From Levilinea saccharolytica (lineage in GTDB: Bacteria; Chloroflexota; Anaerolineae; Anaerolineales; Anaerolineaceae): 64,000 nucleotides of DNA. Position 1 is the stretch's first letter, and each line of letters begins with the position of its first letter. Positions 1 through 64,000 of the stretch are shown here, one piece after another. The notes beneath the pieces were generated by a model. That model ran no database searches and was not told where the DNA came from. It was given only the letters and a program-made list of their open reading frames with translations. The DNA is taken from assembly GCF_001306035.1 (NCBI RefSeq), contig NZ_LGCM01000065.1, positions 62,001 through 126,000 of the forward strand, read 5' to 3'. The position numbers and the translations under genes were made by a program.

Positions 1-527
1 CGCTCCAGCCCCAGAGCCTCGGCGTAATCGGCCAATCGGGCGGCGGAATAGGTTTCGCTGCGGTTGCCGTCCAGGTTGAGGAAGATCACATCACGGTATT
101 CAAAGAATTTGCCCTGATCCGCGGCGCAGTAGGCGGCCTCGGAGACGGTTTCCGAAATGGGCCCAAACATATCCACCGGCATGTAGGTGAAATACACCTT
201 GCCTTCTTCCACATACTGCAGCAGGGCGGATTCTTCTTCCAGGGCGAAAGTCTTGCAGTGAATACATTGGAAGTCGGAATATTCCACCACTTTAACAGGC
301 GCGTTGGGGTCGCCCAGGGAGTTTTGGTTTGAGGCGGTATAGGCGATGCCGTGGGTGGTGATCTGCGCGCGGGCGCTGTTTTGACGCTGGATCTGGGGGA
401 TGATCAGCGCAGCGGCCACAATCACCACCAGGAAGGTGATGATGGCGATCAGGGTGAGCGTCTCACGCGTTTGCTGGCGGCGGCGGTCGATTTGGGTTTG
501 CTGGCGTTTATCTTTGGTGCGGCTCAT
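1..527 (-). CDS. DsbA-family thioredoxin-fold protein, membrane anchored (3' end outside window)
   Basis: The reading frame is open from an ATG at 527 to the window edge (175 codons seen), so the C-terminus is missing. Residues 1-22 are very basic, followed by a single membrane segment (about 24-43) and then a thioredoxin-type domain. The active-site-like motif C-I-H-C (C88, C91) follows VVEYSDFQ, the usual start of DsbA/Thioredoxin_4 domains. This fits an extracytoplasmic disulfide oxidoreductase held by an N-terminal anchor. An AAGGAGG Shine-Dalgarno sequence sits 9 nt before the ATG, which fixes the start. It has its own promoter and is separate from the GNAT gene upstream. Oxidase versus isomerase function cannot be decided. 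Confidence 0.85.
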   Translation of the reverse strand, partial: MSRTKDKRQQTQIDRRRQQTRETLTLIAIITFLVVIVAAALIIPQIQRQNSARAQITTHGIAYTASNQNSLGDPNAPVKVVEYSDFQCIHCKTFALEEESALLQYVEEGKVYFTYMPVDMFGPISETVSEAAYCAADQGKFFEYRDVIFLNLDGNRSETYSAARLADYAEALGLE

Positions 528-566
528 CGGTCAGTTCCTCCTTGTCGAACAGTGACGATGCCCCGA

Positions 567-595
567 ATTGTGCCATAGTGGAGGGGTTTTGTAAA
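567..595 (-). promoter_or_regulatory. sigma70-type promoter of the DsbA-like gene
   Basis: On the minus strand TTTACA (590-595) and CACAAT (567-572) are separated by exactly 17 bp, about 40 nt upstream of the DsbA-like start codon and inside the 79-nt gap after the GNAT gene. Confidence 0.5.
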
Positions 596-606
596 GAAAG
601 TGTTTT

Positions 607-1467
607 TTAACCTTCGGATGGAGGTTCGGTGTAGACGAAAACAGGGAAGCGGTCGCCGGTTTCGCGGAAGCCCGCGCGGTGGTAGAGGGACAGGGAGGCG
701 TGGTTGTCGGACTGGGTGTTCACCGTCAGCCGCCAGACGCCGCGGTTTTGATAGTGGGTTTGCAGCTCGCCCAGCAGGGTCGCGCCGATGCCGCGCCGTT
801 GAAGGTCTGGGCGCACAGCCAGACGGGCCAGGTGGGCGGCATAGGAGGTGTGCGTGCTGATCTGGTAGCCCACGGGCTGCCCGTCCAACCAGGCCAGGGT
901 GGCGTACCCGGCCTGGCGAAAGCAGCGTTCCAGCGAATCGGCTGAAAGCTGCCACAGGCTGCCAAAAGCCTGCTGATCCAGTTCCAGCACGGCAGGCAGA
1001 TCCGTTAGACGTATGAGCTCCACGTGCACCTCTCCCTGCGCGGCGGCGATGGGGGGCACGCGCTGATTCCATTCCAACACGACGATGTCCTGGGTTTTGT
1101 GCAGACCCACCCCAGGGGCCAGGTCGGCCATCCATTCATACAGAGCCAGCAACGCCAGGGTGGGGCGCGGTTCGGGCAGGGCCTGCCGGGCGGCTGTGAA
1201 CAGCTGCTCCCAGGCTGGACGCAGATGGCTTTCTTCCGCGCAGGCGAAGACCCGTACCCAGGCAACGCCAGGAGGGTCCTGGGGGCAGCCCAGAACAGCC
1301 CGGATGCCGGCGGAGTCTTCCAACAAGTAAAAAGGCTGGAAGCCCAGCCAATCCAGGGTGGGGCGCCAATCCAGGTGGCGGTGGACATAGGCCTGCACCT
1401 GAAGAAAGCGCGCCAGAGCGGGGTAATCGGCGAGGGTGGCTTGCCGCAGGCTCCAGGAGTCCATCAA
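607..1467 (-). CDS. GNAT family N-acetyltransferase (286 aa)
   Basis: The C-terminal half (about 150-280) is a GNAT domain: the acetyl-CoA loop reads RRGIGATL after LARLAVRPDLQ, followed by the usual NxxSxxLYxRxGF pattern (NHASLSLYHRAGF). The N-terminal about 140 residues look like a degenerate second GNAT half, giving a tandem arrangement common in this phylum. The substrate is unknown. It begins 7 nt after the stop of the TPR gene and is probably the last gene of an XRE-TPR-GNAT operon. Confidence 0.85.
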   Translation of the reverse strand: MMDSWSLRQATLADYPALARFLQVQAYVHRHLDWRPTLDWLGFQPFYLLEDSAGIRAVLGCPQDPPGVAWVRVFACAEESHLRPAWEQLFTAARQALPEPRPTLALLALYEWMADLAPGVGLHKTQDIVVLEWNQRVPPIAAAQGEVHVELIRLTDLPAVLELDQQAFGSLWQLSADSLERCFRQAGYATLAWLDGQPVGYQISTHTSYAAHLARLAVRPDLQRRGIGATLLGELQTHYQNRGVWRLTVNTQSDNHASLSLYHRAGFRETGDRFPVFVYTEPPSEG

Positions 1468-1474
1468 GGCCTTT

Positions 1475-2017
1475 TTAAGATTTGAGCATTCGGAAGGGGA
1501 CCTTCAGCAGCGACTTGAGCAGACGTTCGCGCAGGCTGAGGTGTTTTTGGTTTTCCAGGGCAATTTGCATGGACGCCATGGCTTCCATGCGTTTACCGGT
1601 GCGCATTTGCAGAGCAGAGAGGCTTTTTAGCACTACGGCGCGCAGCTCCGGCTGCCCGGCTTGCTTGAGTGCGTCGCTGGAACGCTGGTAGCGGGACAGG
1701 GCTTCATCCGTCTGCCCCAGGGCTTCTAAGGCGGCGGCCTGGTTGCCCAGGGCCAGCCCCTGGCGGCGGAAGTCCTGTTGGGCGGCGAAAACGGCGTCGC
1801 TGCCTTCGGCGCTGCGCAGGGCGCGGGCGGCATCCCCGGCCTGCAGGCTGGCCACGCTGACATTGTTCCACATCTCTGCCGCGTCCAGCGCCTGACCTTG
1901 CGCATCCAGGGCGCGGGCGGCCTGTTCAAACAAATCGGCGGCCAGAGAAAACTGGCCTTCGCGGTAGGCGTTTTGGGCCTGGTCGTTCAACACGGCGGGA
2001 GGGAGAACTTCGCTCAT
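1475..2017 (-). CDS. TPR-repeat protein (180 aa)
   Basis: This small soluble protein is built of helical repeats with TPR character (AYREGQFSLAADLFEQAA; AEMWNNVSVASLQAGDAARAL; NQAAALEALGQTDEALSRY). No signal peptide or catalytic motif is visible. It starts 3 nt after the stop of the XRE regulator, so the two are almost certainly co-transcribed and may act together, with the TPR domain as a protein-interaction partner; that functional link is inference. Confidence 0.8.
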   Translation of the reverse strand: MSEVLPPAVLNDQAQNAYREGQFSLAADLFEQAARALDAQGQALDAAEMWNNVSVASLQAGDAARALRSAEGSDAVFAAQQDFRRQGLALGNQAAALEALGQTDEALSRYQRSSDALKQAGQPELRAVVLKSLSALQMRTGKRMEAMASMQIALENQKHLSLRERLLKSLLKVPFRMLKS

Positions 2018-2020
2018 GGG

Positions 2021-2698
2021 TTAGTAGGTGATTTCCAAGAGGCTTTCGGCCACGGTGCGCAGTTTTTCTACCGAAAGTTCGCTCAGGCGCATGGCCAGCT
2101 CCAGATAGGGCCGGTTGACGGGTTTGCTGACAAAATCTTTCATCTTTGCGGGCAGCTGGGCGAACTTTTCGTTCAGCTCGCGCTCGGTGCGCCATTCCCC
2201 AATGGGGCCGTGCTGATCAAACAGTTCTTGAATGGGCAGACCCAGGGCTTCGGCGATCAGCTCCAATTGAGGCAGGGGGATGGAATTCTGACCGGATTCA
2301 AAGGTATCCACATTTTCAATGGGCATGGACAGCTTTTCGGCCAGGGCTTCGGTGCCCATTTCCAACTGGGTGCGGCGTTGGCGCAGGCGCGCGCCGATGG
2401 CACGGTTGCGCAGACCGCGCAGTTTGCGCACCTGATCGGAAGGGGCCGCGGCCTGGGCGCTGAGGGTGGTTTGGCTCCAAAAATGTTCCAGCGGCAGGTT
2501 CAGGTAAAAGGCCAGGGCTTCCAGCGCGGGCAGCGAAGGGGCGGCCTGGGCAGCTTCGTAGGATTGATACTCCTCCACGCTAACGCCCATCGCCTGGGCA
2601 CATTCTTCGAAGGTGCGGCGGTTGGCCTGGCGGGCGTCAATGAGCAGGACGGCCAGCCGGTGTGTGCGGAGCTTGAGGATGGTTTGTTGTCGGTTCAT
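2021..2698 (-). CDS. XRE-type transcriptional regulator with two HTH domains
   Basis: Two helix-turn-helix segments are visible: one near residues 25-65 (FEECAQAMGVSVEEYQSYE) and a Cro/C1-type one near 115-160 (LRQRRTQLEMGTEALAEKLSMP). A C-terminal helical segment follows. The start at 2698 (MNRQQTILKL) is chosen over the longer 2746 frame because an AGGGGAAAGGG purine stretch lies just upstream and the extra 16 residues are poor in structure. A TATAAT-like -10 (minus, 2791-2796) lies about 95 nt upstream. Two HTH units in one chain suggest a RodZ/Xre-like or tandem-site binder; the target is unknown. Confidence 0.75.
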   Translation of the reverse strand: MNRQQTILKLRTHRLAVLLIDARQANRRTFEECAQAMGVSVEEYQSYEAAQAAPSLPALEALAFYLNLPLEHFWSQTTLSAQAAAPSDQVRKLRGLRNRAIGARLRQRRTQLEMGTEALAEKLSMPIENVDTFESGQNSIPLPQLELIAEALGLPIQELFDQHGPIGEWRTERELNEKFAQLPAKMKDFVSKPVNRPYLELAMRLSELSVEKLRTVAESLLEITY

Positions 2699-2845
2699 GC
2701 TTTGCCCTTTCCCCTGGTTGGAGTCCGGTCGGTTCCGGTGCGGCAAATCAGGCGGCGCATTGGCCGGCTGTGGGTCTGGTTGATGTCCTGATTATAGCAC
2801 CCACAGGCCGCGCAAGGCGGATTTGGACGCAGTTGCTTGCCGCGG

Positions 2846-4159
2846 TTAGCGCCGGCGCGAATTGAGCATTTCCGACAGGTTGGCCCCAAAGACTTCCGGC
2901 CCCAGGTGGAAGCCGGCAGCTTCCAGACGCGGCGAAAACAGGGGGCGGATGCCGGTGGGTTTCAGCTCGCCGATGATGCGGCCGTCTTTTTCCACCTTGG
3001 TCTGCTCGAAGCGGAAGATCTCGGTCATGACCACGGTGTCGCCTTCCATACCGGCCACCTCGGTGATGGAGGTGACTTTGCGGGTTCCGTCGCGCAGGCG
3101 CGACTGCTGGATGATGAGATCAATGGCGGAGGCGATCTGTTCGCGGATGACGCGCACAGGCAGATCCATGCCCGACATCAGGCACATGGTTTCCAGACGC
3201 GAGATGGCGTCGCGGGGGGCGTTGGCGTGCAGGGTGGTGAGGGAACCATCGTGGCCGGTGTTCATGGCCTGGAGCATATCGAGGGCCTCGCCGCCGCGCA
3301 CCTCACCCACCACAATGCGGTCGGGGCGCATGCGCAAGGAATTGCGCACCAGTTCGCGGATGGTGACCGCGTTTTGACCTTCCGAATTGGCCGGTTTGGT
3401 CTCCAGGCGCACAATGTGATCCTGCTGGAGCTTCAACTCCGCAGCGTCTTCGATGGTGATGATGCGCTCATCTTCGGGGATGAAACTAGACAGCACGTTG
3501 AGCAGGGTGGTTTTACCAGAGCCGGTGCCGCCGGAGATGAGGATATTCAGGCGTGAAATTACGCAGGCGCGCACGAAATCGGCCATGTTGCGGGTGATGG
3601 AGCCGAATTCAATCAGCTGATCCACGCTGAGTTTGTTCTTCATGAATTTTCGGATGGTGATGGTGGGGCCGTCAATGGCCACCGGCCCAATCACCGCGTT
3701 TACGCGCGAGCCGTCGGGCAGGCGCGCATCCACCGTGGGGCTGTCGCGGTCAATGCGGCGGCCCAGGGGCAGGATGATGCGGTCAATCAGGCGCAGGACC
3801 TGCTCTTCGCTGTCGAAGGTGACGTTGGTTTTTACCAGCTTGCCTTTGCGCTCAATGTAGACCTTGTTAACCCCGTTGACCATCACTTCGGAGATATCGG
3901 GGTCATCCAGCAGGGGCTGGAGGGGGCCAAAACCCAAAAGCTCATCCAAAATTTCATGGAAGATTTGATCCCGCAGCGTGTTGGGGAGCTGGAGCTTGGT
4001 GCTCTGGTAGGCCTGCTGCAGTACCTGTAAGATCATGTCGCGGCGGTCGGCATCCGGAATATTCTGCGATTCAATTTCGCGGATGACCATGTTGGAAAGA
4101 TAGGCTTTTAATTTGCCTATTTCTGGGCTGCGCCCGGTGGATTGTCCAGATAGGTTCAT
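2846..4159 (-). CDS. cpaF: CpaF/TadA-type secretion ATPase
   Basis: This is a hexameric ATPase of the type II/IV secretion superfamily that powers Tad/Flp pilus assembly on the cytoplasmic face of the membrane. Walker [10 protein letters not shown] is at 210-218, the Asp box and Walker B region RIVVGEVRG around 291-299, and the His box [15 protein letters not shown] at 301-315. The N-terminal 100 residues match the CpaF N-domain ([21 protein letters not shown]). Length (437 aa) is typical. It lies 15 nt after a small unknown gene and about 320 nt after a response-regulator-like gene; no TadB, TadC, RcpA or pilin gene is in the window, so it is either an orphan or separated from its system. 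Confidence 0.9.
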
Positions 4160-4174
4160 ACGATACTCTCAGAC

Positions 4175-4465
4175 TTACTGGTTGTGCAGTTCTTGGGTGG
4201 GAGCCATCCAAACGATTTGATTGCGCTGCACGACCATAAAACGCAGGGTGTACAGGGTTTCGCCGCCGGACAGATCCATGACGGTCACATCGGTGAGAGC
4301 CAGGAAGGCATCGGCGTGGTTAAGCTGATCAATCAGGCGCTCATCAGGCCGGACGTGGAATTTGCCGGTGATGCGGTGCACGGTGGTTTGCAGGATGACG
4401 TCCACCGGTTCTTTGGAGACGACGGGTGTAAAAATTTTGCCTTTATCTTCAAAATTAGCATACAT
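4175..4465 (-). CDS. small conserved-looking protein of unknown function (96 aa)
   Basis: I do not recognise a named family. The protein has beta-rich spacing (PVDVILQTTVHRITGKFHVRP; ALTDVTVMDLSGGETLYTLRFMVVQRNQIVWMAP), no membrane segment and no cysteines, and could be a small beta-barrel or PilZ-like fold. An ACGGAG ribosome site precedes the ATG. It sits between the response-regulator-like gene (13-nt gap) and cpaF (15-nt gap), so it is very likely translated from the same mRNA and may be an accessory of the ATPase. Confidence 0.65.
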   Translation of the reverse strand: MYANFEDKGKIFTPVVSKEPVDVILQTTVHRITGKFHVRPDERLIDQLNHADAFLALTDVTVMDLSGGETLYTLRFMVVQRNQIVWMAPTQELHNQ

Positions 4466-4478
4466 GGCGGCTGCTCCG

Positions 4479-5189
4479 TTAGGAATTGTCTTTATCGACA
4501 GGCGGCATTAAATAGCCCAGGCCAGCACGGGTGACGATGTGCTGCGGCGAGTGGGGGTTATCTTCCAGCTTTTGGCGCAGCCGGGCAATGCTGACCCACA
4601 GGATTTCTTTATCTTCACGGTACTGCGGCCCCCAGATGGCCACCAGCAGGTCTTCGGCGGTGAGTACTTCGCCGACGTGGTGGGCAAACTGGATGAGGAG
4701 GCGGTATTCGGTGGCGGAGAGGAAGACGGGTTTGTTGTCCTTCCACACTTCGGCACGGGCAAAATCAATGCGCAAATTGCCGTGGATGAAGTAGCGGGTC
4801 TGGGTCACCTGTTCGGCGTTACTGGCCCGCCGCAGCACAGCCCGCACGCGCGCCACCAGTTCGATGGCGGAGAAAGGTTTGACCACGTAGTCATCCGCGC
4901 CGACGTTCAGGCCCTGAACGCGGTCTTGTTCTTCGCCGCGGGCGGTGAGCATGATGATGGGAATATTGGAAAACTGCCGGACGCGCTCGCAGGTGCTGAG
5001 GCCGTCCAGGCGGGGCATCATGATATCCAGGATCAGGAGGTCTGGGCCGCGGCTGGCCACCAGTTCCGATGGTTGAGCCTGGAGTTCTTCGGCGCGGGTG
5101 GCAGCGGTGGGCAGGGCCGCGGCCTGGGGGGCGCAGGCGGCCAGCAGACATAGGCTCAGCAGGAATACAGCCAGCACAGGTCGTTTCAT
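4479..5189 (-). CDS. chimeric OmpR-type response regulator with lipoprotein leader replacing the start of the receiver
   Basis: Residues 1-20 are a lipoprotein signal (MKRPVLAVFLLSLCLLAAC) with lipobox L-A-A-C. From about residue 45 the chain joins a receiver domain in its middle: phospho-acceptor Asp in LLILDIMMP, switch Thr in IIMLTARG, Lys in YVVKPF. A winged-helix DNA-binding domain follows (about 140-230). The first beta strand, the acidic pair and helix 1-2 of the receiver are absent and are not found in another frame. A strong AGGGAGGATGAG ribosome site fits the lipoprotein start. Export of a DNA-binding domain makes no sense, so the gene is either a deletion fusion (pseudogene), an assembly joint, or a membrane-tethered regulator whose signal is not processed. 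It begins the run of genes leading to cpaF. Confidence 0.75.
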   Translation of the reverse strand: MKRPVLAVFLLSLCLLAACAPQAAALPTAATRAEELQAQPSELVASRGPDLLILDIMMPRLDGLSTCERVRQFSNIPIIMLTARGEEQDRVQGLNVGADDYVVKPFSAIELVARVRAVLRRASNAEQVTQTRYFIHGNLRIDFARAEVWKDNKPVFLSATEYRLLIQFAHHVGEVLTAEDLLVAIWGPQYREDKEILWVSIARLRQKLEDNPHSPQHIVTRAGLGYLMPPVDKDNS

Positions 5190-5235
5190 CTCATCCTCCC
5201 TACAGTACCAAAAGTGATTGCGGCGGCGGGGACGC

Positions 5236-6348
5236 TTACCCGCCGTACAGCCCTTGCAGGCGGCGCCAGGCCGCCGGAGATTCGAGGATGTCGGTGGTGG
5301 TGCAGTATTGGTTCAGGCCGCCGTAGAGCGGCAAAGCCCGCAGCCAGGGGTCGCGGAGGGTCTCCTGCAGGGCTGCGGCGAAGCGTTCGGCGTGCAGCAC
5401 GCGGAAGGGGCGCTGGTGGAAAAGCGAGCAGGAGGGCTCCAGCGCCGGGGTCAGGCCGAGGTCGTTGTGGGCGCGCGCCAGGGTCTCATACGCGCCGCAC
5501 AACTGGGCTTCGCGCCGGGGAAAGTCAGGGGCCTCCAACGCGCCCTGCAGGTAGGGGGAGAGCTGCGCGGCCAAATCCAACCGCTGGAAGGCGGTTCCAA
5601 ACCATTTGCTGTAAGGAGCGTAGCGGCGTTCCAGCAGGAAGGCCAGACGCATGACATCCTGGCACAGGCGCGCGGTGATCAGGCGCGAGCCCAGCTCGTC
5701 GCCCGCGCTGTGGGTGCGGCCCACAAAAGGCTCTTCCTGACTGAGGCGCATCCATTGGCAGGCCAGCAGGTAACGCCACACAGGGTCAGGGTAATAGGCC
5801 AGGCGGCTGCGCAGGGCTTCCAGGCCCAAATCGTCGTGATAGACGCGCCCGGCGGTCACCCCCAACAGGCGCTGCTCCGCGAAAGTCAGCCAGTCGGCAG
5901 GGGTCAAAGCCTGCTGGGGGGTGATGCCCAGTTCCTGCTGGGTGAAAGCCGAAAGGGTGGTCAGGGCGATGAGGGGATCCACCGGCCCGGATTCGATGGG
6001 GGTGGGGATGCGCACGCCTTCGCCGTCGGGGTCGGAAAAATGGGTGGGGTAGCCGTAAAACTGGGTGGGCAGCTCGCGGCCCAGGGCTGCGATGAGCCGG
6101 GCGCGCAGGCTTTCGGAGGCATCTTCAGGCAAAAAGAGCACCAGGCGCGGCCCCCACATGTGGTCGCGTGAGAGGGGGGTGTCGTAGCCGAGGACGTCGG
6201 AGCCGTAGCCCACCAGGGCGGCGGTGTGCGGCAGGCCGGGGAAACCTCGCTGAAGGATGGGCAGCACGGCCTGCTGGTAGTACTGCTGGCAAAGTTCCTG
6301 GCCGGGGAGGAAAGGCAGCGGGCTGACGGCCCAATTTTCACTGGACAT
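5236..6348 (-). CDS. DUF4037 domain protein (nucleotidyltransferase-like fold)
   Basis: The motif LVGYGSDVLGYDTPLSRDHMWGPR (around residues 45-68) is characteristic of DUF4037 proteins, whose N-terminal region resembles a nucleotidyltransferase fold with G-S and D-x-D-like positions. The middle and C-terminal parts are helical (WLTFAEQRLLGVTAGRVYHDD; YSKWFGTAFQRLDLAAQL). Length 370 aa is normal for the family. Function is not established; by analogy it may transfer a nucleotide or be a kanamycin-nucleotidyltransferase-like enzyme. It is followed 22 nt later on the same strand by nothing it obviously works with; the SGNH hydrolase gene upstream ends 22 nt before it. Confidence 0.8.
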   Translation of the reverse strand: MSSENWAVSPLPFLPGQELCQQYYQQAVLPILQRGFPGLPHTAALVGYGSDVLGYDTPLSRDHMWGPRLVLFLPEDASESLRARLIAALGRELPTQFYGYPTHFSDPDGEGVRIPTPIESGPVDPLIALTTLSAFTQQELGITPQQALTPADWLTFAEQRLLGVTAGRVYHDDLGLEALRSRLAYYPDPVWRYLLACQWMRLSQEEPFVGRTHSAGDELGSRLITARLCQDVMRLAFLLERRYAPYSKWFGTAFQRLDLAAQLSPYLQGALEAPDFPRREAQLCGAYETLARAHNDLGLTPALEPSCSLFHQRPFRVLHAERFAAALQETLRDPWLRALPLYGGLNQYCTTTDILESPAAWRRLQGLYGG

Positions 6349-6370
6349 ACGGCGGGTCCTTGAGGTCGGG

Positions 6371-7186
6371 CTAATCGGGCGGACGGGGCGGCAGGAAGGG
6401 GATCTTGATGGGCAGGATCACCTCCGGCAGGCCGCTGCGGGGCGGTTCGGGCGGCAGGGTGCGGCGCAGAAAGGCTTCCATTTCGTCCGCCACGATGGCA
6501 GCCCCGCGGCTGTTTAAATGCACCGAGTCGGTCAACAGGGCAAAGCCGTTTTGCTCCGCCAGGCGGTCAAAGGGCTCGCCCAGGATGTTGCAGCGCAGGA
6601 TGACTTCGGCGGTCAGGCGGATGGAATGGGTGTAGGCGCGCTTGGGGCGCGGGTCGGCCCGCAGCACGGCAGCCATGCGCTCATACACGGGCAGCAAGGG
6701 GATGTTCATTTCTTCGGTCAGTTCCGCCAGGGCCTGGTTATATTGGCGCACGCGCTGGTTGGGGAGCGAATCCAGGTCTTCGCCCAGCACCGGCAGCGTG
6801 GCCACCGCCAGGGCGGCGCGCGTGCTGGCTTTCAGGCGGCTGAGAATCAGGCGCATGTTGCGGATGTACCAGGATAGATTGGGCCAGCGGGGGATGCCTT
6901 TGACGGCGAAATTGGCCAGGGTCTTCAGCACCGAAAGCGAAGAAAGCACATCATTGGTTCCGGCCAGAACCAGGATGGTATCGGGCCGTTCGCGGATGAC
7001 GGGGTTGAGACGGGTGAGCAGGTTGTAGGCCAGATCGTTGTTGATCCCGGCGTTGATGAAGCGCACCGGATACCCGGCGAAGCGGTCGCGCAGCGGCCAG
7101 ATGTACGAGACGCTGATTTGCCCCAGGGTGATGCTGTCTCCCAGGCAGACGACGGTATGGGTACGGCGGTCGGACGGTGTGGACAT
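6371..7186 (-). CDS. SGNH/GDSL-family hydrolase
   Basis: Block I VVCLGDSITLGQ (about residues 12-23) carries the nucleophilic Ser, the oxyanion Gly/Asn are in FINAGINND and LAGTNDV, and the catalytic Asp-x-x-His is in TDSVHLNSRGAAIVADEM near 230-248. No signal peptide is seen, so it is probably a cytoplasmic esterase or lipase-like enzyme of unknown substrate. A proline-rich C-tail (PPEPPRSGLPEV, PFLPPRPPD) is unusual. A TATAAT (minus, 7235-7240) lies about 50 nt upstream of the ATG. Confidence 0.85.
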   Translation of the reverse strand: MSTPSDRRTHTVVCLGDSITLGQISVSYIWPLRDRFAGYPVRFINAGINNDLAYNLLTRLNPVIRERPDTILVLAGTNDVLSSLSVLKTLANFAVKGIPRWPNLSWYIRNMRLILSRLKASTRAALAVATLPVLGEDLDSLPNQRVRQYNQALAELTEEMNIPLLPVYERMAAVLRADPRPKRAYTHSIRLTAEVILRCNILGEPFDRLAEQNGFALLTDSVHLNSRGAAIVADEMEAFLRRTLPPEPPRSGLPEVILPIKIPFLPPRPPD

Positions 7187-7269
7187 GCGTATATCCCCAA
7201 TCGGGCAAGCGTGGGTGTACCGCTGGATGAATTGATTATACAGGAGCTTGGCCGGGTTGGGGGGCGCGT

Positions 7270-7794
7270 TCAGGCGCGGGTGGGGGGCAGCAAGCGGCAG
7301 AGCATGACCATCGAATCGTCTTCGCTGTGTACCGGTTCAAACCCCGCGCGGATGTACAGGCGCAGGGCCGGGTTGGTGGGGGAAACGCTGAGAGACACGG
7401 ATTCAAAACCGCGGCGGGCGGCTTCGTCCAGGGCGGCGGTCAGCAGACGGCTGCCCAGTCCCTGCCCGCGGTGCGGCGGGGTGAGGGCGATGGACAGTTC
7501 GGGGACGGCCGGGGACACGGTTCCATAGCCGGGGGCCTCGGCGGGGAACAGGCGCAGCCAAACCGCACCCACCGGCTGTGCGCTGTCATCGCCCGCCAGC
7601 CCGGCAAAGCCAAAATCACCCGCGCGTCCCCAATCCTGATAATAGGCGGCGATGCGCGGCTCATCCAGCAAGGCCCGGTCGGGCAAAGGCGTGCCCGGGG
7701 GGACGAAGATGGCGTAAAACATCAGCTCGCGGATCAAACCCTGATCGGCGGGGGTCAGCGGGCGCAGCGTGTGGGTTGGCAGGATGGGTTTCAT
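7270..7794 (-). CDS. GNAT family N-acetyltransferase (174 aa)
   Basis: A single GNAT domain: ELSIALTPPHRGQGLGSRLL gives the acetyl-CoA pyrophosphate loop (RGQGLG), followed by SVSPTNPALRLYIRAGFEPV. The start at 7794 (MKPILPTHTLRPL) is preferred because the frame upstream runs into the terminator hairpin and the end of the MoaD-like gene. No clear ribosome site is seen before this ATG; it starts directly after the U-run of the hairpin, so its expression may depend on read-through. Confidence 0.85.
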   Translation of the reverse strand: MKPILPTHTLRPLTPADQGLIRELMFYAIFVPPGTPLPDRALLDEPRIAAYYQDWGRAGDFGFAGLAGDDSAQPVGAVWLRLFPAEAPGYGTVSPAVPELSIALTPPHRGQGLGSRLLTAALDEAARRGFESVSLSVSPTNPALRLYIRAGFEPVHSEDDSMVMLCRLLPPTRA

Positions 7795-7825
7795 AAAAAA
7801 GGGATGGGGGCGGCTAGCCGCCCCC
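7795..7825 (-). terminator. palindromic terminator overlapping the stop codon of the MoaD-like gene
   Basis: Positions 7806-7825 form a perfect 20-bp palindrome (GGGGGCGGC / GCCGCCCCC arms) with the TAG stop codon of the MoaD-like gene in its centre. On the minus strand it is followed by ATCCC and six T (7795-7800), directly before the GNAT start codon. This fits intrinsic termination or attenuation between the AOR operon and the GNAT gene, though the U-run is five bases away from the stem. Confidence 0.6.
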
Positions 7826-8038
7826 AAAAACCGTCAGGACTTGAACGATATCGCCGTCTGCCAGGCGGTGGGCTTTATCCACCGGGCGGGCGTTGACCAG
7901 CACCAGGGCCACCAGTTCGGGGCGGATATTGGCCAGCAGCAGCGCCTCGCGCACCGAACAGCCCGCGGCCTCCAGGTGCAGCTCTTTTTGATCGTGAACC
8001 AGGGCCTTTAGCCCGCCCAAAGGCCGCAGGGTGATCAC
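7814..8038 (-). CDS. MoaD/ThiS-family sulfur carrier protein
   Basis: A 74-aa beta-grasp protein ending in F-G-G-G, the glycine tail that is adenylated and thiocarboxylated in MoaD/ThiS proteins. The pattern LVLVNARPVDKAHRLADGDIVQVL is the usual C-terminal half. Its ATG overlaps the stop of the aldehyde ferredoxin oxidoreductase gene by 4 bp (ATGA), so it is translationally coupled to it. In AOR operons such a protein is thought to supply sulfur for the tungstopterin cofactor; ThiS-type roles are less likely in this context. Confidence 0.85.
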   Translation of the reverse strand: MITLRPLGGLKALVHDQKELHLEAAGCSVREALLLANIRPELVALVLVNARPVDKAHRLADGDIVQVLTVFGGG

Positions 8039-9864
8039 AAGGTTTGCGCAAGCTCCGCCAGCCCCAGCTTTTCCAGGGTGGCGGGGGTGGGAATGCCGTT
8101 CGAAGACCAGCCGCGCTGTTCGTAGTACATATCCAGGAGCTTATGCACATCTTCCAGGCGGGTGATTTGTCCGGCGGTGACGCCGGTTTTGGGGGCTTCT
8201 TCATAGAAGCGCGGGGCGGGCAGATCCCATTCGCGCCCAAAGCCCTCGTTCTCGCGAATCCAGAACATACGGTTGAGGTTCCAGATGCGCGCGCCCACCA
8301 TTTCCAACTCTTCCCAGGAGCGCTGCACGCCGGTGACGGCGGCCAGGGCGGGGACATACAGCTCGCGGTCAATGCCCAATTCCACCCACTGCAGACGGCA
8401 GGTGCCAAAGACGTCGAACATAGGGCGGAAGTCCTGCAGCCAGATGATGCGGGCCACTTTTTCCGGAACCACCAGTTCGCGGCCCACCTGAAGATCATAG
8501 GTGATGGCCCAGGAACGGTTGTGGTGTGCGCCAACGTCGCAGGTCATGTAGGCCAGCAGCATGGCGGTGGCGTTGTGGGTGGCGTACGCCGACTGCTCCA
8601 TGCCTTTGACATGGATGGCGAACTTTTCGCTGCCTTTGCCCACCTGTTTGGCGGCGGCTTTGACGCCCTGAGAGAGCAGCGCGCCCAGGCCCTGGCGTTT
8701 GGCGATGGCCTGCAGCAGTTCAAAGACGGCGGGCACGTTGCCAAAGCGCAGCTCCAGGCCGCCGGTATCTTCCAGGGTGAGGATGCCCTTTTCAAAACAT
8801 TCCATCGCCCAGCCGATGGCGCTGCCGGCGGAGATGGTGTCAATGCCCAGCTCGTCGCACAGTAAATTGGCCTGGGCCACATCTTGAATGTCGGCGATGC
8901 CCAGGTTGGAACCCAACATGCCGATGGTTTCGTATTCGGGGCCTTCCACCGTGCTGCCGTAGCGTTTCATGCGGCTGTATTTGCCGCAGGGCGAAGGACA
9001 GCCAAAGCAGCCTTTGTCAGTGATGACGATCTGCTCGCGCATCACCGGCCCGTACAGGGTGGGGCCGCCCTCGAAGGAACCCGCGCTGAAATTGCGCGTG
9101 GGCAGGGCGCCGACCTCGTCGCACCAGCTGGTGACGATGGTGGTGCCGTAATCCTGCCAGGGCTTCAGGCCGTCGGAATCTTTGCAGGCTTTGAACAGGG
9201 CCATGCCCGCCTGGCGGTAGCCCGCCAGATCGGCCACCTGCACCGACTGCGTGCCGTGCAGGACGATGGCTTTGAGGCGCTTGGAGCCCATCACCGCGCC
9301 CACGCCGCCGCGCCCGGCCTCGCGGCCGTAATCGTGGTTGATGCTGGCGTAAGACACCAGGTTCTCGCCGCCGGGGCCGATGACGGCCACCTGGAATTCT
9401 TCGCCCAGCTGCTCTTTGAACATGCGCTCCACGGTGATGCTGCCTTTGCCCCAATATTCCGAGGCGTCGCGCAGTTCCGCTTTGCGGTCGTCAATGAAGA
9501 GGTATACCGGTTTGGGGCTGATGCCCTCCAGGATGATCGAGTCGATCCCGGCGTATTTCATCTCAGCCGTGAACAGGCCGCCCAGGGATGAGCCCGCGTA
9601 CCCGCCGGTGAGGGGTGATTTGGTGGAGAAATCGCATTTCCCCGCGCCGGGGATCATCAGGCCGGAGAGCGGCCCGGTGGAGATGATCAATTTGTTTTCG
9701 GGGCCCAAGGGGTCCGCGTGGGCAGGCACTTCATGGTACAGGAAGTATGCGCCAAAACCGCGCCCGCCGATGTAATCGCGGATGACATCCGCCGGGGTGG
9801 GCAGACGGGTGATTTTGCCCTCGGTGAGGTTGACACGTAAGATACTGCCGCCATATCCGTTCAT
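8035..9864 (-). CDS. aor: tungsten-containing aldehyde:ferredoxin oxidoreductase
   Basis: This cytoplasmic enzyme oxidises aldehydes to acids with reduction of ferredoxin (or runs in reverse), using a bis-pterin tungsten cofactor and one [4Fe-4S] cluster. N-terminal MNGYGGSILRVNL and YIGGRGFGAYFLY are AOR domain 1 signatures. Cluster ligands are C286, C289 and C293 (CFGCPSPCG) plus C489 (DVFGTC). Length 609 aa is typical. It forms an operon: ferredoxin upstream (11-nt gap), AOR, then the coupled MoaD-like gene. The exact aldehyde cannot be told; the closest context is amino-acid fermentation together with the IorAB enzyme at 31.7 kb. Confidence 0.92.
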   Translation of the reverse strand: MNGYGGSILRVNLTEGKITRLPTPADVIRDYIGGRGFGAYFLYHEVPAHADPLGPENKLIISTGPLSGLMIPGAGKCDFSTKSPLTGGYAGSSLGGLFTAEMKYAGIDSIILEGISPKPVYLFIDDRKAELRDASEYWGKGSITVERMFKEQLGEEFQVAVIGPGGENLVSYASINHDYGREAGRGGVGAVMGSKRLKAIVLHGTQSVQVADLAGYRQAGMALFKACKDSDGLKPWQDYGTTIVTSWCDEVGALPTRNFSAGSFEGGPTLYGPVMREQIVITDKGCFGCPSPCGKYSRMKRYGSTVEGPEYETIGMLGSNLGIADIQDVAQANLLCDELGIDTISAGSAIGWAMECFEKGILTLEDTGGLELRFGNVPAVFELLQAIAKRQGLGALLSQGVKAAAKQVGKGSEKFAIHVKGMEQSAYATHNATAMLLAYMTCDVGAHHNRSWAITYDLQVGRELVVPEKVARIIWLQDFRPMFDVFGTCRLQWVELGIDRELYVPALAAVTGVQRSWEELEMVGARIWNLNRMFWIRENEGFGREWDLPAPRFYEEAPKTGVTAGQITRLEDVHKLLDMYYEQRGWSSNGIPTPATLEKLGLAELAQTL

Positions 9865-9875
9865 GGTCTGCTCCT

Positions 9876-10283
9876 TTAGGCTGCCTGGGTGGAGGGTTCA
9901 GCGATCCACAGCACATTCATGCCGCAAACCAACACGCAGTCGCCGCACAGGTCGCATTTCCAGGAATGTTCGGACATTTCTGGTACCACGAACATGACGC
10001 CTTCCGGGCAGACCGTTTCACACGCGCCGCACAGGTCGCACAGGGCGGCATCGACGAAATAGGCTCCGCGCTCATTGCGCTGGATGGCGCCGGTGGGGCA
10101 CACCTGGGCACATTCGCCGCACTGGGTGCAGACTTTCAGCTCATAATTGCCGGGTTCGGGGAAATGGGGCACCACCCGCAGGGCGGCTTTTTTGGGATTG
10201 TTTTCCTCAAAGAGGTTGAGCGAACAGGCCACCAAACAGGCGCTGCAGCCGCAGCATTTGGAAGAATCGGCGTACAATCGCAT
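9876..10283 (-). CDS. four-cluster polyferredoxin, electron partner of AOR
   Basis: The 135-aa protein carries four cysteine groups: KCCGCSACLVAC near the N-terminus, CTQCGECAQVCP, CDLCGACETVCP and CDLCGDCVLVCGMN. This predicts four [4Fe-4S] clusters. The layout matches the HycB-like ferredoxin commonly encoded before AOR genes. The start at 10283 (MRLYADSSK) is chosen because AAGGAGA lies 7 nt upstream; the longer frame from 10316 has no such site. It probably accepts electrons from AOR. Confidence 0.9.
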   Translation of the reverse strand: MRLYADSSKCCGCSACLVACSLNLFEENNPKKAALRVVPHFPEPGNYELKVCTQCGECAQVCPTGAIQRNERGAYFVDAALCDLCGACETVCPEGVMFVVPEMSEHSWKCDLCGDCVLVCGMNVLWIAEPSTQAA

Positions 10284-10322
10284 AGGCGGGTCTCCTTGAA
10301 AAGGGGGCGGACGCAAAAAAGT

Positions 10323-10335
10323 TTACCAACGGTAA
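10323..10335. promoter_or_regulatory. short inverted repeat upstream of the ferredoxin-AOR operon
   Basis: TTACC-AAC-GGTAA forms a 13-bp inverted repeat 40 nt upstream of the ferredoxin start, in the only gap between this operon and the preceding gene. It may be an operator; no regulator gene is nearby, so this is a weak call. Confidence 0.3.
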
Positions 10336-10362
10336 CACTGTACCCAAGAGCAGGCACAAAGG

Positions 10363-11337
10363 CTATTCACATTCATCCTGATTTGGGGCGGCCGAATATC
10401 CCATATCGGCGGGTAGGCCGGGACGAGGGCCGAGGATGCCGATTAGATTGCCAAAGGGGTCGCTCACCTGGGCCATGCTGAGGTTGTCGGTGCGCTCCAG
10501 CGGGCCGCGGTACAGCGCCGCCCCGCAGGCCAGGGCGCGCCCCAGGGCGGCGTCAAACTGGCTGACCTGCCAGTAGAGGGTCTGCCCGGCTTTGCCTGAG
10601 GGCATTTTTTCATCGGCCAAATGGAAGGTGATCCGAATTCCCCCGGCCTCCACAATGTAATGGTTGCCCTCCGGCAGGTACTGCACCGCGGTGCTGAGCA
10701 GGCGCGCATACCATTCGGCGGCGGCCAGGCGGTCGGGGACGAACAGCATCCATTCGGCCGGGTACAGAAAGCGCGGGGCGGGGGCGGTTTGCAGCCGTTT
10801 CCATTCGCTTTCCAGGATGGCGTAAACCCATTCTGAACCCCAGGCGCCTTTGAACCAGATGTTTTCTTTGAAGAAGGCTTCACGGCGCATCCCAATGCGC
10901 TCCAGCACGCGGGCCGAGGCGGGGTTTTCAGCGTCGCACACGGCGCGCACGCGGTGCAGGCGGCATTCCTCAAACAGGTAGCGCAGCAGCCCGGCCACCG
11001 CTTCGGTGGCGAAGCCGCGGCGGCGCTGGCGGGGCGAAAGGGTGTAGCCGATCTCCGCCTGGCTGGAGTCTTCGGCCATAATGTGAAAGGCGCAGTCGCC
11101 GATCATCTCGCCGCTGTCTTTGCGCACCACCGCCAGCTGATACCACTCCCCGGGGGTTCCGGGCTGGCTGCGCAGCAGCGTTTCGATGAATTTCCGCGCT
11201 TTTTCTTCGGGGTAGGGGGCCTCCCAGCTTTGGTAGCGGGCGGTTTGGGGGTCGGAGCGGTAGGCCACAAAAGCCGACAGGTCTGCCTGGGTAAAGGGGC
11301 GCAGGATGAGGCGCGGTGTTTGCAAGGGGAAGGGCAT
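10363..11337 (-). CDS. fusion of GNAT acetyltransferase and VOC (glyoxalase-like) domain
   Basis: Residues 1-175 form a RimJ/RimL-type GNAT domain (TPRLILRPFTQADLSAF; EIGYTLSPRQRRRGFATEAV; ENPASARVLERIGM). From about 195 to 315 a VOC-type segment follows (WMLFVPDRLAAAEWYARLL; IRITFHLADEK; MAQVSDPFGNLIGIL), whose last motif is the typical D-P-x-G-N end of the fold. The start at 11337 (MPFPLQTPRL) follows a GAAAGGCGG site; the longer frame overlaps the previous gene. VOC proteins are often resistance or dioxygenase-type enzymes, so the fusion may modify and bind one small molecule. Its 15-nt gap to the upstream stop suggests co-transcription. Confidence 0.8.
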   Translation of the reverse strand: MPFPLQTPRLILRPFTQADLSAFVAYRSDPQTARYQSWEAPYPEEKARKFIETLLRSQPGTPGEWYQLAVVRKDSGEMIGDCAFHIMAEDSSQAEIGYTLSPRQRRRGFATEAVAGLLRYLFEECRLHRVRAVCDAENPASARVLERIGMRREAFFKENIWFKGAWGSEWVYAILESEWKRLQTAPAPRFLYPAEWMLFVPDRLAAAEWYARLLSTAVQYLPEGNHYIVEAGGIRITFHLADEKMPSGKAGQTLYWQVSQFDAALGRALACGAALYRGPLERTDNLSMAQVSDPFGNLIGILGPRPGLPADMGYSAAPNQDECE

Positions 11338-11351
11338 CGGGGGGCCGCCTT

Positions 11352-12696
11352 TCAGCGAGGGGGTGGGGTGAGCCGCCAGACGAAATAGTTGTCGTTGGCT
11401 TTTAATTTGAGCAGGTCGCGCTGGTAATCCAGCCATTCTTTGGCAAATTCTTTCAGGCTGGCCGAGAGGGACAGGCCGGAAAAGACCCCACCGGCGATGG
11501 ACAGCGCATCCAGGTTACTGCCCAGGGTGGTCAGCCCGGCCACCAGCACGGATGCCGAGCCGAGGGCCAGGTGGGTGGAAAAGCGCTGGCGGTATGAGGT
11601 GCTGATTTCCTGATAGGTCAGGCTGATCTGGGCCACATCGTGTTCCACGCTGTGCTGGAGGGCCAAGATTTGCTGTTCGCGCTCTTCGCTTCCGGCGGGC
11701 GCAGAGATTTCCAGCAGTTTCTGGTTGATCTGGGCGCGGAAGGCCTGAAAGGCGTGCGGTTCGTGGGTGATGGTATCCAACACGCGCTCGACCGGCAGGT
11801 TCAGCAGGGCCGGCAGGCGCAGGCCGTTCAGGCTGAATCCGGCCGGGATCAGAAAACGCCGATCCTGGGGCAGCTTCTTGTTCACCTGGCGGGCGGCGTC
11901 CAGGGCTTTGCGAAACATGTAGGCGTAATCGGGCGAGAAGAAATCTGTGCTCAGCCCTTGCAGGCCGCCGGCGATGGCAAAGGCCGCCAGGGAAACCCAC
12001 AGAGGCTGGTAGGTGAAATAGCGCTGCAAGCGCGTATCCAGACGGGCGCTGGCGGCGGTGATTTCATCAAAATGGACAGCGGGGCGGGGCGAGGGTGCGG
12101 CCGGGGCGGGCTTGCTCAGACGGCGCGAGACCGCCCGCGCCAAACGGTTTTGGGTGAGGATTTGCTTCAGTGCGAGAGCGGCCAGACCGGCGGGGCTGCC
12201 GTACCCGGCGATGCGCAAGGCGCGCGCGTCCAGCAGGGTCTGGCGCGTGTACACCGAGATAAACGGCCAGGCCCCATCGGGCATTTGGGTGAGCTTGTAG
12301 GGCACCAGGCGGCCTTCGGCGATCAGTTCGCGGGCCTGATGGTAATACTGCAGCACAGCGCGCAGGTTTTGCAGGCAGATGGGGTATCCGGCGCGGTAGG
12401 CGGCGGTCATTTGCGCCCCAGGCTGAAGGCCGGGGTCGTCAAATTCAGGCCCGCTGAGAAAGGCGGCGTAGTCATACAGCGGGTCGTCCAGATACAGCCG
12501 GTCGGCGATCAAGAGGTGAGACGCGGTTTGGGTCAGCTCCTGCGGGGGCAGGCTGGGCTTTAAAGTAGGCGTCCAGGGCGTCGCTGAAGGCCTTCCAATC
12601 GTGCTCGCGCAGATGCAGCAGGCGTTGATCCAGGACCTCCGGGCGGTCCAGGCCGTAACTGCGCAAGACATCAAAAAACGAAGGGGAAGAGGTCAT
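11352..12696 (-). pseudogene. frameshifted membrane protein of unknown function
   Basis: The C-terminal frame encodes about 395 sensible residues with hydrophobic stretches (PLWVSLAAFAIAGGLQGL; LALGSASVLVAGL; ALSIAGGVFSGLSLSASL) and a coiled-coil-like segment between them. Its N-terminus in the same frame is nonsense, while the +1-related frame from an ATG at 12696 gives a good start (MTSSPSFFDVLRSYGLDRPE to LDAYFKAQPAP). Removing one base from the C-run at 12544-12548 (G5 on the plus strand) joins the two frames. So the gene is intact apart from one extra base: a sequencing/assembly error, a slip-strand variant or a young pseudogene. I do not recognise the family. Confidence 0.7.
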
Positions 12697-12716
12697 TGCG
12701 CACCGTGATGGAAGGG

Positions 12717-13073
12717 CTAGCAGGGGGTCAGCGGGCCGGGCGGCAGGGCAGCCATGTGGCGAGCCTGCCGGGCAATGTGCTCAAATTGGCCGATGGTGAA
12801 ATCCCACAGAGGGCCGGCGAAGAGCGCCGCGCTGGTTTCGGGGCGGCCGGTGGTGCGCGGCCCCTGGCTGACCAAGGCCTCCACCGCCAGGGGGTGTTGA
12901 TCGGCGTCGGTGATGGGCGGGAAGGCGGCGCAAATCTGCGTGAAGACGGCCTGGGCTTCCTCGGCGGATACGCAGTCCAGAATGCAGGCTTCGCGCAGCG
13001 CGCGCCGGTCGCTGTGCTGCGAATCGGGCAGGGGGTTTTCCCACAGGATGACGGTCAGGCGGAAGCAGTTCAT
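12717..13073 (-). CDS. hypothetical protein (118 aa)
   Basis: I do not recognise a family. The protein begins with a hydrophobic beta-like segment (MNCFRLTVILWENPLPD), then alternates helices and loops (AEEAQAVFTQICAAFPPITD; PLWDFTIGQFEHIARQARHM). GAAAGAGA precedes the ATG. A TATACT -10 (minus, 13134-13139) lies about 60 nt upstream. It ends 20 nt before the frameshifted membrane protein, so both may be one operon. Confidence 0.55.
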   Translation of the reverse strand: MNCFRLTVILWENPLPDSQHSDRRALREACILDCVSAEEAQAVFTQICAAFPPITDADQHPLAVEALVSQGPRTTGRPETSAALFAGPLWDFTIGQFEHIARQARHMAALPPGPLTPC

Positions 13074-13319
13074 GGCGGGTCTCTTTCGGTCAAGCGGTTC
13101 TGCAAACGGGATGGGGAAATGAGGCTCCCTTTAAGTATAGACCTTTTTTGCCAAAATGCAGCCCGGCAGGCCGAGCATTCTGCGCAGAGGGGAAAGGTCG
13201 GCAGCTCCCCGTCGCCCGGCGGGTTTTCATCGGCCACTTGACCAGTTTTTTAACCCGTGCGGTGGGCGCTGTGATACGATCAATCATAACCAAATCCTGC
13301 TTATCGTTTGAGGCCTAGC

Positions 13320-14993
13320 ATGTCAAACCCCCAACCTTCCCCCACCCCCTCTTCCGCGCCCACCCGCGGGCTGGCCGGGCAGATCGCGCGGCTGCGCGGC
13401 GTATATGAAGAGTACCCGCGACAATTCTGGGTGCTGGTGTTCGGCAGTTTCATTGACCGCCTGGGCGGTGCGCTGCTGTTCCCCTTCTTTTCACTGTACA
13501 TCACCCAAAAATTTGACGTGGGCATGACCCAGGTGGGGGTGATTTTTTTGGTCTTCTCCATCACCGGCCTATTCAGCAGCCTGTTAGGCGGGGCGCTGAC
13601 CGACCGCATCGGGCGCAAGGGCATCATCATTTTTGCATTGGTGATGAGCGCACTCTCCGCCCTGGGGATGGGTCTGGTCAACGATTTCACCACCTTTTTG
13701 GTGGTGGCCGGGGTGGTGGGTCTGCTTTCGGATGTGGGCGGGCCGGCGCATAGCGCGATGGTGGCGGATTTGCTGCCGGAGCATAAACGCGCCCAGGGCT
13801 TTGGCATTTTGCGGGTGGTCTTCAACCTGGCGGTGGTGATCGGCCCGCTGCTGGGTGGGATTCTGGCTTCGCGCTCTTATCTGCTTCTGTTCATCATTGA
13901 TACCATCACGAGCCTGTTGACGGCAGGCTTTGTGTGGGTGGCCATCCGCGAAACGCGCGTGGCCCCCGCGCCGGGAGAGCCGCAGGAAAGCCTGGGGCAG
14001 ACCTTCAAGGGGTACTTCACCGTTCTGCGCGATTCGGCCTTCACCTGGTTCATGCTGGCCTCCATGTTAAGCGTGCTCATGTATATGCAGATGAACACCA
14101 GTTTGGCGGTGTTCCTGCGGGATGTGCACGGCACCAATGAACAGATGTTTGGTTACATCCTGGCGCTGAACGCCGCAATGGTGGTGCTGTTCCAGTTCCC
14201 CATCACCCGCCGCATTACCCCTTTCCGGCCGCTGATGGTGATGGTGGCAGGCACCCTGCTGTACGCGGTGGGCTTCAGCCTGTACGGCTTTGTGGCCAGC
14301 TTCCCCCTCTTTTTGGCGGCGATGGTGGTCATCACCATCGGCGAAATGCTGGTCAGCCCGGTTTCGCAGGCCATTGTCACCAATCTGGCGCCGGAGGACA
14401 TGCGCGGGCGCTACATGGCCACCTACGGATTCAGTTGGGTGCTGCCTTCGGCGGTGGGGCCGCTTTTGGCAGGGCTGATCCTGGATAATTTGGACCCGCA
14501 TTTGCTCTGGTTTGCGGCGGGGTTTTTGGGCCTGGCGTCGGCGGCCATGTACTATGCCTTGCAGCAAAAGGTGGGCGGTTCGCGTTGGGCGCTGGTGGAT
14601 ATGCGGCTGCAAGTTTTTCAGCAGTTGGAAGAAGGCCGCCTGACGGTGGAAGAGGCTGCGGCGCGCCTGGCTGAGGTGCAGGAAGCCAAGTACGCCCGCA
14701 TGCGCGAGCAGGAAACCCCGCCCGCGCCGGAGCAGTTGCGCGTGCGGGTCAGCAGCACCGACAGCGGGCATACCCACACCGAACTGCTGCTGCCTTTGGG
14801 GTTGGTAAATATCTTTCTCAACACCGACTGCCGCCTGTCGCTGGATGTGGAGCAGCACGTGGATGCGCAGCGCCTGCGGCATTTGATCGCCGAGGGGCTT
14901 TCCAACGGGGGCAGCGCCAGCCTGGAGACGGAAGCGAAAGCCCGGGTAGAGATCTTTCGCGAGAGTGTCTCTGGTGAGGACGAAACGGCCTGA
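13320..14993 (+). CDS. MFS transporter fused to a C-terminal SHOCT-like/YvlB-like regulatory domain
   Basis: Residues about 30-410 carry twelve membrane segments with the MFS loop motif GGALTDRIGRKG between TM2 and TM3 and RGRYMATYGF in the second half. The last about 150 residues are soluble: LQVFQQLEEGRLTVEEAAARLAEV is a SHOCT-like helical pair, and LRVRVSSTDSGHTHTELLLPLGLVNIFL resembles the N-terminal region of YvlB/DUF4097-type proteins. Such cytoplasmic tails normally occur on anti-sigma-like or polymer-sensing proteins, so control of transport by this tail is inferred. The ATG at 13320 is used; a TTG four codons upstream is also possible. The substrate, possibly a drug, is unknown. Confidence 0.8.
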   Translation: MSNPQPSPTPSSAPTRGLAGQIARLRGVYEEYPRQFWVLVFGSFIDRLGGALLFPFFSLYITQKFDVGMTQVGVIFLVFSITGLFSSLLGGALTDRIGRKGIIIFALVMSALSALGMGLVNDFTTFLVVAGVVGLLSDVGGPAHSAMVADLLPEHKRAQGFGILRVVFNLAVVIGPLLGGILASRSYLLLFIIDTITSLLTAGFVWVAIRETRVAPAPGEPQESLGQTFKGYFTVLRDSAFTWFMLASMLSVLMYMQMNTSLAVFLRDVHGTNEQMFGYILALNAAMVVLFQFPITRRITPFRPLMVMVAGTLLYAVGFSLYGFVASFPLFLAAMVVITIGEMLVSPVSQAIVTNLAPEDMRGRYMATYGFSWVLPSAVGPLLAGLILDNLDPHLLWFAAGFLGLASAAMYYALQQKVGGSRWALVDMRLQVFQQLEEGRLTVEEAAARLAEVQEAKYARMREQETPPAPEQLRVRVSSTDSGHTHTELLLPLGLVNIFLNTDCRLSLDVEQHVDAQRLRHLIAEGLSNGGSASLETEAKARVEIFRESVSGEDETA

Positions 14994-15015
14994 CCCATCT
15001 GGTTTGCTGAAGGAC

Positions 15016-15021
15016 TATAAT
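15016..15021 (+). promoter_or_regulatory. -10 element upstream of the dipeptide-type permease genes
   Basis: TATAAT stands about 78 nt before the permease start. I find no convincing -35 box at normal distance. Confidence 0.35.
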
Positions 15022-15098
15022 TAAACCATCAGCGTGGCCCTCGGGAGGTCAGTACGCTCTTGGGCATTTGGGCTGTCTGCGGTGATAAGGAGGGGCGC

Positions 15099-16133
15099 GT
15101 GGAGATGCTTGCATTTTTCGCCAGAAAGCTGCTGCGGGTGATCGCGGTCGTGTTCGGTACGACCCTGCTGGCTTTCCTGCTGATGCACCTCATCCCGGGA
15201 AACCCCTGGAGCAATTATTCCTCCAACGTGCGCGCCATGAAGGGCATCTGGTTGGATGCGGCGCAGGAAAAAGAGCTTTACCGCCGCTTTGGCCTGGATT
15301 TGCCGCTTTGGCGGCAGTACACGCGCTACATTGTGGGCGATTTTGATGAGCAGGGGGAATTCTTTTGCGGGGCTATTTGCGGCAATTTGGGCCCATCCAT
15401 TCAGCAGCGCGGGCGAACGGTGCAGGACTTCTTGTTTGCGGCGCCGGATGGCGGGTCTTTCTGGCACAGCGCCTTTGGATATTCCATTCGCCTGGTTTTC
15501 TTTGCCTCGTGCATCGCCGTGGGGTTGGGCATTCCACTGGGATTCCTGACCGCGGCCCGCGCCCAAACCCGCCTGAAAAGAGCCGTCTCCTTTGGGCTGG
15601 CGGCTTTGATCTCTATCCCCAATTTTGTGCTGGGTCTGCTGGCCATGATCGTGTTCGCCTCCTGGCTGAAATTGATTCCGGTGCTGCCCAATTGGAACCA
15701 GCCCGCCCATTGGATCATCCCGGCGGTGGTGCTGGCGGCCATGCCCATCGCGAGCATTGCGCGCGTGACGCAGACCACCCTGGAAAACACGCTGAACGAA
15801 GATTACATCCTCACCGCGCGGGCCAAGGGCATGACGGAGCGGCGCGTCATGCGCGTGCATGTGCTGCGCAATGCGCTGGTTCCCATCACCACTTTCTTAG
15901 GCCCCGTCCTGATGGAGATGTTCGGGGGGCTGTTCATCGTTGAAAACCTGTACGCCTTCCCCGGCTTTGGCCGCGGCTATTGGGACGCCATCCTCAAGCT
16001 GGATTACTCCTTGGCGATGGGGGTCCTGCTGTTGTATGCCGTCGGCATTGGGGTGGTGAATGTGAGTATCGCCACGCTGTGTGAGATTTTGGATCCGCGC
16101 CTGCGCGCCGCGGAAGAGGCGGCGGCGGCATGA
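15099..16133 (+). CDS. ABC transporter permease, DppB/OppB type
   Basis: Six membrane segments, with the N-terminal signature RKLLRVIAVVFGTTLLAFLL followed by the large external loop usual in OppB/DppB. The EAA loop that contacts the ATPase reads TARAKGMTERRVMRVHVLRN. It imports or exports short peptides, nickel or sugars together with the next gene. AAGGAGG at 15087-15093 supports a GTG start at 15099 (5-nt spacing); an ATG at 15105 is possible. The stop overlaps the ATG of the next permease by 4 bp. No substrate-binding protein or ATPase gene is adjacent. Confidence 0.88.
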   Translation: MEMLAFFARKLLRVIAVVFGTTLLAFLLMHLIPGNPWSNYSSNVRAMKGIWLDAAQEKELYRRFGLDLPLWRQYTRYIVGDFDEQGEFFCGAICGNLGPSIQQRGRTVQDFLFAAPDGGSFWHSAFGYSIRLVFFASCIAVGLGIPLGFLTAARAQTRLKRAVSFGLAALISIPNFVLGLLAMIVFASWLKLIPVLPNWNQPAHWIIPAVVLAAMPIASIARVTQTTLENTLNEDYILTARAKGMTERRVMRVHVLRNALVPITTFLGPVLMEMFGGLFIVENLYAFPGFGRGYWDAILKLDYSLAMGVLLLYAVGIGVVNVSIATLCEILDPRLRAAEEAAAA

Positions 16134-17038
16134 GGACTCATTTTCCCTGGAAACGCGCCCTGCACAGCAAGGCGGTCTGGTTCAGCCTGATGGTGACGGC
16201 TGCGTTTGCCTTGACCGCCGTCCTGGGGCCCTGGCTGGCCCCGCAAGACCCTTACCGCTGGGGCGCATCTCAGGCTGATCTGCCGCCCGTGTGGGTGACA
16301 GACGGCCCCAAAGCCCCCCAGGCCGATTTTCCCCTGGGCTCTGACCGCTACGGGCGCGATATTTTGAGCCGCCTGCTGTATGGAACCCGCACCGCCTTCT
16401 TTTTGGCGCTGCTTTCGGTGCCGCTGGCGGGCCTGGTGGGCACGCTGGTGGGGCTGACCGCCGGCTATGCGGGCGGGAAGGTGGATACCGGGCTATCCCT
16501 GCTGATGGACATGATCCAATCTCTGCCGGGGATCATGTTTATGGTGATGCTGGTGCTCATTTTGCGCAGCGTCCTGTCGCCGTCCTGGTTTCACGGGCTG
16601 ATTGCCCTGGTGTTTGGCTTTGCGGCGGTGGCCTGGGTCAGCCTGGCGCGCCTGATCCGCGTTCAGGTGATGGTGTTAAAGGCGCAGTTGTTTGTGGAGG
16701 CGGCGGTATCGGTGGGCGCAACCCCCTGGCAGATCATCACCCGCCACCTGCTGCCGAACGTGTCGCACCTCATCATCGCCTGGGTCATCAACAATGTGCC
16801 CGCGGTGATTTTGATTGAAGCCGTCCTGGGCTATATCGGCATCGGGGTCACCAGCGCGGATTCGGACAACGCCTTTTCGGTGATCAGTTGGGGCGGGATG
16901 TTCTTTTCGGGGCGCTCGGCTCTCAACCGCAGCCCGCTGATGGTGGTCATCCCCTCGGTGAGCATCCTGCTGATTTCGATGAGCTGCATTTTACTGGGCG
17001 ACTTTCTGAAAGGGATTTCGCGGCCTGAGGCGCAGTGA
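16130..17038 (+). CDS. ABC transporter permease, DppC/OppC type
   Basis: The second membrane subunit of the pair. The N-terminal OppC-type segment (LHSKAVWFSLMVTAAFALTAVLGPWLA) precedes FPLGSDRYGRDILSRLLYGTR, a hallmark of this family. The EAA loop is EAAVSVGATPWQIITRHLLPN. It overlaps the DppB-type gene by 4 bp and is translationally coupled to it. The transporter needs ATPases and a binding protein from elsewhere in the genome. Confidence 0.88.
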   Translation: MRTHFPWKRALHSKAVWFSLMVTAAFALTAVLGPWLAPQDPYRWGASQADLPPVWVTDGPKAPQADFPLGSDRYGRDILSRLLYGTRTAFFLALLSVPLAGLVGTLVGLTAGYAGGKVDTGLSLLMDMIQSLPGIMFMVMLVLILRSVLSPSWFHGLIALVFGFAAVAWVSLARLIRVQVMVLKAQLFVEAAVSVGATPWQIITRHLLPNVSHLIIAWVINNVPAVILIEAVLGYIGIGVTSADSDNAFSVISWGGMFFSGRSALNRSPLMVVIPSVSILLISMSCILLGDFLKGISRPEAQ

Positions 17039-17123
17039 GAGGGGATTGTCCTGCGTGAAAAGATGATAAAATCTCCCAGCGCGCCGCGGTGCGCGCCATC
17101 TCGAACGCCCTGGGAGCGAAATT

Positions 17124-17501
17124 TTGCATCAAGTTGTGCGCGGCGCGCTCATTGTCTTCGGTACGCTGTTTGTGGGGCTGGGTCTGGTGGGGATTTTTCT
17201 GCCGGTGCTGCCCACCACCCCGTTTTTGCTGCTGGCGGCGGTGTGTTACGCGCGCAGTTCCCAGCGTTTTTACGATTGGCTGCTGAACAACCGCTGGTTT
17301 GGGGAATATATCCGCAACTACCGCGAGGGTAAGGGGGTGCATCTGCACCATAAGGTCTCGGCCCTGGTGCTGCTGTGGGGCACGATTGGGGCGGCGGTGC
17401 TGCTGTGGGTGCAGAACGGCTGGGTGCGGGCCCTGCTGCTGGTCATCGCCGCGGGGGTGACGATCCATCTGGTTCAGCTGAAGACCCTGCGCTCGGAGTG
17501 A
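17124..17501 (+). CDS. DUF454 (YbaN-like) inner-membrane protein
   Basis: The motif GLGLVGIFLPVLPTTPFLLLAAVCYARSS near the N-terminus and the sequence RFYDWLLNNRWFGEYIRNYREGKG are the DUF454 signature. Three or four membrane segments are visible in 125 aa. The function of the family is unknown. It uses a TTG start with GGGAG upstream, and a GATAAAAT -10-like box lies about 55 nt before it. Confidence 0.88.
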   Translation: MHQVVRGALIVFGTLFVGLGLVGIFLPVLPTTPFLLLAAVCYARSSQRFYDWLLNNRWFGEYIRNYREGKGVHLHHKVSALVLLWGTIGAAVLLWVQNGWVRALLLVIAAGVTIHLVQLKTLRSE

Positions 17502-17524
17502 ATCCGCGAGGCCGGCACGGGCGG

Positions 17525-18382
17525 TTAGAGCAGATAGTGGCCCAAAATGGCCAGCCCCAGCCCGGCGGTGGCGGTGAGGTACAGGGCGCGCATGGCGTTG
17601 TGCCCGGCCTGGCGGTTGGGGGCGTGCATCAGCCGGTAGGTGAAAAACAAGATGAACACGTCCGCGATGCCCATCGGCACGGCGTAGGCCCAGCCGACGC
17701 TGCCGGTGAAGACGGGGATCAGGCTGAGCACCACCACCAGCCCAAACAGCGCCGCGGATACGCGCAGCGCGGCGGCTTTGCCCACGCGTAAGGCCAGTGA
17801 GCGCACCCCGCGTTTTTCGTCCCCGGCCATATCCATGCTGTCCCCGGCGATTTCCTCCCCCAGATCAAAGAAAAACACCACGGCGATGAAAACCCACAAG
17901 ATGGCGTTGGGGGTCTGGCCCACGCTCAAGCCGCCCAGGATGAAGGTCATGGCCACGGAGATACTGACGCACAGGTTGCCCCACAGCCCAGCGGATTTGA
18001 AGCGCCAGTTATAGCCAAAGCCCAGGATCCAGGTGAGCAGGCTGAGGCCCAGCACCAGGGGGCGGATGGCAGCGGCGGTGAGCAGGCCCAACAGGGCGGT
18101 GAGCAGACCGAAAACGATCACCTCGGCGGTGGTCAGCTTTCCGGCGGCGTAGGGGCGCTGGGGGGCGTTGACGCGGTCCACTTCCAGGTCAAAGTAATCA
18201 TTAAAGACCATGGCCGAGCTGGAAAGCAGAAAGCCCAGCAAAAAGCCCAGCAGCATGGTGGAAAAAGGCGGGAAGCCCCCCAACGCCACCGCCTGCCCCA
18301 GCAGAACGCACAGGCCCGCCGCCAACGGCAGCTCCGGGCGGATCAATTGAATGAACGCGGAAATTTTGCGGGCGAGGGGCAT
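17525..18382 (-). CDS. UbiA-family prenyltransferase
   Basis: This polytopic membrane enzyme transfers a polyprenyl group to an acceptor. The first Asp-rich motif is NDYFDLEVDRVN (N-D-x-x-D-x-x-x-D) and the second lies in DLGEEIAGDSMDMAGD. About eight membrane segments are present. The start at 18382 (MPLARKISAF) is fixed by GGAGG 4 nt upstream; the longer frame from 18448 is unlikely. The acceptor (4-hydroxybenzoate, DHNA, glycerol phosphate or chlorophyll-like) cannot be told; no quinone genes are adjacent. Confidence 0.85.
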   Translation of the reverse strand: MPLARKISAFIQLIRPELPLAAGLCVLLGQAVALGGFPPFSTMLLGFLLGFLLSSSAMVFNDYFDLEVDRVNAPQRPYAAGKLTTAEVIVFGLLTALLGLLTAAAIRPLVLGLSLLTWILGFGYNWRFKSAGLWGNLCVSISVAMTFILGGLSVGQTPNAILWVFIAVVFFFDLGEEIAGDSMDMAGDEKRGVRSLALRVGKAAALRVSAALFGLVVVLSLIPVFTGSVGWAYAVPMGIADVFILFFTYRLMHAPNRQAGHNAMRALYLTATAGLGLAILGHYLL

Positions 18383-18446
18383 AGGCCTCCAGGCAGGTCT
18401 GGATATAAGAATTATACAGCAGGGCCGCAGACAGGTTTTAACCAAC

Positions 18447-18474
18447 AAACACCCGCCGGACTGCGCGGGTGTTT
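18447..18474 (-). terminator. intrinsic terminator of the OFA-family transporter gene
   Basis: AAACACCCGC and GCGGGTGTTT arms with a short loop, followed on the minus strand by TGTTGG and a T-rich stretch, 25 nt after the stop codon of the transporter gene. Confidence 0.65.
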
Positions 18475-18498
18475 GGGTGTGGGTGGGGGAACGGCGCC

Positions 18499-19785
18499 TT
18501 AGTCGCCAGCGGGAGCGCCCGCCTGCACCGGTTGGGCAGGGGCGGCGGCCGGCTGGGGTGATTTGAGCACGGCGGTGAGCACGGCGGCCAGCACCAGCAT
18601 GCCGGCGGCCAGGAAATAGGCGTTGGTGAAGCTGCCGGTGGCGTCTTTGATGGCGCCCGCCAACTGCGAAAGCATGAAACCGCCCAGACCCCAGGCCGTG
18701 TAGACGATGCCGTAGTTCATGGCGAAGTTTTTGAGGCCGTAGTAATCTTTGGTGATGGCGGGGAAGACCGCCAGGTTAGCGCCGTAATTGGCGCCGATGA
18801 GCGCCACCAGGGCCATGAGCAGGGGCACATTGGCCAGGGCGCTGCCCTGAACAATGAAGGACAGCCCGAAGATGAGCGCTGCCTGGAAGACGAAAGCGAT
18901 CAGCAGCACGTTCTTGCGGCCGATTTTATCCGAAAGCAGGCCGTAGAGCACGCGCCCGCCGCCGTTGCCCAGGGCCAGGGCCGAAACCGCCACGGCGGAG
19001 ACCGCCGCCAGGCCGATTTGATCTTTGACGATGGAGGCCAGGTTGCCGATGACCATCAGGCCAGCGCCGGAGCCAAAGGCAAAGGCCACCCAGATCAGGT
19101 AAAACTGCCAGGTTTTGATGGTTTCGCTGGGGGCAAATTCCTGTTTTTTGGCGGCCGTGCTTTTGGCTGGGGCCGAACCCGCCGGAACGTAGCCCGCCGG
19201 AGGGAATTGCAGCAGCTGGGCAAAGGCGATCACCACCACCAACATGCCGATGCCCAGGTAGAGCATGGTGGTTTGCAGGCCGATGGAAGCGATCAGCGTG
19301 CGGGCCAGGGGGGCCACCCAGGCGCTGCCCATGCCGAAACCGGCCACAACGATGCCGGAGATCAGGCCGGTTTTGGAGGCGGGGAACCATTTCAGCGCGG
19401 TGGGGCTGGCGGTGGCATACACAAAACCGATGCCGGAGCCGAGCAGCACGCCGAAGGCAAAGGTGTACATCCACGGGGAGGTGGATTGGCTGGAGAGGAT
19501 CACCCCCAAACCCGCCAAAAGGCCGCCCAGGCTGACGACCACCCGCGGGCCGAATTTGTTCAGCAGACGCGCCCCAACCAGGGTCATAATGGAAAAGACG
19601 ACGCACGCCACCGAGTAAGGCAGGGACTTCTGCGAATCGGCCCAGCCCCATTCCACGGGGATGTTGGCCTTGATGACGCTCCAGGCATACAAGACGCCCA
19701 ACGCCAGAAGGGCGCAGGTGCCGGCGATGGTGACCAGCCAGCCCTTGTTCGAGGCGGCGGCGCGGGTCGAAGAAGAATCGCTCAT
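18499..19785 (-). CDS. MFS transporter, oxalate/formate antiporter (OFA) family
   Basis: Twelve membrane segments. OFA-type landmarks include the N-terminal GVLYAWSVIKANI, MVIGNLASIVKDQIGLAA and the second-half block NYGANLAVFPAITKDYYGLKNFAMNYG. The family exchanges small carboxylates such as oxalate/formate, but many members carry other acids. The tail is rich in Pro and Ala. It is expressed from a near-consensus promoter bracketed by two operator copies (see 19873-19926), so it is likely induced by its substrate through a GntR/FCD-type repressor. Confidence 0.85.
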   Translation of the reverse strand: MSDSSSTRAAASNKGWLVTIAGTCALLALGVLYAWSVIKANIPVEWGWADSQKSLPYSVACVVFSIMTLVGARLLNKFGPRVVVSLGGLLAGLGVILSSQSTSPWMYTFAFGVLLGSGIGFVYATASPTALKWFPASKTGLISGIVVAGFGMGSAWVAPLARTLIASIGLQTTMLYLGIGMLVVVIAFAQLLQFPPAGYVPAGSAPAKSTAAKKQEFAPSETIKTWQFYLIWVAFAFGSGAGLMVIGNLASIVKDQIGLAAVSAVAVSALALGNGGGRVLYGLLSDKIGRKNVLLIAFVFQAALIFGLSFIVQGSALANVPLLMALVALIGANYGANLAVFPAITKDYYGLKNFAMNYGIVYTAWGLGGFMLSQLAGAIKDATGSFTNAYFLAAGMLVLAAVLTAVLKSPQPAAAPAQPVQAGAPAGD

Positions 19786-19872
19786 AGATCTAAAATTTTC
19801 CTTTCGGGGGAGGGGTAAAATAGAATCAAGAATGGGGCCTTCGATGGGGCAGAAGGCAGCGCAAGGGGTGAA

Positions 19873-19926
19873 TTGTCTGACAAACTTGCGATGATTGCAT
19901 TATACAAATTGTCAGACAATTGTCAA
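19873..19926 (-). promoter_or_regulatory. repressor-controlled promoter of the OFA transporter (two GntR/FadR-type operators)
   Basis: On the minus strand TTGACA (19921-19926) and TATAAT (19899-19904) are separated by 16 bp. An 11-bp palindrome TTGTCAGACAA (19909-19919) fills the spacer, and a second TTGTCTGACAA (19873-19883) lies just past the expected start point. Both match the TNGTNNNACNA consensus of FCD-type GntR regulators. The leader to the ATG is about 107 nt. Confidence 0.75.
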
Positions 19927-19968
19927 TAGGATGAAAGTAACTGCTCTTCCCCCCGCAGGCCGACTTGT

Positions 19969-19996
19969 TTGGTTTTGCCGGAGAATCGGGTACAAT
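19969..19996 (+). promoter_or_regulatory. promoter of the methyltransferase gene, probably giving a leaderless mRNA
   Basis: TTGGTT (19969-19974) and TACAAT (19991-19996), 16-bp spacer. The ATG of the gene is only 10 nt past the -10 box, so transcription would start at or next to the start codon and no Shine-Dalgarno sequence is possible. Confidence 0.45.
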
Positions 19997-20005
19997 GCCT
20001 GTTAT

Positions 20006-20926
20006 ATGGTAGAAACCGACGCGTTTTGGGACTTTTTTTGGGAAATGCGCTTGCGCCCGATGGAAAATTTGGGCAAACGCGCTGCCATTCAGGCGGCCTC
20101 GCGCCTCATGCGTCAGATGGCCCGCAGTGGGCGCGGATCGGGGCTGCGTCTGTTGGAGCTGGGCTGCGGTGAAGGCCAGATTCTGGGGGCGCTGGTTGAC
20201 GGTCATGCGCAGTTGTGCGACCGGCGCGCCTGCGTGGGCGTGGATTACAACCCGCGCTCGCTGGAGCGTTGCCGCCAGGATTACCCCGGTTTGCAGTGGC
20301 TGGAGGATGATTTCACCTCCGCCGGTTATCTGGAGGCTTTGGGGCGCTTTGACCTGGTGCTGATGGTCAACGCCCTGCACGAGGTCTTTTCCAGCACGCT
20401 CTCGGCGGGGGTGGTGGACGTTCCGGCGGCCAAACAGCGCGCCGAAACCACCCTGGGGCGGGCGGCGGCCTGCCTGGGTGCGGGGGGCTGGCTGGTGCTC
20501 TTTGACGGGCTGGAGCCGCCAGGGGATCCGCGCGAAAGCCTGCGGGTGCGCTTTGCCAACGCCGCCTCGCGCCGCGATTTTGAGACCTTCGCGCGCCAGT
20601 ACCGCCCCTTTCACATCACCTACCGGCCGGGCGAGGGGCCGTTGGAGGTGGAGCTGCCGCGGCGGGATTTTACCCGCTACATCACCAAATCCATCTTCCT
20701 GGGCAAGGGTCTGTGGCAGACAGAACGGCTGGAAAGTTACCAGTACTTCACCCAGGATGAGTTCCACGCCGCCTTTGAACGCCAGGGTCTGGTCATCCGC
20801 GAAGAGCGCACCCTGACCATGAACGCGGTCAAATGGGAGCAGCGCGTGACCATTTTGACGCCGGGGGTAGGCTTCCCCGAAGAGCATATTTTGATCCTGG
20901 CGCAGGGGGCTGCCCCGGCACAGTGA
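20006..20926 (+). CDS. class I SAM-dependent methyltransferase
   Basis: Motif I LRLLELGCGEGQILGAL binds S-adenosylmethionine (about residues 44-60), followed by the acidic VGVDYNPRSLERCR and LVLMVNALHEV. A C-terminal region of about 100 residues (SYQYFTQDEFHAAFERQGL) closes the fold. The acceptor substrate is unknown. The start at 20006 (MVETDAFWDF) is preferred; the frame is open upstream to 19895 but that part overlaps the operators of the divergent transporter. It is followed 19 nt later by a small helical protein. Confidence 0.8.
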   Translation: MVETDAFWDFFWEMRLRPMENLGKRAAIQAASRLMRQMARSGRGSGLRLLELGCGEGQILGALVDGHAQLCDRRACVGVDYNPRSLERCRQDYPGLQWLEDDFTSAGYLEALGRFDLVLMVNALHEVFSSTLSAGVVDVPAAKQRAETTLGRAAACLGAGGWLVLFDGLEPPGDPRESLRVRFANAASRRDFETFARQYRPFHITYRPGEGPLEVELPRRDFTRYITKSIFLGKGLWQTERLESYQYFTQDEFHAAFERQGLVIREERTLTMNAVKWEQRVTILTPGVGFPEEHILILAQGAAPAQ

Positions 20927-20945
20927 TCTACCGTTAGGAGGGCCG

Positions 20946-21203
20946 ATGTCGCCGTTCATCCCTGCCGCAGAGCGCATCACCAAAGCGCGGGCTTTGATTC
21001 AAAAGGCGCGCAAGCTGCCGGCTCCAGAAGATTTGGGCTGGGGCAATTTTGAATACGTGGCCAAGGTCAAAGATCTGCTGCGCAAGGCGCACGAGCTGAT
21101 CCAGTTTATCCCCCTCACCTCCGGCATGCCGGAGGAAACCAAGGCGCAGGCCGCCCAGGTGGAGGAAGAAATCGCCCAGGCCAAACGGGACCTGCTGCGG
21201 TGA
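20946..21203 (+). CDS. small helical protein of unknown function (85 aa)
   Basis: Predicted to be nearly all helix, with charged heptad-like spacing (RITKARALIQKARKL; AQAAQVEEEIAQAKRDLLR). I do not recognise the family. A TAGGAGG site 4 nt before the ATG supports it. It lies between the methyltransferase and the Nudix gene in one transcription direction with short gaps. Confidence 0.65.
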   Translation: MSPFIPAAERITKARALIQKARKLPAPEDLGWGNFEYVAKVKDLLRKAHELIQFIPLTSGMPEETKAQAAQVEEEIAQAKRDLLR

Positions 21204-21207
21204 GCTC

Positions 21208-21726
21208 ATGCGCATCCTGAGGGAGATGTACCGCCGCCCGGGGGATTACACCCGCGGCAGGGTGAACCTGCACGAGGCGGTGCGGGCTGTGGTGCGGCGG
21301 GATGGGCTGATTTTATTGGTGCATTCGGAGAAGAACGGGGATTACAAATTCCCCGGCGGGCGGGTGGAAGCGGGGGAGACGCACCCCGCCGCCCTGGCGC
21401 GGGAGCTGGCGGAGGAATGTGGGGTGCGGCTGGCAGCGGTAGAGGGCGGCTACGGGCGCGTGTTGGAATTTGACCGTGCCTTTGAGCCGGGCAGCGATAT
21501 CTTTCAGATGATTTCGTATTACTACCTGTGCCAGATCACCGCCGAGCAAAACCCGCCGCAGTTGGAACCCTATGAACGCGAACTGGGCTTTCACCCGGAA
21601 TGGGTGACTCTGGCGGAGGCCATCGCCGCCAACCAGCAGGTGCTGGCGCGCACCGTTCCCAAGGCGCCCACCTGGACCCCGCGCGAGACGTTTGTGCTGG
21701 AGCATCTGCTGGCCAACGGGGGCTAA
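21208..21726 (+). CDS. Nudix hydrolase
   Basis: The Nudix box GGRVEAGETHPAALARELAEECGV (residues about 51-74) has all conserved Gly, Glu and Arg positions, so a metal-dependent pyrophosphohydrolase is predicted. Preceding FPGG and following beta strands fit the fold; the length is 172 aa. The substrate (nucleotide, NADH, ADP-ribose) is not shown. It starts 4 nt after the preceding stop and ends in a 4-bp tail-to-tail overlap with the glycosyltransferase. Confidence 0.9.
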   Translation: MRILREMYRRPGDYTRGRVNLHEAVRAVVRRDGLILLVHSEKNGDYKFPGGRVEAGETHPAALARELAEECGVRLAAVEGGYGRVLEFDRAFEPGSDIFQMISYYYLCQITAEQNPPQLEPYERELGFHPEWVTLAEAIAANQQVLARTVPKAPTWTPRETFVLEHLLANGG

Positions 21727-23135
21727 GGCCGGCGCAGCGGCAGCCGCCGCAGGCGGCGGTAGGTTTTCAGCGGACCTTGCAGCACATAAAAACCGATCAC
21801 TGAGCCCACCATGTTGACGCCGGTCAACCACACCGCGCGGGCGTGCTGCACCGGTTGGCGCAGGGCTTCTTCCAGGCGTTTCGACAGGAATTCGGCCAGT
21901 TCCGGCGCAAGGACCCCCTGGGGGAGCTGCGACAGATAACGCCCAATCAGCTCGCGCGCAGGGAGCGCAGGCTCCGCCTCGGCGCGCTCATCCAGCACCG
22001 TCCGATACGCTTGCAGGGTCTGGCGCACGATATTGGCGCGGTCCAGCGGCTGCACGCGCTGGCGCGCGCTGCGGCACAGTAGGTGATATTCTTCGGCAGG
22101 CAGGCTGCACACGCGCTGCACGGCGGCGGCGAAGACCTCTGGGGGGGTATCTTTGGGCAGGCAAACGCCGTCAGTATCGTCCACCAGCTCTTCGATGGTC
22201 TCATTGGCCAACCCCACCACGGGTGTGCCGGAGGCCAGGGCCTCGATGACCGCCAGGCTCTGCACTTCCATTTTGGAGGCGGATACAAACGCATGCACCT
22301 GCGCCAAAGCCGCGGCGATTTCCGCCTGGCTGAGCTGGCCGGTGAAACGCACGTGCAGATCGTGGGCGCGAATGAGGCGGGTGAGTTCCTCGGTGTAGCC
22401 GGGGGTCAGGTCTTCGCCCATCAGCCAAAGTTCGTAGCTGCGCGGCAGGTGCGCGAGCATCTCCACCAGGTAGAGCTGGTTCTTGCGGCGGCTGAGAAAG
22501 CCAGTGAAGGCCAGCGTTTTCTGCGGGGAAAGCGGATCGGCGAAGGCGGCCTGGCCAAACTGCTGCAAATCACGCCCGTTGGGGATTTGAAACACGGGGC
22601 CGCGGAAGCCAAATTCGCGGATTTCGCTCACGGCGGCCGGGTTCAGACCCACCACCGCGTCGCAGTTGTCGTAGAAATTATTCAGATACTGTTCCACCAG
22701 GGCGTCGTTGAGCGGACCCGAAAGCCAGCCCGCCAGCTCGCTGGGGCCAAATTCCAGGGCGCGCGAGGGCAGGATGTGGGCGGTGTAAAACACGGGCACG
22801 CGGTTCAGGCGCGCCCACAGCTGGGCCACCACCCCCAGCAGGGCAGGGTCGTGGATGTGAATAACGTCCGGCTTCCAGGCGTCTAAAAAACGGTACAGCC
22901 TGCGCACAGTGGGCGCATTGAGCAGGGGGATGGAGAATTTATCCTGGTGGGCGCTTTGAATGTGGAAAAAATGGAAGCCGCTTTCATCGCTGGCCGGCCC
23001 GGTTTTTTCCCCGGGGCAGAGCATGACCACCGCGGCCTGCTGCGCGCACCAGCGGGCCAGTTCAAAGGCCACGCGTCCCTCGCCGCCGCCGTCCCCTTCG
23101 CGAAAAATGGAAACAAACAGAATTTTGAGAGCCAT
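21723..23135 (-). CDS. GT4-type glycosyltransferase with C-terminal membrane segment
   Basis: N-terminal Rossmann half (LKILFVSIFREGDGGGEGRVAFEL; WKPDVIHIHDPALLG) and the GT-B C-terminal half (TLAFTGFLSRRKNQLYLVEML; AFVSASKMEVQSLAVIEALASGTPVVG) show the retaining GT4 fold with the E-x7-E region. The end (VWLTGVNMVGSVIGFYVLQGPLKTYRRLRRL) is one hydrophobic helix followed by Arg residues, suggesting a membrane-anchored enzyme making a lipid-linked or surface sugar. The start at 23135 (MALKILFVS) is chosen from the fold start; no Shine-Dalgarno is visible and the promoter lies immediately upstream. Confidence 0.85.
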   Translation of the reverse strand: MALKILFVSIFREGDGGGEGRVAFELARWCAQQAAVVMLCPGEKTGPASDESGFHFFHIQSAHQDKFSIPLLNAPTVRRLYRFLDAWKPDVIHIHDPALLGVVAQLWARLNRVPVFYTAHILPSRALEFGPSELAGWLSGPLNDALVEQYLNNFYDNCDAVVGLNPAAVSEIREFGFRGPVFQIPNGRDLQQFGQAAFADPLSPQKTLAFTGFLSRRKNQLYLVEMLAHLPRSYELWLMGEDLTPGYTEELTRLIRAHDLHVRFTGQLSQAEIAAALAQVHAFVSASKMEVQSLAVIEALASGTPVVGLANETIEELVDDTDGVCLPKDTPPEVFAAAVQRVCSLPAEEYHLLCRSARQRVQPLDRANIVRQTLQAYRTVLDERAEAEPALPARELIGRYLSQLPQGVLAPELAEFLSKRLEEALRQPVQHARAVWLTGVNMVGSVIGFYVLQGPLKTYRRLRRLPLRRP

Positions 23136-23141
23136 AGGGGC

Positions 23142-23169
23142 AGTATACCCCATACCGAAGGTGATACAA
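23142..23169 (-). promoter_or_regulatory. promoter of the glycosyltransferase gene, leaderless type
   Basis: TTGTAT (23164-23169) and TATACT (23142-23147) on the minus strand with a 16-bp spacer. The start codon follows the -10 box after only 6 nt, so the mRNA has no room for a ribosome site. Confidence 0.5.
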
Positions 23170-23250
23170 GCCTTGAAAAACCGGCGTTCCACCCGCTATA
23201 CTGAGATCACGAGCCTCCGCGGCGCGCGGGGGCCTCAGGAAAGGGTGAAT

Positions 23251-23811
23251 ATGGAAACGAATGCGAAAAAGGATGCTTATTGGCAAACCGCTACCCTGGG
23301 GGGCGGCTGCTTTTGGTGTTTGGAAGCCGTGTATGATGAACTGCGCGGGGTAGAAGAGGTGGTTTCGGGCTACGCGGGCGGCTACTCCGCCAACCCCAGC
23401 TATGAAGAGGTGTGCACCGGCGAGACCGGGCACGCCGAGGTGGTGCAGGTGCGCTTTGACCCGGCTCAGGTCAGCTACCGCGACCTGCTGACCCTGTTTT
23501 TCACTATCCACGACCCCACCAGCCTGAACCGCCAGGGAGCGGATGTGGGCACGCAGTACCGCTCGGTGATCTTTTATCACAACGCAGAGCAAAAAGCTCA
23601 GGCCGAGGCGGTGATGGCCGAGCTGAGCGCGGCGCGGCTGTGGGATCGGCCCCTGGTGACCGAGCTGGCCCCCCTGGAGGCCTTTTATCCGGCCGAAGCG
23701 TATCACCAGAAGTATTTTGCGCGCAACCCGTATCAGGGCTACTGCCGCATGGTGATCGCGCCCAAGGTAGCCAAATTTCGCAAACAGTATCAGGAGCGCC
23801 TGAAAAGCTGA
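23251..23811 (+). CDS. msrA: peptide-methionine (S)-S-oxide reductase
   Basis: The catalytic motif GGGCFWCLEAVYDELRGV (residues about 16-33) with its nucleophilic Cys is the MsrA signature, followed by VVSGYAGGYSANPSYEEVCTG and HDPTSLNRQGADVGTQYRSVIF. The protein repairs oxidised methionine in the cytoplasm. The start at 23251 (METNAKKDAYW) with AGGAAAGGG upstream gives 186 aa, a normal length; the frame is open further upstream only by chance. Confidence 0.95.
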   Translation: METNAKKDAYWQTATLGGGCFWCLEAVYDELRGVEEVVSGYAGGYSANPSYEEVCTGETGHAEVVQVRFDPAQVSYRDLLTLFFTIHDPTSLNRQGADVGTQYRSVIFYHNAEQKAQAEAVMAELSAARLWDRPLVTELAPLEAFYPAEAYHQKYFARNPYQGYCRMVIAPKVAKFRKQYQERLKS

Positions 23812-23835
23812 GGTGCCCCACAGCTTTGGTTTTGC

Positions 23836-23865
23836 GCGGCGCGCTGGCATTCGTCAGCGCGCCGC
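23836..23865. repeat. strong 11-bp hairpin between msrA and the Mo-hydroxylase gene
   Basis: Arms GCGGCGCGCTG and CAGCGCGCCGC with an 8-nt loop, no T-run on either side. It may end msrA transcription in a factor-aided manner or shield the mRNA end. Confidence 0.5.
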
Positions 23866-23957
23866 CTTGCGGTTAAAATTGGATATAATAAGTGTATGCT
23901 GCGTTCTCAGGTTGGCAGATCACCCGCCGCCGCTACCTTAATCACCCAGGTGGAAAC

Positions 23958-26183
23958 ATGAAACATATTGGTCAATCCGTCCCTCGCGTAGATGCGCGCT
24001 CAAAAGTTAAAGGTGAGGCTGTTTTTGCTTCCGATATGACCCGCCCCAACCAGGCCTTTATGAAGGTGCTGCTGGCGCGGCGGCCGCACGCCATTGTCAA
24101 ACGGGTGGATACCGCCCGTGCTGAGGCCCTGGAGGGCGTTTTGGCTGTGCTGACCTCCAGGGATGTGCCCGCCAACGAATTTGGCTATTACACCTACGAT
24201 CAGCCGGTGTTGGTGGGACCGTGCGAAAAGCCCTATGCTGACCGCGTGCGCTATGTGGGCGACCGCGTAGCGGCGGTCATCGCCGAGACGGAAGCCGTGG
24301 CCCAGAAAGCCCTGGGGCTGATCGAGGTGGAATACGAGGACCTTCCGGCGGTATGCGATATGGAAGACGCCCTGCGGCCAGATGCGCCGGTGCTGCACCC
24401 GGATGTGGGCAGCAACCAGTTTGGCCATCATTTCCTCTATAACGGCGATATAGAAACTGGTTTCCAGCAGGCGGATGTGATTGTGGAGAGCGTGTACAAC
24501 ACCCCCGCCCAGGAACACGCCTATCTGCAAACCGAGGCCGGGCTGGCCTATATGGACGAGGACGGGCGCGTGGCCGTGGTGACCACCGGACAGTGGGGGG
24601 CCAAAGATCGCAAGCAGATTGCCCACGCATTGGGTTTGCCCGAAGAGCAGGTGCGCGTGATTTACCCCATGACCGGCGGGGCCTTTGGCGGGCGCGAGGA
24701 TATTTCCGTACAGATTGTGGTCTGCCTGGGCGCGCTGAAGCTGCACCGCATGGGCATCGACCGGCCGGTGAAGATCGTTTGGACGCGCGAAGAGTCCATT
24801 CTGGCGCACTGCAAACGCCACCCCTTCCGCGTGTACACGCGCTGGGGCGCCACCCGCGAGGGCAAAATTGTGGCCGCGGAAGTGCGCATGTACGCCGACG
24901 GCGGGGCTTATAAATTCACCACCAGCATCGTCACCAGCAACGCCGTGCTGAACTCCTTGGGCCCCTATGAAATTCCCAATGTAAAGGTGGACGCCTACGA
25001 TATTTACACCAACAACGTGCCGCGCGGGGCCTTCCGCGGCTTTGGCGGGCCGCAGGCGGTGTACATCGCCGAACAGCAGGTGAACAAACTGGCCCAGGCG
25101 CTGGGCATGGACCCGGTGGAACTGCGCATGCGCAACCTGGCGCGCGAAGGCTCGCTGCAAACCACGGGCGCGCCTTACCCGCCGGGGGTCAGCATCCGCG
25201 AGGTGACTGAGGCCTGCGCGGAAGGCTCCGGCTGGCAGAAGAGCACAGCGGGCTGGACGCGGCCAGAGGGTTTTGGCAGCGAAGACCCGCAGCACCCCAA
25301 TAAACGGCGCGGGGTGGGGATTGCCTGCGCGCATAAGAACGTGGGCTTCTCCTACGGCTACCCCGAATCCTGCACGGTGGGCATTGAGCTGTACGGCGGC
25401 TCCAAAATTGAACGGGCGCGTATCCGCCACGGGGCCAGCGAAGTGGGCATGGGCACGCTGACCGTCATCACCCAGATGGCGGCGGAGGCCCTGGGTCTGG
25501 AGCTGGATCAGGTGGAGCTGGTTTCCAGCGATACCGCCGAGACCAAGGACTCAGGTTCGGTGTCGGCCTCTCGCATGACCTTCTTCATCGGCAACGCCCT
25601 GAAAGAAGGGGCCGAGATTGCTCTGCAAAAATGGCAGGAGGAAGAGCGGCCGGTGCAGATTCTGCACACCTATTACCCGCCCAAAACCACCGCCCCCGAC
25701 CCGCAGACCGGCCAATGCGACCCCAACGTGGCCTACGCCTACACCACCCAGGCGGTGGAGGTGAGCGTGGACATGGAGAGCGGGCAGGTGGAGGTGGAAA
25801 AAATCATCTGCGCCATTGATGTGGGCAAGGCCATCAACCCCGGCCTGGTGGAAGGCCAGATTCAGGGCGGGCTGGTGCAGTCGGTGGGGTATGCGGTGAT
25901 GGAAAACTTTATCGAGAAGGACGGCCAGGTGCTGACCCCCTCGCTCTCCACCTATTTGATCCCCACCGCGTTGGATATCCCCAAAGAGATGAAGACCATC
26001 ATCCTGGAGATCCCCGACCCGCGAGGGCCGTGGGGGGCGCGCGGCCTGGGCGAGGTGATGAACATGTGCCTGGCGCCGGCCGTTACCCACGCGGTGTATG
26101 AAGCCACCGGCGTGTGGTTTGACGAATTTCCGCTGACCCCCGAACGGGTGCTGCGCGGTCTGGGTAAGCTGGAAGCAGTTTAA
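23958..26183 (+). CDS. xanthine dehydrogenase/CO-dehydrogenase family molybdenum-binding subunit, unaccompanied
   Basis: The N-terminal aldehyde-oxidase hammerhead domain (SVPRVDARSKVKGEAVFASDM) is followed by the molybdopterin cytosine dinucleotide domain: GGAFGGREDISVQ, RGAFRGFGGPQ and the final GARGLGEV carrying the catalytic Glu. Length 741 aa is typical of a large subunit (XdhA/HcrA/CoxL relatives; the CoxL loop with Cys is not seen). The usual partner genes for the [2Fe-2S] and FAD subunits are not adjacent, so it either uses partners from elsewhere or a different electron carrier. GTGGAAAC before the ATG at 23958 supports this start. It is followed after 2 nt by a flavoprotein gene. 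Confidence 0.85.
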   Translation: MKHIGQSVPRVDARSKVKGEAVFASDMTRPNQAFMKVLLARRPHAIVKRVDTARAEALEGVLAVLTSRDVPANEFGYYTYDQPVLVGPCEKPYADRVRYVGDRVAAVIAETEAVAQKALGLIEVEYEDLPAVCDMEDALRPDAPVLHPDVGSNQFGHHFLYNGDIETGFQQADVIVESVYNTPAQEHAYLQTEAGLAYMDEDGRVAVVTTGQWGAKDRKQIAHALGLPEEQVRVIYPMTGGAFGGREDISVQIVVCLGALKLHRMGIDRPVKIVWTREESILAHCKRHPFRVYTRWGATREGKIVAAEVRMYADGGAYKFTTSIVTSNAVLNSLGPYEIPNVKVDAYDIYTNNVPRGAFRGFGGPQAVYIAEQQVNKLAQALGMDPVELRMRNLAREGSLQTTGAPYPPGVSIREVTEACAEGSGWQKSTAGWTRPEGFGSEDPQHPNKRRGVGIACAHKNVGFSYGYPESCTVGIELYGGSKIERARIRHGASEVGMGTLTVITQMAAEALGLELDQVELVSSDTAETKDSGSVSASRMTFFIGNALKEGAEIALQKWQEEERPVQILHTYYPPKTTAPDPQTGQCDPNVAYAYTTQAVEVSVDMESGQVEVEKIICAIDVGKAINPGLVEGQIQGGLVQSVGYAVMENFIEKDGQVLTPSLSTYLIPTALDIPKEMKTIILEIPDPRGPWGARGLGEVMNMCLAPAVTHAVYEATGVWFDEFPLTPERVLRGLGKLEAV

Positions 26184-26185
26184 GC

Positions 26186-27409
26186 ATGAGCCAACGCGTA
26201 GCGGTCATCGGTGGGGGCGCATCCGGGCTGGTGGCCGCCCTCACCGCGGCGCGGGCCGGGGCGCGGGTTTGCCTGTGGGAGCGCAACGACCGCCTGGGCC
26301 GTAAGCTGTTGGTGACGGGCAGCGGGCGCTGCAACTTGACCAACGATGCGGTCAGCGCCGAACGGTATGCCTGCGCTGACCCGCAGTGGATGGCGAGCCT
26401 GCTGGAGCAGTTTGGCGTGGGGGATGTGCTGCGCCTGCTGGAGTCCATCGGCGTTCCGGCCTACAAGACCGACGACGGCTGGTATTATCCCCGTTCGAAC
26501 GCAGCGCAAAGCGTGGTAAGCGCCCTGGAACACGCCTTGCGCCAGGCGCGGGTGGAGGTGTGCCTGGGGGTGCAGGTGACCGGCCTGGAGCGCGCGGGGG
26601 AGGGTTTTCGCCTGCGCGTTTTGCAGGACGGTCAGCAGCGTGAGGAGCGTTTTTCACGGGTGATCCTGGCGGCGGGCGGGGCGGCTTACCCCACCTTGGG
26701 CAGCCGGGGAGAGCTGTTTGCCGAATTGACCCGCCTGGGCCTGCGCACCACGCCCAAGCGCCCGGCTTTGGCCCCTGTGTTGGCTGAGCTGGGCGCGCTG
26801 CGCGGGCTGCAAGGCTTACGGTTGGATGTGGGCGTGCGCCTGGAGCAGGACGGGCGCACCCTGGCGGAGAGCCACGGCAATTTGATTGTGACCGAATGGG
26901 GCTTGAACGGCCCGGCGGTGATGGACGTGAGCCATGCGGTTTCGGCGCACGAGGGGGAAAAGCTGACCCTGGTGTTGGATCTGCTGGCTTTCCACGCTGA
27001 GGAATTCACGGCGCTGTTGACGGCACAGCGCAAACAACCCTTTCCGGCCGCGCTGCTTTTGGGGGCCTTCTTCCCGCCCAAGCTGGCGCCGGTGTATTTG
27101 CGCATGGCGGGGCTGCCGGAACAGGCCGCGCTGAACCAACTGAAAGAGGCCGAGATCCAGCGGCTGGTGGGGTGCCTGCGGGAAACGCGCCTGGGGGTGC
27201 GGGGCGTGCGCGGCTTTGAATACTGTCAGGTGTCAGCGGGCGGGGTGGCGGTGAGCGAGGTGGAGCCCACCACGATGGAGGCGCGGCGGCTGCCGGGGCT
27301 GTTTTTGACCGGCGAAACCCTGGATGTGGTCGGCCCGTGCGGGGGGTTTAATTTGCAGTACGCCTTCAGCAGCGGCGCCCTGGCGGGGCGGGCGGCGGCG
27401 CGGGGCTAA
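26186..27409 (+). CDS. HI0933/YhiN-family flavoprotein (NAD(P)/FAD-dependent oxidoreductase)
   Basis: The FAD-binding motif VIGGGASGLVAALTAARAG (residues 6-24) is followed by GRKLLVTGSGRCNLTN, the hallmark of HI0933/BaiN-type flavoproteins, and near the end by LFLTGETLDVVGPCGGFNLQYAF. The family includes BaiN-like dehydrogenases of steroids, but most members have no known substrate. It starts 2 nt after the Mo-hydroxylase subunit, so it could be its electron or substrate partner; this is inference. Its stop overlaps the opposite ABC-F gene by 4 bp. Confidence 0.88.
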   Translation: MSQRVAVIGGGASGLVAALTAARAGARVCLWERNDRLGRKLLVTGSGRCNLTNDAVSAERYACADPQWMASLLEQFGVGDVLRLLESIGVPAYKTDDGWYYPRSNAAQSVVSALEHALRQARVEVCLGVQVTGLERAGEGFRLRVLQDGQQREERFSRVILAAGGAAYPTLGSRGELFAELTRLGLRTTPKRPALAPVLAELGALRGLQGLRLDVGVRLEQDGRTLAESHGNLIVTEWGLNGPAVMDVSHAVSAHEGEKLTLVLDLLAFHAEEFTALLTAQRKQPFPAALLLGAFFPPKLAPVYLRMAGLPEQAALNQLKEAEIQRLVGCLRETRLGVRGVRGFEYCQVSAGGVAVSEVEPTTMEARRLPGLFLTGETLDVVGPCGGFNLQYAFSSGALAGRAAARG

Positions 27410-29232
27410 GCCGGCTGGTCGGGGTTTTGTTCCAGCACTTCCCAACGTTGATAGGCTTGCGCCAGTTCTTCTTCTAATTCTCGCAGGCGAGCGGCGGCCT
27501 GGGCGATGTGCTCGGCGTCCTGCTGATAAAACTGGGCGGAGCCCATTTCGGCCGTCAGGCGCTGCTGTTCGGCTTCCAGGGCTTCAATGCGGGCGGGCAG
27601 CTCGGCCAGCTCGCGCTTTTGGGCCTCCAGGGCGCGCTGCTGGTTGTAGCTCAGCTTACGCGGGGCGTTTTCGGCGGCGGGGCGGGCGCTTTTTTCCCGC
27701 GCGTCTTTGGCGGCCGCGGGCGGCGGGGTCTGGGCGCGGCGCAGCCAGTCATCGTAACCGCCCACGGTCTCCGTCACGTTCCCCTGTCCGTCCAGGGCCA
27801 GGGTGCTGGTGACCAGATTGTTGAGGAAGGCGCGGTCGTGGCTGACCAGCAGCAGCGTGCCCGTGTATTCCAGCAGCAGATCTTCCAGCAGTTCCAGGGT
27901 GTCTAAATCCAGGTCGTTGGTGGGCTCGTCAAAAACCAGCAGATTGGCGGGGCTGGCAAACAGGCGCGCCAGCAGCAGACGGTTGCGCTCGCCGCCGGAT
28001 AGGGCCTGAATGGGGGCGTGGACGCGCTCGCGCGTGAACAGGAAATCTTCCAGATAGCCCACCAGGTTGCGCTGGCGCCCGTTGATGGTCAGCGTGTCGC
28101 GCCCCTGGCCGACATTTTCCAGCACGGATTGGCTTTCATCGAGTTGGGAACGCAGCTGGTCAAAATAGGCCGTCTGCAAATTCGACCCCAAGCGCACCTC
28201 TCCGCTCTGGGGGGGCAGCTCGCCCATCAGGATGCGCAGCAGGGTGGTTTTGCCGCAGCCGTTGGGGCCGATGATGCCCACCTTGTCGCCGCGCTGGATG
28301 ACGGTGGAAAAATCGTTCAGGATGGGGCGCTCCCCGTAGGCGTAAGAGACGTGCTCGGCCTCAATCACCAGCCGCCCTGAGCGGCGCGCCTCTTGAATCT
28401 GCATGTTCACCCGCCCAGGCTGTTCGCGGCGCTCGGCGCGCAGATCGCGCAGGCGTTTCAGGGCGCGCACACGGCCTTCGTTGCGGGTGCGGCGGGCCTC
28501 AATCCCCTGGCGGATCCAGGCTTCTTCCTGGGCCAGCTTTTTATCGAAGAGCACGTTTTGCTCAGATTCGGCGGCCAGAACGGCCTCTTTGCGCTGGAGG
28601 AAGGTGGCGTAATTGCAGTTCCAGTCCAACAGGCGGCCGCGGTCCAGCTCCACAATGCGCGTGGCCAGCTTTTGCAGGAAGGCGCGGTCGTGGGTGACGA
28701 ACACCAGGGTGCCGCCCCAGCGCTGCAAAAATTCTTCCATCCAGGCGATGGTGGGCAGATCCAGGTGGTTGGTGGGCTCATCTAGAAGGAGCAGGTCGGG
28801 CGTGCGCACCAGCCCGCGGGCCAGCAGCACGCGGCGCTTGAGCCCGGCGGAAAGCTGGGCGAAATCGGCCTGGGGCTCCAGCGCCATGCGGGCGATGACC
28901 TGATCCACCTGCAATTTGCGCTGCCAGGGTTCCTCACCGGCGGCCAGGGGCAGGTGTTCCAGGCCCGCGGCCACGATCTCGGCCACGCTGCCCGCCAGGT
29001 CTTGGGGCACTTCCTGGGGCAGGTAGGCCGTGCGCAGGTTTTGCTGGCGGGCCACCCAGCCGGAATCGGGCAGCAGGTCGCCGTGAATGAGCTTGAGCAG
29101 GGTAGATTTGCCCGCGCCGTTGCGGCCCAGCACGCCCACCCATTCACCGCGCTCAATTTGCAGATTGATGTTGTCCAGCAGCAGCGGCCCGCCAAACCCC
29201 AGGCTGACCTCTTGGAGACTGATTAGCGCCAT
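27406..29232 (-). CDS. ABC-F family ATPase (Uup-like)
   Basis: Two ABC domains without membrane segments: Walker A GRNGAGKSTLL and GPNGCGKTTLL, signatures LSAGLKRRVLLARGL and LSGGERNRLLLARLF, Walker B LLLLDEPTNHLD and LLVFDEPTNDLD. The linker is arginine-rich, and a C-terminal coiled coil (EAQKRELAELPARIEALEAEQQRL) matches the Uup subtype. ABC-F proteins act on the ribosome (stall relief, translation factors). The start at 29232 (MALISLQEVSLGFG) has AAGGGA upstream; the ORF extends further but without family similarity. Confidence 0.92.
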   Translation of the reverse strand: MALISLQEVSLGFGGPLLLDNINLQIERGEWVGVLGRNGAGKSTLLKLIHGDLLPDSGWVARQQNLRTAYLPQEVPQDLAGSVAEIVAAGLEHLPLAAGEEPWQRKLQVDQVIARMALEPQADFAQLSAGLKRRVLLARGLVRTPDLLLLDEPTNHLDLPTIAWMEEFLQRWGGTLVFVTHDRAFLQKLATRIVELDRGRLLDWNCNYATFLQRKEAVLAAESEQNVLFDKKLAQEEAWIRQGIEARRTRNEGRVRALKRLRDLRAERREQPGRVNMQIQEARRSGRLVIEAEHVSYAYGERPILNDFSTVIQRGDKVGIIGPNGCGKTTLLRILMGELPPQSGEVRLGSNLQTAYFDQLRSQLDESQSVLENVGQGRDTLTINGRQRNLVGYLEDFLFTRERVHAPIQALSGGERNRLLLARLFASPANLLVFDEPTNDLDLDTLELLEDLLLEYTGTLLLVSHDRAFLNNLVTSTLALDGQGNVTETVGGYDDWLRRAQTPPPAAAKDAREKSARPAAENAPRKLSYNQQRALEAQKRELAELPARIEALEAEQQRLTAEMGSAQFYQQDAEHIAQAAARLRELEEELAQAYQRWEVLEQNPDQPA

Positions 29233-29500
29233 GCGGCCTGATCCCTTACGTGAAAAAGTATGCCGCAAATATACTATGAAATGAGCGGATTGGGCGGGCG
29301 GAAGAGGCGGTGATAGAAACTGGCGCGCCGCGGGCATCTCGGACTATAATCATAGCGTGCTGTGGGGAAACGCGTTTGTGCCGCTGCGAGACGCCGTCCG
29401 GCGGCGAAGCAGTCTCCCCCTGGATGGATCAAGAGTGCACGCCAGGAAGGAACGCCCATCTCCCCAGCATGCCAATCCCCTCAACCCCAAGGAACCCCCG

Positions 29501-30213
29501 ATGAGCAAAAAGAAGACCCCCCTCCCGTCAGCAAGTACGCCGCCAAACACCAGGCCAAGGTCAACCCGCGCAGCCGCTTCAACTGGCCGCTGGCCGCTGT
29601 GGCCGTTCTGGTGGTGGCGCTGATCGTTGTCCTGCTGGTGATCGCCCTGCCCAAGAAAGCGGCCGCCCCGGCTGAAACGGGGGAAATGCCCGTGCTGGTG
29701 GGCACCAAGACCTATTCGGGGCAGCCGCCGATGCTGATTGACCCGACCAAGCGTTACACCGCCACGGTCAAAATGGCCAAGGGCGGCGAATTTGTGATTG
29801 AGCTTTACCCCGATAAGGCCCCCATCACCGTCAACAGCTTTGTCTTCCTGGCGCGCGAAAAGTACTTCGACGGCGTCACCTTCCACCGCGTTTTGGAGGG
29901 CTTTATGGCCCAGGGCGGCGACCCCACGGGGACGGGCGGCGGCGGGCCGGGCTATAAGTTCGTCAACGAAGATTCCGACCTGACCTTCGACAAGGCCGGG
30001 GTGGTGGCTATGGCCAATGCCGGGCGCGACACCAACGGCAGCCAGTTCTTCATCACCTTCCAGCCCACCCCGCAGCTCAACGGCGGCTACACCATCTTTG
30101 GGCAGGTGACCAGCGGCATGGACGTGGTCAACGGCATCACCCGCCGCGACCCGGAACAAAACCCCGATTTCACCGGCGACGTCATCGAGAGCATCACCAT
30201 TCAAGAATTCTGA
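29501..30213 (+). CDS. membrane-anchored cyclophilin-type peptidyl-prolyl isomerase, reading frame disrupted near the start
   Basis: One membrane segment (FNWPLAAVAVLVVALIVV) precedes a cyclophilin domain: GEFVIELYPDKAPITVNSFV, VTFHRVLEGFMAQGGDPTG, NGSQFFITFQPTPQLNGGYTIFG. It assists folding of exported proteins. The start that fits (MSKKKTP at 29501, with AAGGAA upstream) is in a different frame from the rest; adding one C to the C-run at 29517-29522 joins MSKKKTPPPVSKYAAK with the domain. In the current sequence the continuous frame instead runs back to 29362 through non-protein-like sequence. Hence a base-count error or a true frameshift. Confidence 0.8.
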
Positions 30214-30234
30214 GCCTGTGCCGATCAGACCGCG

Positions 30235-30266
30235 GCGCGCTGCCCCCTGGGGCGGCGCGCTGTTTT
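30235..30266 (+). terminator. intrinsic terminator of the cyclophilin gene
   Basis: A GCGCGC-T-GCCCC arm pairs with GGGGC-G-GCGCGC (one G-U pair), followed by TG and five T. Confidence 0.7.
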
Positions 30267-30355
30267 TAACCCCGCGGGATATGCCCTTGATCATGCCGAA
30301 AGGTGTCATCCTTCCGCGGGGATTCGGGTTACAATGATTCACAGGACTTCTGCCT

Positions 30356-31048
30356 ATGGCCCCCTTTGCGCCGCGCCTGGACATTCGCCAGTTTTACGAC
30401 CATTTTGATGCGCCCGTGACGGCTTTTGACTGCGGGGAAAAATGCGCGCCGCATAATCCCAACGGCAAACCCTTCTGCTGTGATATCTGCCATGCTGTTC
30501 CCGTGGCCTACCGCCAGGAATGGGACTATTTGCAGGGCCGCACTGACCTTTGGCACGAGTGGCGCGGGGATGAATGTGCGGGCGACCCCAGCGACCCGGC
30601 CGAGCTGCGCGAACAAACCCCAGAGCACATGCTGTTGCTGGCCTGCCTGGGCCCGGCCCATTGTCAGCGCGCGTACCGCGCCTCCAGCTGCCGTCAGTTC
30701 CCCTTTTTGCCCTACATCACTGCCGACGACCGCTTTTTGGGGTTGGTGTACGAATGGGATTTTGAACCGCTGTGCTGGGTCATCAGCCATTTGGAGAGCG
30801 TCACAGAGGCCTACCGGCGCGAGTTCGTGGCCACCTACGACGTGATTTTGGCGCAGTGGCCGGATGAATATGAAAGCTACGCGGCGGCCAGTGAGGAGAT
30901 GCGCGCGCATTTCGCGGCGCAGCGCCGCCGCATCCCCCTGCTGCACCGGCGCGGGGGCTTTTACCTGCTCAGCCCGCGCAGCGAGCGCCTGGAGCGCGTG
31001 CCGCCCCAGCGCCTGCCGCGCTTTGGCCCCTACCACACGGAAGATTGA
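30356..31048 (+). CDS. cysteine-rich protein, YkgJ/CxxCxxCC-like metal-binding type
   Basis: Cysteines are grouped as in zinc/iron-chelating proteins: DCGEKCAPHNPNG, FCCDICHAVP and LACLGPAHCQRAYRASSCRQFPFLP. Rest of chain is acidic and helical. No membrane segment. This fits the YkgJ-like Zn/Fe-cluster family, whose role is unknown. A TACAAT -10-like box lies about 20 nt before the ATG. An HD-domain gene follows after 22 nt and may be co-transcribed. Confidence 0.65.
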   Translation: MAPFAPRLDIRQFYDHFDAPVTAFDCGEKCAPHNPNGKPFCCDICHAVPVAYRQEWDYLQGRTDLWHEWRGDECAGDPSDPAELREQTPEHMLLLACLGPAHCQRAYRASSCRQFPFLPYITADDRFLGLVYEWDFEPLCWVISHLESVTEAYRREFVATYDVILAQWPDEYESYAAASEEMRAHFAAQRRRIPLLHRRGGFYLLSPRSERLERVPPQRLPRFGPYHTED

Positions 31049-31070
31049 GGCCGGAGACTTTGAGGACCGC

Positions 31071-31736
31071 ATGAACCTGCCGGATCGAGAGACAGCCCAT
31101 CAAATTCTAGCGGAGGCCGAGGCGCGCAACCCCGGCCCGTGGGCGGCGCATTCGCGCTGCGCTGCTCAGGCGGCGGCTATTTTGGCCAGCGGCCACCCCC
31201 AGCTCGACCCTGAGGCGGCTTATGTGCTGGGCCTGCTGCACGACATCGGGCGGCGTGAAGGGGTGACCGCCATGCGGCACATTCTGGACGGCTACCGCTA
31301 TCTGGAGGGTCTGGGCTATTCCGCGGCGGCGCGCATCAGCCTGACCCATTCGTACCCCATCGCCGACTTGAAATGCGCGGCGGGCCTGTGGGATGCCAGC
31401 GAGGCCGAAGCCCAATTTGTGCAGGATTACCTGCTGCGCACGCCCTACGACGCCTACGACCATCTGATTCAGCTGTGCGACGCGCTGTCGCTGCCGGACG
31501 GCTTTTGCCTGATCGAAAAACGCATCGTGGATGTGGCCCTGCGCTACGGGGTAGGGCCGTGTTCGGTGGCGCGCTGGCAGCGCTATTTTGAAATTCAGGC
31601 CGAGTTTGAGCGGGCGATCGGTCATTCGATCTACGCCCATCTGCCCGGCGTGGTGGAAAACACTTTCGCGGTGCTGCCCAACACGGGGCAGGCAGCCGCC
31701 TTCTTACCCAAACCCTTGAGCCAGGAGAGCCGTTGA
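31071..31736 (+). CDS. HD-domain protein (putative metal-dependent phosphohydrolase)
   Basis: The HD superfamily pattern is seen as HSRCAAQAAAI (first His), GLLHDIGRREG (His-Asp) and later DHLIQLCDALS (Asp). Such enzymes cleave phosphate esters or nucleotides. The start at 31071 (MNLPDRETAHQIL) with GAGGA upstream gives 221 aa; the frame extends upstream over the previous gene but without sense. It ends 1 nt before the indolepyruvate oxidoreductase gene, with which it is probably co-translated. Confidence 0.8.
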   Translation: MNLPDRETAHQILAEAEARNPGPWAAHSRCAAQAAAILASGHPQLDPEAAYVLGLLHDIGRREGVTAMRHILDGYRYLEGLGYSAAARISLTHSYPIADLKCAAGLWDASEAEAQFVQDYLLRTPYDAYDHLIQLCDALSLPDGFCLIEKRIVDVALRYGVGPCSVARWQRYFEIQAEFERAIGHSIYAHLPGVVENTFAVLPNTGQAAAFLPKPLSQESR

Positions 31737-31737
31737 C

Positions 31738-34257
31738 ATGTCGAATGCCATGGAAAAGCTGTGCGATGCCCCCAGCGGGCAGGTGGAGATTTTGCAGGGC
31801 AATATTGCCTTTGCGGCGGGGTGCGTGCGCGCCGGGATTCACTGCGCAGACGGCTACCCCGGTACGCCCAGTTCCGAGGTGATTGACCGCGGCCTTTCGC
31901 AGGTGCAGGACCGCATCCGCGTGGGCTGGTCGGTGAACGAGGCGGTGGCGGCCGGGGTGGGCCACGGTCACAGCCTGGCGGGGCGTGACTGCGTGGTGAC
32001 CATGAAGATCCCCGGGCTGTACCAGGCGGGGGACATCTTCACCAGCGGGGCGCTGTTTGTGCGCGAACGGGGCGCGCTGATCTATTACATCGCCAGCGAT
32101 TTCACCCCCTCTTCCACCCAGCACACCCTCGATCCGCGCTATCTGTTCAAAAGCTGCTTCACGCCCGTGTTTGAGCCGCGCAGCCATCAGGAGCTGCATG
32201 AGGCGGCCGCGATCGCCGTGGAGATCAGCCGCGCCTACAAAACCCAGGTGGTGATCCTGCCCAACGGCAATTTATGCCACAGCGAGGGTTTGGTGCGCCT
32301 GATGGAGCCGCAGCACCGCGACCCGGTGGATATGCCCGCGGATCTGCACCCGTTTAATGTGCTTCCGGCGGTGGCGCGCAAGAATTACGATGTGGTCATG
32401 GCCGAGCGCATGCCCGCGCTGGAGGCGATGGTGGAAAACAGCCCGCTCAACCGCTGGGACAAGGGCAGCGGCAAGCGCGGCATCATCACCTGCGGCATCA
32501 GCGACCTGTATGTGCGCGAGGTGGTGCAGTCTCTGGGCCTGGATGTGGACATCTTGTCGCTGGCCTTCACCAACCCCTTGCCGCTGGGTCTGATCCGCCG
32601 TTTCTGCGAGAGCATTCAGGGCCCCATCACCGTCATCGAAGACGGCTACCGCTGGCTGCAGGAAGCCGTGGAGGGGCTGGGCTTCCGCGTGGAAGGCAAG
32701 CCTCCCTACAGCCCGCTGACCGAGTGGACCCCGGCGCTGATCGCCCAAAAACTGGGCGAAGCCGCCCCCCAGGCAGGCGGTGCGCCCCTGGCGGCGCCGG
32801 TGATGCGCCCGCCGGTGATCTGTGCGGGCTGCCCCTACCGCCTGTTCGCCCTGGAGGTGTCTTTGCTGAAGAAAAAGGGGCTGGTGGACGCCGTGTTTGG
32901 CGATATCGGCTGCAACACCCTGCTGTATTTCATGAACGCGCTGGATACAGGCCTGGCGATGGGGGCCAGCGAGGCCCAACGGCTGGGCTATGTCACTTCC
33001 ATGCCGGAAAAGGCCGGGCGGGTGATCAGCGTGTTGGGGGACGGCACCGAATGTCACACCGGCATGGACTCCACCCGCAACACCGTGTACCGCAACATCC
33101 CCGGCGTGAAGGTGATTTTGGACAACGAATACGCCGGCATGACCGGTGGGCAGCCTTCACCCACCTCGCCCACCAATCTGGCGGGCCAGCCCATGCGCTT
33201 TGATCTGGTGGCTTCGCTGCAAGGCCACGGGGCCAAGGTGGTGGTGGCGGGGGCCTACGAAAAGAACACCCTGCGCAAAGCCCTGCGCACGGCCCTGAGC
33301 GAGGCCGAGCAGGGCGTCTTCACCACCATCGTGGTGCGCGACGGGGCCTGCATTCAGAAATCGCCGTCCAGCACCCAGCGGGTGGAGGTGGACCCGGCGG
33401 TGTGTAAGCAGTGCAACGCCTGCCTGATCTGCCCGGGGTTAGAACTGAACGCGGACGGCATTCCGACAGCCAACAACCTGTGTACCGGCTGCGGCGGACA
33501 CACCCCGGCCTGCGTGCAGATGTGCCCCACGCATGTGCTGCATGTGGTCACCCGTGAGACCGCCGAGCGGGCCGCCGTTCAGCCCAGCCTGGCCCCCGAA
33601 GTCCCCGCGGTGAGCTTTGACCGCGCTTTGCTGCCGGAGCGCATCGCCCTGGCCATTCGCGGCGTGGGCGGGCAGGGCAACCTGTTCTTCGGCACGGTGC
33701 TGGCCCAATGGGCCTTCTTAGCCGGGTACGGTGAGAAAAATATCATCAAGGGCGAGACCCACGGCATGGCCCAGATGGGCGGGCCGGTGATCAGCACCTT
33801 TGGCTGCGGTCAGGTCGCCAGCCCGGTGCTGCTGCCGGGGACGGCCGACTGCCTGATTACGATGGAGAAGAGCGAAGTGCTGCGCCCCGGCTTTTTGGAG
33901 ATGCTCAAACCGGGCGGCACGGTGCTGCTGGCCAGCACCCAGATCATCCCCCTGGGGCTGAAGGAAGACCAATACCCCAGCGACGAGGCGATTCAGGCCA
34001 GCCTGAAGGGCTTCCACGTGTGGGAAGTGGATGTTTTGGGGCAGGCCCTGGCTTTGGGCGACCCCACCGGCCGGATTGCCAATGTGGTCATGATGGGCAT
34101 CCTCAGCACGCTGCCGCCCTTTGATCAACTGCCGCCGGAATTGTGGCTGCAGGCCCTGCGCAAGGTCAACGCCCGCGCGGTGGTCTTTGCTGGAAATCAG
34201 GCGGCTTTCCAGGCGGGGCGCGAATACGCGGCCCGCTTGCAGGCCCAAGGCCGCTGA
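31738..34257 (+). CDS. iorAB: indolepyruvate:ferredoxin oxidoreductase, alpha and beta subunits fused
   Basis: Residues 1-about 600 are IorA-like: pyruvate-type domain (GYPGTPSSEVIDRG), TPP domain (VICAGCPYRLFALEVSL, VFGDIGCNTLL, VLGDGTECHTGMDSTRN) and two cysteine groups CKQCNACLICP and CTGCGG...CVQMCP for [4Fe-4S] clusters. From about 630 a second unit begins with IRGVGGQGNLFFGTVLAQWA, the typical start of the IorB subunit (GETHGMAQMGGPVIS). The enzyme oxidises aryl pyruvates from amino-acid breakdown to acyl-CoA and reduces ferredoxin. IorA and IorB are normally separate genes. AGGAGAGCC lies before the ATG. Confidence 0.9.
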   Translation: MSNAMEKLCDAPSGQVEILQGNIAFAAGCVRAGIHCADGYPGTPSSEVIDRGLSQVQDRIRVGWSVNEAVAAGVGHGHSLAGRDCVVTMKIPGLYQAGDIFTSGALFVRERGALIYYIASDFTPSSTQHTLDPRYLFKSCFTPVFEPRSHQELHEAAAIAVEISRAYKTQVVILPNGNLCHSEGLVRLMEPQHRDPVDMPADLHPFNVLPAVARKNYDVVMAERMPALEAMVENSPLNRWDKGSGKRGIITCGISDLYVREVVQSLGLDVDILSLAFTNPLPLGLIRRFCESIQGPITVIEDGYRWLQEAVEGLGFRVEGKPPYSPLTEWTPALIAQKLGEAAPQAGGAPLAAPVMRPPVICAGCPYRLFALEVSLLKKKGLVDAVFGDIGCNTLLYFMNALDTGLAMGASEAQRLGYVTSMPEKAGRVISVLGDGTECHTGMDSTRNTVYRNIPGVKVILDNEYAGMTGGQPSPTSPTNLAGQPMRFDLVASLQGHGAKVVVAGAYEKNTLRKALRTALSEAEQGVFTTIVVRDGACIQKSPSSTQRVEVDPAVCKQCNACLICPGLELNADGIPTANNLCTGCGGHTPACVQMCPTHVLHVVTRETAERAAVQPSLAPEVPAVSFDRALLPERIALAIRGVGGQGNLFFGTVLAQWAFLAGYGEKNIIKGETHGMAQMGGPVISTFGCGQVASPVLLPGTADCLITMEKSEVLRPGFLEMLKPGGTVLLASTQIIPLGLKEDQYPSDEAIQASLKGFHVWEVDVLGQALALGDPTGRIANVVMMGILSTLPPFDQLPPELWLQALRKVNARAVVFAGNQAAFQAGREYAARLQAQGR

Positions 34258-34282
34258 ACCGAACAGTAGGAGGTGCGCGCAG

Positions 34283-34993
34283 ATGACCCATCGGTATTAT
34301 CGCATTGACCCCCAGGTTTTTACGCGTTTCCCCGGCTACCGGCGCGGGGTGGTGGCGGCGCTGGACGTGCAGAATCCCCCGGCCCCCGCGGGGCTGGTGA
34401 CGGAGCTGCGCGCCGCGGAAGAGGCCCTGCGCGCGCGGCTGAGCCTGGAGGCGCTCTTAGAAGACCCCACTGTAGCGGCCTGGCGTGAGGCCTACCGTGC
34501 CGCGGGCATGAAACCCAGCGAGTTTCGCCCGTCGGTCGAGGCTCTGGTGCGGCGTGTGCTGCGCGGCGACGCCCTGCCGCTGATTTCTGCCCTGGTGGAT
34601 ATCGGCACACTGGCGTCCATCCACTACATGCTGCCCATTGGGGCGCATGCCCTGGACGATGTGCGTGGGGACCTCTCGCTGCGGCTGGCCCGCGGGGACG
34701 AGAACTTTGAACCCTTTGGCACGGACGTGCTGGAACATCCCGCGGCGGGTGAGATGATCTTCGCCGAGGGCGATACGGTGCTGACACGGCGCTGGACCTG
34801 GCGGCAGGCCAAACACACCCTGGTGACAGCCGAAACGCGAACGGTGGAATTCAACGTGGACGCGCTGGCCCTGGTGACGGATGCACAGGTGCACGCCATT
34901 TGCGAACAGGTGGCCGCCTGGGTGCAAACCTACTGCGGCGGGCAAACCCGCTGGGCGGTGCTGAGCGCGCAGCAGCCAGAAATGGAAATTTAA
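34283..34993 (+). CDS. B3/B4 domain protein (phenylalanyl-tRNA synthetase beta-like)
   Basis: The chain matches stand-alone B3/4 proteins: a helical N-part, then AAGMKPSEFRPSVEALVRRVLRG, SALVDIGTLASIHYMLPIGAHALDDV and FAEGDTVLTRRWTWRQAKHT. In PheRS this fold lies in the editing module, so the protein may hydrolyse mischarged tRNA or bind an amino acid, but free-standing members are not well studied. TAGGAGGTG before the ATG at 34283 fixes the start. It lies 25 nt after IorAB, in a likely operon. Confidence 0.85.
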   Translation: MTHRYYRIDPQVFTRFPGYRRGVVAALDVQNPPAPAGLVTELRAAEEALRARLSLEALLEDPTVAAWREAYRAAGMKPSEFRPSVEALVRRVLRGDALPLISALVDIGTLASIHYMLPIGAHALDDVRGDLSLRLARGDENFEPFGTDVLEHPAAGEMIFAEGDTVLTRRWTWRQAKHTLVTAETRTVEFNVDALALVTDAQVHAICEQVAAWVQTYCGGQTRWAVLSAQQPEMEI

Positions 34994-35024
34994 GGTAAAA
35001 AAGACATCTGAGGGCATATTTACA

Positions 35025-35052
35025 TGTGACAATGTCACAATGGTTGTATAAT
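35025..35052 (+). promoter_or_regulatory. promoter -10 with a perfect inverted-repeat operator upstream
   Basis: TATAAT at 35047-35052, preceded by TGTGACA-A-TGTCACA (35025-35039), a perfect 7-bp inverted repeat placed where a -35 region would be. TGTGA/TCACA half-sites resemble those of CRP/FNR-family regulators, but the centre is 5 not 6 bp. Confidence 0.55.
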
Positions 35053-35094
35053 CAAGCCAAGCACGTTCACCTAGCGTAGTACAAGGAGACTGAA

Positions 35095-35616
35095 ATGGCT
35101 GAAGAGAAAAAGAAGAATATTTTCGACCGGGCTGTGGACGCCCTGACCAACCGCGACGAGAAGGCTGCCGCGGAAAAAGCCGCTGCCGAAGCGGCGGAAG
35201 CCAAGGCGCTGTTGGAAAAAGCCCAGGCTGAGGCCGAGAAAGCCAAAGCAGAAGCCGAAGCCGCCAAGAAAGCTGCCTTGGATGCCGCTAAGAAAGCGGA
35301 AGAAGAGCGCGCGCGCCAGGGTATGCTCCTGCAGCAGCAGCGCCTGGCCGAGCAGAAAGCCGCCGCCGAAAAGGCCGCCGCGGAAAAAGCGGCCGCTGAA
35401 GCTGCTGCCGCTGCTGCTGCCGCTGCGGTGATTAAGCATGTGTGGACCAAGGACGACACCTATGCCAGCCTGGCCCTCAAGCACTACGGCAAGTTCACCG
35501 AACCCTACTGGCGGCTGATTTACGAACATAACAAGGGCATCATCGGCAACCATCCCAATGATATCCGCGTCGGGCTGGAAATCGAAATCCCGCCGCTCCC
35601 CGAAGAACTGAAGTAA
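35095..35616 (+). CDS. alanine-rich coiled-coil protein with LysM-like C-terminus
   Basis: Residues 20-110 are an extreme Ala/Glu/Lys coiled coil (repeats of EKAAAEKAAAE type). From about 115 the chain changes to a LysM-like domain (HVWTKDDTYASLALKHYGKFTEPYWRLIYEHNKGIIG and DIRVGLEIEIPPLP). No signal peptide. It may link the peptidoglycan or another glycan to a rod-like stalk, or be a structural protein inside the cell. It is followed 20 nt later by a repeat protein and probably expressed from the promoter at 35047. Confidence 0.75.
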   Translation: MAEEKKKNIFDRAVDALTNRDEKAAAEKAAAEAAEAKALLEKAQAEAEKAKAEAEAAKKAALDAAKKAEEERARQGMLLQQQRLAEQKAAAEKAAAEKAAAEAAAAAAAAAVIKHVWTKDDTYASLALKHYGKFTEPYWRLIYEHNKGIIGNHPNDIRVGLEIEIPPLPEELK

Positions 35617-35636
35617 GCCGGGAAAGAAACAAGAGC

Positions 35637-36482
35637 ATGACAAATTCTGGCGTTGATCTGGTAAGCCTTTTCCAAACGGTGACGCAAACCCTGGCGCAAA
35701 ACCAGCAGGGGTTGAACCAGGCGGATGTGTACAATCAGGATCACGGCACCAACATGGTGCAGACCTTTCAAACCATCACCGAGGCGCTGCAGGAAAAAAG
35801 CGGCAGCGCAGACAGCACGGCGATGGCGTATGCTGCCAAAAAGTTAGAGGCCAGCACCCGCAGCAGTTCAGGCCATTTGTATGCCCAGGGTCTGAACCAG
35901 GCCGCCGCGCAGTTCAAAGGCAAAAAGGTGGATGCCCAGGGGGCCATGCAGCTGCTGCAAACGCTGATCGCGGGCGGGCAGGTGGCCCCCAAGCCGCAAA
36001 CCCCCGCACCCGCGCCCCAGCCTCAGGCTCCGGCCGCGGGCGGTGACGACATGCTCGGCCAGTTATTGGGCGGGCTGATGGGCGGGCAAACTGCCCAGGC
36101 GCCTCAGCCCCAGGCTCCGGCCGCGGGCGGCGACGAACTGCTCGGCCAGTTATTGGGCGGGCTGATGGGCGGGCAAACTGCCCAGGCGCCCCAGCCCCAG
36201 GCCCCTGCCGCGGGCGGCGCGGATATGCTGGGCGCTTTGTTGGGCGGTCTGACCGGCTCTTCTGGCACGCAGTCCAACGCTCAGGACGGCCTGGATATGG
36301 GTGATTTGCTCAACGCGGGCATGGCCTACATGGCCGCCAAACAGCAGGGCGGCAGCAACGCCCAGGCACTGCTGCAGGCCTTCCTGGCCGGCAGCGGCAT
36401 GGGCACAGCCCCCCACCGCCAGCAGTCCACCCAGTTGGTCATCGGATCGTTCCTGCAAGCCTTAAGCGGAATGGCCAAATAG
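35637..36482 (+). CDS. repeat-containing protein of unknown function (281 aa)
   Basis: The N-terminal 110 residues look globular and helical (LFQTVTQTLAQNQQGLNQADVYNQDHGTNMVQTFQTI); the DHGTNM part is faintly like the DAK2/DhaL nucleotide loop but I would not assign it. The middle has three copies of a 29-residue unit with PQAPAAGGD and LLGQLLGGLMGGQTAQAP, encoded by 87-bp repeats. The C-terminal helix bundle ends in IGSFLQALSGMAK. The gene is followed by a strong terminator. It seems to be in one operon with the coiled-coil gene. Confidence 0.65.
   Translation: MTNSGVDLVSLFQTVTQTLAQNQQGLNQADVYNQDHGTNMVQTFQTITEALQEKSGSADSTAMAYAAKKLEASTRSSSGHLYAQGLNQAAAQFKGKKVDAQGAMQLLQTLIAGGQVAPKPQTPAPAPQPQAPAAGGDDMLGQLLGGLMGGQTAQAPQPQAPAAGGDELLGQLLGGLMGGQTAQAPQPQAPAAGGADMLGALLGGLTGSSGTQSNAQDGLDMGDLLNAGMAYMAAKQQGGSNAQALLQAFLAGSGMGTAPHRQQSTQLVIGSFLQALSGMAK
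36021..36281 (+). repeat. 87-bp in-frame tandem repeat (about 3 copies)
   Basis: Units start at 36021, 36108 and 36195 and encode 29 residues each. The first two copies are nearly identical at DNA level, the third is diverged, so copy number has changed recently. Confidence 0.85.
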
Positions 36483-36502
36483 GCTGTAAAACTGTACCCC
36501 CC

Positions 36503-36535
36503 AGCCCCCCTCCTCCAGAGGGGGGCTTTCTTTTT
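36503..36535 (+). terminator. intrinsic terminator after the repeat protein
   Basis: AGCCCCCCTC and GAGGGGGGCT arms, 5-nt loop, then TTCTTTTT. Confidence 0.85.
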
Positions 36536-36604
36536 CCCGCCGTCTGGCCCAACCTCAGGTACAATCATCCCAGTACCAGGCAAATTTGATTCAGGAGGAA
36601 ATGG

Positions 36605-37174
36605 ATGCCCTTTGCAAGTTCAGCCCATGAGAGTTCGTCAGAGGCCGGCAGCCGGATCTGCGAACGCTGCGGCGCGCCCTGCGCGCCGGAGGAATGGCTG
36701 TGCGCCCACTGCGGTCAGCCGCTGCGCGCAGACCGGCAGGCTGCCGTCCGCGCGTGGCTGCGGGCCGCGCACCAGCAGTTGGAATCCCTCAACAGCGCAT
36801 TGGCCTGGCTGCTGCTGATTTGCTGGGCGGCGTTTCCGCTGGTGGTGCTGGGCATCTCCGTGGCAGGGGAGCCGCATTGGAGCAAGTGGCTGGTGGGCCT
36901 GCTGTTGGCGGGCCTGACCTTCCTGGTCATGTCTATTCCCCTGGGCGGCCTGCGCGACGCGGCCCGCAAGCGCCGTTTTGAACGCGACATTTTGCCCCAA
37001 CTGGAGAAATTTGCCCAGGAGCAGGGGCTGACCCTGGGGGAACTGCGCGCTGCGGCGCGCGAGGAATTGAAAGGTCAAAAAAACGTCCACCTGCTGACCT
37101 ATCTGGAAGAAATCAGCGATTGGGACCTGCTGACCCGCGCACAAACATCCACCCAAGAAAGGCAAGAACCATGA
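36605..37174 (+). CDS. zinc-ribbon membrane protein
   Basis: A zinc-ribbon with CERCGAPC and CAHCGQPL opens the chain (about residues 19-40), followed by a helical part, two membrane segments (LAWLLLICWAAFPLVVLGISV; LLLAGLTFLVMSIPLGG) and a charged C-terminal helical domain (LPQLEKFAQEQGLTLGELRAAARE). No named family. CAGGAGG precedes the ATG. Its stop overlaps the ASCH gene by 4 bp. Confidence 0.7.
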   Translation: MPFASSAHESSSEAGSRICERCGAPCAPEEWLCAHCGQPLRADRQAAVRAWLRAAHQQLESLNSALAWLLLICWAAFPLVVLGISVAGEPHWSKWLVGLLLAGLTFLVMSIPLGGLRDAARKRRFERDILPQLEKFAQEQGLTLGELRAAAREELKGQKNVHLLTYLEEISDWDLLTRAQTSTQERQEP

Positions 37175-37659
37175 ACCCCGACGAAGACGATATCCAACGC
37201 GCCTGGCAGACCTATCTGGCTGCGCTGCCGCCCGACCACCCCCACCGCGCGCGCCCGCTGCCGGCCGCGTGGAGCTTTGGCGATTCCCCCGAAATGGCAG
37301 ATGAACTGGGCGGGCTGGTGTGCGCGGGGATCAAGACGGCCACCTGTTCGCTGATGTGGGGCTACGAGATGGGCGTGGACCCCATGCCCCAGGTGGGGGA
37401 TTTGAGCCTGATTTTGGACGGGCGCGGGCGGGTGATGGCCCTGATTGAGACGGTGGAATTGCGGCAGCGGGCCTACGAAGATGTGGACGCTGTTTTTGCC
37501 GCCGAGGAGGGCGAAGACGACCGTTCACTGCAATCCTGGCGCGAGGGGCATTGGCGCTACTTCACGCGCGAATGCCAGACCCTGGGGCGCACCTTCACCC
37601 CCCAGGCCCCGCTGCTGTGTGAGCGCTTTCGACTGGTGTGGCGGGCAGGTGAAGTTTAG
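37171..37659 (+). CDS. ASCH-domain protein
   Basis: The 162-residue chain has the ASCH pattern: helical start, ADELGGLVCAGIKTATCSL (with conserved Lys-Thr-Ala-Thr), GDLSLILDGRGRVMALIETVEL and a C-terminal WREGHWRYFTREC. ASCH proteins bind or modify RNA, some acting as N4-acetylcytidine amidohydrolases. The ATG at 37171 overlaps the preceding stop (ATGA), giving translational coupling. Confidence 0.85.
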   Translation: MNPDEDDIQRAWQTYLAALPPDHPHRARPLPAAWSFGDSPEMADELGGLVCAGIKTATCSLMWGYEMGVDPMPQVGDLSLILDGRGRVMALIETVELRQRAYEDVDAVFAAEEGEDDRSLQSWREGHWRYFTRECQTLGRTFTPQAPLLCERFRLVWRAGEV

Positions 37660-37770
37660 CCAGTTGGCCGGTTGACGCCCGCGGCGGGCGCGGTTAAGCT
37701 TGAGGTCGGTTTTTCTCACCGGCTTTGCGCAAACCGGATTTCCCCCAGCAGACCTTGAAGGAGCACCCCC

Positions 37771-38985
37771 ATGACCTCTGTCGAGGAAAGAATTGTACAG
37801 CGCCTGAACATGCTTGCAGGCGCCATCGGATGCCGTCATTCGGGCACGCCCGGCAATCTGGCAGCGGCCGCTTTTCTGGCCGATGAAATGCGGGCGTTAG
37901 GGTTGGAAGTGGAAGAACAGCGATTTGAAATCCCCTCCTGGACGGTGGAGGAGCAGTACCTGAAAGCCGCCGGGCAGGAACTGGCCGTGTACGCCAACCC
38001 CTATTCCCCCAGCTGCGCGGTGGAAGCGGAACTGGCGGCGGTGGGCACCCTGGCGGAGCTGGAACAGGCGGATTTGGGCGGCAAGATCGCCGTGCTGTAC
38101 GGGGATCTGACCCGCGCGCCCATTTCGGCCAAATCCTGGTTCCTGACCGAAGACCGCGACCGGCGCATTTTGGAGCTGCTGGAAGCCAACCCGCCCGCGG
38201 TCATCCTGGCGGTGCAGGCCGCCCCAGGCTCCACCAACCGTATTTTTGAAGATTGGGAATTCCTGCTGCCCTCCGCCACCTTGCCGGCCGAGAGCGGGCG
38301 GGTGGTGCTGCTGCACGCGGGTGAACGCGCTGAGGTGCGGCTGCGCACGGTGAGCGGCCGCGGCACGACCGCCAACATCATCGGCCGCCGCCAGGGTACG
38401 CGCCCCGAAACCCTGGTGCTGTGCGCCCATTACGACACCAAGGTGGACACCCCCGGCGCCAACGACAACGCCGCGGGCGTGGCGGCCATGCTGGCTGCGG
38501 CGGAACTGCTGCGCGAAGACGTGTTGGACTGCAATCTGGAATTGGTGGCTTTCACCAACGAGGAGTATCTGCCCATCGGCGACGACACCTATCTGGAGCG
38601 GCGCGGCGAAGGCTTTTTGGATCGGGTGCTGATGGCGATCAACTTTGACGGGCCCGGGCACATTGTGGATGTCAATTCGCTGGCCAGCTTTACCTGCTCG
38701 GCGGAGTTTCAGGCCGAGGTGGAGGCGGTCAGCCGCGCCTACCCGGCGGTGCAGTGGGTGGAGCCCTGGCCGCAGAGCAACCACAGCACCTTTGCCATGC
38801 GTGGGGTCCCCGCCCTGGCCTTCAGCAGCCGCGCCATCTGGCTGTATTCGCACCAGCACGACGACAGCCTGCGCTGGGTGCACCCGCCGCGCCTGCTGGA
38901 ATGCGCCCAACTGGCGGCAGATATCGTCCGGCGCATGCACGCCCGGCCGCTGGGCTGGATGCGCCCGGAAGCCGCCGCGGAATAA
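37771..38985 (+). CDS. M28-family metallopeptidase
   Basis: Zinc ligands of the M28 fold are visible: LVLCAHYDTKVDTPGANDNAAGVAAMLAAAELL (His, Asp), FTNEEYLPIGDD (Glu pair), ALMAINFDGPGH (Asp) and NHSTFAMRGVPALAFSS (His). An inserted PA-like segment (about 75-200) follows an N-terminal helical part. No signal peptide, so a cytoplasmic aminopeptidase is likely. AAGGAG 7 nt before the ATG supports the start. Confidence 0.88.
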   Translation: MTSVEERIVQRLNMLAGAIGCRHSGTPGNLAAAAFLADEMRALGLEVEEQRFEIPSWTVEEQYLKAAGQELAVYANPYSPSCAVEAELAAVGTLAELEQADLGGKIAVLYGDLTRAPISAKSWFLTEDRDRRILELLEANPPAVILAVQAAPGSTNRIFEDWEFLLPSATLPAESGRVVLLHAGERAEVRLRTVSGRGTTANIIGRRQGTRPETLVLCAHYDTKVDTPGANDNAAGVAAMLAAAELLREDVLDCNLELVAFTNEEYLPIGDDTYLERRGEGFLDRVLMAINFDGPGHIVDVNSLASFTCSAEFQAEVEAVSRAYPAVQWVEPWPQSNHSTFAMRGVPALAFSSRAIWLYSHQHDDSLRWVHPPRLLECAQLAADIVRRMHARPLGWMRPEAAAE

Positions 38986-39012
38986 CCCGCGAGACCGTTT
39001 TTTCTCACACCC

Positions 39013-39047
39013 ACCCGCCGGGGCCGCGCGCCTCGGCGGGTTTTTTT
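39013..39047 (+). terminator. intrinsic terminator of the M28 peptidase gene
   Basis: ACCCGCCG and CGGCGGGT arms, 13-nt GC-rich loop, then seven T. Confidence 0.85.
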
Positions 39048-39123
39048 GTGGGGGAGCCGGGCCGAAAAACGGGTATACTAAGCCGCAAGGGGAAACCTGC
39101 ACACCGAAGGGACGGCTGCGAAC

Positions 39124-39897
39124 ATGGTGCTGGAAGGCTGGGAATACGTTTGGATTGGGATCGCCGCGGTGGCGGCGGGGATGGTGAACGCGCTGGCGGG
39201 GGGCGGCACGCTGATCACCTTCCCCATGCTGACGGCGGTGGGGGTTCCGGCGGTGGTGGCTAACGTCACCAACACGGTGGCGCTGTGCCCGGGGTATTTG
39301 GGGGCCACGTTGGCGCAGTGGAAAGACCTTAAAGAGCTAAAACAGCGCCTGTGGCTGTACGTTCCGGCTTCGGTGCTGGGGGGCATTCTTGGGGGGGTAC
39401 TGCTGCTGAACACGGGTGAACGCCTGTTCCGCGATCTGGTTCCGTATCTGATCCTGCTGGCCTGTGCGCTGCTGGCCGCGGCTGATCCGCTGCGCGGCTG
39501 GCTGCTGCGGCGGACGGGGTCGGGCAGCAGCGCCCAACCGGCTTCGCTGGGGGTGTGGGCCGCCGCGGCCGTCTTTTTGGCGGCCATTTACGGCGGCTAT
39601 TTTGGGGCCGGGCTGAGCGTGATCGTGCTGGCGGTGTTGGGCCTGCTGCTCAGCCAACCTCTGACGCAGTTAAACGCCCTCAAGCAGGCGGTGGCTTTCA
39701 GCGTCAACATCGCCGCGGCGGTGTTCTTTGTCTTCTCCGGCCAGGTGCTGTGGTCTGCGGCGCTGGTGATGGCGGTGTGCGCCTGGGTGGGCGGCACCCT
39801 GGGCGGCAAACTGGCCAGCCGGGTGAAGCCCGCCGTGCTGCGCGGCGTGGTGGTGACCATTGGGGTGATTGTGGCCCTGGTGTACCTGCTGCGCTGA
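39124..39897 (+). CDS. TauE/SafE-family membrane exporter
   Basis: About eight membrane segments with the family repeats [22 protein letters not shown] and [20 protein letters not shown], typical of TauE/SafE (formerly DUF81) anion exporters. These transport sulfite, sulfoacetate or other organosulfur anions; the substrate here is unknown. A TATACT -10 (39074-39079) lies 45 nt upstream. Confidence 0.88.
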
Positions 39898-39946
39898 GGC
39901 CTGGCGTATAATTATCCTATCCCCCATCCTTTTCAGGAGCCAAACC

Positions 39947-40744
39947 ATGAAAATTTACCTCAGCGCTGACATTGAAGGCGTCACCGGCACTACCCATTGG
40001 GACGAAACCGAGATCAAATTCCCCGATTACTCCGACTTTCGCGAGCAGATGACCGCCGAGGTGGCCGCGGCCTGTGAAGGGGCGCTGCAGGCTGGGGCCA
40101 GCGAGGTATGGGTGCGCGACGCGCATCACTCCGCCCGCAACATCATCGCCGGGTCGCTCCCCGAGCAGACGCGTCTGGTGCGCGGCTGGGCCGGCCACCC
40201 GTATATGATGATGGAGCAGTTGGACGGCAGCTTCCAGGCGGCGGTGATGATTGGCTACCATGCCCGTGCAGGCTCGGCGGCCAACCCGCTTTCGCACACC
40301 ATTTCTCTTCGGGTCAGCACGATTAAGATCAACGGCCTGTATGCCTCCGAATTTATACTCAACGCCTACACGGCCGCATTGGCGGGCGTGCCGGTGGTGT
40401 TTGTTTCCGGCGATGAAGGTTTGTGCGAAGAAGCTGCCGCGCTGATCCCGGCCATCACGCATGTGGCGGTGAAGAGCGGCTGCGGCGACTCGACCATCAA
40501 TCTGCATCCGCAGGTGGCTTTGGAAAAAATCCGCGCGGGGGTGCAGCAGGCCCTGGCGGGCGACCTGTCTAAATGCCGGTTGGAGCTGCCCAAGCATTTC
40601 TCGGTGGAGATACGCTACAAAGAGATGCGCCACGCCTACAGCAGCTCGTTTTACCCGGGCGCGCGCCTGCTGGACACGCACACCATCGGCTTTGAAAGCG
40701 ACGACTATTTTGATGTGCTGCGCCTGGTGTCTTTCACCCTGTAA
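39947..40744 (+). CDS. M55-family peptidase (D-aminopeptidase DppA-like)
   Basis: The N-terminal MKIYLSADIEGVTGTTHWDE holds the metal ligands Asp8 and Glu10, followed by VRDAHHSARNI and YHARAGSAANPLSHT with the catalytic His region. The family forms decameric zinc D-aminopeptidases used in recycling D-amino-acid peptides. A TATAAT at 39907-39912 and CAGGAG before the ATG at 39947 support the start. PanE-like gene follows after 42 nt. Confidence 0.9.
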   Translation: MKIYLSADIEGVTGTTHWDETEIKFPDYSDFREQMTAEVAAACEGALQAGASEVWVRDAHHSARNIIAGSLPEQTRLVRGWAGHPYMMMEQLDGSFQAAVMIGYHARAGSAANPLSHTISLRVSTIKINGLYASEFILNAYTAALAGVPVVFVSGDEGLCEEAAALIPAITHVAVKSGCGDSTINLHPQVALEKIRAGVQQALAGDLSKCRLELPKHFSVEIRYKEMRHAYSSSFYPGARLLDTHTIGFESDDYFDVLRLVSFTL

Positions 40745-40786
40745 GCGGGGCGGCAAAAGCAGCAGCGGCTCAAACAGGAGGCTAGA

Positions 40787-41731
40787 ATGCGATTTGCGAT
40801 TTATGGAACGGGAGCGGTGGGCGGCTATTACGGCGGGCGGCTGGCCCAGGCCGGGCACGAGGTGGTGTTCATCGCCCGCGGTGAGAATTTGCGCGCCCTG
40901 CAGACCAGCGGTCTGCGCGTGGACAGCACCAAGGGTGATTTCGTCCTGCCGCAGGTGACCGCCACGGACGACCCCGCAGCGGTGGGGCCGGTGGATGTGG
41001 TCATCCCCTGCGTCAAGACCTGGCAGATCCCGCAGGCGGCGGAAGCCATGCGCCCGCTGGTGGGGCCAGAGACCCTCGTGGTGACCGTGCAGAACGGCGT
41101 GGAAGCCCCGCAGCAGTTCGGCGAAATCCTGGGGATGGGGCACATGCTGGGCGGGATCGTGAAGCTCTTCACCGAATTGGTGGCTCCCGGACATGTGGTG
41201 CACGGCGGCGGCCCGGCCCAGTTCCTGATTGGCGAACTGGATGGAAAGATCAGCCCGCGGGCGCAGGGTCTGTATGCGGTGCTGAAAAACACGCAGGGCA
41301 TCGCCGCGGAATTGACCGATAACATTCAGGCGGCGCTGTGGGAAAAATTGCTGATGATCGCCGCCTTTGGCAGCGTGGGGGCAGCCGCGCGCGCGCCGAT
41401 TGGCATTCTGCGCAGTGTGCCGGAGACGCGCGCCATGCTGCGCGCCTGCATGGAAGAGACGCGGGCGGTGGCGGCGGCCTACGGGGCTGTGCTGGATGAG
41501 CAGGCGGTGGAACGCGCCATGACCTTCGTGGATACCCAGCCCGCGGGCGGGACGGCCTCCATGCAGCGCGACGTCATCGCCGGGCGGCGCTCCGAGCTGG
41601 ATTCGCTGGTGGGGGCGGTGGTGCATTTGGGTCAGGCGGCGGGTGTGGCCGTGCCGGTGTGCACCAGCCTGTACGCCAGCCTGCGCCCCAGTGAACTGCG
41701 CGCGCGCGGCGAGCTGGAATTCAGCCTGTAG
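40787..41731 (+). CDS. ketopantoate reductase family protein
   Basis: The Rossmann motif GTGAVGGYYGGRLAQAGHEVVFIARG (residues 7-32) and C-terminal SMQRDVIAGRRSELDSLVGAVVHLGQ match PanE/ApbA. It would reduce 2-dehydropantoate with NADPH in coenzyme A synthesis, although many members act on other 2-keto acids. Length 314 aa is typical. CAGGAGG before the ATG. Confidence 0.85.
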   Translation: MRFAIYGTGAVGGYYGGRLAQAGHEVVFIARGENLRALQTSGLRVDSTKGDFVLPQVTATDDPAAVGPVDVVIPCVKTWQIPQAAEAMRPLVGPETLVVTVQNGVEAPQQFGEILGMGHMLGGIVKLFTELVAPGHVVHGGGPAQFLIGELDGKISPRAQGLYAVLKNTQGIAAELTDNIQAALWEKLLMIAAFGSVGAAARAPIGILRSVPETRAMLRACMEETRAVAAAYGAVLDEQAVERAMTFVDTQPAGGTASMQRDVIAGRRSELDSLVGAVVHLGQAAGVAVPVCTSLYASLRPSELRARGELEFSL

Positions 41732-41827
41732 CCAACCTACCGAAAACCCTAAGAACATCTAAACCGAATCTGAACACCCTTTTGCTATCCTTCAGACAGT
41801 TGCTGCATGACCTGTCTGGAGGATAGT

Positions 41828-42517
41828 ATGATTCAAAGTGGTGAACTGCTCAAAAATAAAGATGGGGCTGCCCAACGTCTGATTTGGGCCGGCCTGGTGG
41901 CTGCTGTGGCTTTTTTGTATTTTCCGTTGAACCAGAATCTGACCGGCGGCACGGAACTGACCACCGTGTGGGACGCGTGGATCCCCTTATGGCCCGCCTG
42001 GACGGTCCCCTATCTGCTGGCTTTGCCGCTGTGGGGGCTGGGGCTGGCCTGGGTGGTGTGGAAGGTCAAGGGGCAGCGTTTTCGCGCTTTCATCAGCGCC
42101 TCGCTCCTGGCTTTGGGCACGGCCACCCTGATTTATGCCTTTTACCCCACCTATGTGATCCGCCCCAGTCTGGAGGGCGCGGGCTGGGCCTGGGATCTGC
42201 TGCGCTTTGTGTATGCCAATGATCAGTTGTACAACGCCTTCCCCAGCGGGCATGTCTTTCAGACCCTGCTGTTAGGGCTGTTCATGGCGCGTTGGTATCC
42301 CAAGACCCGCTGGGTATGGGCCGGGGTGGTGGCGGTGGTGGTGCTTTCTACCCTCTTTACTCACCAGCACAACCTGCCCGACCCGCTGGGCGGGGCGGCG
42401 CTGGCCTGGGGGGCTTACCGCCTGGGCACGGCCCTCTTCCCCGAGCAGGCCCGGCAGACGGCCGAGGTGACAGGGCTGAGTTTGCAGCCGGTCCGCGTCA
42501 ACGTCAAGTCGCGTTAA
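41828..42517 (+). CDS. PAP2-family membrane phosphatase-like protein
   Basis: Five or six membrane segments. The catalytic PAP2 parts are FPSGHVFQTLLLG (SGH motif) and THQHNLPDPLGGAAL (His-x-x-x-x-x-Asp); the first basic motif KxxxxxxRP is not obvious, as in the Aur1/Ipt1-like subgroup. It would act on lipid phosphates at the membrane. Start at 41828 (MIQSGELL) follows GGAGGATAGT. It lies 78 nt before the two-component regulator genes. Confidence 0.75.
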   Translation: MIQSGELLKNKDGAAQRLIWAGLVAAVAFLYFPLNQNLTGGTELTTVWDAWIPLWPAWTVPYLLALPLWGLGLAWVVWKVKGQRFRAFISASLLALGTATLIYAFYPTYVIRPSLEGAGWAWDLLRFVYANDQLYNAFPSGHVFQTLLLGLFMARWYPKTRWVWAGVVAVVVLSTLFTHQHNLPDPLGGAALAWGAYRLGTALFPEQARQTAEVTGLSLQPVRVNVKSR

Positions 42518-42595
42518 GGAGTGCTTTTCTTGCCCGGCATTGTAGAATACAATCAGTACAGCCGGAACATGCAGCCGGTGGAGGAGGAAAGGCGC

Positions 42596-43282
42596 GTGAA
42601 AACGATTTTGGTGGTGGATGATAAAGCCAATGTGCGTACGCTGGTGAAGGATTACCTGACCCAGGAGAATTACCGTGTGGTGACAGCGGAAAACGGCCAG
42701 CAGGGTCTGTATGCCGCCCGTCACGAAAAGCCAGATTTGATCCTGCTGGACATCATGATGCCGGAGATGAGCGGCTATGATTTTTTGCGCGCCTTCCGCA
42801 AGGAGAAGGACACGCCCATCATTCTGCTGACCGCGCGCATGGAAGAATCGGATAAGGTGCTGGGGCTGGAGCTGGGCGCAGATGATTACGTTACCAAGCC
42901 CTTTGGCATGCGCGAACTGGCGGCACGGATTCAGGCGGTGCTGCGGCGGGCGGCCAAAGAAAGCGCGGCTGCCAGCGAGGTGCTGCGCAGCGGCGACCTG
43001 ATGATGGATAAGGGCAGCCACGTGGTCAAAGTGCGCGAGGAGGTGGTGAACCTGACCCCTTCGGAATTCGACCTGCTCGCGGTGCTGATGGGCGCGCCGG
43101 GGCGGGCTTTCACGCGCATGGAGCTGCTGGAACGCATGCAGGGCAGCGCCTTTGAGGGCGTGGAGCGCACCATTGACGTGCATGTGCGCAATTTGCGCGC
43201 CAAGATTGAGGCGGACCCTTCGCAGCCTGTGTATATTGAAACGGTGTTTGGGGTGGGCTACCGTTTTCGTTCGGATCGGTAA
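42596..43282 (+). CDS. OmpR-type response regulator
   Basis: The receiver has the acidic pair D8/D9, phospho-acceptor D52 (LILLDIMMP), Thr in ILLTARM and Lys in YVTKPF; the winged-helix DNA-binding domain spans about 130-225. GTG start at 42596 preceded by GGAGGAGGAAAGG. It pairs with the histidine kinase that starts 9 nt after its stop. Compare the normal receiver here with the truncated one at 4479-5189. Confidence 0.92.
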   Translation: MKTILVVDDKANVRTLVKDYLTQENYRVVTAENGQQGLYAARHEKPDLILLDIMMPEMSGYDFLRAFRKEKDTPIILLTARMEESDKVLGLELGADDYVTKPFGMRELAARIQAVLRRAAKESAAASEVLRSGDLMMDKGSHVVKVREEVVNLTPSEFDLLAVLMGAPGRAFTRMELLERMQGSAFEGVERTIDVHVRNLRAKIEADPSQPVYIETVFGVGYRFRSDR

Positions 43283-43291
43283 AAGGATACG

Positions 43292-44644
43292 ATGCGCTCT
43301 CTCTTTCTCAAACTGACCCTGGCATTTTTGTTGATCAGCGTGGTGGCGGCCCTCCTGGTGGGGTTGTTTTCGCGCCTGGCCACCTCGCGCGAATTTGACC
43401 GCCTGGTGAGCCAGCAGGCCACCGAGAATTTCGTGGCCGCGGCGGCGCAGTACTACGCGGAGAACGGATCCTGGGCCGGGGCGTCTGAGACCCTGCATAA
43501 CGGGCCGCCCTTACCCGCGGGTGCGCCGGAGGTGGGCCGCGGGCCGCGCTTTGTGTTGGTGGATCTGAATCAGAATGTGGTGGTGGGTTCGGGCAATTTT
43601 CAGACCGGACAGCGCATGCGCATGATGGAAATGATGGGCATGATGCAGTCTTCGCCGGTGGTGGTGAACGGCCAGCGGGTGGGCACGGTGTACAGCCTGG
43701 GCAACCCCCGCCTGGAGCCGCGCGAGATTGAATATGTGCGCCGCCTGCAAAATTCGCTGTGGCTGGCGGCGCTGGGGTCGGCCGTGGCGGCCCTGGTTTT
43801 GGGCGTGTTCCTGGCGCGTACCCTCACCCGGCCCGTGCGCGAACTGACCCAGGCCATCCGTTCCATGGCTCAGGGCGATTTGCACCAGACCGTGCCGGTG
43901 CGTTCGCAGGACGAACTGGGCGAGCTGGCGGCGGCCTTTAACCACATGAGCCAGGAGATGGCCCATGCCAACCACCTGCGGCGGCAGATGACCGCCGATA
44001 TTGCCCACGACCTGCGCACCCCGCTGACGGTGCTCAACGGCTATCTGGAGGCGCTGCGCGACGGCGTGCTGCCGCCCAGCCCGGAACGCTATGAGGTCAT
44101 GTATTCAGAAGTGCGCCATTTGACCCATCTGGTCGAAGATCTGCGTACGCTGTCGCTGGCCGATGCGGGCGAGCTGTCCATGCAGCCCCAGGCGGTGCAG
44201 CCTCGTTTGCTGCTGGAACAGACCGCGGCGGCTTTTCAGCACCAGGCCGCCCAGCAGCATGTGCAGCTGCGGGTGGTGGCGGAGGAGCCTTTGCCGGAGA
44301 TGTGGGCTGACACGGCGCGCATGGAGCAGGTGTTGGATAACCTGGTCAGCAACGCCCTGCACCACACCCCGGCGGAGGGTGAGATCATTTTGAGCGCGCG
44401 GGCAGCGGAGGATGGGGTGGAGCTGCGCGTGCGCGACACGGGCGAAGGGATGGACGCCCAGACCCTGCCGCAGATTTTTGAGCGCTTTTACCGTGCCGAT
44501 TCGGCCCGGCAGAACAGCGCATCGGGTCTGGGGTTGGCCATCACCAAGTCGCTGGTGGAACTGCACGGCGGGCGTATTCGGGCCGAAAGCCCCGGCTTGG
44601 GCCAGGGCAGCACTTTTATCGTGTGGATGCCCGCGCGGCTCTGA
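43292..44644 (+). CDS. membrane sensor histidine kinase
   Basis: Order of parts: membrane segment (about 8-30), an extracytoplasmic sensor domain (35-150) with an unusual Met/Arg-rich piece (RMRMMEMMGMMQSSP), second membrane segment (about 155-175), HAMP (ARTLTRPVREL), HisKA with the phospho-His in IAHDLRTPLTVLNGY, N-box EQVLDNLVSNALHH, G-boxes DTGEGMD and GLGLAI. The Met-rich sensor part might bind copper or another soft metal; this is a guess. It is partner of the preceding regulator. Confidence 0.92.
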   Translation: MRSLFLKLTLAFLLISVVAALLVGLFSRLATSREFDRLVSQQATENFVAAAAQYYAENGSWAGASETLHNGPPLPAGAPEVGRGPRFVLVDLNQNVVVGSGNFQTGQRMRMMEMMGMMQSSPVVVNGQRVGTVYSLGNPRLEPREIEYVRRLQNSLWLAALGSAVAALVLGVFLARTLTRPVRELTQAIRSMAQGDLHQTVPVRSQDELGELAAAFNHMSQEMAHANHLRRQMTADIAHDLRTPLTVLNGYLEALRDGVLPPSPERYEVMYSEVRHLTHLVEDLRTLSLADAGELSMQPQAVQPRLLLEQTAAAFQHQAAQQHVQLRVVAEEPLPEMWADTARMEQVLDNLVSNALHHTPAEGEIILSARAAEDGVELRVRDTGEGMDAQTLPQIFERFYRADSARQNSASGLGLAITKSLVELHGGRIRAESPGLGQGSTFIVWMPARL

Positions 44645-44682
44645 AAAGAATCCTGGTCCGAAGCGGCGCGGGGCGGGGGCTG

Positions 44683-44691
44683 TGATAGAAT
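44683..44691 (+). promoter_or_regulatory. extended -10 promoter of the MFS gene, leaderless type
   Basis: TGA-TAGAAT forms an extended -10 with its last base 9 nt before the ATG at 44701, so the transcript would start at the start codon. No -35 and no ribosome site are seen. Confidence 0.45.
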
Positions 44692-44700
44692 GGGGGCATT

Positions 44701-45888
44701 ATGACCGCCCTCACACTGCGCATCCAACATGCTTCCCGTGAATTGAAATTGTTTGCCCTGGCTTCTTTTGTCATGGGCGTGGCCTACAGCCTGTTCGACT
44801 CCACCTTCAATAACTTCTTGAACGAGCGCTTTGCCCTGAGCGGGTTTGAGCGCTCTTTTTTGGAGGCCCCGCGCGAACTGCCCGGCTTTTTGGTGGTGTT
44901 TGTAACGGCAGGCATGTGGTTCCTTTGCAGCCGGCGTTTGGGGGCGGTTTCGCTGCTGCTCAGCTGCGTGGGCTGCATCCTGATCGGTTTCGCGGCCCCC
45001 AGCTACCTGCTGCTGGTGATCTGGCTGTTTATCTACAGCCTGGGGCAGCACGTCTTCATGCCGGTATCCTCCACCATCGGCATGGAGCTGGCGGCGGAGG
45101 GCAAAACCGGCCGGCGCCTGGGGCAGCTGAACGCGCTGCGCAACCTGGCCACCATTCTGGGCAGCTTCCTGGTATTTTTGGGCTTTCGCTACCTGGGGCT
45201 TACCTTTCAAATGACCTTTGCGCTGGCCGCGGCAGGATTCGTCATCGCGGCGGTCCTCATGTTCAGGATGAAAAAAGAAGAAGCCCAGCCCGCTGGGGTG
45301 TATTTGCGGCTGCACCGCGAATACCGGCTGTACTACCTTCTGGCGGTGCTGTACGGCTCGCGCAAGCAGCTCTTCATCACCTTTGCGCCGTGGGTGCTGG
45401 TGACTGTCTTTCAGCAGCCCACCGAGCTTTTGGCGCAGCTTTTGATGATTGGCGGTATCATCAGCATCCTCTTCCAGCCGCTCTTGGGCTGGATGATTGA
45501 CAAACTGGGCGAGCGCTTTGTGCTGGCGGGCGAGGCGGTGCTGCTGGTGGGGGTGTGCTTTGGGTACGGGTTTGGCCCCAATTTTCTGTCGGAGCAGGCG
45601 GCGTTTTGGGCGGCATGCGTGTGTTACCTGTTGGATTACTCGCTCATGTCGGTCAACATGGCTCGCTCCACCTACATGAAAAAAGTGGCCGTGCAGCCGC
45701 AGGACGTGCAGCCCGCCCTGACCACGGCGGTGACCATTGATCATATCTTCTCTATCACCATCGCCCTGGTGGGTGGAGTCATCTGGAACCGATTTGGTTA
45801 CCAATACGTGTTCATCATGGGCATGGTGATTGCCGCGGTCAATTTCTTCGCAGCCCTGCGTATTCGCCTGCCGCAAAAGGCGGTGTAA
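44701..45888 (+). CDS. MFS transporter
   Basis: Twelve membrane segments in 395 aa; GLQ-like loop after TM2 is weak, the second-half loop reads GRRLGQLNALRNLATILGSF and LLGWMIDKLGERFVL. The N-terminus HASRELKLFALASFVMGVAYSLFDSTFNNFLNERF resembles uncharacterised Chloroflexota MFS proteins. The substrate is unknown. A second gene (GNAT) follows 32 nt later. Confidence 0.85.
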   Translation: MTALTLRIQHASRELKLFALASFVMGVAYSLFDSTFNNFLNERFALSGFERSFLEAPRELPGFLVVFVTAGMWFLCSRRLGAVSLLLSCVGCILIGFAAPSYLLLVIWLFIYSLGQHVFMPVSSTIGMELAAEGKTGRRLGQLNALRNLATILGSFLVFLGFRYLGLTFQMTFALAAAGFVIAAVLMFRMKKEEAQPAGVYLRLHREYRLYYLLAVLYGSRKQLFITFAPWVLVTVFQQPTELLAQLLMIGGIISILFQPLLGWMIDKLGERFVLAGEAVLLVGVCFGYGFGPNFLSEQAAFWAACVCYLLDYSLMSVNMARSTYMKKVAVQPQDVQPALTTAVTIDHIFSITIALVGGVIWNRFGYQYVFIMGMVIAAVNFFAALRIRLPQKAV

Positions 45889-45920
45889 ACGCTGTCAGAC
45901 TGCAATCAGGAGAGGATTCG

Positions 45921-46832
45921 ATGAAAACACGGCTGTACGAAGGGGAAGAGGATCTGGAACGGATTCTGGCTTTGCAGGCGGCCGTGCGCCCGCCGCAGCA
46001 GCGCAGCGACTTTCCGGGGCGGGTGGATTTTGAAGAATTCCTGGCCCAGCACGACGCAGCCGATTGGATTCAGCTGTGGGAAGACGACCGCGGCGATCTG
46101 CAAGGCTATGCCTGGGTGGATGACTACCGCAATCTGCATTTTGAATACCGCCCGCAGCCCGGGCTGGGGGATGCGATGGTGCGCTGGGGGTTGGCGCGCG
46201 CCGCGGAACTGCCGGTGGAAGAGGGGGACGAGAACTTGCTGGATTCCAGCTGCCGCGGCAGTGCGGCGGAGCGCATTGCCCTGCTGCGCTGCCACGGGTT
46301 TGCGGACAGCCCGGTGCGTACCGTGCACTACGTGCACCGCCTGAACACCCCTCCGCAGGCCCCTCAACTGCCCGAAGGCTTCCTTATGCGCCCCCTGGCG
46401 GGGGAGGAAGAGGTGGGGGCGGTGGTGGCGCTGCACCGCGCGGCCTTTGGCACCGAGCAGATGACGGAAGAAGACCGCCTGGCCACCATGCACACCAGTG
46501 AATACTGCCCCGAATTGGATTGGGTGGTGCAGGCTGGGGATGGGCGCCTGGCGGCCTACTGCACCGGCTCGCTCAGCCCGGCGGGCGAGCAGATGGTGGG
46601 TTACACCGACCCCGTGGCCGTTCACCCCGATTTTCAGCGCCTGGGGCTGGCCAAAGCCTTGCTGTGCGCGGGGGCCGCGGCCTTACAGGCGCGCGGGGCG
46701 GTGTGCGTGCGCCTGGGCACCACCAGTGAAAACACGGGCATGCGCCGGGCGGCCGAGGCCGCCGGTTTTGAACTGGATTACGAGGTGCTGTGGTTCTCTC
46801 ATCCGTTTCCGGCTGAGGCTGGATCCGTATAA
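45921..46832 (+). CDS. tandem-GNAT acetyltransferase
   Basis: Two GNAT-type halves: the first (1-140) is degenerate but keeps beta-strand order; the second (about 150-295) has YTDPVAVHPDFQRLGLAKALL with the acetyl-CoA loop (RLGLAK) and TTSENTGMRRAAEAAGF. Length 303 aa. CAGGAGA before the ATG. The substrate is unknown. Confidence 0.85.
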   Translation: MKTRLYEGEEDLERILALQAAVRPPQQRSDFPGRVDFEEFLAQHDAADWIQLWEDDRGDLQGYAWVDDYRNLHFEYRPQPGLGDAMVRWGLARAAELPVEEGDENLLDSSCRGSAAERIALLRCHGFADSPVRTVHYVHRLNTPPQAPQLPEGFLMRPLAGEEEVGAVVALHRAAFGTEQMTEEDRLATMHTSEYCPELDWVVQAGDGRLAAYCTGSLSPAGEQMVGYTDPVAVHPDFQRLGLAKALLCAGAAALQARGAVCVRLGTTSENTGMRRAAEAAGFELDYEVLWFSHPFPAEAGSV

Positions 46833-46919
46833 TCTGCCCAGCTGACCAGGAAGGAACCCCCTGGCCGGGGGAAGCGCCTGGATGCGGACGTGTTATCATT
46901 CGCTTCGAAAGGAGTGTGT

Positions 46920-47810
46920 ATGAACCCTACCCTGACGTACTTTACGCAGCAAGGCCGCATTTCGGATCCGGGGCCGCTGGGCTCCCTGTATGCATCCCTG
47001 CCCACTTCGGCGGCGGAGTTGGTCAAGGTTGTTCAGAATGTGACCCTCCACGTTTTCTGGGCCGAACGCTACGGCTACAAGGTCCCGGTGGAACGCACGG
47101 CTGAGCTTCAGCTGCGCACCATCCCGCGCCGCCTGGAACGCACCCTGGAGCTGGACCCGCGGCCCCTGCTGGAGCAGCGTTCGCTGGATCAGAAGTTGAT
47201 CGGTAACTGCCGCGATCATTCTGTGCTGCTGACCTCTCTCCTGCGGCATGCGGGCATCCCCGCGCGCGCCCGCTGTGGTTTTGCCACTTATTTTCAGCCC
47301 AACCACTTTGAGGATCATTGGGTGGCGGAATATTGGGATGAAACTGCCGCGCGCTGGGTGTTGGTGGATCCACAATTGGATGCCTTCCAGAGCAGCACGC
47401 TCCAAATCAACTTCAATCCGCTGGACGTGCCCCGCGACCAGTTCATCGTGGGCGGGCATGCCTGGCAGCTGTGCCGCTCCGGGCAGGAAAACCCCGACCA
47501 TTTCGGCATTTTTGATATGCGCGGCCTGGGGTTTGTGCGCGGTAACCTGGTGCGCGATCTGGCCTCGCTGAACAAGGTGGAGCTGCTCCCCTGGGACTGC
47601 TGGGGGGTGATCCTGTCGCGGACTGTGGACGACCCCGGCGACCTGGCAGCCCTGGACGCCGCCGCGGCGCTGACCGCCGGGGATGTGCCGGATGCAGAAG
47701 CTGTGCGCCAGTGCTACCAGACGGATGCGCGCTTCCGGGTGGAGAACCCAATTTTGAGTTACGTGAACGGGCAGATGCTGCCGGTGGAGCTGCCGCCCGC
47801 CCAGGAATGA
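46920..47810 (+). CDS. transglutaminase-like cysteine protease-fold protein
   Basis: The catalytic region shows GNCRDHSVLLTSLLRHAGIPARARCGFA (Cys), DHWVAEYWDE (His) and WVLVDPQLD (Asp), the triad of transglutaminase-like proteins. C-terminal part is not assigned. No signal peptide. The start at 46920 has AAAGGAG upstream. A terminator follows. Substrate is unknown; the family may act as peptidase or amidase. Confidence 0.85.
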   Translation: MNPTLTYFTQQGRISDPGPLGSLYASLPTSAAELVKVVQNVTLHVFWAERYGYKVPVERTAELQLRTIPRRLERTLELDPRPLLEQRSLDQKLIGNCRDHSVLLTSLLRHAGIPARARCGFATYFQPNHFEDHWVAEYWDETAARWVLVDPQLDAFQSSTLQINFNPLDVPRDQFIVGGHAWQLCRSGQENPDHFGIFDMRGLGFVRGNLVRDLASLNKVELLPWDCWGVILSRTVDDPGDLAALDAAAALTAGDVPDAEAVRQCYQTDARFRVENPILSYVNGQMLPVELPPAQE

Positions 47811-47832
47811 GCCGTATGCTGTGTGTTTTTTC

Positions 47833-47858
47833 AACTCCCCCCCCGCGGGGGAGTTTTT
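47833..47858 (+). terminator. intrinsic terminator of the transglutaminase-like gene
   Basis: AACTCCCC and GGGGAGTT arms around CCCCGCG, then TTT. Confidence 0.8.
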
Positions 47859-47932
47859 GATCTTTGTGATTTGATGGTACACTCAGGGGCGGCAAACATT
47901 TTGGACAACGACGGCAGCTTAGGAGCGGTGCA

Positions 47933-48571
47933 ATGCGCGAACCAGTGAACGGGTTGACCCATGCGTTTTCGGCGGTGGTTTCGGCGGCGGCTTTGGTCTG
48001 GATGCTGGTCATTCACCCCGGCGGCTGGGGCGGCAAGATGGCTTTGACGGTTTACGGCCTCAGCCTGGTGGGCATGTTCTCGGCCAGCGCCAGCTACCAT
48101 CTGGCGGTCGTGTCTGAGACGGCCCTGCGCCGTCTGCGCAAGCTGGATCATTCGGCCATCTACCTGCTCATCGCCGGAACCTACACCCCCATCTGCCTGC
48201 ATTTCTTCAGCGGTATCTGGCGCTGGGGCCTGCTGGGCACCATCTGGGGCATGGCCCTGATCGGGATTGTGGTCAAGCTGTTTGTGATCCGCGCGCCGCG
48301 CTGGGTAACGGCGGGGATTTATCTGCTGATGGGCTGGCTGTCCATTCTGGCGGTGCGGCAGATGCTGGCGACCATGCCGGCCGCGGCCATCGTGTGGCTC
48401 GTGTTGGGGGGCGTGTTTTACAGCCTGGGCGCGCTGATTTATATCCTCAAAAAGCCAGATCCCCTCCCCGGGGTGTTCGGGTTTCATGAGATCTGGCATA
48501 TTTTTGTGATGCTGGGGGCTTTCAGCCATCTGGTGGTGGTGGCCGCTTACGTGGCGCCCTTCCTGCTTTAG
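47933..48571 (+). CDS. hemolysin III/PAQR-family membrane protein
   Basis: Seven membrane segments with family motifs: EPVNGLTHAF near the N-terminus, SASYHLAVVS, KLDHSAIYLLIAGTYTPI and HEIWHIFVMLGAFSHLVVV holding the metal-binding Ser, Asp and His residues. PAQR proteins are putative metal-dependent lipid hydrolases. TAGGAG before the ATG. It ends 4 bp inside the tail of the opposite molybdoenzyme gene. Confidence 0.9.
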   Translation: MREPVNGLTHAFSAVVSAAALVWMLVIHPGGWGGKMALTVYGLSLVGMFSASASYHLAVVSETALRRLRKLDHSAIYLLIAGTYTPICLHFFSGIWRWGLLGTIWGMALIGIVVKLFVIRAPRWVTAGIYLLMGWLSILAVRQMLATMPAAAIVWLVLGGVFYSLGALIYILKKPDPLPGVFGFHEIWHIFVMLGAFSHLVVVAAYVAPFLL

Positions 48572-50664
48572 CCCGCGGCGACCTCTACCCCCACGGCGTG
48601 CATGATGCAGGCGGCGGCGGGGGCGGTGCCCTGGGTGCTGGTGAAGAGGTTGGCCGAACCGGCGAGGTCTTCACCGTTCTCGTCCAGCTCAAACCAAATG
48701 CCCTCGGGCAAAACTACGATCCCGGAGATCATCTCAGCGTTCAGGCGCAGCCGCAGGCGGGCTGCGCCGTTGGGGTTAAATAGGCGCACCCTATCCCCCT
48801 CGCGCAGTCCGCGGGCCGCGGCGTCCGCGGGGTGCATTTCCAGGGCGTCATCGGCGCGCTGACGCACGGCGGGCAGGTTGCTGCCCTGCGAATGGGTGCG
48901 GTAGCGTGATTTGGGGGTGAGCAGCAGCAGGGGGAAGCGCGGGTCCGCGGGGGGCGGCTGGTAGGTGGGGACAGCCGGAAAGCCGGTGTCTGCGGCGTAG
49001 CGTGGACTGGCGATTTCCACCTTGCCGGAGGGGGTGGGCAGGGGGTGACGTTGAGGATTCGCGCTGAATTCGGCCAGGCCGGTGCGCTCCTGGTTGGGGG
49101 CCAGGTAAATGCCTGTGCGCCGGAAATCCTGGGGGTCGGGAATTTCGGATTCCTGGATGAAAAGCTCCACCCATTCGGCGGCGCTGCGGCCCTGGGAAAA
49201 TTCAGACCCAAAGCCCAGCCGTTCGGCCAGCGCGCAGAAGATGTCGTAATCTGTGCGCACCTCGCCGGGGGGCGGCACGATTTGGGATTTGTAGAGCAGG
49301 TAGTTGCCCAGCCAGGGGATGCCGATATCCTCTTTTTCCAGGGGGCCAGCCGCGGGCAGCACCACGTCGCACCAGCGGGCGGTGGGGGTGAGGAACATTT
49401 CGTGGGTGACGGCAAAATCCACGGCGGCAAAGGCGGCGCAGTTTTTGTGTACGTCCGCGCCCTGGTTCACGAAATTGCCGCCCAGGGCGTAGATGGCGTG
49501 CAGATCGCTGGGGTAGCCGCCGCTCCGGCCTTGCAGTACGGCATCCGGCCAGCGCAGGATGGGTAGGGAGGGCGTGTGGGGGCGGCGCTGGATGGGCAGG
49601 CTGCCCACGCGCGGGGCGGGCAGGCGGCTGTTGATGGAGCCGGTGGAGCCGCCCAGCACGCCGAAATTGGCGGTGGCGATTTGCAGAGCCGCGGTCAGGC
49701 GGTAGGTATCTTCGCCCGCGAAGACGCGCTGAATGGAGTAGCCGGGGAAAAGCGCAGCGGGTTTGGCGGCGGCATAGGCGCGGGCAAAGCGTGCAATTTC
49801 CTCTGCGGGCAGCCCGCAGAGGGGTGCGGCCCATTCTGGGGTGCGCGCCGGGCCGCCGTCCAGCCCCAGCACGTGCCGTTCCAGCGCGTCCATGCCCACC
49901 GCGTGGGCCTGCATGAAGGCGCGGTCGGCCAGGTTTTCGCTGAAGAGCACATGCAGCACCGCCAGCATGAGGGCGGCGTCGCTGCCGGGGCGGCAGGGCA
50001 GCCACCAGGTGGCGGCCTGGGCCACCGTGTCGCTGCGGCGGGGGTCAATGACCACGATCTGAGCGCCGCGCTCTTTGGCCTCCATCAGGCGCATGGGCAC
50101 TTCGGTGCCCTGGCGGGTTTCCAGCACATTGGCCCCCCACAGGATGATCATCTGCGAAACCTGCAGGGTGGCCGCGTCAAACCCGGACTGCCGCCAGGCA
50201 TCGCCGTACAGATAGGGCAGTACAAAGCTGGCCGCTCCGTTGCTGTAATTGCTGGTCAGCTCGGTGCAGCCGCCGAAGAGGTGCAGAAAGCGGGTGAGCA
50301 GGCCGTGGGTTCCGTGCAGGGCGCCGGTGCAGCCCGCCGAGGCCAGGGATAAAACCGCCTGGGGGCCGTGTTGGCTGCGCACCTGGGTCAGGGCGGCGGC
50401 AATTTGATCCAGGGCTTCGTCCCAGGAGGCGCGGCGGAACTGACCCGAGCCGCGCGGCCCCACCCGCACCAGGGGATGCAGCAGCCGGTCGGGGGCGTTA
50501 TGGGCCTCCAACTGGTGGTGGCCGCGCCAGCAGCCGCGCAGGTACTTACCCCCGGCGGGGTTGTTGATGATGCGCGTGACGCGGCCCTCTTCGAGGACGG
50601 CTGAGAGCGGGCAAGCGTCGCCGCCGCAGTCTTTACCGCAAAAGGTGGGGAGGGTGTGGGTCAT
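48568..50664 (-). CDS. DMSO-reductase-family molybdopterin oxidoreductase (single subunit)
   Basis: The N-terminal [4Fe-4S] ligands lie in CGKDCGGDACPL and LRGCWRG. Molybdopterin-binding stretches include ILWGANVLETRQGT, VVIDPRRSDT and ALGGNFVNQGAD; the C-terminal domain shows LLLTPKSRYRTHSQGSN. At the usual metal-ligand site the chain reads SNYSNGAA with no Cys or SeCys, so a Ser ligand (DMSO/biotin-sulfoxide type) is likely. The spacing C-x3-C-x4-C is one longer than usual. No twin-arginine signal, no FeS or membrane partner genes: a cytoplasmic enzyme with an unknown electron donor. The start at 50664 (MTHTLPTFC) is chosen after AGGA; a further ATG lies at 50700. Confidence 0.85.
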   Translation of the reverse strand: MTHTLPTFCGKDCGGDACPLSAVLEEGRVTRIINNPAGGKYLRGCWRGHHQLEAHNAPDRLLHPLVRVGPRGSGQFRRASWDEALDQIAAALTQVRSQHGPQAVLSLASAGCTGALHGTHGLLTRFLHLFGGCTELTSNYSNGAASFVLPYLYGDAWRQSGFDAATLQVSQMIILWGANVLETRQGTEVPMRLMEAKERGAQIVVIDPRRSDTVAQAATWWLPCRPGSDAALMLAVLHVLFSENLADRAFMQAHAVGMDALERHVLGLDGGPARTPEWAAPLCGLPAEEIARFARAYAAAKPAALFPGYSIQRVFAGEDTYRLTAALQIATANFGVLGGSTGSINSRLPAPRVGSLPIQRRPHTPSLPILRWPDAVLQGRSGGYPSDLHAIYALGGNFVNQGADVHKNCAAFAAVDFAVTHEMFLTPTARWCDVVLPAAGPLEKEDIGIPWLGNYLLYKSQIVPPPGEVRTDYDIFCALAERLGFGSEFSQGRSAAEWVELFIQESEIPDPQDFRRTGIYLAPNQERTGLAEFSANPQRHPLPTPSGKVEIASPRYAADTGFPAVPTYQPPPADPRFPLLLLTPKSRYRTHSQGSNLPAVRQRADDALEMHPADAAARGLREGDRVRLFNPNGAARLRLRLNAEMISGIVVLPEGIWFELDENGEDLAGSANLFTSTQGTAPAAACIMHAVGVEVAAG

Positions 50665-50806
50665 GGGGGCATCCTGGGGGTGGGGGGAGATGGTTTTCAA
50701 GCCCCTATTGTACGTGGAATGAGTCGATTTTGGGAGAGCATTGGGGGCGTGTGCGCCTCTCGCTCATAAGGCGAGATTTGACACAGCCGTGGATTTATGC
50801 GCATTT

Positions 50807-50837
50807 CGTGGTATACTCGACTGACCGCGGGTATAAT
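50807..50837 (+). promoter_or_regulatory. promoter region of the first DEAD-box helicase gene
   Basis: CGTGGTATACT (50807-50817) is an extended -10 (TGG-TATACT), followed by a second TATAAT at 50832-50837. The same 11-nt string occurs upstream of the second helicase (minus strand, 59343-59353). A TTGACA at 50778-50783 is too far to pair with either. Confidence 0.5.
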
Positions 50838-50870
50838 CCGATAAAATTTATCAGGTTATCACCACCCCAG

Positions 50871-50887
50871 GCCGCGCCCCGCGCGGC
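50871..50887 (+). promoter_or_regulatory. hairpin in the 5' leader of the DEAD-box helicase gene
   Basis: GCCGCGC-CCC-GCGCGGC forms a 7-bp stem with a 3-nt loop about 30 nt before the GTG start. It is preceded by GATAAA-A-TTTATC. Structured leaders are common on cold-shock mRNAs. Confidence 0.5.
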
Positions 50888-50915
50888 TCAATTTATGCGC
50901 GGATAAGGATGTGTT

Positions 50916-52148
<1,233 letters not shown>

Positions 52149-52176
52149 GCCCTGATGATTTGGTGTTGTGATGACC

Positions 52177-52213
52177 ACCCGCCTCTGTTGATTGGAGGCG
52201 GGTGTTGTTTTTG
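52177..52213 (+). terminator. intrinsic terminator of the first DEAD-box helicase gene
   Basis: ACCCGCCTC and GAGGCGGGT arms, 9-nt loop, then GTTGTTTTTG. Confidence 0.8.
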
Positions 52214-52980
52214 TGACGCCCCGATGAGGGAACCGCGAAGGCGCGGAGGTTGCCGTAGGGGCACGGCGGTTTTCACCTAAATTACATCCCGCAACAGCCA
52301 CGCCGTGCCCCAACCCAGACTGTAGGGCTCTCAGTGCGAGAGGCGGGCCCTCAATGTCTTTAAACCGCGAAGGCGCGAAGGGCGCCAAGGAAGGACGGGA
52401 AGAAGCCTTGTTTCATCGCACGCAGCAGACAGCCCCGCCCTGGCATGTCATCGCGAACGCCATTGACCATCGTAGGGGCACGGCGGTTTTCACCTAAATC
52501 ACATCCCGCAACGGCCTCGCCGTGCCCCAACCCAGGCCGCGTGCCCGTCCCCGACCCAGGCCGCGTGCCCGTGCCCCAACCCAGGCCGCGTGCCCGTCCC
52601 CCCCCGGCCACGTACCCGTAGGGGCACGGCGGTTTACACCTAAATCACATCCCGCAACGGCCTCGCCGTGCCCCAACCCAGGCCGTATGCCCGTCCCCAA
52701 CCCAGGCCGCGTGCCCGTGCCCCAACCCAGGCCGCGTGCCCGTGCCCCAACCCAGGCCGCATGCCCGTCCCCGACCCAGGCCGCGTGCCCGTGCCCCAAC
52801 CCAGGCCGCGTGCCCGTCCCCCCCCGGCCACGTACCCGTAGGGGCACGGCGGTTTTCACCTAAATCACATCCCGCAACGGCCTCGCCGTGCCCCAACCCA
52901 GGCCGTATGCCCGTCCCCAACCCAGGCCGTATGCCCGTCCCCAACCCAGGCCGCGTGCCCGTGCCCCAACCGGGACGACG
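52214..52980 (+). repeat. composite repeat array 1 (left of the HPr-kinase-like gene)
   Basis: No gene is supported here. Heads beginning GTAGGGGCACGGCGG occur near 52255, 52472, 52617 and 52838; each contains an inverted repeat GGGGCACGGCG ... CGCCGTGCCCC. After the last three heads come variable runs of a 24-25-bp unit (CCCCAACCCAGGCCGCGT plus GCCCGT). A 120-bp stretch at about 52365-52490 (starts ACCGCGAAGGCGCGAAG) is repeated at 54877-54995. The long frames read across it on both strands are by-products of unit lengths near multiples of three. Confidence 0.85.
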
Positions 52981-53068
52981 CCCCCACCACCAATCCTGTT
53001 CCCAGCAATTTGTTCCAAAACACACAAAATCGGCTAAAATGGAACGAATTTATGCCCGGAGGCCCGAA

Positions 53069-54832
53069 ATGGAAATTGGAACCCACCAGATCATTGACGG
53101 TAAGGTCATCCTGCGAATCCGCGATCGAATCTGCGATACCCCGGAAAGCCTGCTGAGCAGCCCGCTTTTTCTGGATATTCTCAAACGCACCGTGGCGGAG
53201 CTGGAGCGGCGCAACTCCCCTTTGCTGGGAATTTTCCCCCAGACGCCAGTGCGCAGCGCGGATCTGCTGCTGCTGGTGCGCACGCTGAAATTCCTGGTGA
53301 AGCTTCCGGGCGGACTGGTGCCCAGGGTGGTGGAAGGCGCCGAGACCTTCTTTCGCGATCCGGTGCTTTTTAATGATTTTGTGGAACATCTCTATAACTC
53401 CTGGCGCGGGATGCAGCGTCTGGTGATCTGCGACTCAGCGGGCGACCGTTTTGACCAGCGCCCCTACCGCACCTTTAACAGCACCGTGGAAACGCTGACC
53501 CATCTGGTGCGCAGCACCTACCGCGAAACCCAGGAGAACATCACCGGCAACCATCCCAATATTTACCGCCAGGTCAGCGCCGGGGCAGAAATTGCCACGA
53601 TTGCGCTGCCGAAAGATATCCATTATCCTGAGTTGTACGCGGCGCGCCTGAACGCGATACCGGTGATTCGGCAAGTGCTGATTTACCCACCGTTGATCTT
53701 CAACCCGCCCATGAACAAACGCTCTGGGGTTTTTGAACGGGTGGCGCGGAACCCGTTAGAAGCGCTGACTCTGAATAAAAATAATTGGCTGTGTTACCCG
53801 GCCAAGGTGGGGCCGCTGTTGGTGATGGTGTACTTCTCACTGCGGTATTTCGAGCTGGGCTTTACCCTGGCGAACCTGTTCGAGTTGGCCGGGGACGAAG
53901 CCCTGCATCAAAAGCCGGATGCGGTGTTTTTATTCGGCGTCCCCGAAGAGGATTTCCCCAACCTGGGGGCAGGGCAGACCATCTTTTATGACGATCCGGC
54001 GCACGACTTACTGGTGGCGGCTATCCCCGACAGCCCCAAGTTTGGCTATTTTGGGTATCTGAAAAAGATGATCCTGACCCTGCACAATATTAAGATGATC
54101 AAGCTGGGCAAAATGCCCTTCCACGGCGCGCTGATCAACCTGGCGGTGCGCGGACACGGGCGTTTTACGGTGCTGACCCTGGGAGACACCGGCGCGGGCA
54201 AATCTGAAATGCTGGAAGCTTTGCGCACGTTGGGCAGTGATGAGCTGGAGGATATCACCATTATCGCCGACGATATGGGCTCTTTGGGCATGGACGGGCA
54301 AGGGCGGGTGTTGGGCTACGGAACCGAGACCGGGGCCTTCGTGCGCCTGGATGATTTGAAGCCCGGCTATGCCTTTGGTCAAATTGACCGCACCATCATT
54401 ATGAGCCCGGCGGAGGTGAATGCGCGTGCGGTGCTGCCGGTGACCACCTACGAGACCATCATGCGCGGCTTTGCGGTGGATATGGTGCTGTACGCGAACA
54501 ACTACGAGGCGGTGGATGCGCAGCACGCTGCTGTGGAGCGGTTTGAAAGCCCCGAACAGGCCCTGGCGGTGTTCCGCGAGGGAGCGGTGATGAGTAAAGG
54601 TACCACCACTACCACGGGGCTGGTGCGCTCGTATTTCGCCAATGTGTTTGGCCCTCAGCAGTACCCTGAAGCCTATGACGCACTGGCCCAGACCTTTTTT
54701 GAGGCCTTTTTTGCCCAGGGCATGTTTGTGGGGCAGATGCGAACACAGTTGGGGATTGGCGGGATGGAGCGGAGCGGGCCTGAGCAGGCGGCCCAGGCGC
54801 TGCTGCGGATATTAAAGGGTGAAGACGGGTAG
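53069..54832 (+). CDS. HPr-kinase-like P-loop protein of unknown function (587 aa)
   Basis: The C-terminal half carries MPFHGALINLAVRG, Walker A GDTGAGKSE (372-380) and IIADD (399-402). This order resembles HPr kinase/phosphorylase (HGxLV, GDSGIGKSE, ADD) and, more distantly, PEP carboxykinase. The N-terminal 340 residues are not assigned. So it may phosphorylate a protein or small molecule. GGAGG 6 nt before the ATG at 53069 selects this start (MEIGTHQIID); frames reaching upstream run through the repeat array. It is flanked on both sides by related repeats in the same direction. Confidence 0.6.
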   Translation: MEIGTHQIIDGKVILRIRDRICDTPESLLSSPLFLDILKRTVAELERRNSPLLGIFPQTPVRSADLLLLVRTLKFLVKLPGGLVPRVVEGAETFFRDPVLFNDFVEHLYNSWRGMQRLVICDSAGDRFDQRPYRTFNSTVETLTHLVRSTYRETQENITGNHPNIYRQVSAGAEIATIALPKDIHYPELYAARLNAIPVIRQVLIYPPLIFNPPMNKRSGVFERVARNPLEALTLNKNNWLCYPAKVGPLLVMVYFSLRYFELGFTLANLFELAGDEALHQKPDAVFLFGVPEEDFPNLGAGQTIFYDDPAHDLLVAAIPDSPKFGYFGYLKKMILTLHNIKMIKLGKMPFHGALINLAVRGHGRFTVLTLGDTGAGKSEMLEALRTLGSDELEDITIIADDMGSLGMDGQGRVLGYGTETGAFVRLDDLKPGYAFGQIDRTIIMSPAEVNARAVLPVTTYETIMRGFAVDMVLYANNYEAVDAQHAAVERFESPEQALAVFREGAVMSKGTTTTTGLVRSYFANVFGPQQYPEAYDALAQTFFEAFFAQGMFVGQMRTQLGIGGMERSGPEQAAQALLRILKGEDG

Positions 54833-54990
54833 GGTGCCGTTTGTCTTGCTGAAACGCGCCAAACGCCCACGCTGTCTTTAAACCGCGAAGGCGCGAAGGA
54901 CGCCAAGGAAGGACGGGAAGAAGCCCTGTTTCATCGCACGCAGCAGGCAGCCCCGCCCGGGCATGTCATCGCGAACGCCATTGACCATCG
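54833..54990 (+). repeat. second copy of the ACCGCGAAGGCGCGAAG-type repeat
   Basis: Positions about 54877-54995 repeat the 52365-52490 stretch with few differences, in the same orientation, directly after the HPr-kinase-like gene and leading into array 2. No gene is seen. Confidence 0.8.
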
Positions 54991-55515
54991 TAGGGGCACG
55001 GCGGTTTACACCTAAAGCACATCTTGCAGCGGCCTCGCCGTGCCCCAACCCAGGCCGCGTACCCGTGGGCGCACGGCGGTTTACACCTAAATCACATTTC
55101 GCAGCGGCCTCGCTGTGTCCCAACCCAGGCCGCGTGCCCGTGGGCGCACGGCGGTTTACACCTAAATCACATCCCGCAGCGGCCTCGCCGTGCCCCAACC
55201 CAGGCCGCGTACCCGTGGGCGCACGGCGGTTTACACCTAAATCACATCCCGCAGCGGCCTCGCCGTGTCCCAACCCAGGCCGCGTACCCGTAGGGGCACG
55301 GCGGTTTTTACCTAAATCACATCCCGCAGCGGCCTCGCCGTGCCCCAACCCAGGCCGCGTACCCGTGGGCGCACGGTGGTTTACACCTAAATCACATCCC
55401 GCAGCGGCCTCGCCGTGTCCCAACCCAGGCCGCGTGCCCGTAGGGGCACGGCGGTTTACACCTAAATCACATTCTGCAACGGCCTCGCCGTGCCCGGCCC
55501 CTCCCCGGAAATAGG
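54991..55515 (+). repeat. 75-bp tandem repeat array 2, seven units
   Basis: The CACGG of successive units falls at 54997, 55072, 55147, 55222, 55297, 55372 and 55447, an exact 75-bp period. Each unit holds a GGGGCACGGCG-like left arm, a conserved TTTACACCTAAATCACAT core and a CGCCGTGCCCC right arm, so each could fold back. Because 75 is 25 codons, open frames exist on both strands; I do not regard them as genes. Confidence 0.9.
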
Positions 55516-55526
55516 GCACGGATTAA

Positions 55527-55565
55527 AAAGAAAACACCCTGCCATTTTCAGGCGGGGTGTTCGTG
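55527..55565 (-). terminator. intrinsic terminator of the cold-shock gene
   Basis: On the minus strand AACACCCCGCC pairs with GGCAGGGTGTT (one mismatch), followed by TTCTTTTT. Confidence 0.8.
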
Positions 55566-55580
55566 ATTTTGATAGAGTGA

Positions 55581-55793
55581 TTAGCGAACGATGGTGACGT
55601 TCGACGCCTGCAGGCCCTTGGGGCCTTTTTCGATGGTGAATTCCACTTTCTGGCCTTCTTCGAGGCTGCGGTAGCCGTCGCTCTGAATGGCGGAGAAGTG
55701 AACAAACACATCCGCGCCGTTGTCCTGCGAGAGGAAACCAAAACCCTTGGTGTTATTGAACCACTTAACCGTTCCGATGATCCGTTCTGACAT
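55581..55793 (-). CDS. csp: cold-shock protein (CspA family)
   Basis: A 70-aa cold-shock domain with RNP1 KGFGFLSQD and RNP2 VFVHFSAI, beginning with [11 protein letters not shown]. It binds single-stranded RNA and prevents secondary structure. AAGGAT precedes the ATG. It lies 39 nt after the RRM-RGG gene, so both probably share an mRNA. Confidence 0.96.
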
Positions 55794-55832
55794 TGCTTTT
55801 TATCCTTTGTGAAATTAAAAAAATTGTGTGAC

Positions 55833-56228
55833 TTACTGGTAGTAACCACCGCCGCCGCCGCGTCGATCTCCGCCGCCGCGCCCGCCGCGATTATCTCGAT
55901 TCCCACCGGGGCCGCCAGGGCGACGCCCGAACCCGCCTTCTGAACGGCGCGGGCCGCCGAAGCCGCCCGACCCGCCTTCTTCCTTAGGGCGCGCCACGCT
56001 GACTTTCAGCTCGCGTCCGCCCAGGCGGTAACCATTCAGCATACGGATAGCCTTTTCCGCCTCGGCCTGGGTGCTCATTTGCACAAAGGCGAAGCCCTTC
56101 GAGGTTCCCGTCATGCGATCCATGATGATATCGACAGACGATACCGTCCCTGCCTCAGCAAACGCCGTGCGGAGTTCATCCGCTGTGGTGTTGTATGACA
56201 GGTTTCCAACATACAGTTTTACTTCCAT
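55833..56228 (-). CDS. RRM RNA-binding protein with RGG tail
   Basis: The RRM fold (residues 1-80) has RNP2 LYVGNL and RNP1 KGFAFVQM; the remaining 50 residues are Gly/Arg-rich (GGFGGPRRSEGGFG, DNRGGRGGGDRRGG) and end in YYQ. Similar glycine-rich RRM proteins are cold-induced RNA chaperones in cyanobacteria and other bacteria. CAGGAGAGGATG lies before the ATG. Its leader holds two hairpins (56273-56338). Confidence 0.95.
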   Translation of the reverse strand: MEVKLYVGNLSYNTTADELRTAFAEAGTVSSVDIIMDRMTGTSKGFAFVQMSTQAEAEKAIRMLNGYRLGGRELKVSVARPKEEGGSGGFGGPRRSEGGFGRRPGGPGGNRDNRGGRGGGDRRGGGGGYYQ

Positions 56229-56272
56229 CTTTCATCCTCTCCTGAGGTTTGACAGGCTGCGTCTGTAAACAA

Positions 56273-56348
56273 ACACCGCCGAACCTGAACTGTTCCGGCG
56301 GTGATTCAACGCAACACGAGACGAACAAGGCTCGTGTACTATAACACA
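56273..56348 (-). promoter_or_regulatory. promoter and structured leader of the RRM-csp genes
   Basis: On the minus strand TGT-TATAGT (-10 at 56338-56343) is followed by hairpin ACACGAG ... CTCGTGT (about 56314-56338) and then CACCGCCG ... CGGCGGTG (56273-56304) with T-rich sequence after it. The second hairpin may act as terminator for the upstream CPBP gene or as a leader control element. Confidence 0.5.
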
Positions 56349-56351
56349 AAT

Positions 56352-57380
56352 TTAAGTTAAATGGTTAATATTGCCCAAATTTTCCTCAAATTCATCCCTC
56401 TTTGGCATGGAAGTCGCCGGAGATGGGTACTCAGCCAGGCGGGTTTGCACGGCCAGGGGCTGCCCGCGCAGGCGCAGCCAGCCAGCCGTCAGCAGGATGC
56501 CCAGGAACATGGCCAGCAGACCCAGCAGACCTGCTTCGGGGCCAAAGGCTGCCCCCGTCCACAGGTCGGGGCCGCCCTGACGCAGCGCCAGCCAGGCCAC
56601 CGAAGGCGTGCCGCCGCTGACCGGAAAACCGAAAACGCTGCCCTGGAAGAAATTCCAGGTGATGTGCAGACCGATGGGGATGGCCAGTTCACCGGTGAGC
56701 ACGTAGGCAAAGCCCAAAAAGATACCCGCCAGGATCAGGTTGAACGTGCTGATGAGCGAGGTGTTGGGGTTAAACAGGTGCAGCAGGCCAAAGATCGAAG
56801 AGGACAGCACGTAGGCCAGGAAAATGGCGGTTTTGGGAGAGCGGCGGCCGAAGTTAAAGCCTTCGGCCAGGTTGCGCAGATGGTAGCCGCGCGAGAGCAT
56901 TTCCTCATAAAAGCCGACGCAGATGTAAAACAGCAGCGAGGCGGCCAGACCCAGCCCAAAGGGGATGCCGGTGTAGGCGTGGTAGCGCACGGCGGTGATG
57001 GTGACCCAGCCCAGGGCATATTCCACGGCGAAGACCAGGGCCATCAGGAAGGCCCCCAGGAAAAGCCCAAAACCAAAGTCGCTCCACCAGCGCGGGCTGA
57101 AATGAAAACCGAAATCGCGCACGGGACGCCGGTCGAAGAAGCGCGCGGCCAGCCAATAGCTGAAGCCCATCGCCGCCAGGCTGATCAGCCCCGTCAGCGG
57201 GCGCAGCAGGAATTGCAGCCACAAGTTGCTGCCGCTGGTAAGATTGGGCAGAGCGGCCAGGAGGATGCCCAGGGGGATTTGCACCAGGAAGGTGATCAGC
57301 AGAAAGGCGACTAGCTGCAAGAGCAAACGCCACCCGGCGCGCAGCCGCTGTTCTTGAGGGTTGATGAAGATCGTTTTCAT
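56352..57380 (-). CDS. CPBP-family intramembrane metalloprotease
   Basis: About eight membrane segments. Motif 1 YEEMLSRGYHLRNL (Glu159, Glu160, Arg164), motif 2 FGLLHLFNPN (about 196) and motif 3 GLHITWNFFQG (about 238) give the Glu/His active site of the CAAX-protease/bacteriocin-processing family. Substrate is unknown. Its end lies next to the RRM leader; its start is near the terminator of the second helicase. Confidence 0.9.
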   Translation of the reverse strand: MKTIFINPQEQRLRAGWRLLLQLVAFLLITFLVQIPLGILLAALPNLTSGSNLWLQFLLRPLTGLISLAAMGFSYWLAARFFDRRPVRDFGFHFSPRWWSDFGFGLFLGAFLMALVFAVEYALGWVTITAVRYHAYTGIPFGLGLAASLLFYICVGFYEEMLSRGYHLRNLAEGFNFGRRSPKTAIFLAYVLSSSIFGLLHLFNPNTSLISTFNLILAGIFLGFAYVLTGELAIPIGLHITWNFFQGSVFGFPVSGGTPSVAWLALRQGGPDLWTGAAFGPEAGLLGLLAMFLGILLTAGWLRLRGQPLAVQTRLAEYPSPATSMPKRDEFEENLGNINHLT

Positions 57381-57423
57381 GGGTGGGTCTCCTTTGGTTT
57401 CATGGGCACAAGGTTAAGAAAGA

Positions 57424-57463
57424 CCCCTGGTTTTGACGGGAACGGCGGGTCGAAAACCAGGGG
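57424..57463 (-). terminator. intrinsic terminator of the second DEAD-box helicase gene
   Basis: CCCCTGGTTTT and AAAACCAGGGG form an 11-bp stem around an 18-nt loop; on the minus strand TCTTTCTT follows. Confidence 0.75.
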
Positions 57464-57491
57464 AAACAGGCTGAGGGGATCGGAGGCGCTT

Positions 57492-59147
57492 TCAGGCGCG
57501 CTGCATGGCGATGGCCATACGGCGGATGCGCACCTCACTGGCTTTGGCCATCACGCGGTCGGCCAGGGCTTCAGGGACATCCACCAGGGAGGTTTTCTCT
57601 TGAATGTGGATTTTGCCGATGGCCGAGCCAGGGATTTCGGCGTGGCGGGCGATGGCGCCCACGATGTCGGCCGGGCCGATGCCGTGCTTGCGGCCCAGGT
57701 TGAGGCTGAGGCGCACCATGCCCGGCTCGTGAGAGGCAGCATCGTTCCAGGCGCGGGGCTGCGGACGGCCGGGGCCGCCGCGGCTGGCGCCGGTGCGTTC
57801 GCGCGTGCGCTCCACGGGCAGGGGTTCCACCACCGGGGTGATGGCGGCGATGGGGCGTTGTTTTTCGTCGGCGCGGGCCACCTTCAGGGCGGCGGCCGCC
57901 ACGGCCAGGGGGTCGTTGCCTTCGGCCACCAGGGCCTCGATCAGCTCGCGTTCATGCAGGCAGCGCCCGCGGCGCAGCCACATGCCCACTTTATCCATGA
58001 GCTGTTTTTCGCGGTAGGCGATGATATCGGTTTCGGAGGGCAGCGTGCCGCGTTTGATCTTGCAGCGGGTGAAGTGTTCGATATAGCCCAGGCGGCGGCG
58101 CTCCTGCGGGGTGAGCAGGGTGATGGCGGTGCCGGTTTTCCCGGCGCGCCCGGTGCGGCCAATGCGGTGGACGTAAGATTCGGCGTCTTCGGGCAGGCCC
58201 ACGTTGATCACATGCGAAATGTCGTCAATATCCAGCCCACGGGCGGCCACATCCGTGGCCACCAGCACCGTGATCAGGTTCTGGCGGAAGCGGGACATGG
58301 TGCGTTCGCGCGATTCCTGGTTCATGTCGCCGTTGAGGGCTTCGGCAGGGAAGCCGCGCAGGGTGAGGGCGTTGGCCAACTCGCCGGTTTCATTGCGGGT
58401 GCGCACGAAGATCAGCGCGCTGGTGATGTCTTCCACCTCGAACAGGCGGGTGAGGGCGGCCAGTTTGTCGCTGTCGTTCACCAGATAGTAGCGCTGGTCC
58501 ACGGTCTCCACGGTCATTTGTTCGCGGCGGATGGTGATGGACTGCGGGTCGTTCATGTACTTTTCGGCCAGGCGGCGAATTTCGGCCGGCATGGTGGCGG
58601 AAAAGAGGGCGGTTTGGCGGGTGAAGGGTGTGGCAGCCAGGATCGATTCGATGTCTTCGATGAAGCCCATGTTGAGCATCTCATCCGCTTCGTCCAGCAC
58701 CACCGTGCGCACGCGGCGCAGGTCGAGGATTTCTTTGTTCATCAGGTCAATCAGGCGGCCGGGGGTGCCCACGACGATGTCCACACCGCGGCGCAGTTCG
58801 TTAATCTGCGGGCGGTAGGGGGCGCCGCCGTACACAGCCAAAACGCGCACCTGTGAAAACTGACCGTATTCTGTTACGGCTTCGGCCACTTGCAGGGCCA
58901 GTTCGCGGGTGGGTACCACCACCAGGGCCTGAACGTAAGACTGGCCGGGTTCCAGGTTGTTCAGCAAAGGCAGGGCAAAAGCAGCCGTCTTGCCGGTGCC
59001 GGTCTGGGCCTGGCCGATGACGTCTTTGCCGGTGAGCATCACCGGAATCAGGGCGGATTGGATGGGCGTGGGGGTTTGGTAGCCGCGCTCGGTCACAGCC
59101 TGCACCAGCTGCGGGTGCAGGGACAGTTGGGTAAAATCGGTTGTCAT
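57492..59147 (-). CDS. deaD: DEAD-box RNA helicase, DeaD/CsdA type
   Basis: Helicase core with GYQTPTPIQSALIP, AQTGTGKT, PTRELA, DEAD, SAT, VATDVAARGLD and HRIGRTGR. After a linker, a DbpA/CsdA-type RNA-binding domain (VRLSLNLGRKHGIGPADIVGAIARHAEIPGSAIGKI; residues about 475-540) closes the chain. Length 551 aa. CsdA-type helicases act in ribosome biogenesis and mRNA unwinding in the cold. GAGGAG 5 nt before the ATG at 59147. Preceded by a long folded leader (see 59168-59304). Confidence 0.95.
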   Translation of the reverse strand: MTTDFTQLSLHPQLVQAVTERGYQTPTPIQSALIPVMLTGKDVIGQAQTGTGKTAAFALPLLNNLEPGQSYVQALVVVPTRELALQVAEAVTEYGQFSQVRVLAVYGGAPYRPQINELRRGVDIVVGTPGRLIDLMNKEILDLRRVRTVVLDEADEMLNMGFIEDIESILAATPFTRQTALFSATMPAEIRRLAEKYMNDPQSITIRREQMTVETVDQRYYLVNDSDKLAALTRLFEVEDITSALIFVRTRNETGELANALTLRGFPAEALNGDMNQESRERTMSRFRQNLITVLVATDVAARGLDIDDISHVINVGLPEDAESYVHRIGRTGRAGKTGTAITLLTPQERRRLGYIEHFTRCKIKRGTLPSETDIIAYREKQLMDKVGMWLRRGRCLHERELIEALVAEGNDPLAVAAAALKVARADEKQRPIAAITPVVEPLPVERTRERTGASRGGPGRPQPRAWNDAASHEPGMVRLSLNLGRKHGIGPADIVGAIARHAEIPGSAIGKIHIQEKTSLVDVPEALADRVMAKASEVRIRRMAIAMQRA

Positions 59148-59167
59148 CAAAACTCCTCAAAATTCAT

Positions 59168-59304
59168 GAATTGTTTTGATGTTCCCGACTTCTGCCCAAG
59201 CTGCCGCAGAGTGTGAGCGGCTCCTCGCGGAGGTGCGCTGACTGCGACAAAAAAGCCCGACCAAGCTTACGTCGGGCAATCATTCGGAAGTCTCAAAACA
59301 ATTC
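59168..59304 (-). promoter_or_regulatory. structured leader RNA with internal terminator-type hairpin upstream of deaD
   Basis: On the minus strand GAATTGTTTTGA (59304-59293) plus GACTTC (59292-59287) pair with GAAGTC (59192-59187) and TCAAAACAATTC (59179-59168), an 18-bp closing stem with a 7-nt bulge. Inside lie GCCCGAC/GTCGGGC (59277-59255) followed by six T, and an arm GTCGCAG/CTGCGGC (59248-59203, one G-U) continued by AGCG/CGCT and CTCC-GCGA-GGAG, with a GNRA loop. The G-U pair and GNRA loop exist only on the minus strand. The SD of deaD is 10 nt beyond the structure. Confidence 0.65.
59249..59277 (-). terminator. terminator-type hairpin within the deaD leader (attenuator candidate)
   Basis: A perfect 7-bp GC-rich stem with a 9-nt loop and six T directly after it, about 100 nt upstream of the deaD start. 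No other minus-strand gene lies before it. Confidence 0.7.
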
Positions 59305-59315
59305 CCAGATACGTT

Positions 59316-59353
59316 GATCTCTCTGTTGAGATCGCGGCGGGTAGTATACCACG
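59316..59353 (-). promoter_or_regulatory. extended -10 promoter of deaD with hairpin at the transcript start
   Basis: CGTGGTATACT (minus, 59353-59343) gives TGG-TATACT. Just past the expected start point GATCTC-6 nt-GAGATC (59333-59316) forms a hairpin. Confidence 0.5.
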
Positions 59354-59412
59354 CTTTGAAAAATTAAGCGAATCGAGCTGGCGCGCAAGGCCGGGAAGAA
59401 TGTCATCTGGAA

Positions 59413-59457
59413 TGTATGCAAGTAATCACTTACATACATACAAGGGCGCGGTATACT
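59413..59457 (+). promoter_or_regulatory. promoter and operator 1 of the flavodoxin-tetR operon
   Basis: CTTACA (59429-59434) and TATACT (59452-59457) have a 17-bp spacer. An inverted repeat with arms TGTATGCAAGT and ACTTACATACA (59413-59438, 10 of 11 bp, 4-bp centre) covers the -35 box. The arms resemble AcrR-type TetR operators (TACATACA). Confidence 0.65.
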
Positions 59458-59475
59458 GTGTGCAAGAACTAACAT

Positions 59476-59487
59476 GCAAGTACTTGC
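59476..59487 (+). promoter_or_regulatory. operator 2 of the flavodoxin-tetR operon
   Basis: GCAAGTACTTGC, a perfect 12-bp palindrome sharing the CAAGT half-site with operator 1, lies just past the expected transcription start. Confidence 0.6.
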
Positions 59488-59515
59488 TTGCAGCAACGAA
59501 TCTGAGGAGGTCATC

Positions 59516-60019
59516 ATGTCCCATCGTATCTTAATCGCTTACGCCAGCCGCACCGGTGTGACTGCTGAGTATGCCCAAATCCTCGCCCAGGCCTCGGCGT
59601 TTGCCGCGGACAGCGTGCAGGTGCTGAAGATGCAGGATGTGCGCGATCTGGACGGCTTCGACGCCGTGATTTTGGGCAGCAGCGTGCGCTTTGGTCAGTG
59701 GCTGGCTGAGGCGCAGAAATTTGTAGAAGGTCACCAGGCTGCCCTGGCTCAGCGCCCCACGGCGCTGTTCACGGTGCACGATTTAAACCGCGGTGACGAC
59801 GCCGCCAGCCGCGTGCAGCGTGAGGCTTATTTGGTTAAGGTGCGCCCTTTGCTCCAGACGCGCTGCGAAGGTTTCTTTGTGGGGCGTACCGATACGGCCC
59901 GACTGAACTTCTTTGAGCGCCTGCTGACGCGCATGATCCCCCAGGAAAACGGGGAGCCGGCCAGCCCGCAGACTTTGCAGGCCTGGGCGCAAACGGCGCG
60001 AACGGTGCTTTTTTCCTGA
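59516..60019 (+). CDS. flavodoxin-domain protein (HemG-like)
   Basis: The FMN loop ILIAYASRTGVTAEYAQIL (residues 5-23) and VILGSSVRFGQW are typical of flavodoxin-fold proteins near HemG (menaquinone-dependent protoporphyrinogen oxidase). The 167-aa length suits this group. TGAGGAGG 5 nt before the ATG at 59516 chooses the start; the upstream ATG at 59474 lies on operator 2. Controlled by the TetR regulator downstream, so probably a redox protein induced by a ligand. Confidence 0.85.
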   Translation: MSHRILIAYASRTGVTAEYAQILAQASAFAADSVQVLKMQDVRDLDGFDAVILGSSVRFGQWLAEAQKFVEGHQAALAQRPTALFTVHDLNRGDDAASRVQREAYLVKVRPLLQTRCEGFFVGRTDTARLNFFERLLTRMIPQENGEPASPQTLQAWAQTARTVLFS

Positions 60020-60031
60020 GGGAGGAGAACC

Positions 60032-60646
60032 ATGAATGTGCAAAAAACTAGCGAGCGGCCGGCGGAAGACACCCGCCAGCGCATCATCCAGGCGGCCCTG
60101 ACTCTCTTTGGCCGTGTCGGCTACGCCCAAACCACCACCCGCGCCATCGCCCAGGAAGCAGGCGTGAACGAGGTTACCCTGTTTCGTCATTTTGGCACCA
60201 AGATGAACCTGCTCTCGGCCTGTGTGGAAACTATGAACGCCGGCGGCTTTGCGGCCACTTTTGAAACCGAGCTGTGTGGGGAGTACGCCGAAGATGTGCG
60301 CCGCATGGCGGTGCGCCAGATGCGCGACACGCTGGAGCATATGGATATCCTGCGCGTGCTGATCTGTGACGCGCGCAACGTGCCGGAGCTGCGCGAGGCC
60401 ATGGTGCAGGGAGGCAGCGGCAATTTTGCCCGCCTGCGGAACTTTTTTCAGCGCCAGATAGAAGCCGGTGTGGTGCGCGCCGATGTGGCCCCCGAGGCTT
60501 TGGTGATGGCTTTTGACAGTTTGTTTTCGACCCAACTGATTTTGGAAAACTTGTTTGAAGGGTCGTTTTCGCCGTCCGGCGCGTACACCCATGAAACAGC
60601 CGTGGATGCGCTGGTGCAAATTTTTGTGCGCGGGACTCAGGCCTGA
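60032..60646 (+). CDS. TetR-family transcriptional regulator
   Basis: HTH at residues about 14-60 (QRIIQAALTLFGRVGYAQTTTRAIAQEAGVNEVTLFRHFGTK) with the typical TetR pattern; the C-terminal ligand domain is helical and variable. 204 aa. GGAGGAGAACC before the ATG. It lies 12 nt after the flavodoxin gene and likely represses the operon through the palindromes at 59413-59487; the ligand is unknown. Confidence 0.92.
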   Translation: MNVQKTSERPAEDTRQRIIQAALTLFGRVGYAQTTTRAIAQEAGVNEVTLFRHFGTKMNLLSACVETMNAGGFAATFETELCGEYAEDVRRMAVRQMRDTLEHMDILRVLICDARNVPELREAMVQGGSGNFARLRNFFQRQIEAGVVRADVAPEALVMAFDSLFSTQLILENLFEGSFSPSGAYTHETAVDALVQIFVRGTQA

Positions 60647-60662
60647 GCCTGGGAGGATCAAG

Positions 60663-61766
60663 ATGAAGTCAATGATGCGATTTTTTCGTGGATTGTTTGG
60701 GGTAGGCCTGCTGCTGCACGGCCTGGTACATGCGATGGGCTTTGCGGCCTATTGGCCGCTGGCCGAGGTGGCCGAGCTGCCGTATAAAACCGCCCTGTGG
60801 GGCGGCCGACTGGTGCTGGGCGCAGGGGGCATGCGCCTGTTCGCGGCGGTCTGGCTGGCGGCGGGGTTGGCTTTTGCCGTGGGGACGGTGCTGCTGGCGC
60901 TGCGGCGGCGGGCCTGGGCCGGGGTGATTTTGGCGGCCGCACTGGTGTCGCTGGTGCTGTGCATTCTGGATTGGGAAGCGGCCTATCGCGGGGCCTGGAT
61001 CAATGCGGCTGTCCTGCTGGTGCTGGGGGTGGTGTTTGGCCTGCGCCAAAGCCCCGTGCCTTTCCCGCCGGCGCCCCTGGCGGCGGGGACGGTGGACAGC
61101 GTGCCCCTGCCCCCAGGGCTGCCTCAGCCGGTGGAACGTTATCTGCGCGGGGTGTACGGCGAGCGCCTGCCGCGGATCCATTCGGCGGTGCTCACCGGGC
61201 GCGGCACGCTGCGCGTGATGGGCGTCACCTTTCCGGCACGCATCCGCTTTGCCCACCGCTCGGGCTACGATTACCGCCACTACCTGGAGGCCACCTTTTG
61301 GGGGCGGCCGGTGATGAAGGTCAACGAAGTCTATAGGGACGGCCGCGGCCGGTTGGAACTGCCCTTTGGGGTGGAAGAAGGCCCCGCTGTAGACAGCGCC
61401 GCCAACCAGGGCTTATGGGCTGAGATGATGTATTACCCGGTCTCGCTGGTCACCGACCCGCGGGTGCGTTGGGAGAGCGTGGACGAGCGGCAGGCCAAAC
61501 TGCACGTGCCCTTTGGAGCGGAAACGCAGACCTTCACCTTTGAGTTTGATCCGGTCAGCGGTGATTTTGTGCGCCTGGAGACGCTGCGCCTGCGCGACAG
61601 CAAGACCCCGCCCATGCGCTGGTGGTGCGAGTCGCCCGTGGTGGACGGCCGCAAGGTGTTCACGGCCACCTGGGAAGACGAGGGCACGCCCTGGCTGACG
61701 GAATGGCTGGAGGATGCGGTCTACAACGCGGATGTCAGCGCCTATCTGCGCCAGAAGGGGGCCTAG
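60663..61766 (+). CDS. membrane protein with DUF6544-like C-terminal domain
   Basis: Four membrane segments (residues 8-140) precede a soluble domain with LPQPVERYLRGVYGERLPRIHSAVLTGRGTLR, a pattern I associate with DUF6544, followed by beta strands (EAFWGRPVMKVNEVYRDGRGRLEL-like, WWCESPVVDGRKVFTATWED). Function is unknown. GGGAGGATCAAG before the ATG at 60663. It ends the flavodoxin-TetR operon (16-nt gap). Confidence 0.7.
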   Translation: MKSMMRFFRGLFGVGLLLHGLVHAMGFAAYWPLAEVAELPYKTALWGGRLVLGAGGMRLFAAVWLAAGLAFAVGTVLLALRRRAWAGVILAAALVSLVLCILDWEAAYRGAWINAAVLLVLGVVFGLRQSPVPFPPAPLAAGTVDSVPLPPGLPQPVERYLRGVYGERLPRIHSAVLTGRGTLRVMGVTFPARIRFAHRSGYDYRHYLEATFWGRPVMKVNEVYRDGRGRLELPFGVEEGPAVDSAANQGLWAEMMYYPVSLVTDPRVRWESVDERQAKLHVPFGAETQTFTFEFDPVSGDFVRLETLRLRDSKTPPMRWWCESPVVDGRKVFTATWEDEGTPWLTEWLEDAVYNADVSAYLRQKGA

Positions 61767-61800
61767 GGGGGGCAGCGAAATCACCGTGCAAAAATAACCT

Positions 61801-61840
61801 CACCCCACCCCTCCAGAGCAATTTCTGGGCGGGTGGGGTG
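61801..61840. terminator. hairpin after the flavodoxin-tetR operon
   Basis: CACCCCACCC and GGGTGGGGTG arms around 20 nt. T-rich sequence follows only on the minus side, but genes read towards it from the plus side; a factor-independent role is unsure. Confidence 0.4.
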
Positions 61841-61948
61841 AATTGATTCGGCTGTGATGTACAGACGCTGGAATAGTTGATTGTATAATTTCATTACACA
61901 TGGGCCGCAGGATGCTGCCGGCCTTGACTTTGCACAAGGATTCACACC

Positions 61949-62242
61949 ATGAAAATATTGGCGATTGAGAAAGAAGCCGAGGGCATCCCCGCGGAGCGCT
62001 TTCAGCCGCACCTGAAGGCCGAGGCTGCCCGCGCCTGGGAGCTTTATCAGGCCGGCACCATTCGCGAGCTGTATTTCCGTCAGGATGCCCACAGCGCGGT
62101 GCTGATTCTGGAATGTCGAGATGCTGAGGAGGCCGAGGCAGCCCTGGCGACCCTGCCGCTGGTGAAAGAGGGGCTGATCACCTTTGAAATCATCCCCCTG
62201 GCGGCTTACCCGGGGTTTTCCAGGCTGTTTGCCGCAGCCTGA
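61949..62242 (+). CDS. small dimeric alpha/beta-barrel protein (muconolactone isomerase/YciI-like)
   Basis: 97 residues with ferredoxin-like spacing: MKILAIEKE, helix AEAARAWELYQAGTIRELYFRQDAHSAVLILECRDAEEAEAALATLPLVKEGLITFEIIPL. This matches the dimeric alpha/beta barrel superfamily (YciI, muconolactone isomerase). No catalytic residues can be named. AAGGAT before the ATG; a TATAAT at 61884-61889 lies 60 nt upstream. Confidence 0.75.
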   Translation: MKILAIEKEAEGIPAERFQPHLKAEAARAWELYQAGTIRELYFRQDAHSAVLILECRDAEEAEAALATLPLVKEGLITFEIIPLAAYPGFSRLFAAA

Positions 62243-62284
62243 GCGGTATAATTTAATCAATATCCCGAGCGAGGAGTTTTATCC

Positions 62285-63091
62285 ATGATCGTTTTTCGCC
62301 GTAAGCCCATTTTGATTTTTCTGGGGATCACCTTTGGGCTCAGCTTTTTGCTGTATATCCCCATGATCGGCATGGGCCTGGGCACGCAGGGCGGCCTCAC
62401 CGCTGTTCTGATGTGGTGCCCCGGCATCGCCGCCATCCTCACCAGCCGCATCTGCTATAAATCCCTGCGCGGCCTGGGCTGGCGCTGGGGACAGACCCGC
62501 TGGCAGCTCCTCAGCTACTTTTTGCCCTTTGTTTATGCGGGTGTCGTCTACGGCCTGGTGTGGGCTTTTGGGCTGGGCCAGGTGAACGCGGACACCCTTG
62601 CCAGCATGGGCTCGGTGCAGGGGTTGGTGACTCTGCTCCTTCTGGCCACCTTGGGCACGGGCATCACCGCCCTGGGGGAAGAGCTTGGCTGGCGCGGGTT
62701 TTTGGTGCCGGAGATGGCCAAGGACCTGGACTGGGTGCGCGTTTCACTCCTCTCCGGACTGATCTGGCTGCTTTGGCATACCCCGCTGATTTTATTCAGC
62801 GACTATCGTTCCAGCACGCCGGTGTGGTTTGGGTGGCTGTGCTTTGCCGTGATGGTGTTGGGCATCAGTTTCCCCTTTACCTGGCTGCGCCTGAAAAGCG
62901 GCAGCCTGTGGACGGCGGTGCTGCTGCACGGCGGGCACAACTTTATCATTCAGGCCGTGCTGGATCCCCTGACGCTCGACACCGGCAAGACGTTCTACTT
63001 CACCACCGAATTTGGCCTGGGCCTGGCCGCCGCGGGTATCCTGGTGGGGCTGATTTTCTGGAAAATGGGCGCCCCCACCGCGCGCGCCTGA
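62285..63091 (+). CDS. CPBP-family intramembrane metalloprotease (second copy type)
   Basis: Eight membrane segments. GEELGWRGFLVPEM (Glu132, Glu133, Arg137), LLWHTPLILF (about 168) and HGGHNFIIQAV (about 216) are the three CPBP motifs. Not closely similar to the one at 56352. CGAGGAG before the ATG, TATAAT at 62247-62252. Substrate unknown. Confidence 0.9.
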   Translation: MIVFRRKPILIFLGITFGLSFLLYIPMIGMGLGTQGGLTAVLMWCPGIAAILTSRICYKSLRGLGWRWGQTRWQLLSYFLPFVYAGVVYGLVWAFGLGQVNADTLASMGSVQGLVTLLLLATLGTGITALGEELGWRGFLVPEMAKDLDWVRVSLLSGLIWLLWHTPLILFSDYRSSTPVWFGWLCFAVMVLGISFPFTWLRLKSGSLWTAVLLHGGHNFIIQAVLDPLTLDTGKTFYFTTEFGLGLAAAGILVGLIFWKMGAPTARA

Positions 63092-63208
63092 CTGAGTTTT
63101 TAGGGGGGCTCCCCAAGCGAATTTCCAATAAGTCGGCATATTTCAGCCAACTCCTCAGCCAGCCGGTGAATGAAACGATAAACCGCCTTCTGTGTGATTG
63201 GAGAGCCG

Positions 63209-63892
63209 ATGAACACGAAGTTGATTGTGCGGTACGCCGTGCGGGAAACGATGGGGCTGGCCGTCATGGGCGCTGCCCTGTTTGTGTCCGCCGGACGAAT
63301 AGACTGGTGGCCGGGCTGGGCTGCCCTGGCGGTGATAGCTGCCTGGACTGCGGCGACAGCCGTGGTTATTCTGCGCACCAACCCGACTCTCCTGGCCGAG
63401 CGTTTGGGGCCGCGCAAGGGGGCTAAGTCCTGGGATACGGTTCTCCTGAGCTTGGTGGGACTGCTGCAGTTGGCTCGCTACATTTCCGCTGGTCTGGACC
63501 AGCGTTACGGCTGGACGGGCGAATTCCCAACCGCGCTTCAGATCGCTGCTCTGGTGGTGTGCGCTCTGGGATATGCTCTGGTGGTGTGGGCCACGGCTTC
63601 AAACGCGTTTTTTTCGCAGGTTGTGCGCATTCAGGGGGAGCGCGGGCACACGGTGGTCAGCGGCGGCCCGTATCGCTACGTGCGCCACCCAGGCTACCTG
63701 GGGGCGATTATGTACGAACTGACCATCTCCCTCTTGCTGGCTTCCTGGTGGGCTTTCGCGGTCAGCGGCCTGAGCGCCGTACTGCTGATGGTGCGTACCG
63801 TGCTGGAAGACCGCACCCTTTTGGCGGAGCTGCCAGGCTACGCCGACTACGCCCGGCAGGTGCGCTTTCGCCTCTTCCCAGGGGTGTGGTGA
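63209..63892 (+). CDS. ICMT/PEMT-like membrane methyltransferase
   Basis: Membrane segments in the first 150 residues are followed by VVRIQGERGHTVVSGGPYRYVRHPGYLGAIMYEL, the SAM-binding motif (G-P-Y-x-x-x-R-H-P-x-Y) of isoprenylcysteine carboxyl methyltransferase and phospholipid methyltransferase relatives, and LPGYADYARQVRFRLFPGVW at the end. The acceptor in bacteria is usually unknown. GGAGAG before the ATG at 63209. Confidence 0.88.
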   Translation: MNTKLIVRYAVRETMGLAVMGAALFVSAGRIDWWPGWAALAVIAAWTAATAVVILRTNPTLLAERLGPRKGAKSWDTVLLSLVGLLQLARYISAGLDQRYGWTGEFPTALQIAALVVCALGYALVVWATASNAFFSQVVRIQGERGHTVVSGGPYRYVRHPGYLGAIMYELTISLLLASWWAFAVSGLSAVLLMVRTVLEDRTLLAELPGYADYARQVRFRLFPGVW

Positions 63893-63928
63893 GGCTGCCG
63901 GCTCCCGCCAAGGATGGAGGAAAGAATC

Positions 63929-64000
63929 ATGCAGATTCCTGTGGATTGGCTGTTGGAAGGGGAGGACTGGATTGCATACCGCACCCGGCGCGATGTGCTG
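63929..64000 (+). CDS. start of a gene cut by the window end
   Basis: 24 codons from an ATG at 63929 (MQIPVDWLLEGEDW), with ATGGAGGAAAG 5 nt upstream. Beginnings of this kind (WLLEGxxWxxYRTRxDxL) are found on squalene-cyclase/prenyltransferase-fold proteins, but the piece is too short to decide. Confidence 0.55.
   Translation, partial: MQIPVDWLLEGEDWIAYRTRRDVL

Follow-up and report, generated by a model that had tools for sequence, protein, structure and literature searches.

An MFS transporter gene in the window (the whole 64-kb stretch of DNA that was analysed) is preceded by two exact 11-bp palindromes set around a promoter match. The sites are kept before orthologous genes in relatives, and across these relatives the motif is linked to a gene for a protein with a GntR helix-turn-helix and a UTRA domain. 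We propose, with a probability of about 0.68, that the palindromes are operators of a purine-responsive GntR/UTRA repressor and that the transporter moves a monocarboxylate tied to purine fermentation. We infer that the UTRA protein binds DNA at these sites and represses rather than activates, and likewise an effector for it and a substrate and direction for the transporter, as set out below. The regulon looks like one of purine catabolism rather than of carboxylate transport as such. From a single promoter one thereby arrives at a candidate regulon in a little-studied anaerobic class, together with an operator, a candidate regulator and a physiological theme.

Two palindromes frame the promoter of an MFS transporter gene

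The transporter gene (18499-19785, minus strand) is an ORF of 428 aa with a Pfam MFS_1 match and is divergent from a methyltransferase-like gene. Sequence inspection located the two palindromes before it, each of 11 bp and 36 bp apart, at 19873-19883 (TTGTCTGACAA) and 19909-19919 (TTGTCAGACAA), neither being assigned a strand. Read along the minus strand, the order is a -35 element TTGACA (19926-19921), a 16-bp spacer containing the palindrome that reads TTGTCTGACAA on this strand, a -10 element TATAAT (19904-19899), and then the palindrome that reads TTGTCAGACAA; with +1 assumed to lie near 19892, this downstream palindrome occupies about +10 to +20. The preliminary description had drawn the pair of palindromes, and a TTGACA-16-TATAAT promoter framed by them, in this same arrangement, and both were recovered, the promoter on the minus strand. 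A site in the promoter spacer and a site just past the start are positions from which a repressor blocks transcription, and, judged from its sequence, a repression layout at the MFS promoter is plausible. A simple hexamer search of ten upstream regions found a promoter with at least 10 of 12 bases matched in five and no clear one in four; upstream of the ammonia-lyase gene of one relative (G019), the site again lies inside the promoter spacer.

Close matches to the transporter occur in four of 61 related genomes. Three of these have upstream sequence, each with two exact sites in it, and the upstream region of the fourth (G010) is lost at a contig end. The palindrome at 19873-19883 is conserved in the same-genus genome G001, and a spacer site is also found before the MFS gene of G028, which belongs to another genus and encodes a transporter 76% identical to this one; there one site fills the spacer of a TTGACG-17-TATAAT promoter, with its partner 30 bp upstream rather than downstream. 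The members of paired sites are 26 and 36 bp apart in this genome, 30 bp apart in G028 and at other distances elsewhere, a variation that would argue against a rigid cooperative complex. An MFS gene beside a site in G019 was rejected as an orthologue, with only 28% identity over 307 residues. An exact palindrome also occurs inside the coding sequence of the G028 transporter (L154:1320-1346), where it encodes LSDK and then FGRK, and we treat coding matches of this kind as false operator hits.

The transporter scored above the cutoff of the 'L-lactate MFS transporter' model NF049980 (407.3 bits, cutoff 320), its best match being the L-lactate MFS transporter SfMCT, and below the cutoffs of both oxalate/formate models (TIGR00890, 231 vs 374.85 bits; TIGR04259, 197.8 vs 335 bits), so that its earlier designation as an oxalate/formate-family antiporter holds only in a broad sense. 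The genomes G000 (the present one), G001 and G028 also possess an ammonia-lyase with an exact site. Since the E. coli counterpart of this enzyme, YgeX, produces pyruvate, and since formate is a co-substrate of anaerobic uric-acid breakdown, both as reported in PMC12507026, a monocarboxylate is favoured as the substrate. The cargo is most likely a monocarboxylate coupled to purine fermentation, with lactate or pyruvate carried out or formate carried in or out. Because the repressor also appears to control purine-breakdown genes, the acid transporter probably serves purine breakdown.

Genes preceded by the seven exact sites of this genome

The assembly of this genome (4.23 Mb, 65 contigs) was scanned for the motif. 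With N at the centre, TTGTCNGACAA is not enriched, occurring in seven places against seven for the reversed control, and for this reason we draw nothing from the raw genome count. All seven copies have A or T at the centre, and TTGTCWGACAA occurs seven times against once for its reversed control.

Six of the seven exact sites precede MFS, deaminase, ammonia-lyase and fhs genes. Besides the pair before the MFS gene, two sites head a gene row made up of 8-oxoguanine deaminase (686.8 bits, cutoff 532), adenine deaminase (481.3 bits, cutoff 472.5), the GntR/UTRA regulator and an aspartate-carbamoyltransferase-like gene (246.8 bits, cutoff 236.95), the first of the two overlapping the end of folD. 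A single exact site lies 45 bp upstream of 2,3-diaminopropionate ammonia-lyase and another about 100 bp upstream of formate-tetrahydrofolate ligase (fhs). The seventh site falls within a recombinase-like ORF and is probably a chance match. As had been anticipated in the preliminary description, the motif led to a candidate regulon, by way of the sites before the deaminase row, the ammonia-lyase and fhs and the linkage to the regulator gene. G001 likewise has seven sites, before or in the same genes, and the pair before the deaminase is also present in L071; the sites of G001 are not strong evidence, as this genome is too close (same genus).

Allowing up to one mismatch gave 55 genome sites, 48 of them with exactly one. 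Among the matches listed (43 of these 48), 19 have an A/T centre; 17 of the 19 fall within ORFs of 150 aa or more (in three cases right at the beginning), and the other two are intergenic, upstream of proteins that we take, from their first residues, to resemble NusA and HisS. None of these one-mismatch sites was accepted as a target.

The motif is linked to a GntR/UTRA regulator gene

The candidate regulator is encoded on a contig other than that of the window (G000:C15, L006:11196-11942), in agreement with the earlier suggestion that the regulator acts from elsewhere. It consists of a GntR winged helix-turn-helix (PF00392, 56.4 bits, cutoff 27) and a UTRA (HutC-type) domain (PF07702, 80.9 bits, cutoff 23.8), with no FCD match in Pfam. 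It did not reach the cutoff of the HutC or PhnF equivalog model or of the other models scored; YvoA and DasR are among the solved chains closest to it in sequence. This genome yielded no second match to it at E <= 1e-20. The protein is 96% identical to that of G001 and, among the best 80 of 573 confirmed stretches, its best named match, from a Levilinea MAG (Chloroflexota, Anaerolineaceae), is also 96% identical. At E <= 1e-20 it has matches in 45 of the 61 related genomes, and by the orthologue cut in 42.

The association of motif and gene was followed in named Anaerolineae regulator loci, these being the best 80 of the 573 confirmed stretches. In 65 of these best 80 of 573 loci the 6 kb upstream of the regulator contain an exact site (in 69 if one mismatch is counted), and 10 of the 15 loci that have no exact site offer less than 3.6 kb of upstream sequence. 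The 1.31 Mb covered by the same best 80 of 573 contain 80 exact sites and 0 exact reversed controls, together with 45 sites having exactly one mismatch against 13 controls. Upstream of the regulator lies a deaminase gene in 70 and adenine deaminase in 67 of the 80 best loci out of 573; within the 250 bp before the deaminase gene, in the 67 of these best loci with sequence there, an exact site occurs in 60, nothing better than a one-mismatch site in 4 and neither in 3. The flank past the palindrome before the deaminase gene is biased in this set (best 80 of 573 loci), with T at +7 in 90% of 71 sites followed by weak G, A and C; it may represent a third half-site or an overlapping -35 element.

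Whole genomes show the same association. The 42 genomes with the regulator hold 152 sites in 149.7 Mb (32 controls), and the 19 genomes without it hold 25 in 65.8 Mb (11 controls), a small excess that may come from another regulator or from coding matches. Site density is 1.02 per Mb with the regulator and 0.38 without (Mann-Whitney p 2.6e-4, a test that ignores relatedness), where the 42/19 split is our own and places G046, G048 and G054, which have matches of only ~30%, among the genomes without. We also compared individual target genes. Matches to fhs were present in 33 of 40 genomes searched, and 30 of 34 matches were examined as loci: sites with up to one mismatch occur at 10 of 21 loci with the regulator and at 0 of 9 without it (Fisher p 0.012, or 0.018 when one locus having only 67 bp upstream is left out), while exact sites alone gave no significant difference (5 of 21 vs 0 of 9, p 0.14). 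For the ammonia-lyase, the eight loci with the regulator comprise five with an exact site, one with a one-mismatch site and two with neither; the two loci without the regulator comprise no exact site and one one-mismatch match.

These data bear on the family of the regulator. The preliminary description had called the palindromes a GntR/FadR-type operator and had expected an FCD protein to read it. The double palindrome is of GntR type, and its half-sites, GT-CWG-AC, have the GT-N(2-3)-AC form of the FadR/FCD subfamily, with 3 nt between GT and AC in TTGTCWGACAA; most HutC-type sites, typical of UTRA members, have 4 nt there (PMC4494728). Literature matches to the motif letters include work on the alkB2 promoter of Pseudomonas, and the FCD/FadR-subfamily protein AlkR of Pseudomonas aeruginosa binds and protects the same core palindrome, ATTGTCAGACAAT, over a promoter (PMC12042122). 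Given the FadR-like spacing and this Pseudomonas protein, the FCD guess was a reasonable one. On such an account, a carboxylate-sensing GntR protein of the FCD (FadR) type would repress the transporter, and the UTRA gene would stand near some sites merely as a target; six FCD matches in the genome and the small site excess in genomes without the UTRA gene are in keeping with it. However, the FCD genes of this genome are remote from the sites, the nearest on a shared contig being about 118 kb away, and the motif and the UTRA gene share a gene row in most of the best 80 of 573 loci, as counted above. On these two grounds we regard an FCD regulator as unlikely: what stands of the FadR label is the spacing, and the regulator linked to it has UTRA and no FCD. 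AlkR itself differs in its FCD effector domain, its fatty-acyl-CoA effector and its targets, alkane genes (PMC12042122).

The UTRA protein would then be the one that binds TTGTCWGACAA. It resembles the HutC/UTRA subfamily (NagR/YvoA, DasR, PhnF, HutC) in its GntR helix-turn-helix and UTRA domain, both above Pfam cutoffs, and is unlike it in its linked operator, with 3 nt between GT and AC, and in its targets, purine genes. It would work like a GntR repressor and, by its domain content, belongs to the UTRA group, with an atypical operator. If so, operator spacing among GntR proteins does not follow the effector domain, and the system is well suited to the question of what determines the distance between half-sites in these regulators.

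Site neighbours in relatives

We annotated 80 further stretches around chosen sites; these are a part of all sites, a few of them belong to the regulator's own gene row, and most of the neighbour clusters were annotated from a single member. Of the 84 exact sites in these stretches, 28 fall inside long ORFs (200 aa or more) and 56 do not (67%, compared with 19% of random positions); 48 of the 56 stand immediately before such an ORF as well (57% of the 84, compared with 9% of random positions). Recurrent neighbours in these and additional stretches include diaminopropionate ammonia-lyase, formate-tetrahydrofolate ligase and parts of a Bmp-type (nucleoside-type) ABC transporter. YgeY adjoins sites in four genomes (representative 508.6 bits, cutoff 321.5), as does a dihydroorotate-dehydrogenase-like protein with a ferredoxin domain, which is of the same Pfam family as the UacX described in PMC12507026. 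SHMT adjoins sites in two genomes. Others turn up in one or two genomes each: YgfK (865.5 bits, cutoff 835.3), flavoprotein subunits and, both scoring below cutoff, a xanthine-dehydrogenase-like large subunit and an adenine-deaminase-like protein. Further neighbours have no clear purine link, namely glutamate dehydrogenase, a methylmalonyl-CoA-decarboxylase-like carboxyltransferase, serC, cysteine-synthase-like and threonine-synthase-like proteins, SRP54 or DUF1015, UDP-glucose dehydrogenase, TerC and PLD. The threonine-synthase-like family (G025, G014, G008) proved distinct from diaminopropionate ammonia-lyase once the clusters were re-examined.

A model for control by purines

In the model that we favour, the absence of purines would leave one dimer in the promoter spacer and a second just past the start, and RNA polymerase would be blocked. 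Binding of a purine or a purine breakdown product by the UTRA domain would release the dimers, and the transporter would then be made along with the purine deaminases, formate-tetrahydrofolate ligase and 2,3-diaminopropionate ammonia-lyase. Going by the gene content, a purine base or an intermediate further along the route would be the most likely effector. On balance we lean towards a wider proposal as well, in which purine catabolism in Anaerolineae is governed by a UTRA GntR repressor that reads a FadR-type operator of odd length and ties deamination, one-carbon and diaminopropionate steps to a monocarboxylate transporter. Were this true, purine control in these Chloroflexota would rest with a regulator of another kind than YgeV, the sigma-54-type protein of the E. 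coli cluster, and one could predict when an uncharacterised monocarboxylate transporter is used.

It is conceivable, though we think it doubtful, that the UTRA protein is instead an activator or dual regulator, or senses nitrogen or one-carbon status, and that what the transporter carries is related to purines. Such a role would suit several of the site neighbours in relatives (glutamate dehydrogenase, SHMT, serC and the carboxyltransferase), and, as no NCS2 purine permease was found in this genome, another importer would be needed. Against this, a spacer site and a post-start site are blocking positions, the conserved row beside the regulator consists of purine deaminases, and the MFS protein matches a monocarboxylate model. 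Allowing one mismatch removes the significance of the window count taken by itself, since 25 of 100 shuffles then contain at least two. A chance match is nevertheless highly improbable as the origin of the palindromes, even with an N-centred motif no commoner in the genome than its reversed control and some exact copies inside coding sequence, because the window has two exact copies where 0.03 are expected on average and none of 100 shuffles yields as many, paired sites recur before the G028 transporter and the motif is linked to the regulator gene row.

Relation to known systems

Among the closest known systems is the anaerobic reductive uric-acid pathway of E. coli, with which this genome shares a YgeX-type ammonia-lyase, preceded here by the motif, and SsnA; in single or few relatives, ygeY, ygfK and xanthine-dehydrogenase-like genes bear the motif. 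Unlike the E. coli cluster, which has an annotated sigma-54-type regulator, YgeV, and not a GntR gene, the genes here are scattered over contigs, and the SsnA cluster is without the motif. This compact cluster (L314:51-12773, G000:C23) comprises SsnA, two xanthine-dehydrogenase-type molybdenum hydroxylases, an F420-dependent-oxidoreductase-like protein, CofC, CofE and an F420 reductase (NpdG), and has no site with up to one mismatch; it resembles a Chloroflexota uric-acid variant described in PMC12507026. A site with up to one mismatch is likewise missing upstream of the xanthine-dehydrogenase-like gene of the window (23892-26183, plus strand). Judged from these two cases, the sites of this genome lie at the ends of the purine route but skip its middle. 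The window gene encodes a large subunit below all cutoffs, lies ~4 kb from the MFS gene and has a neighbourhood that is kept in G001.

Gut bacteria and gout have drawn current interest to the anaerobic breakdown of uric acid (PMC12507026). Among GntR proteins, NupR of Bacillus thuringiensis is likewise HutC-type and acts in nucleoside physiology; it differs in its 20-bp imperfect consensus, its zinc effector and its main target, a nucleoside permease (PMC9430930). The mycobacterial GntR protein MSMEG_5174 has been tied to purine metabolism. No GntR regulon of Anaerolinea and no purine regulator of Anaerolineae was found in the open-access literature, where absence is weak evidence.

Two further genes recur beside the motif. 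A cysteine-synthase-like protein of ~487 aa adjoins the operator in four genomes (L242, L241, L245, L249), with 81-86% identity. Directly behind the regulator, the aspartate-carbamoyltransferase-like gene (L006:12068-13018) is 72-99% identical in many loci; it could belong to pyrimidine synthesis or to a carbamoyl step of purine breakdown.
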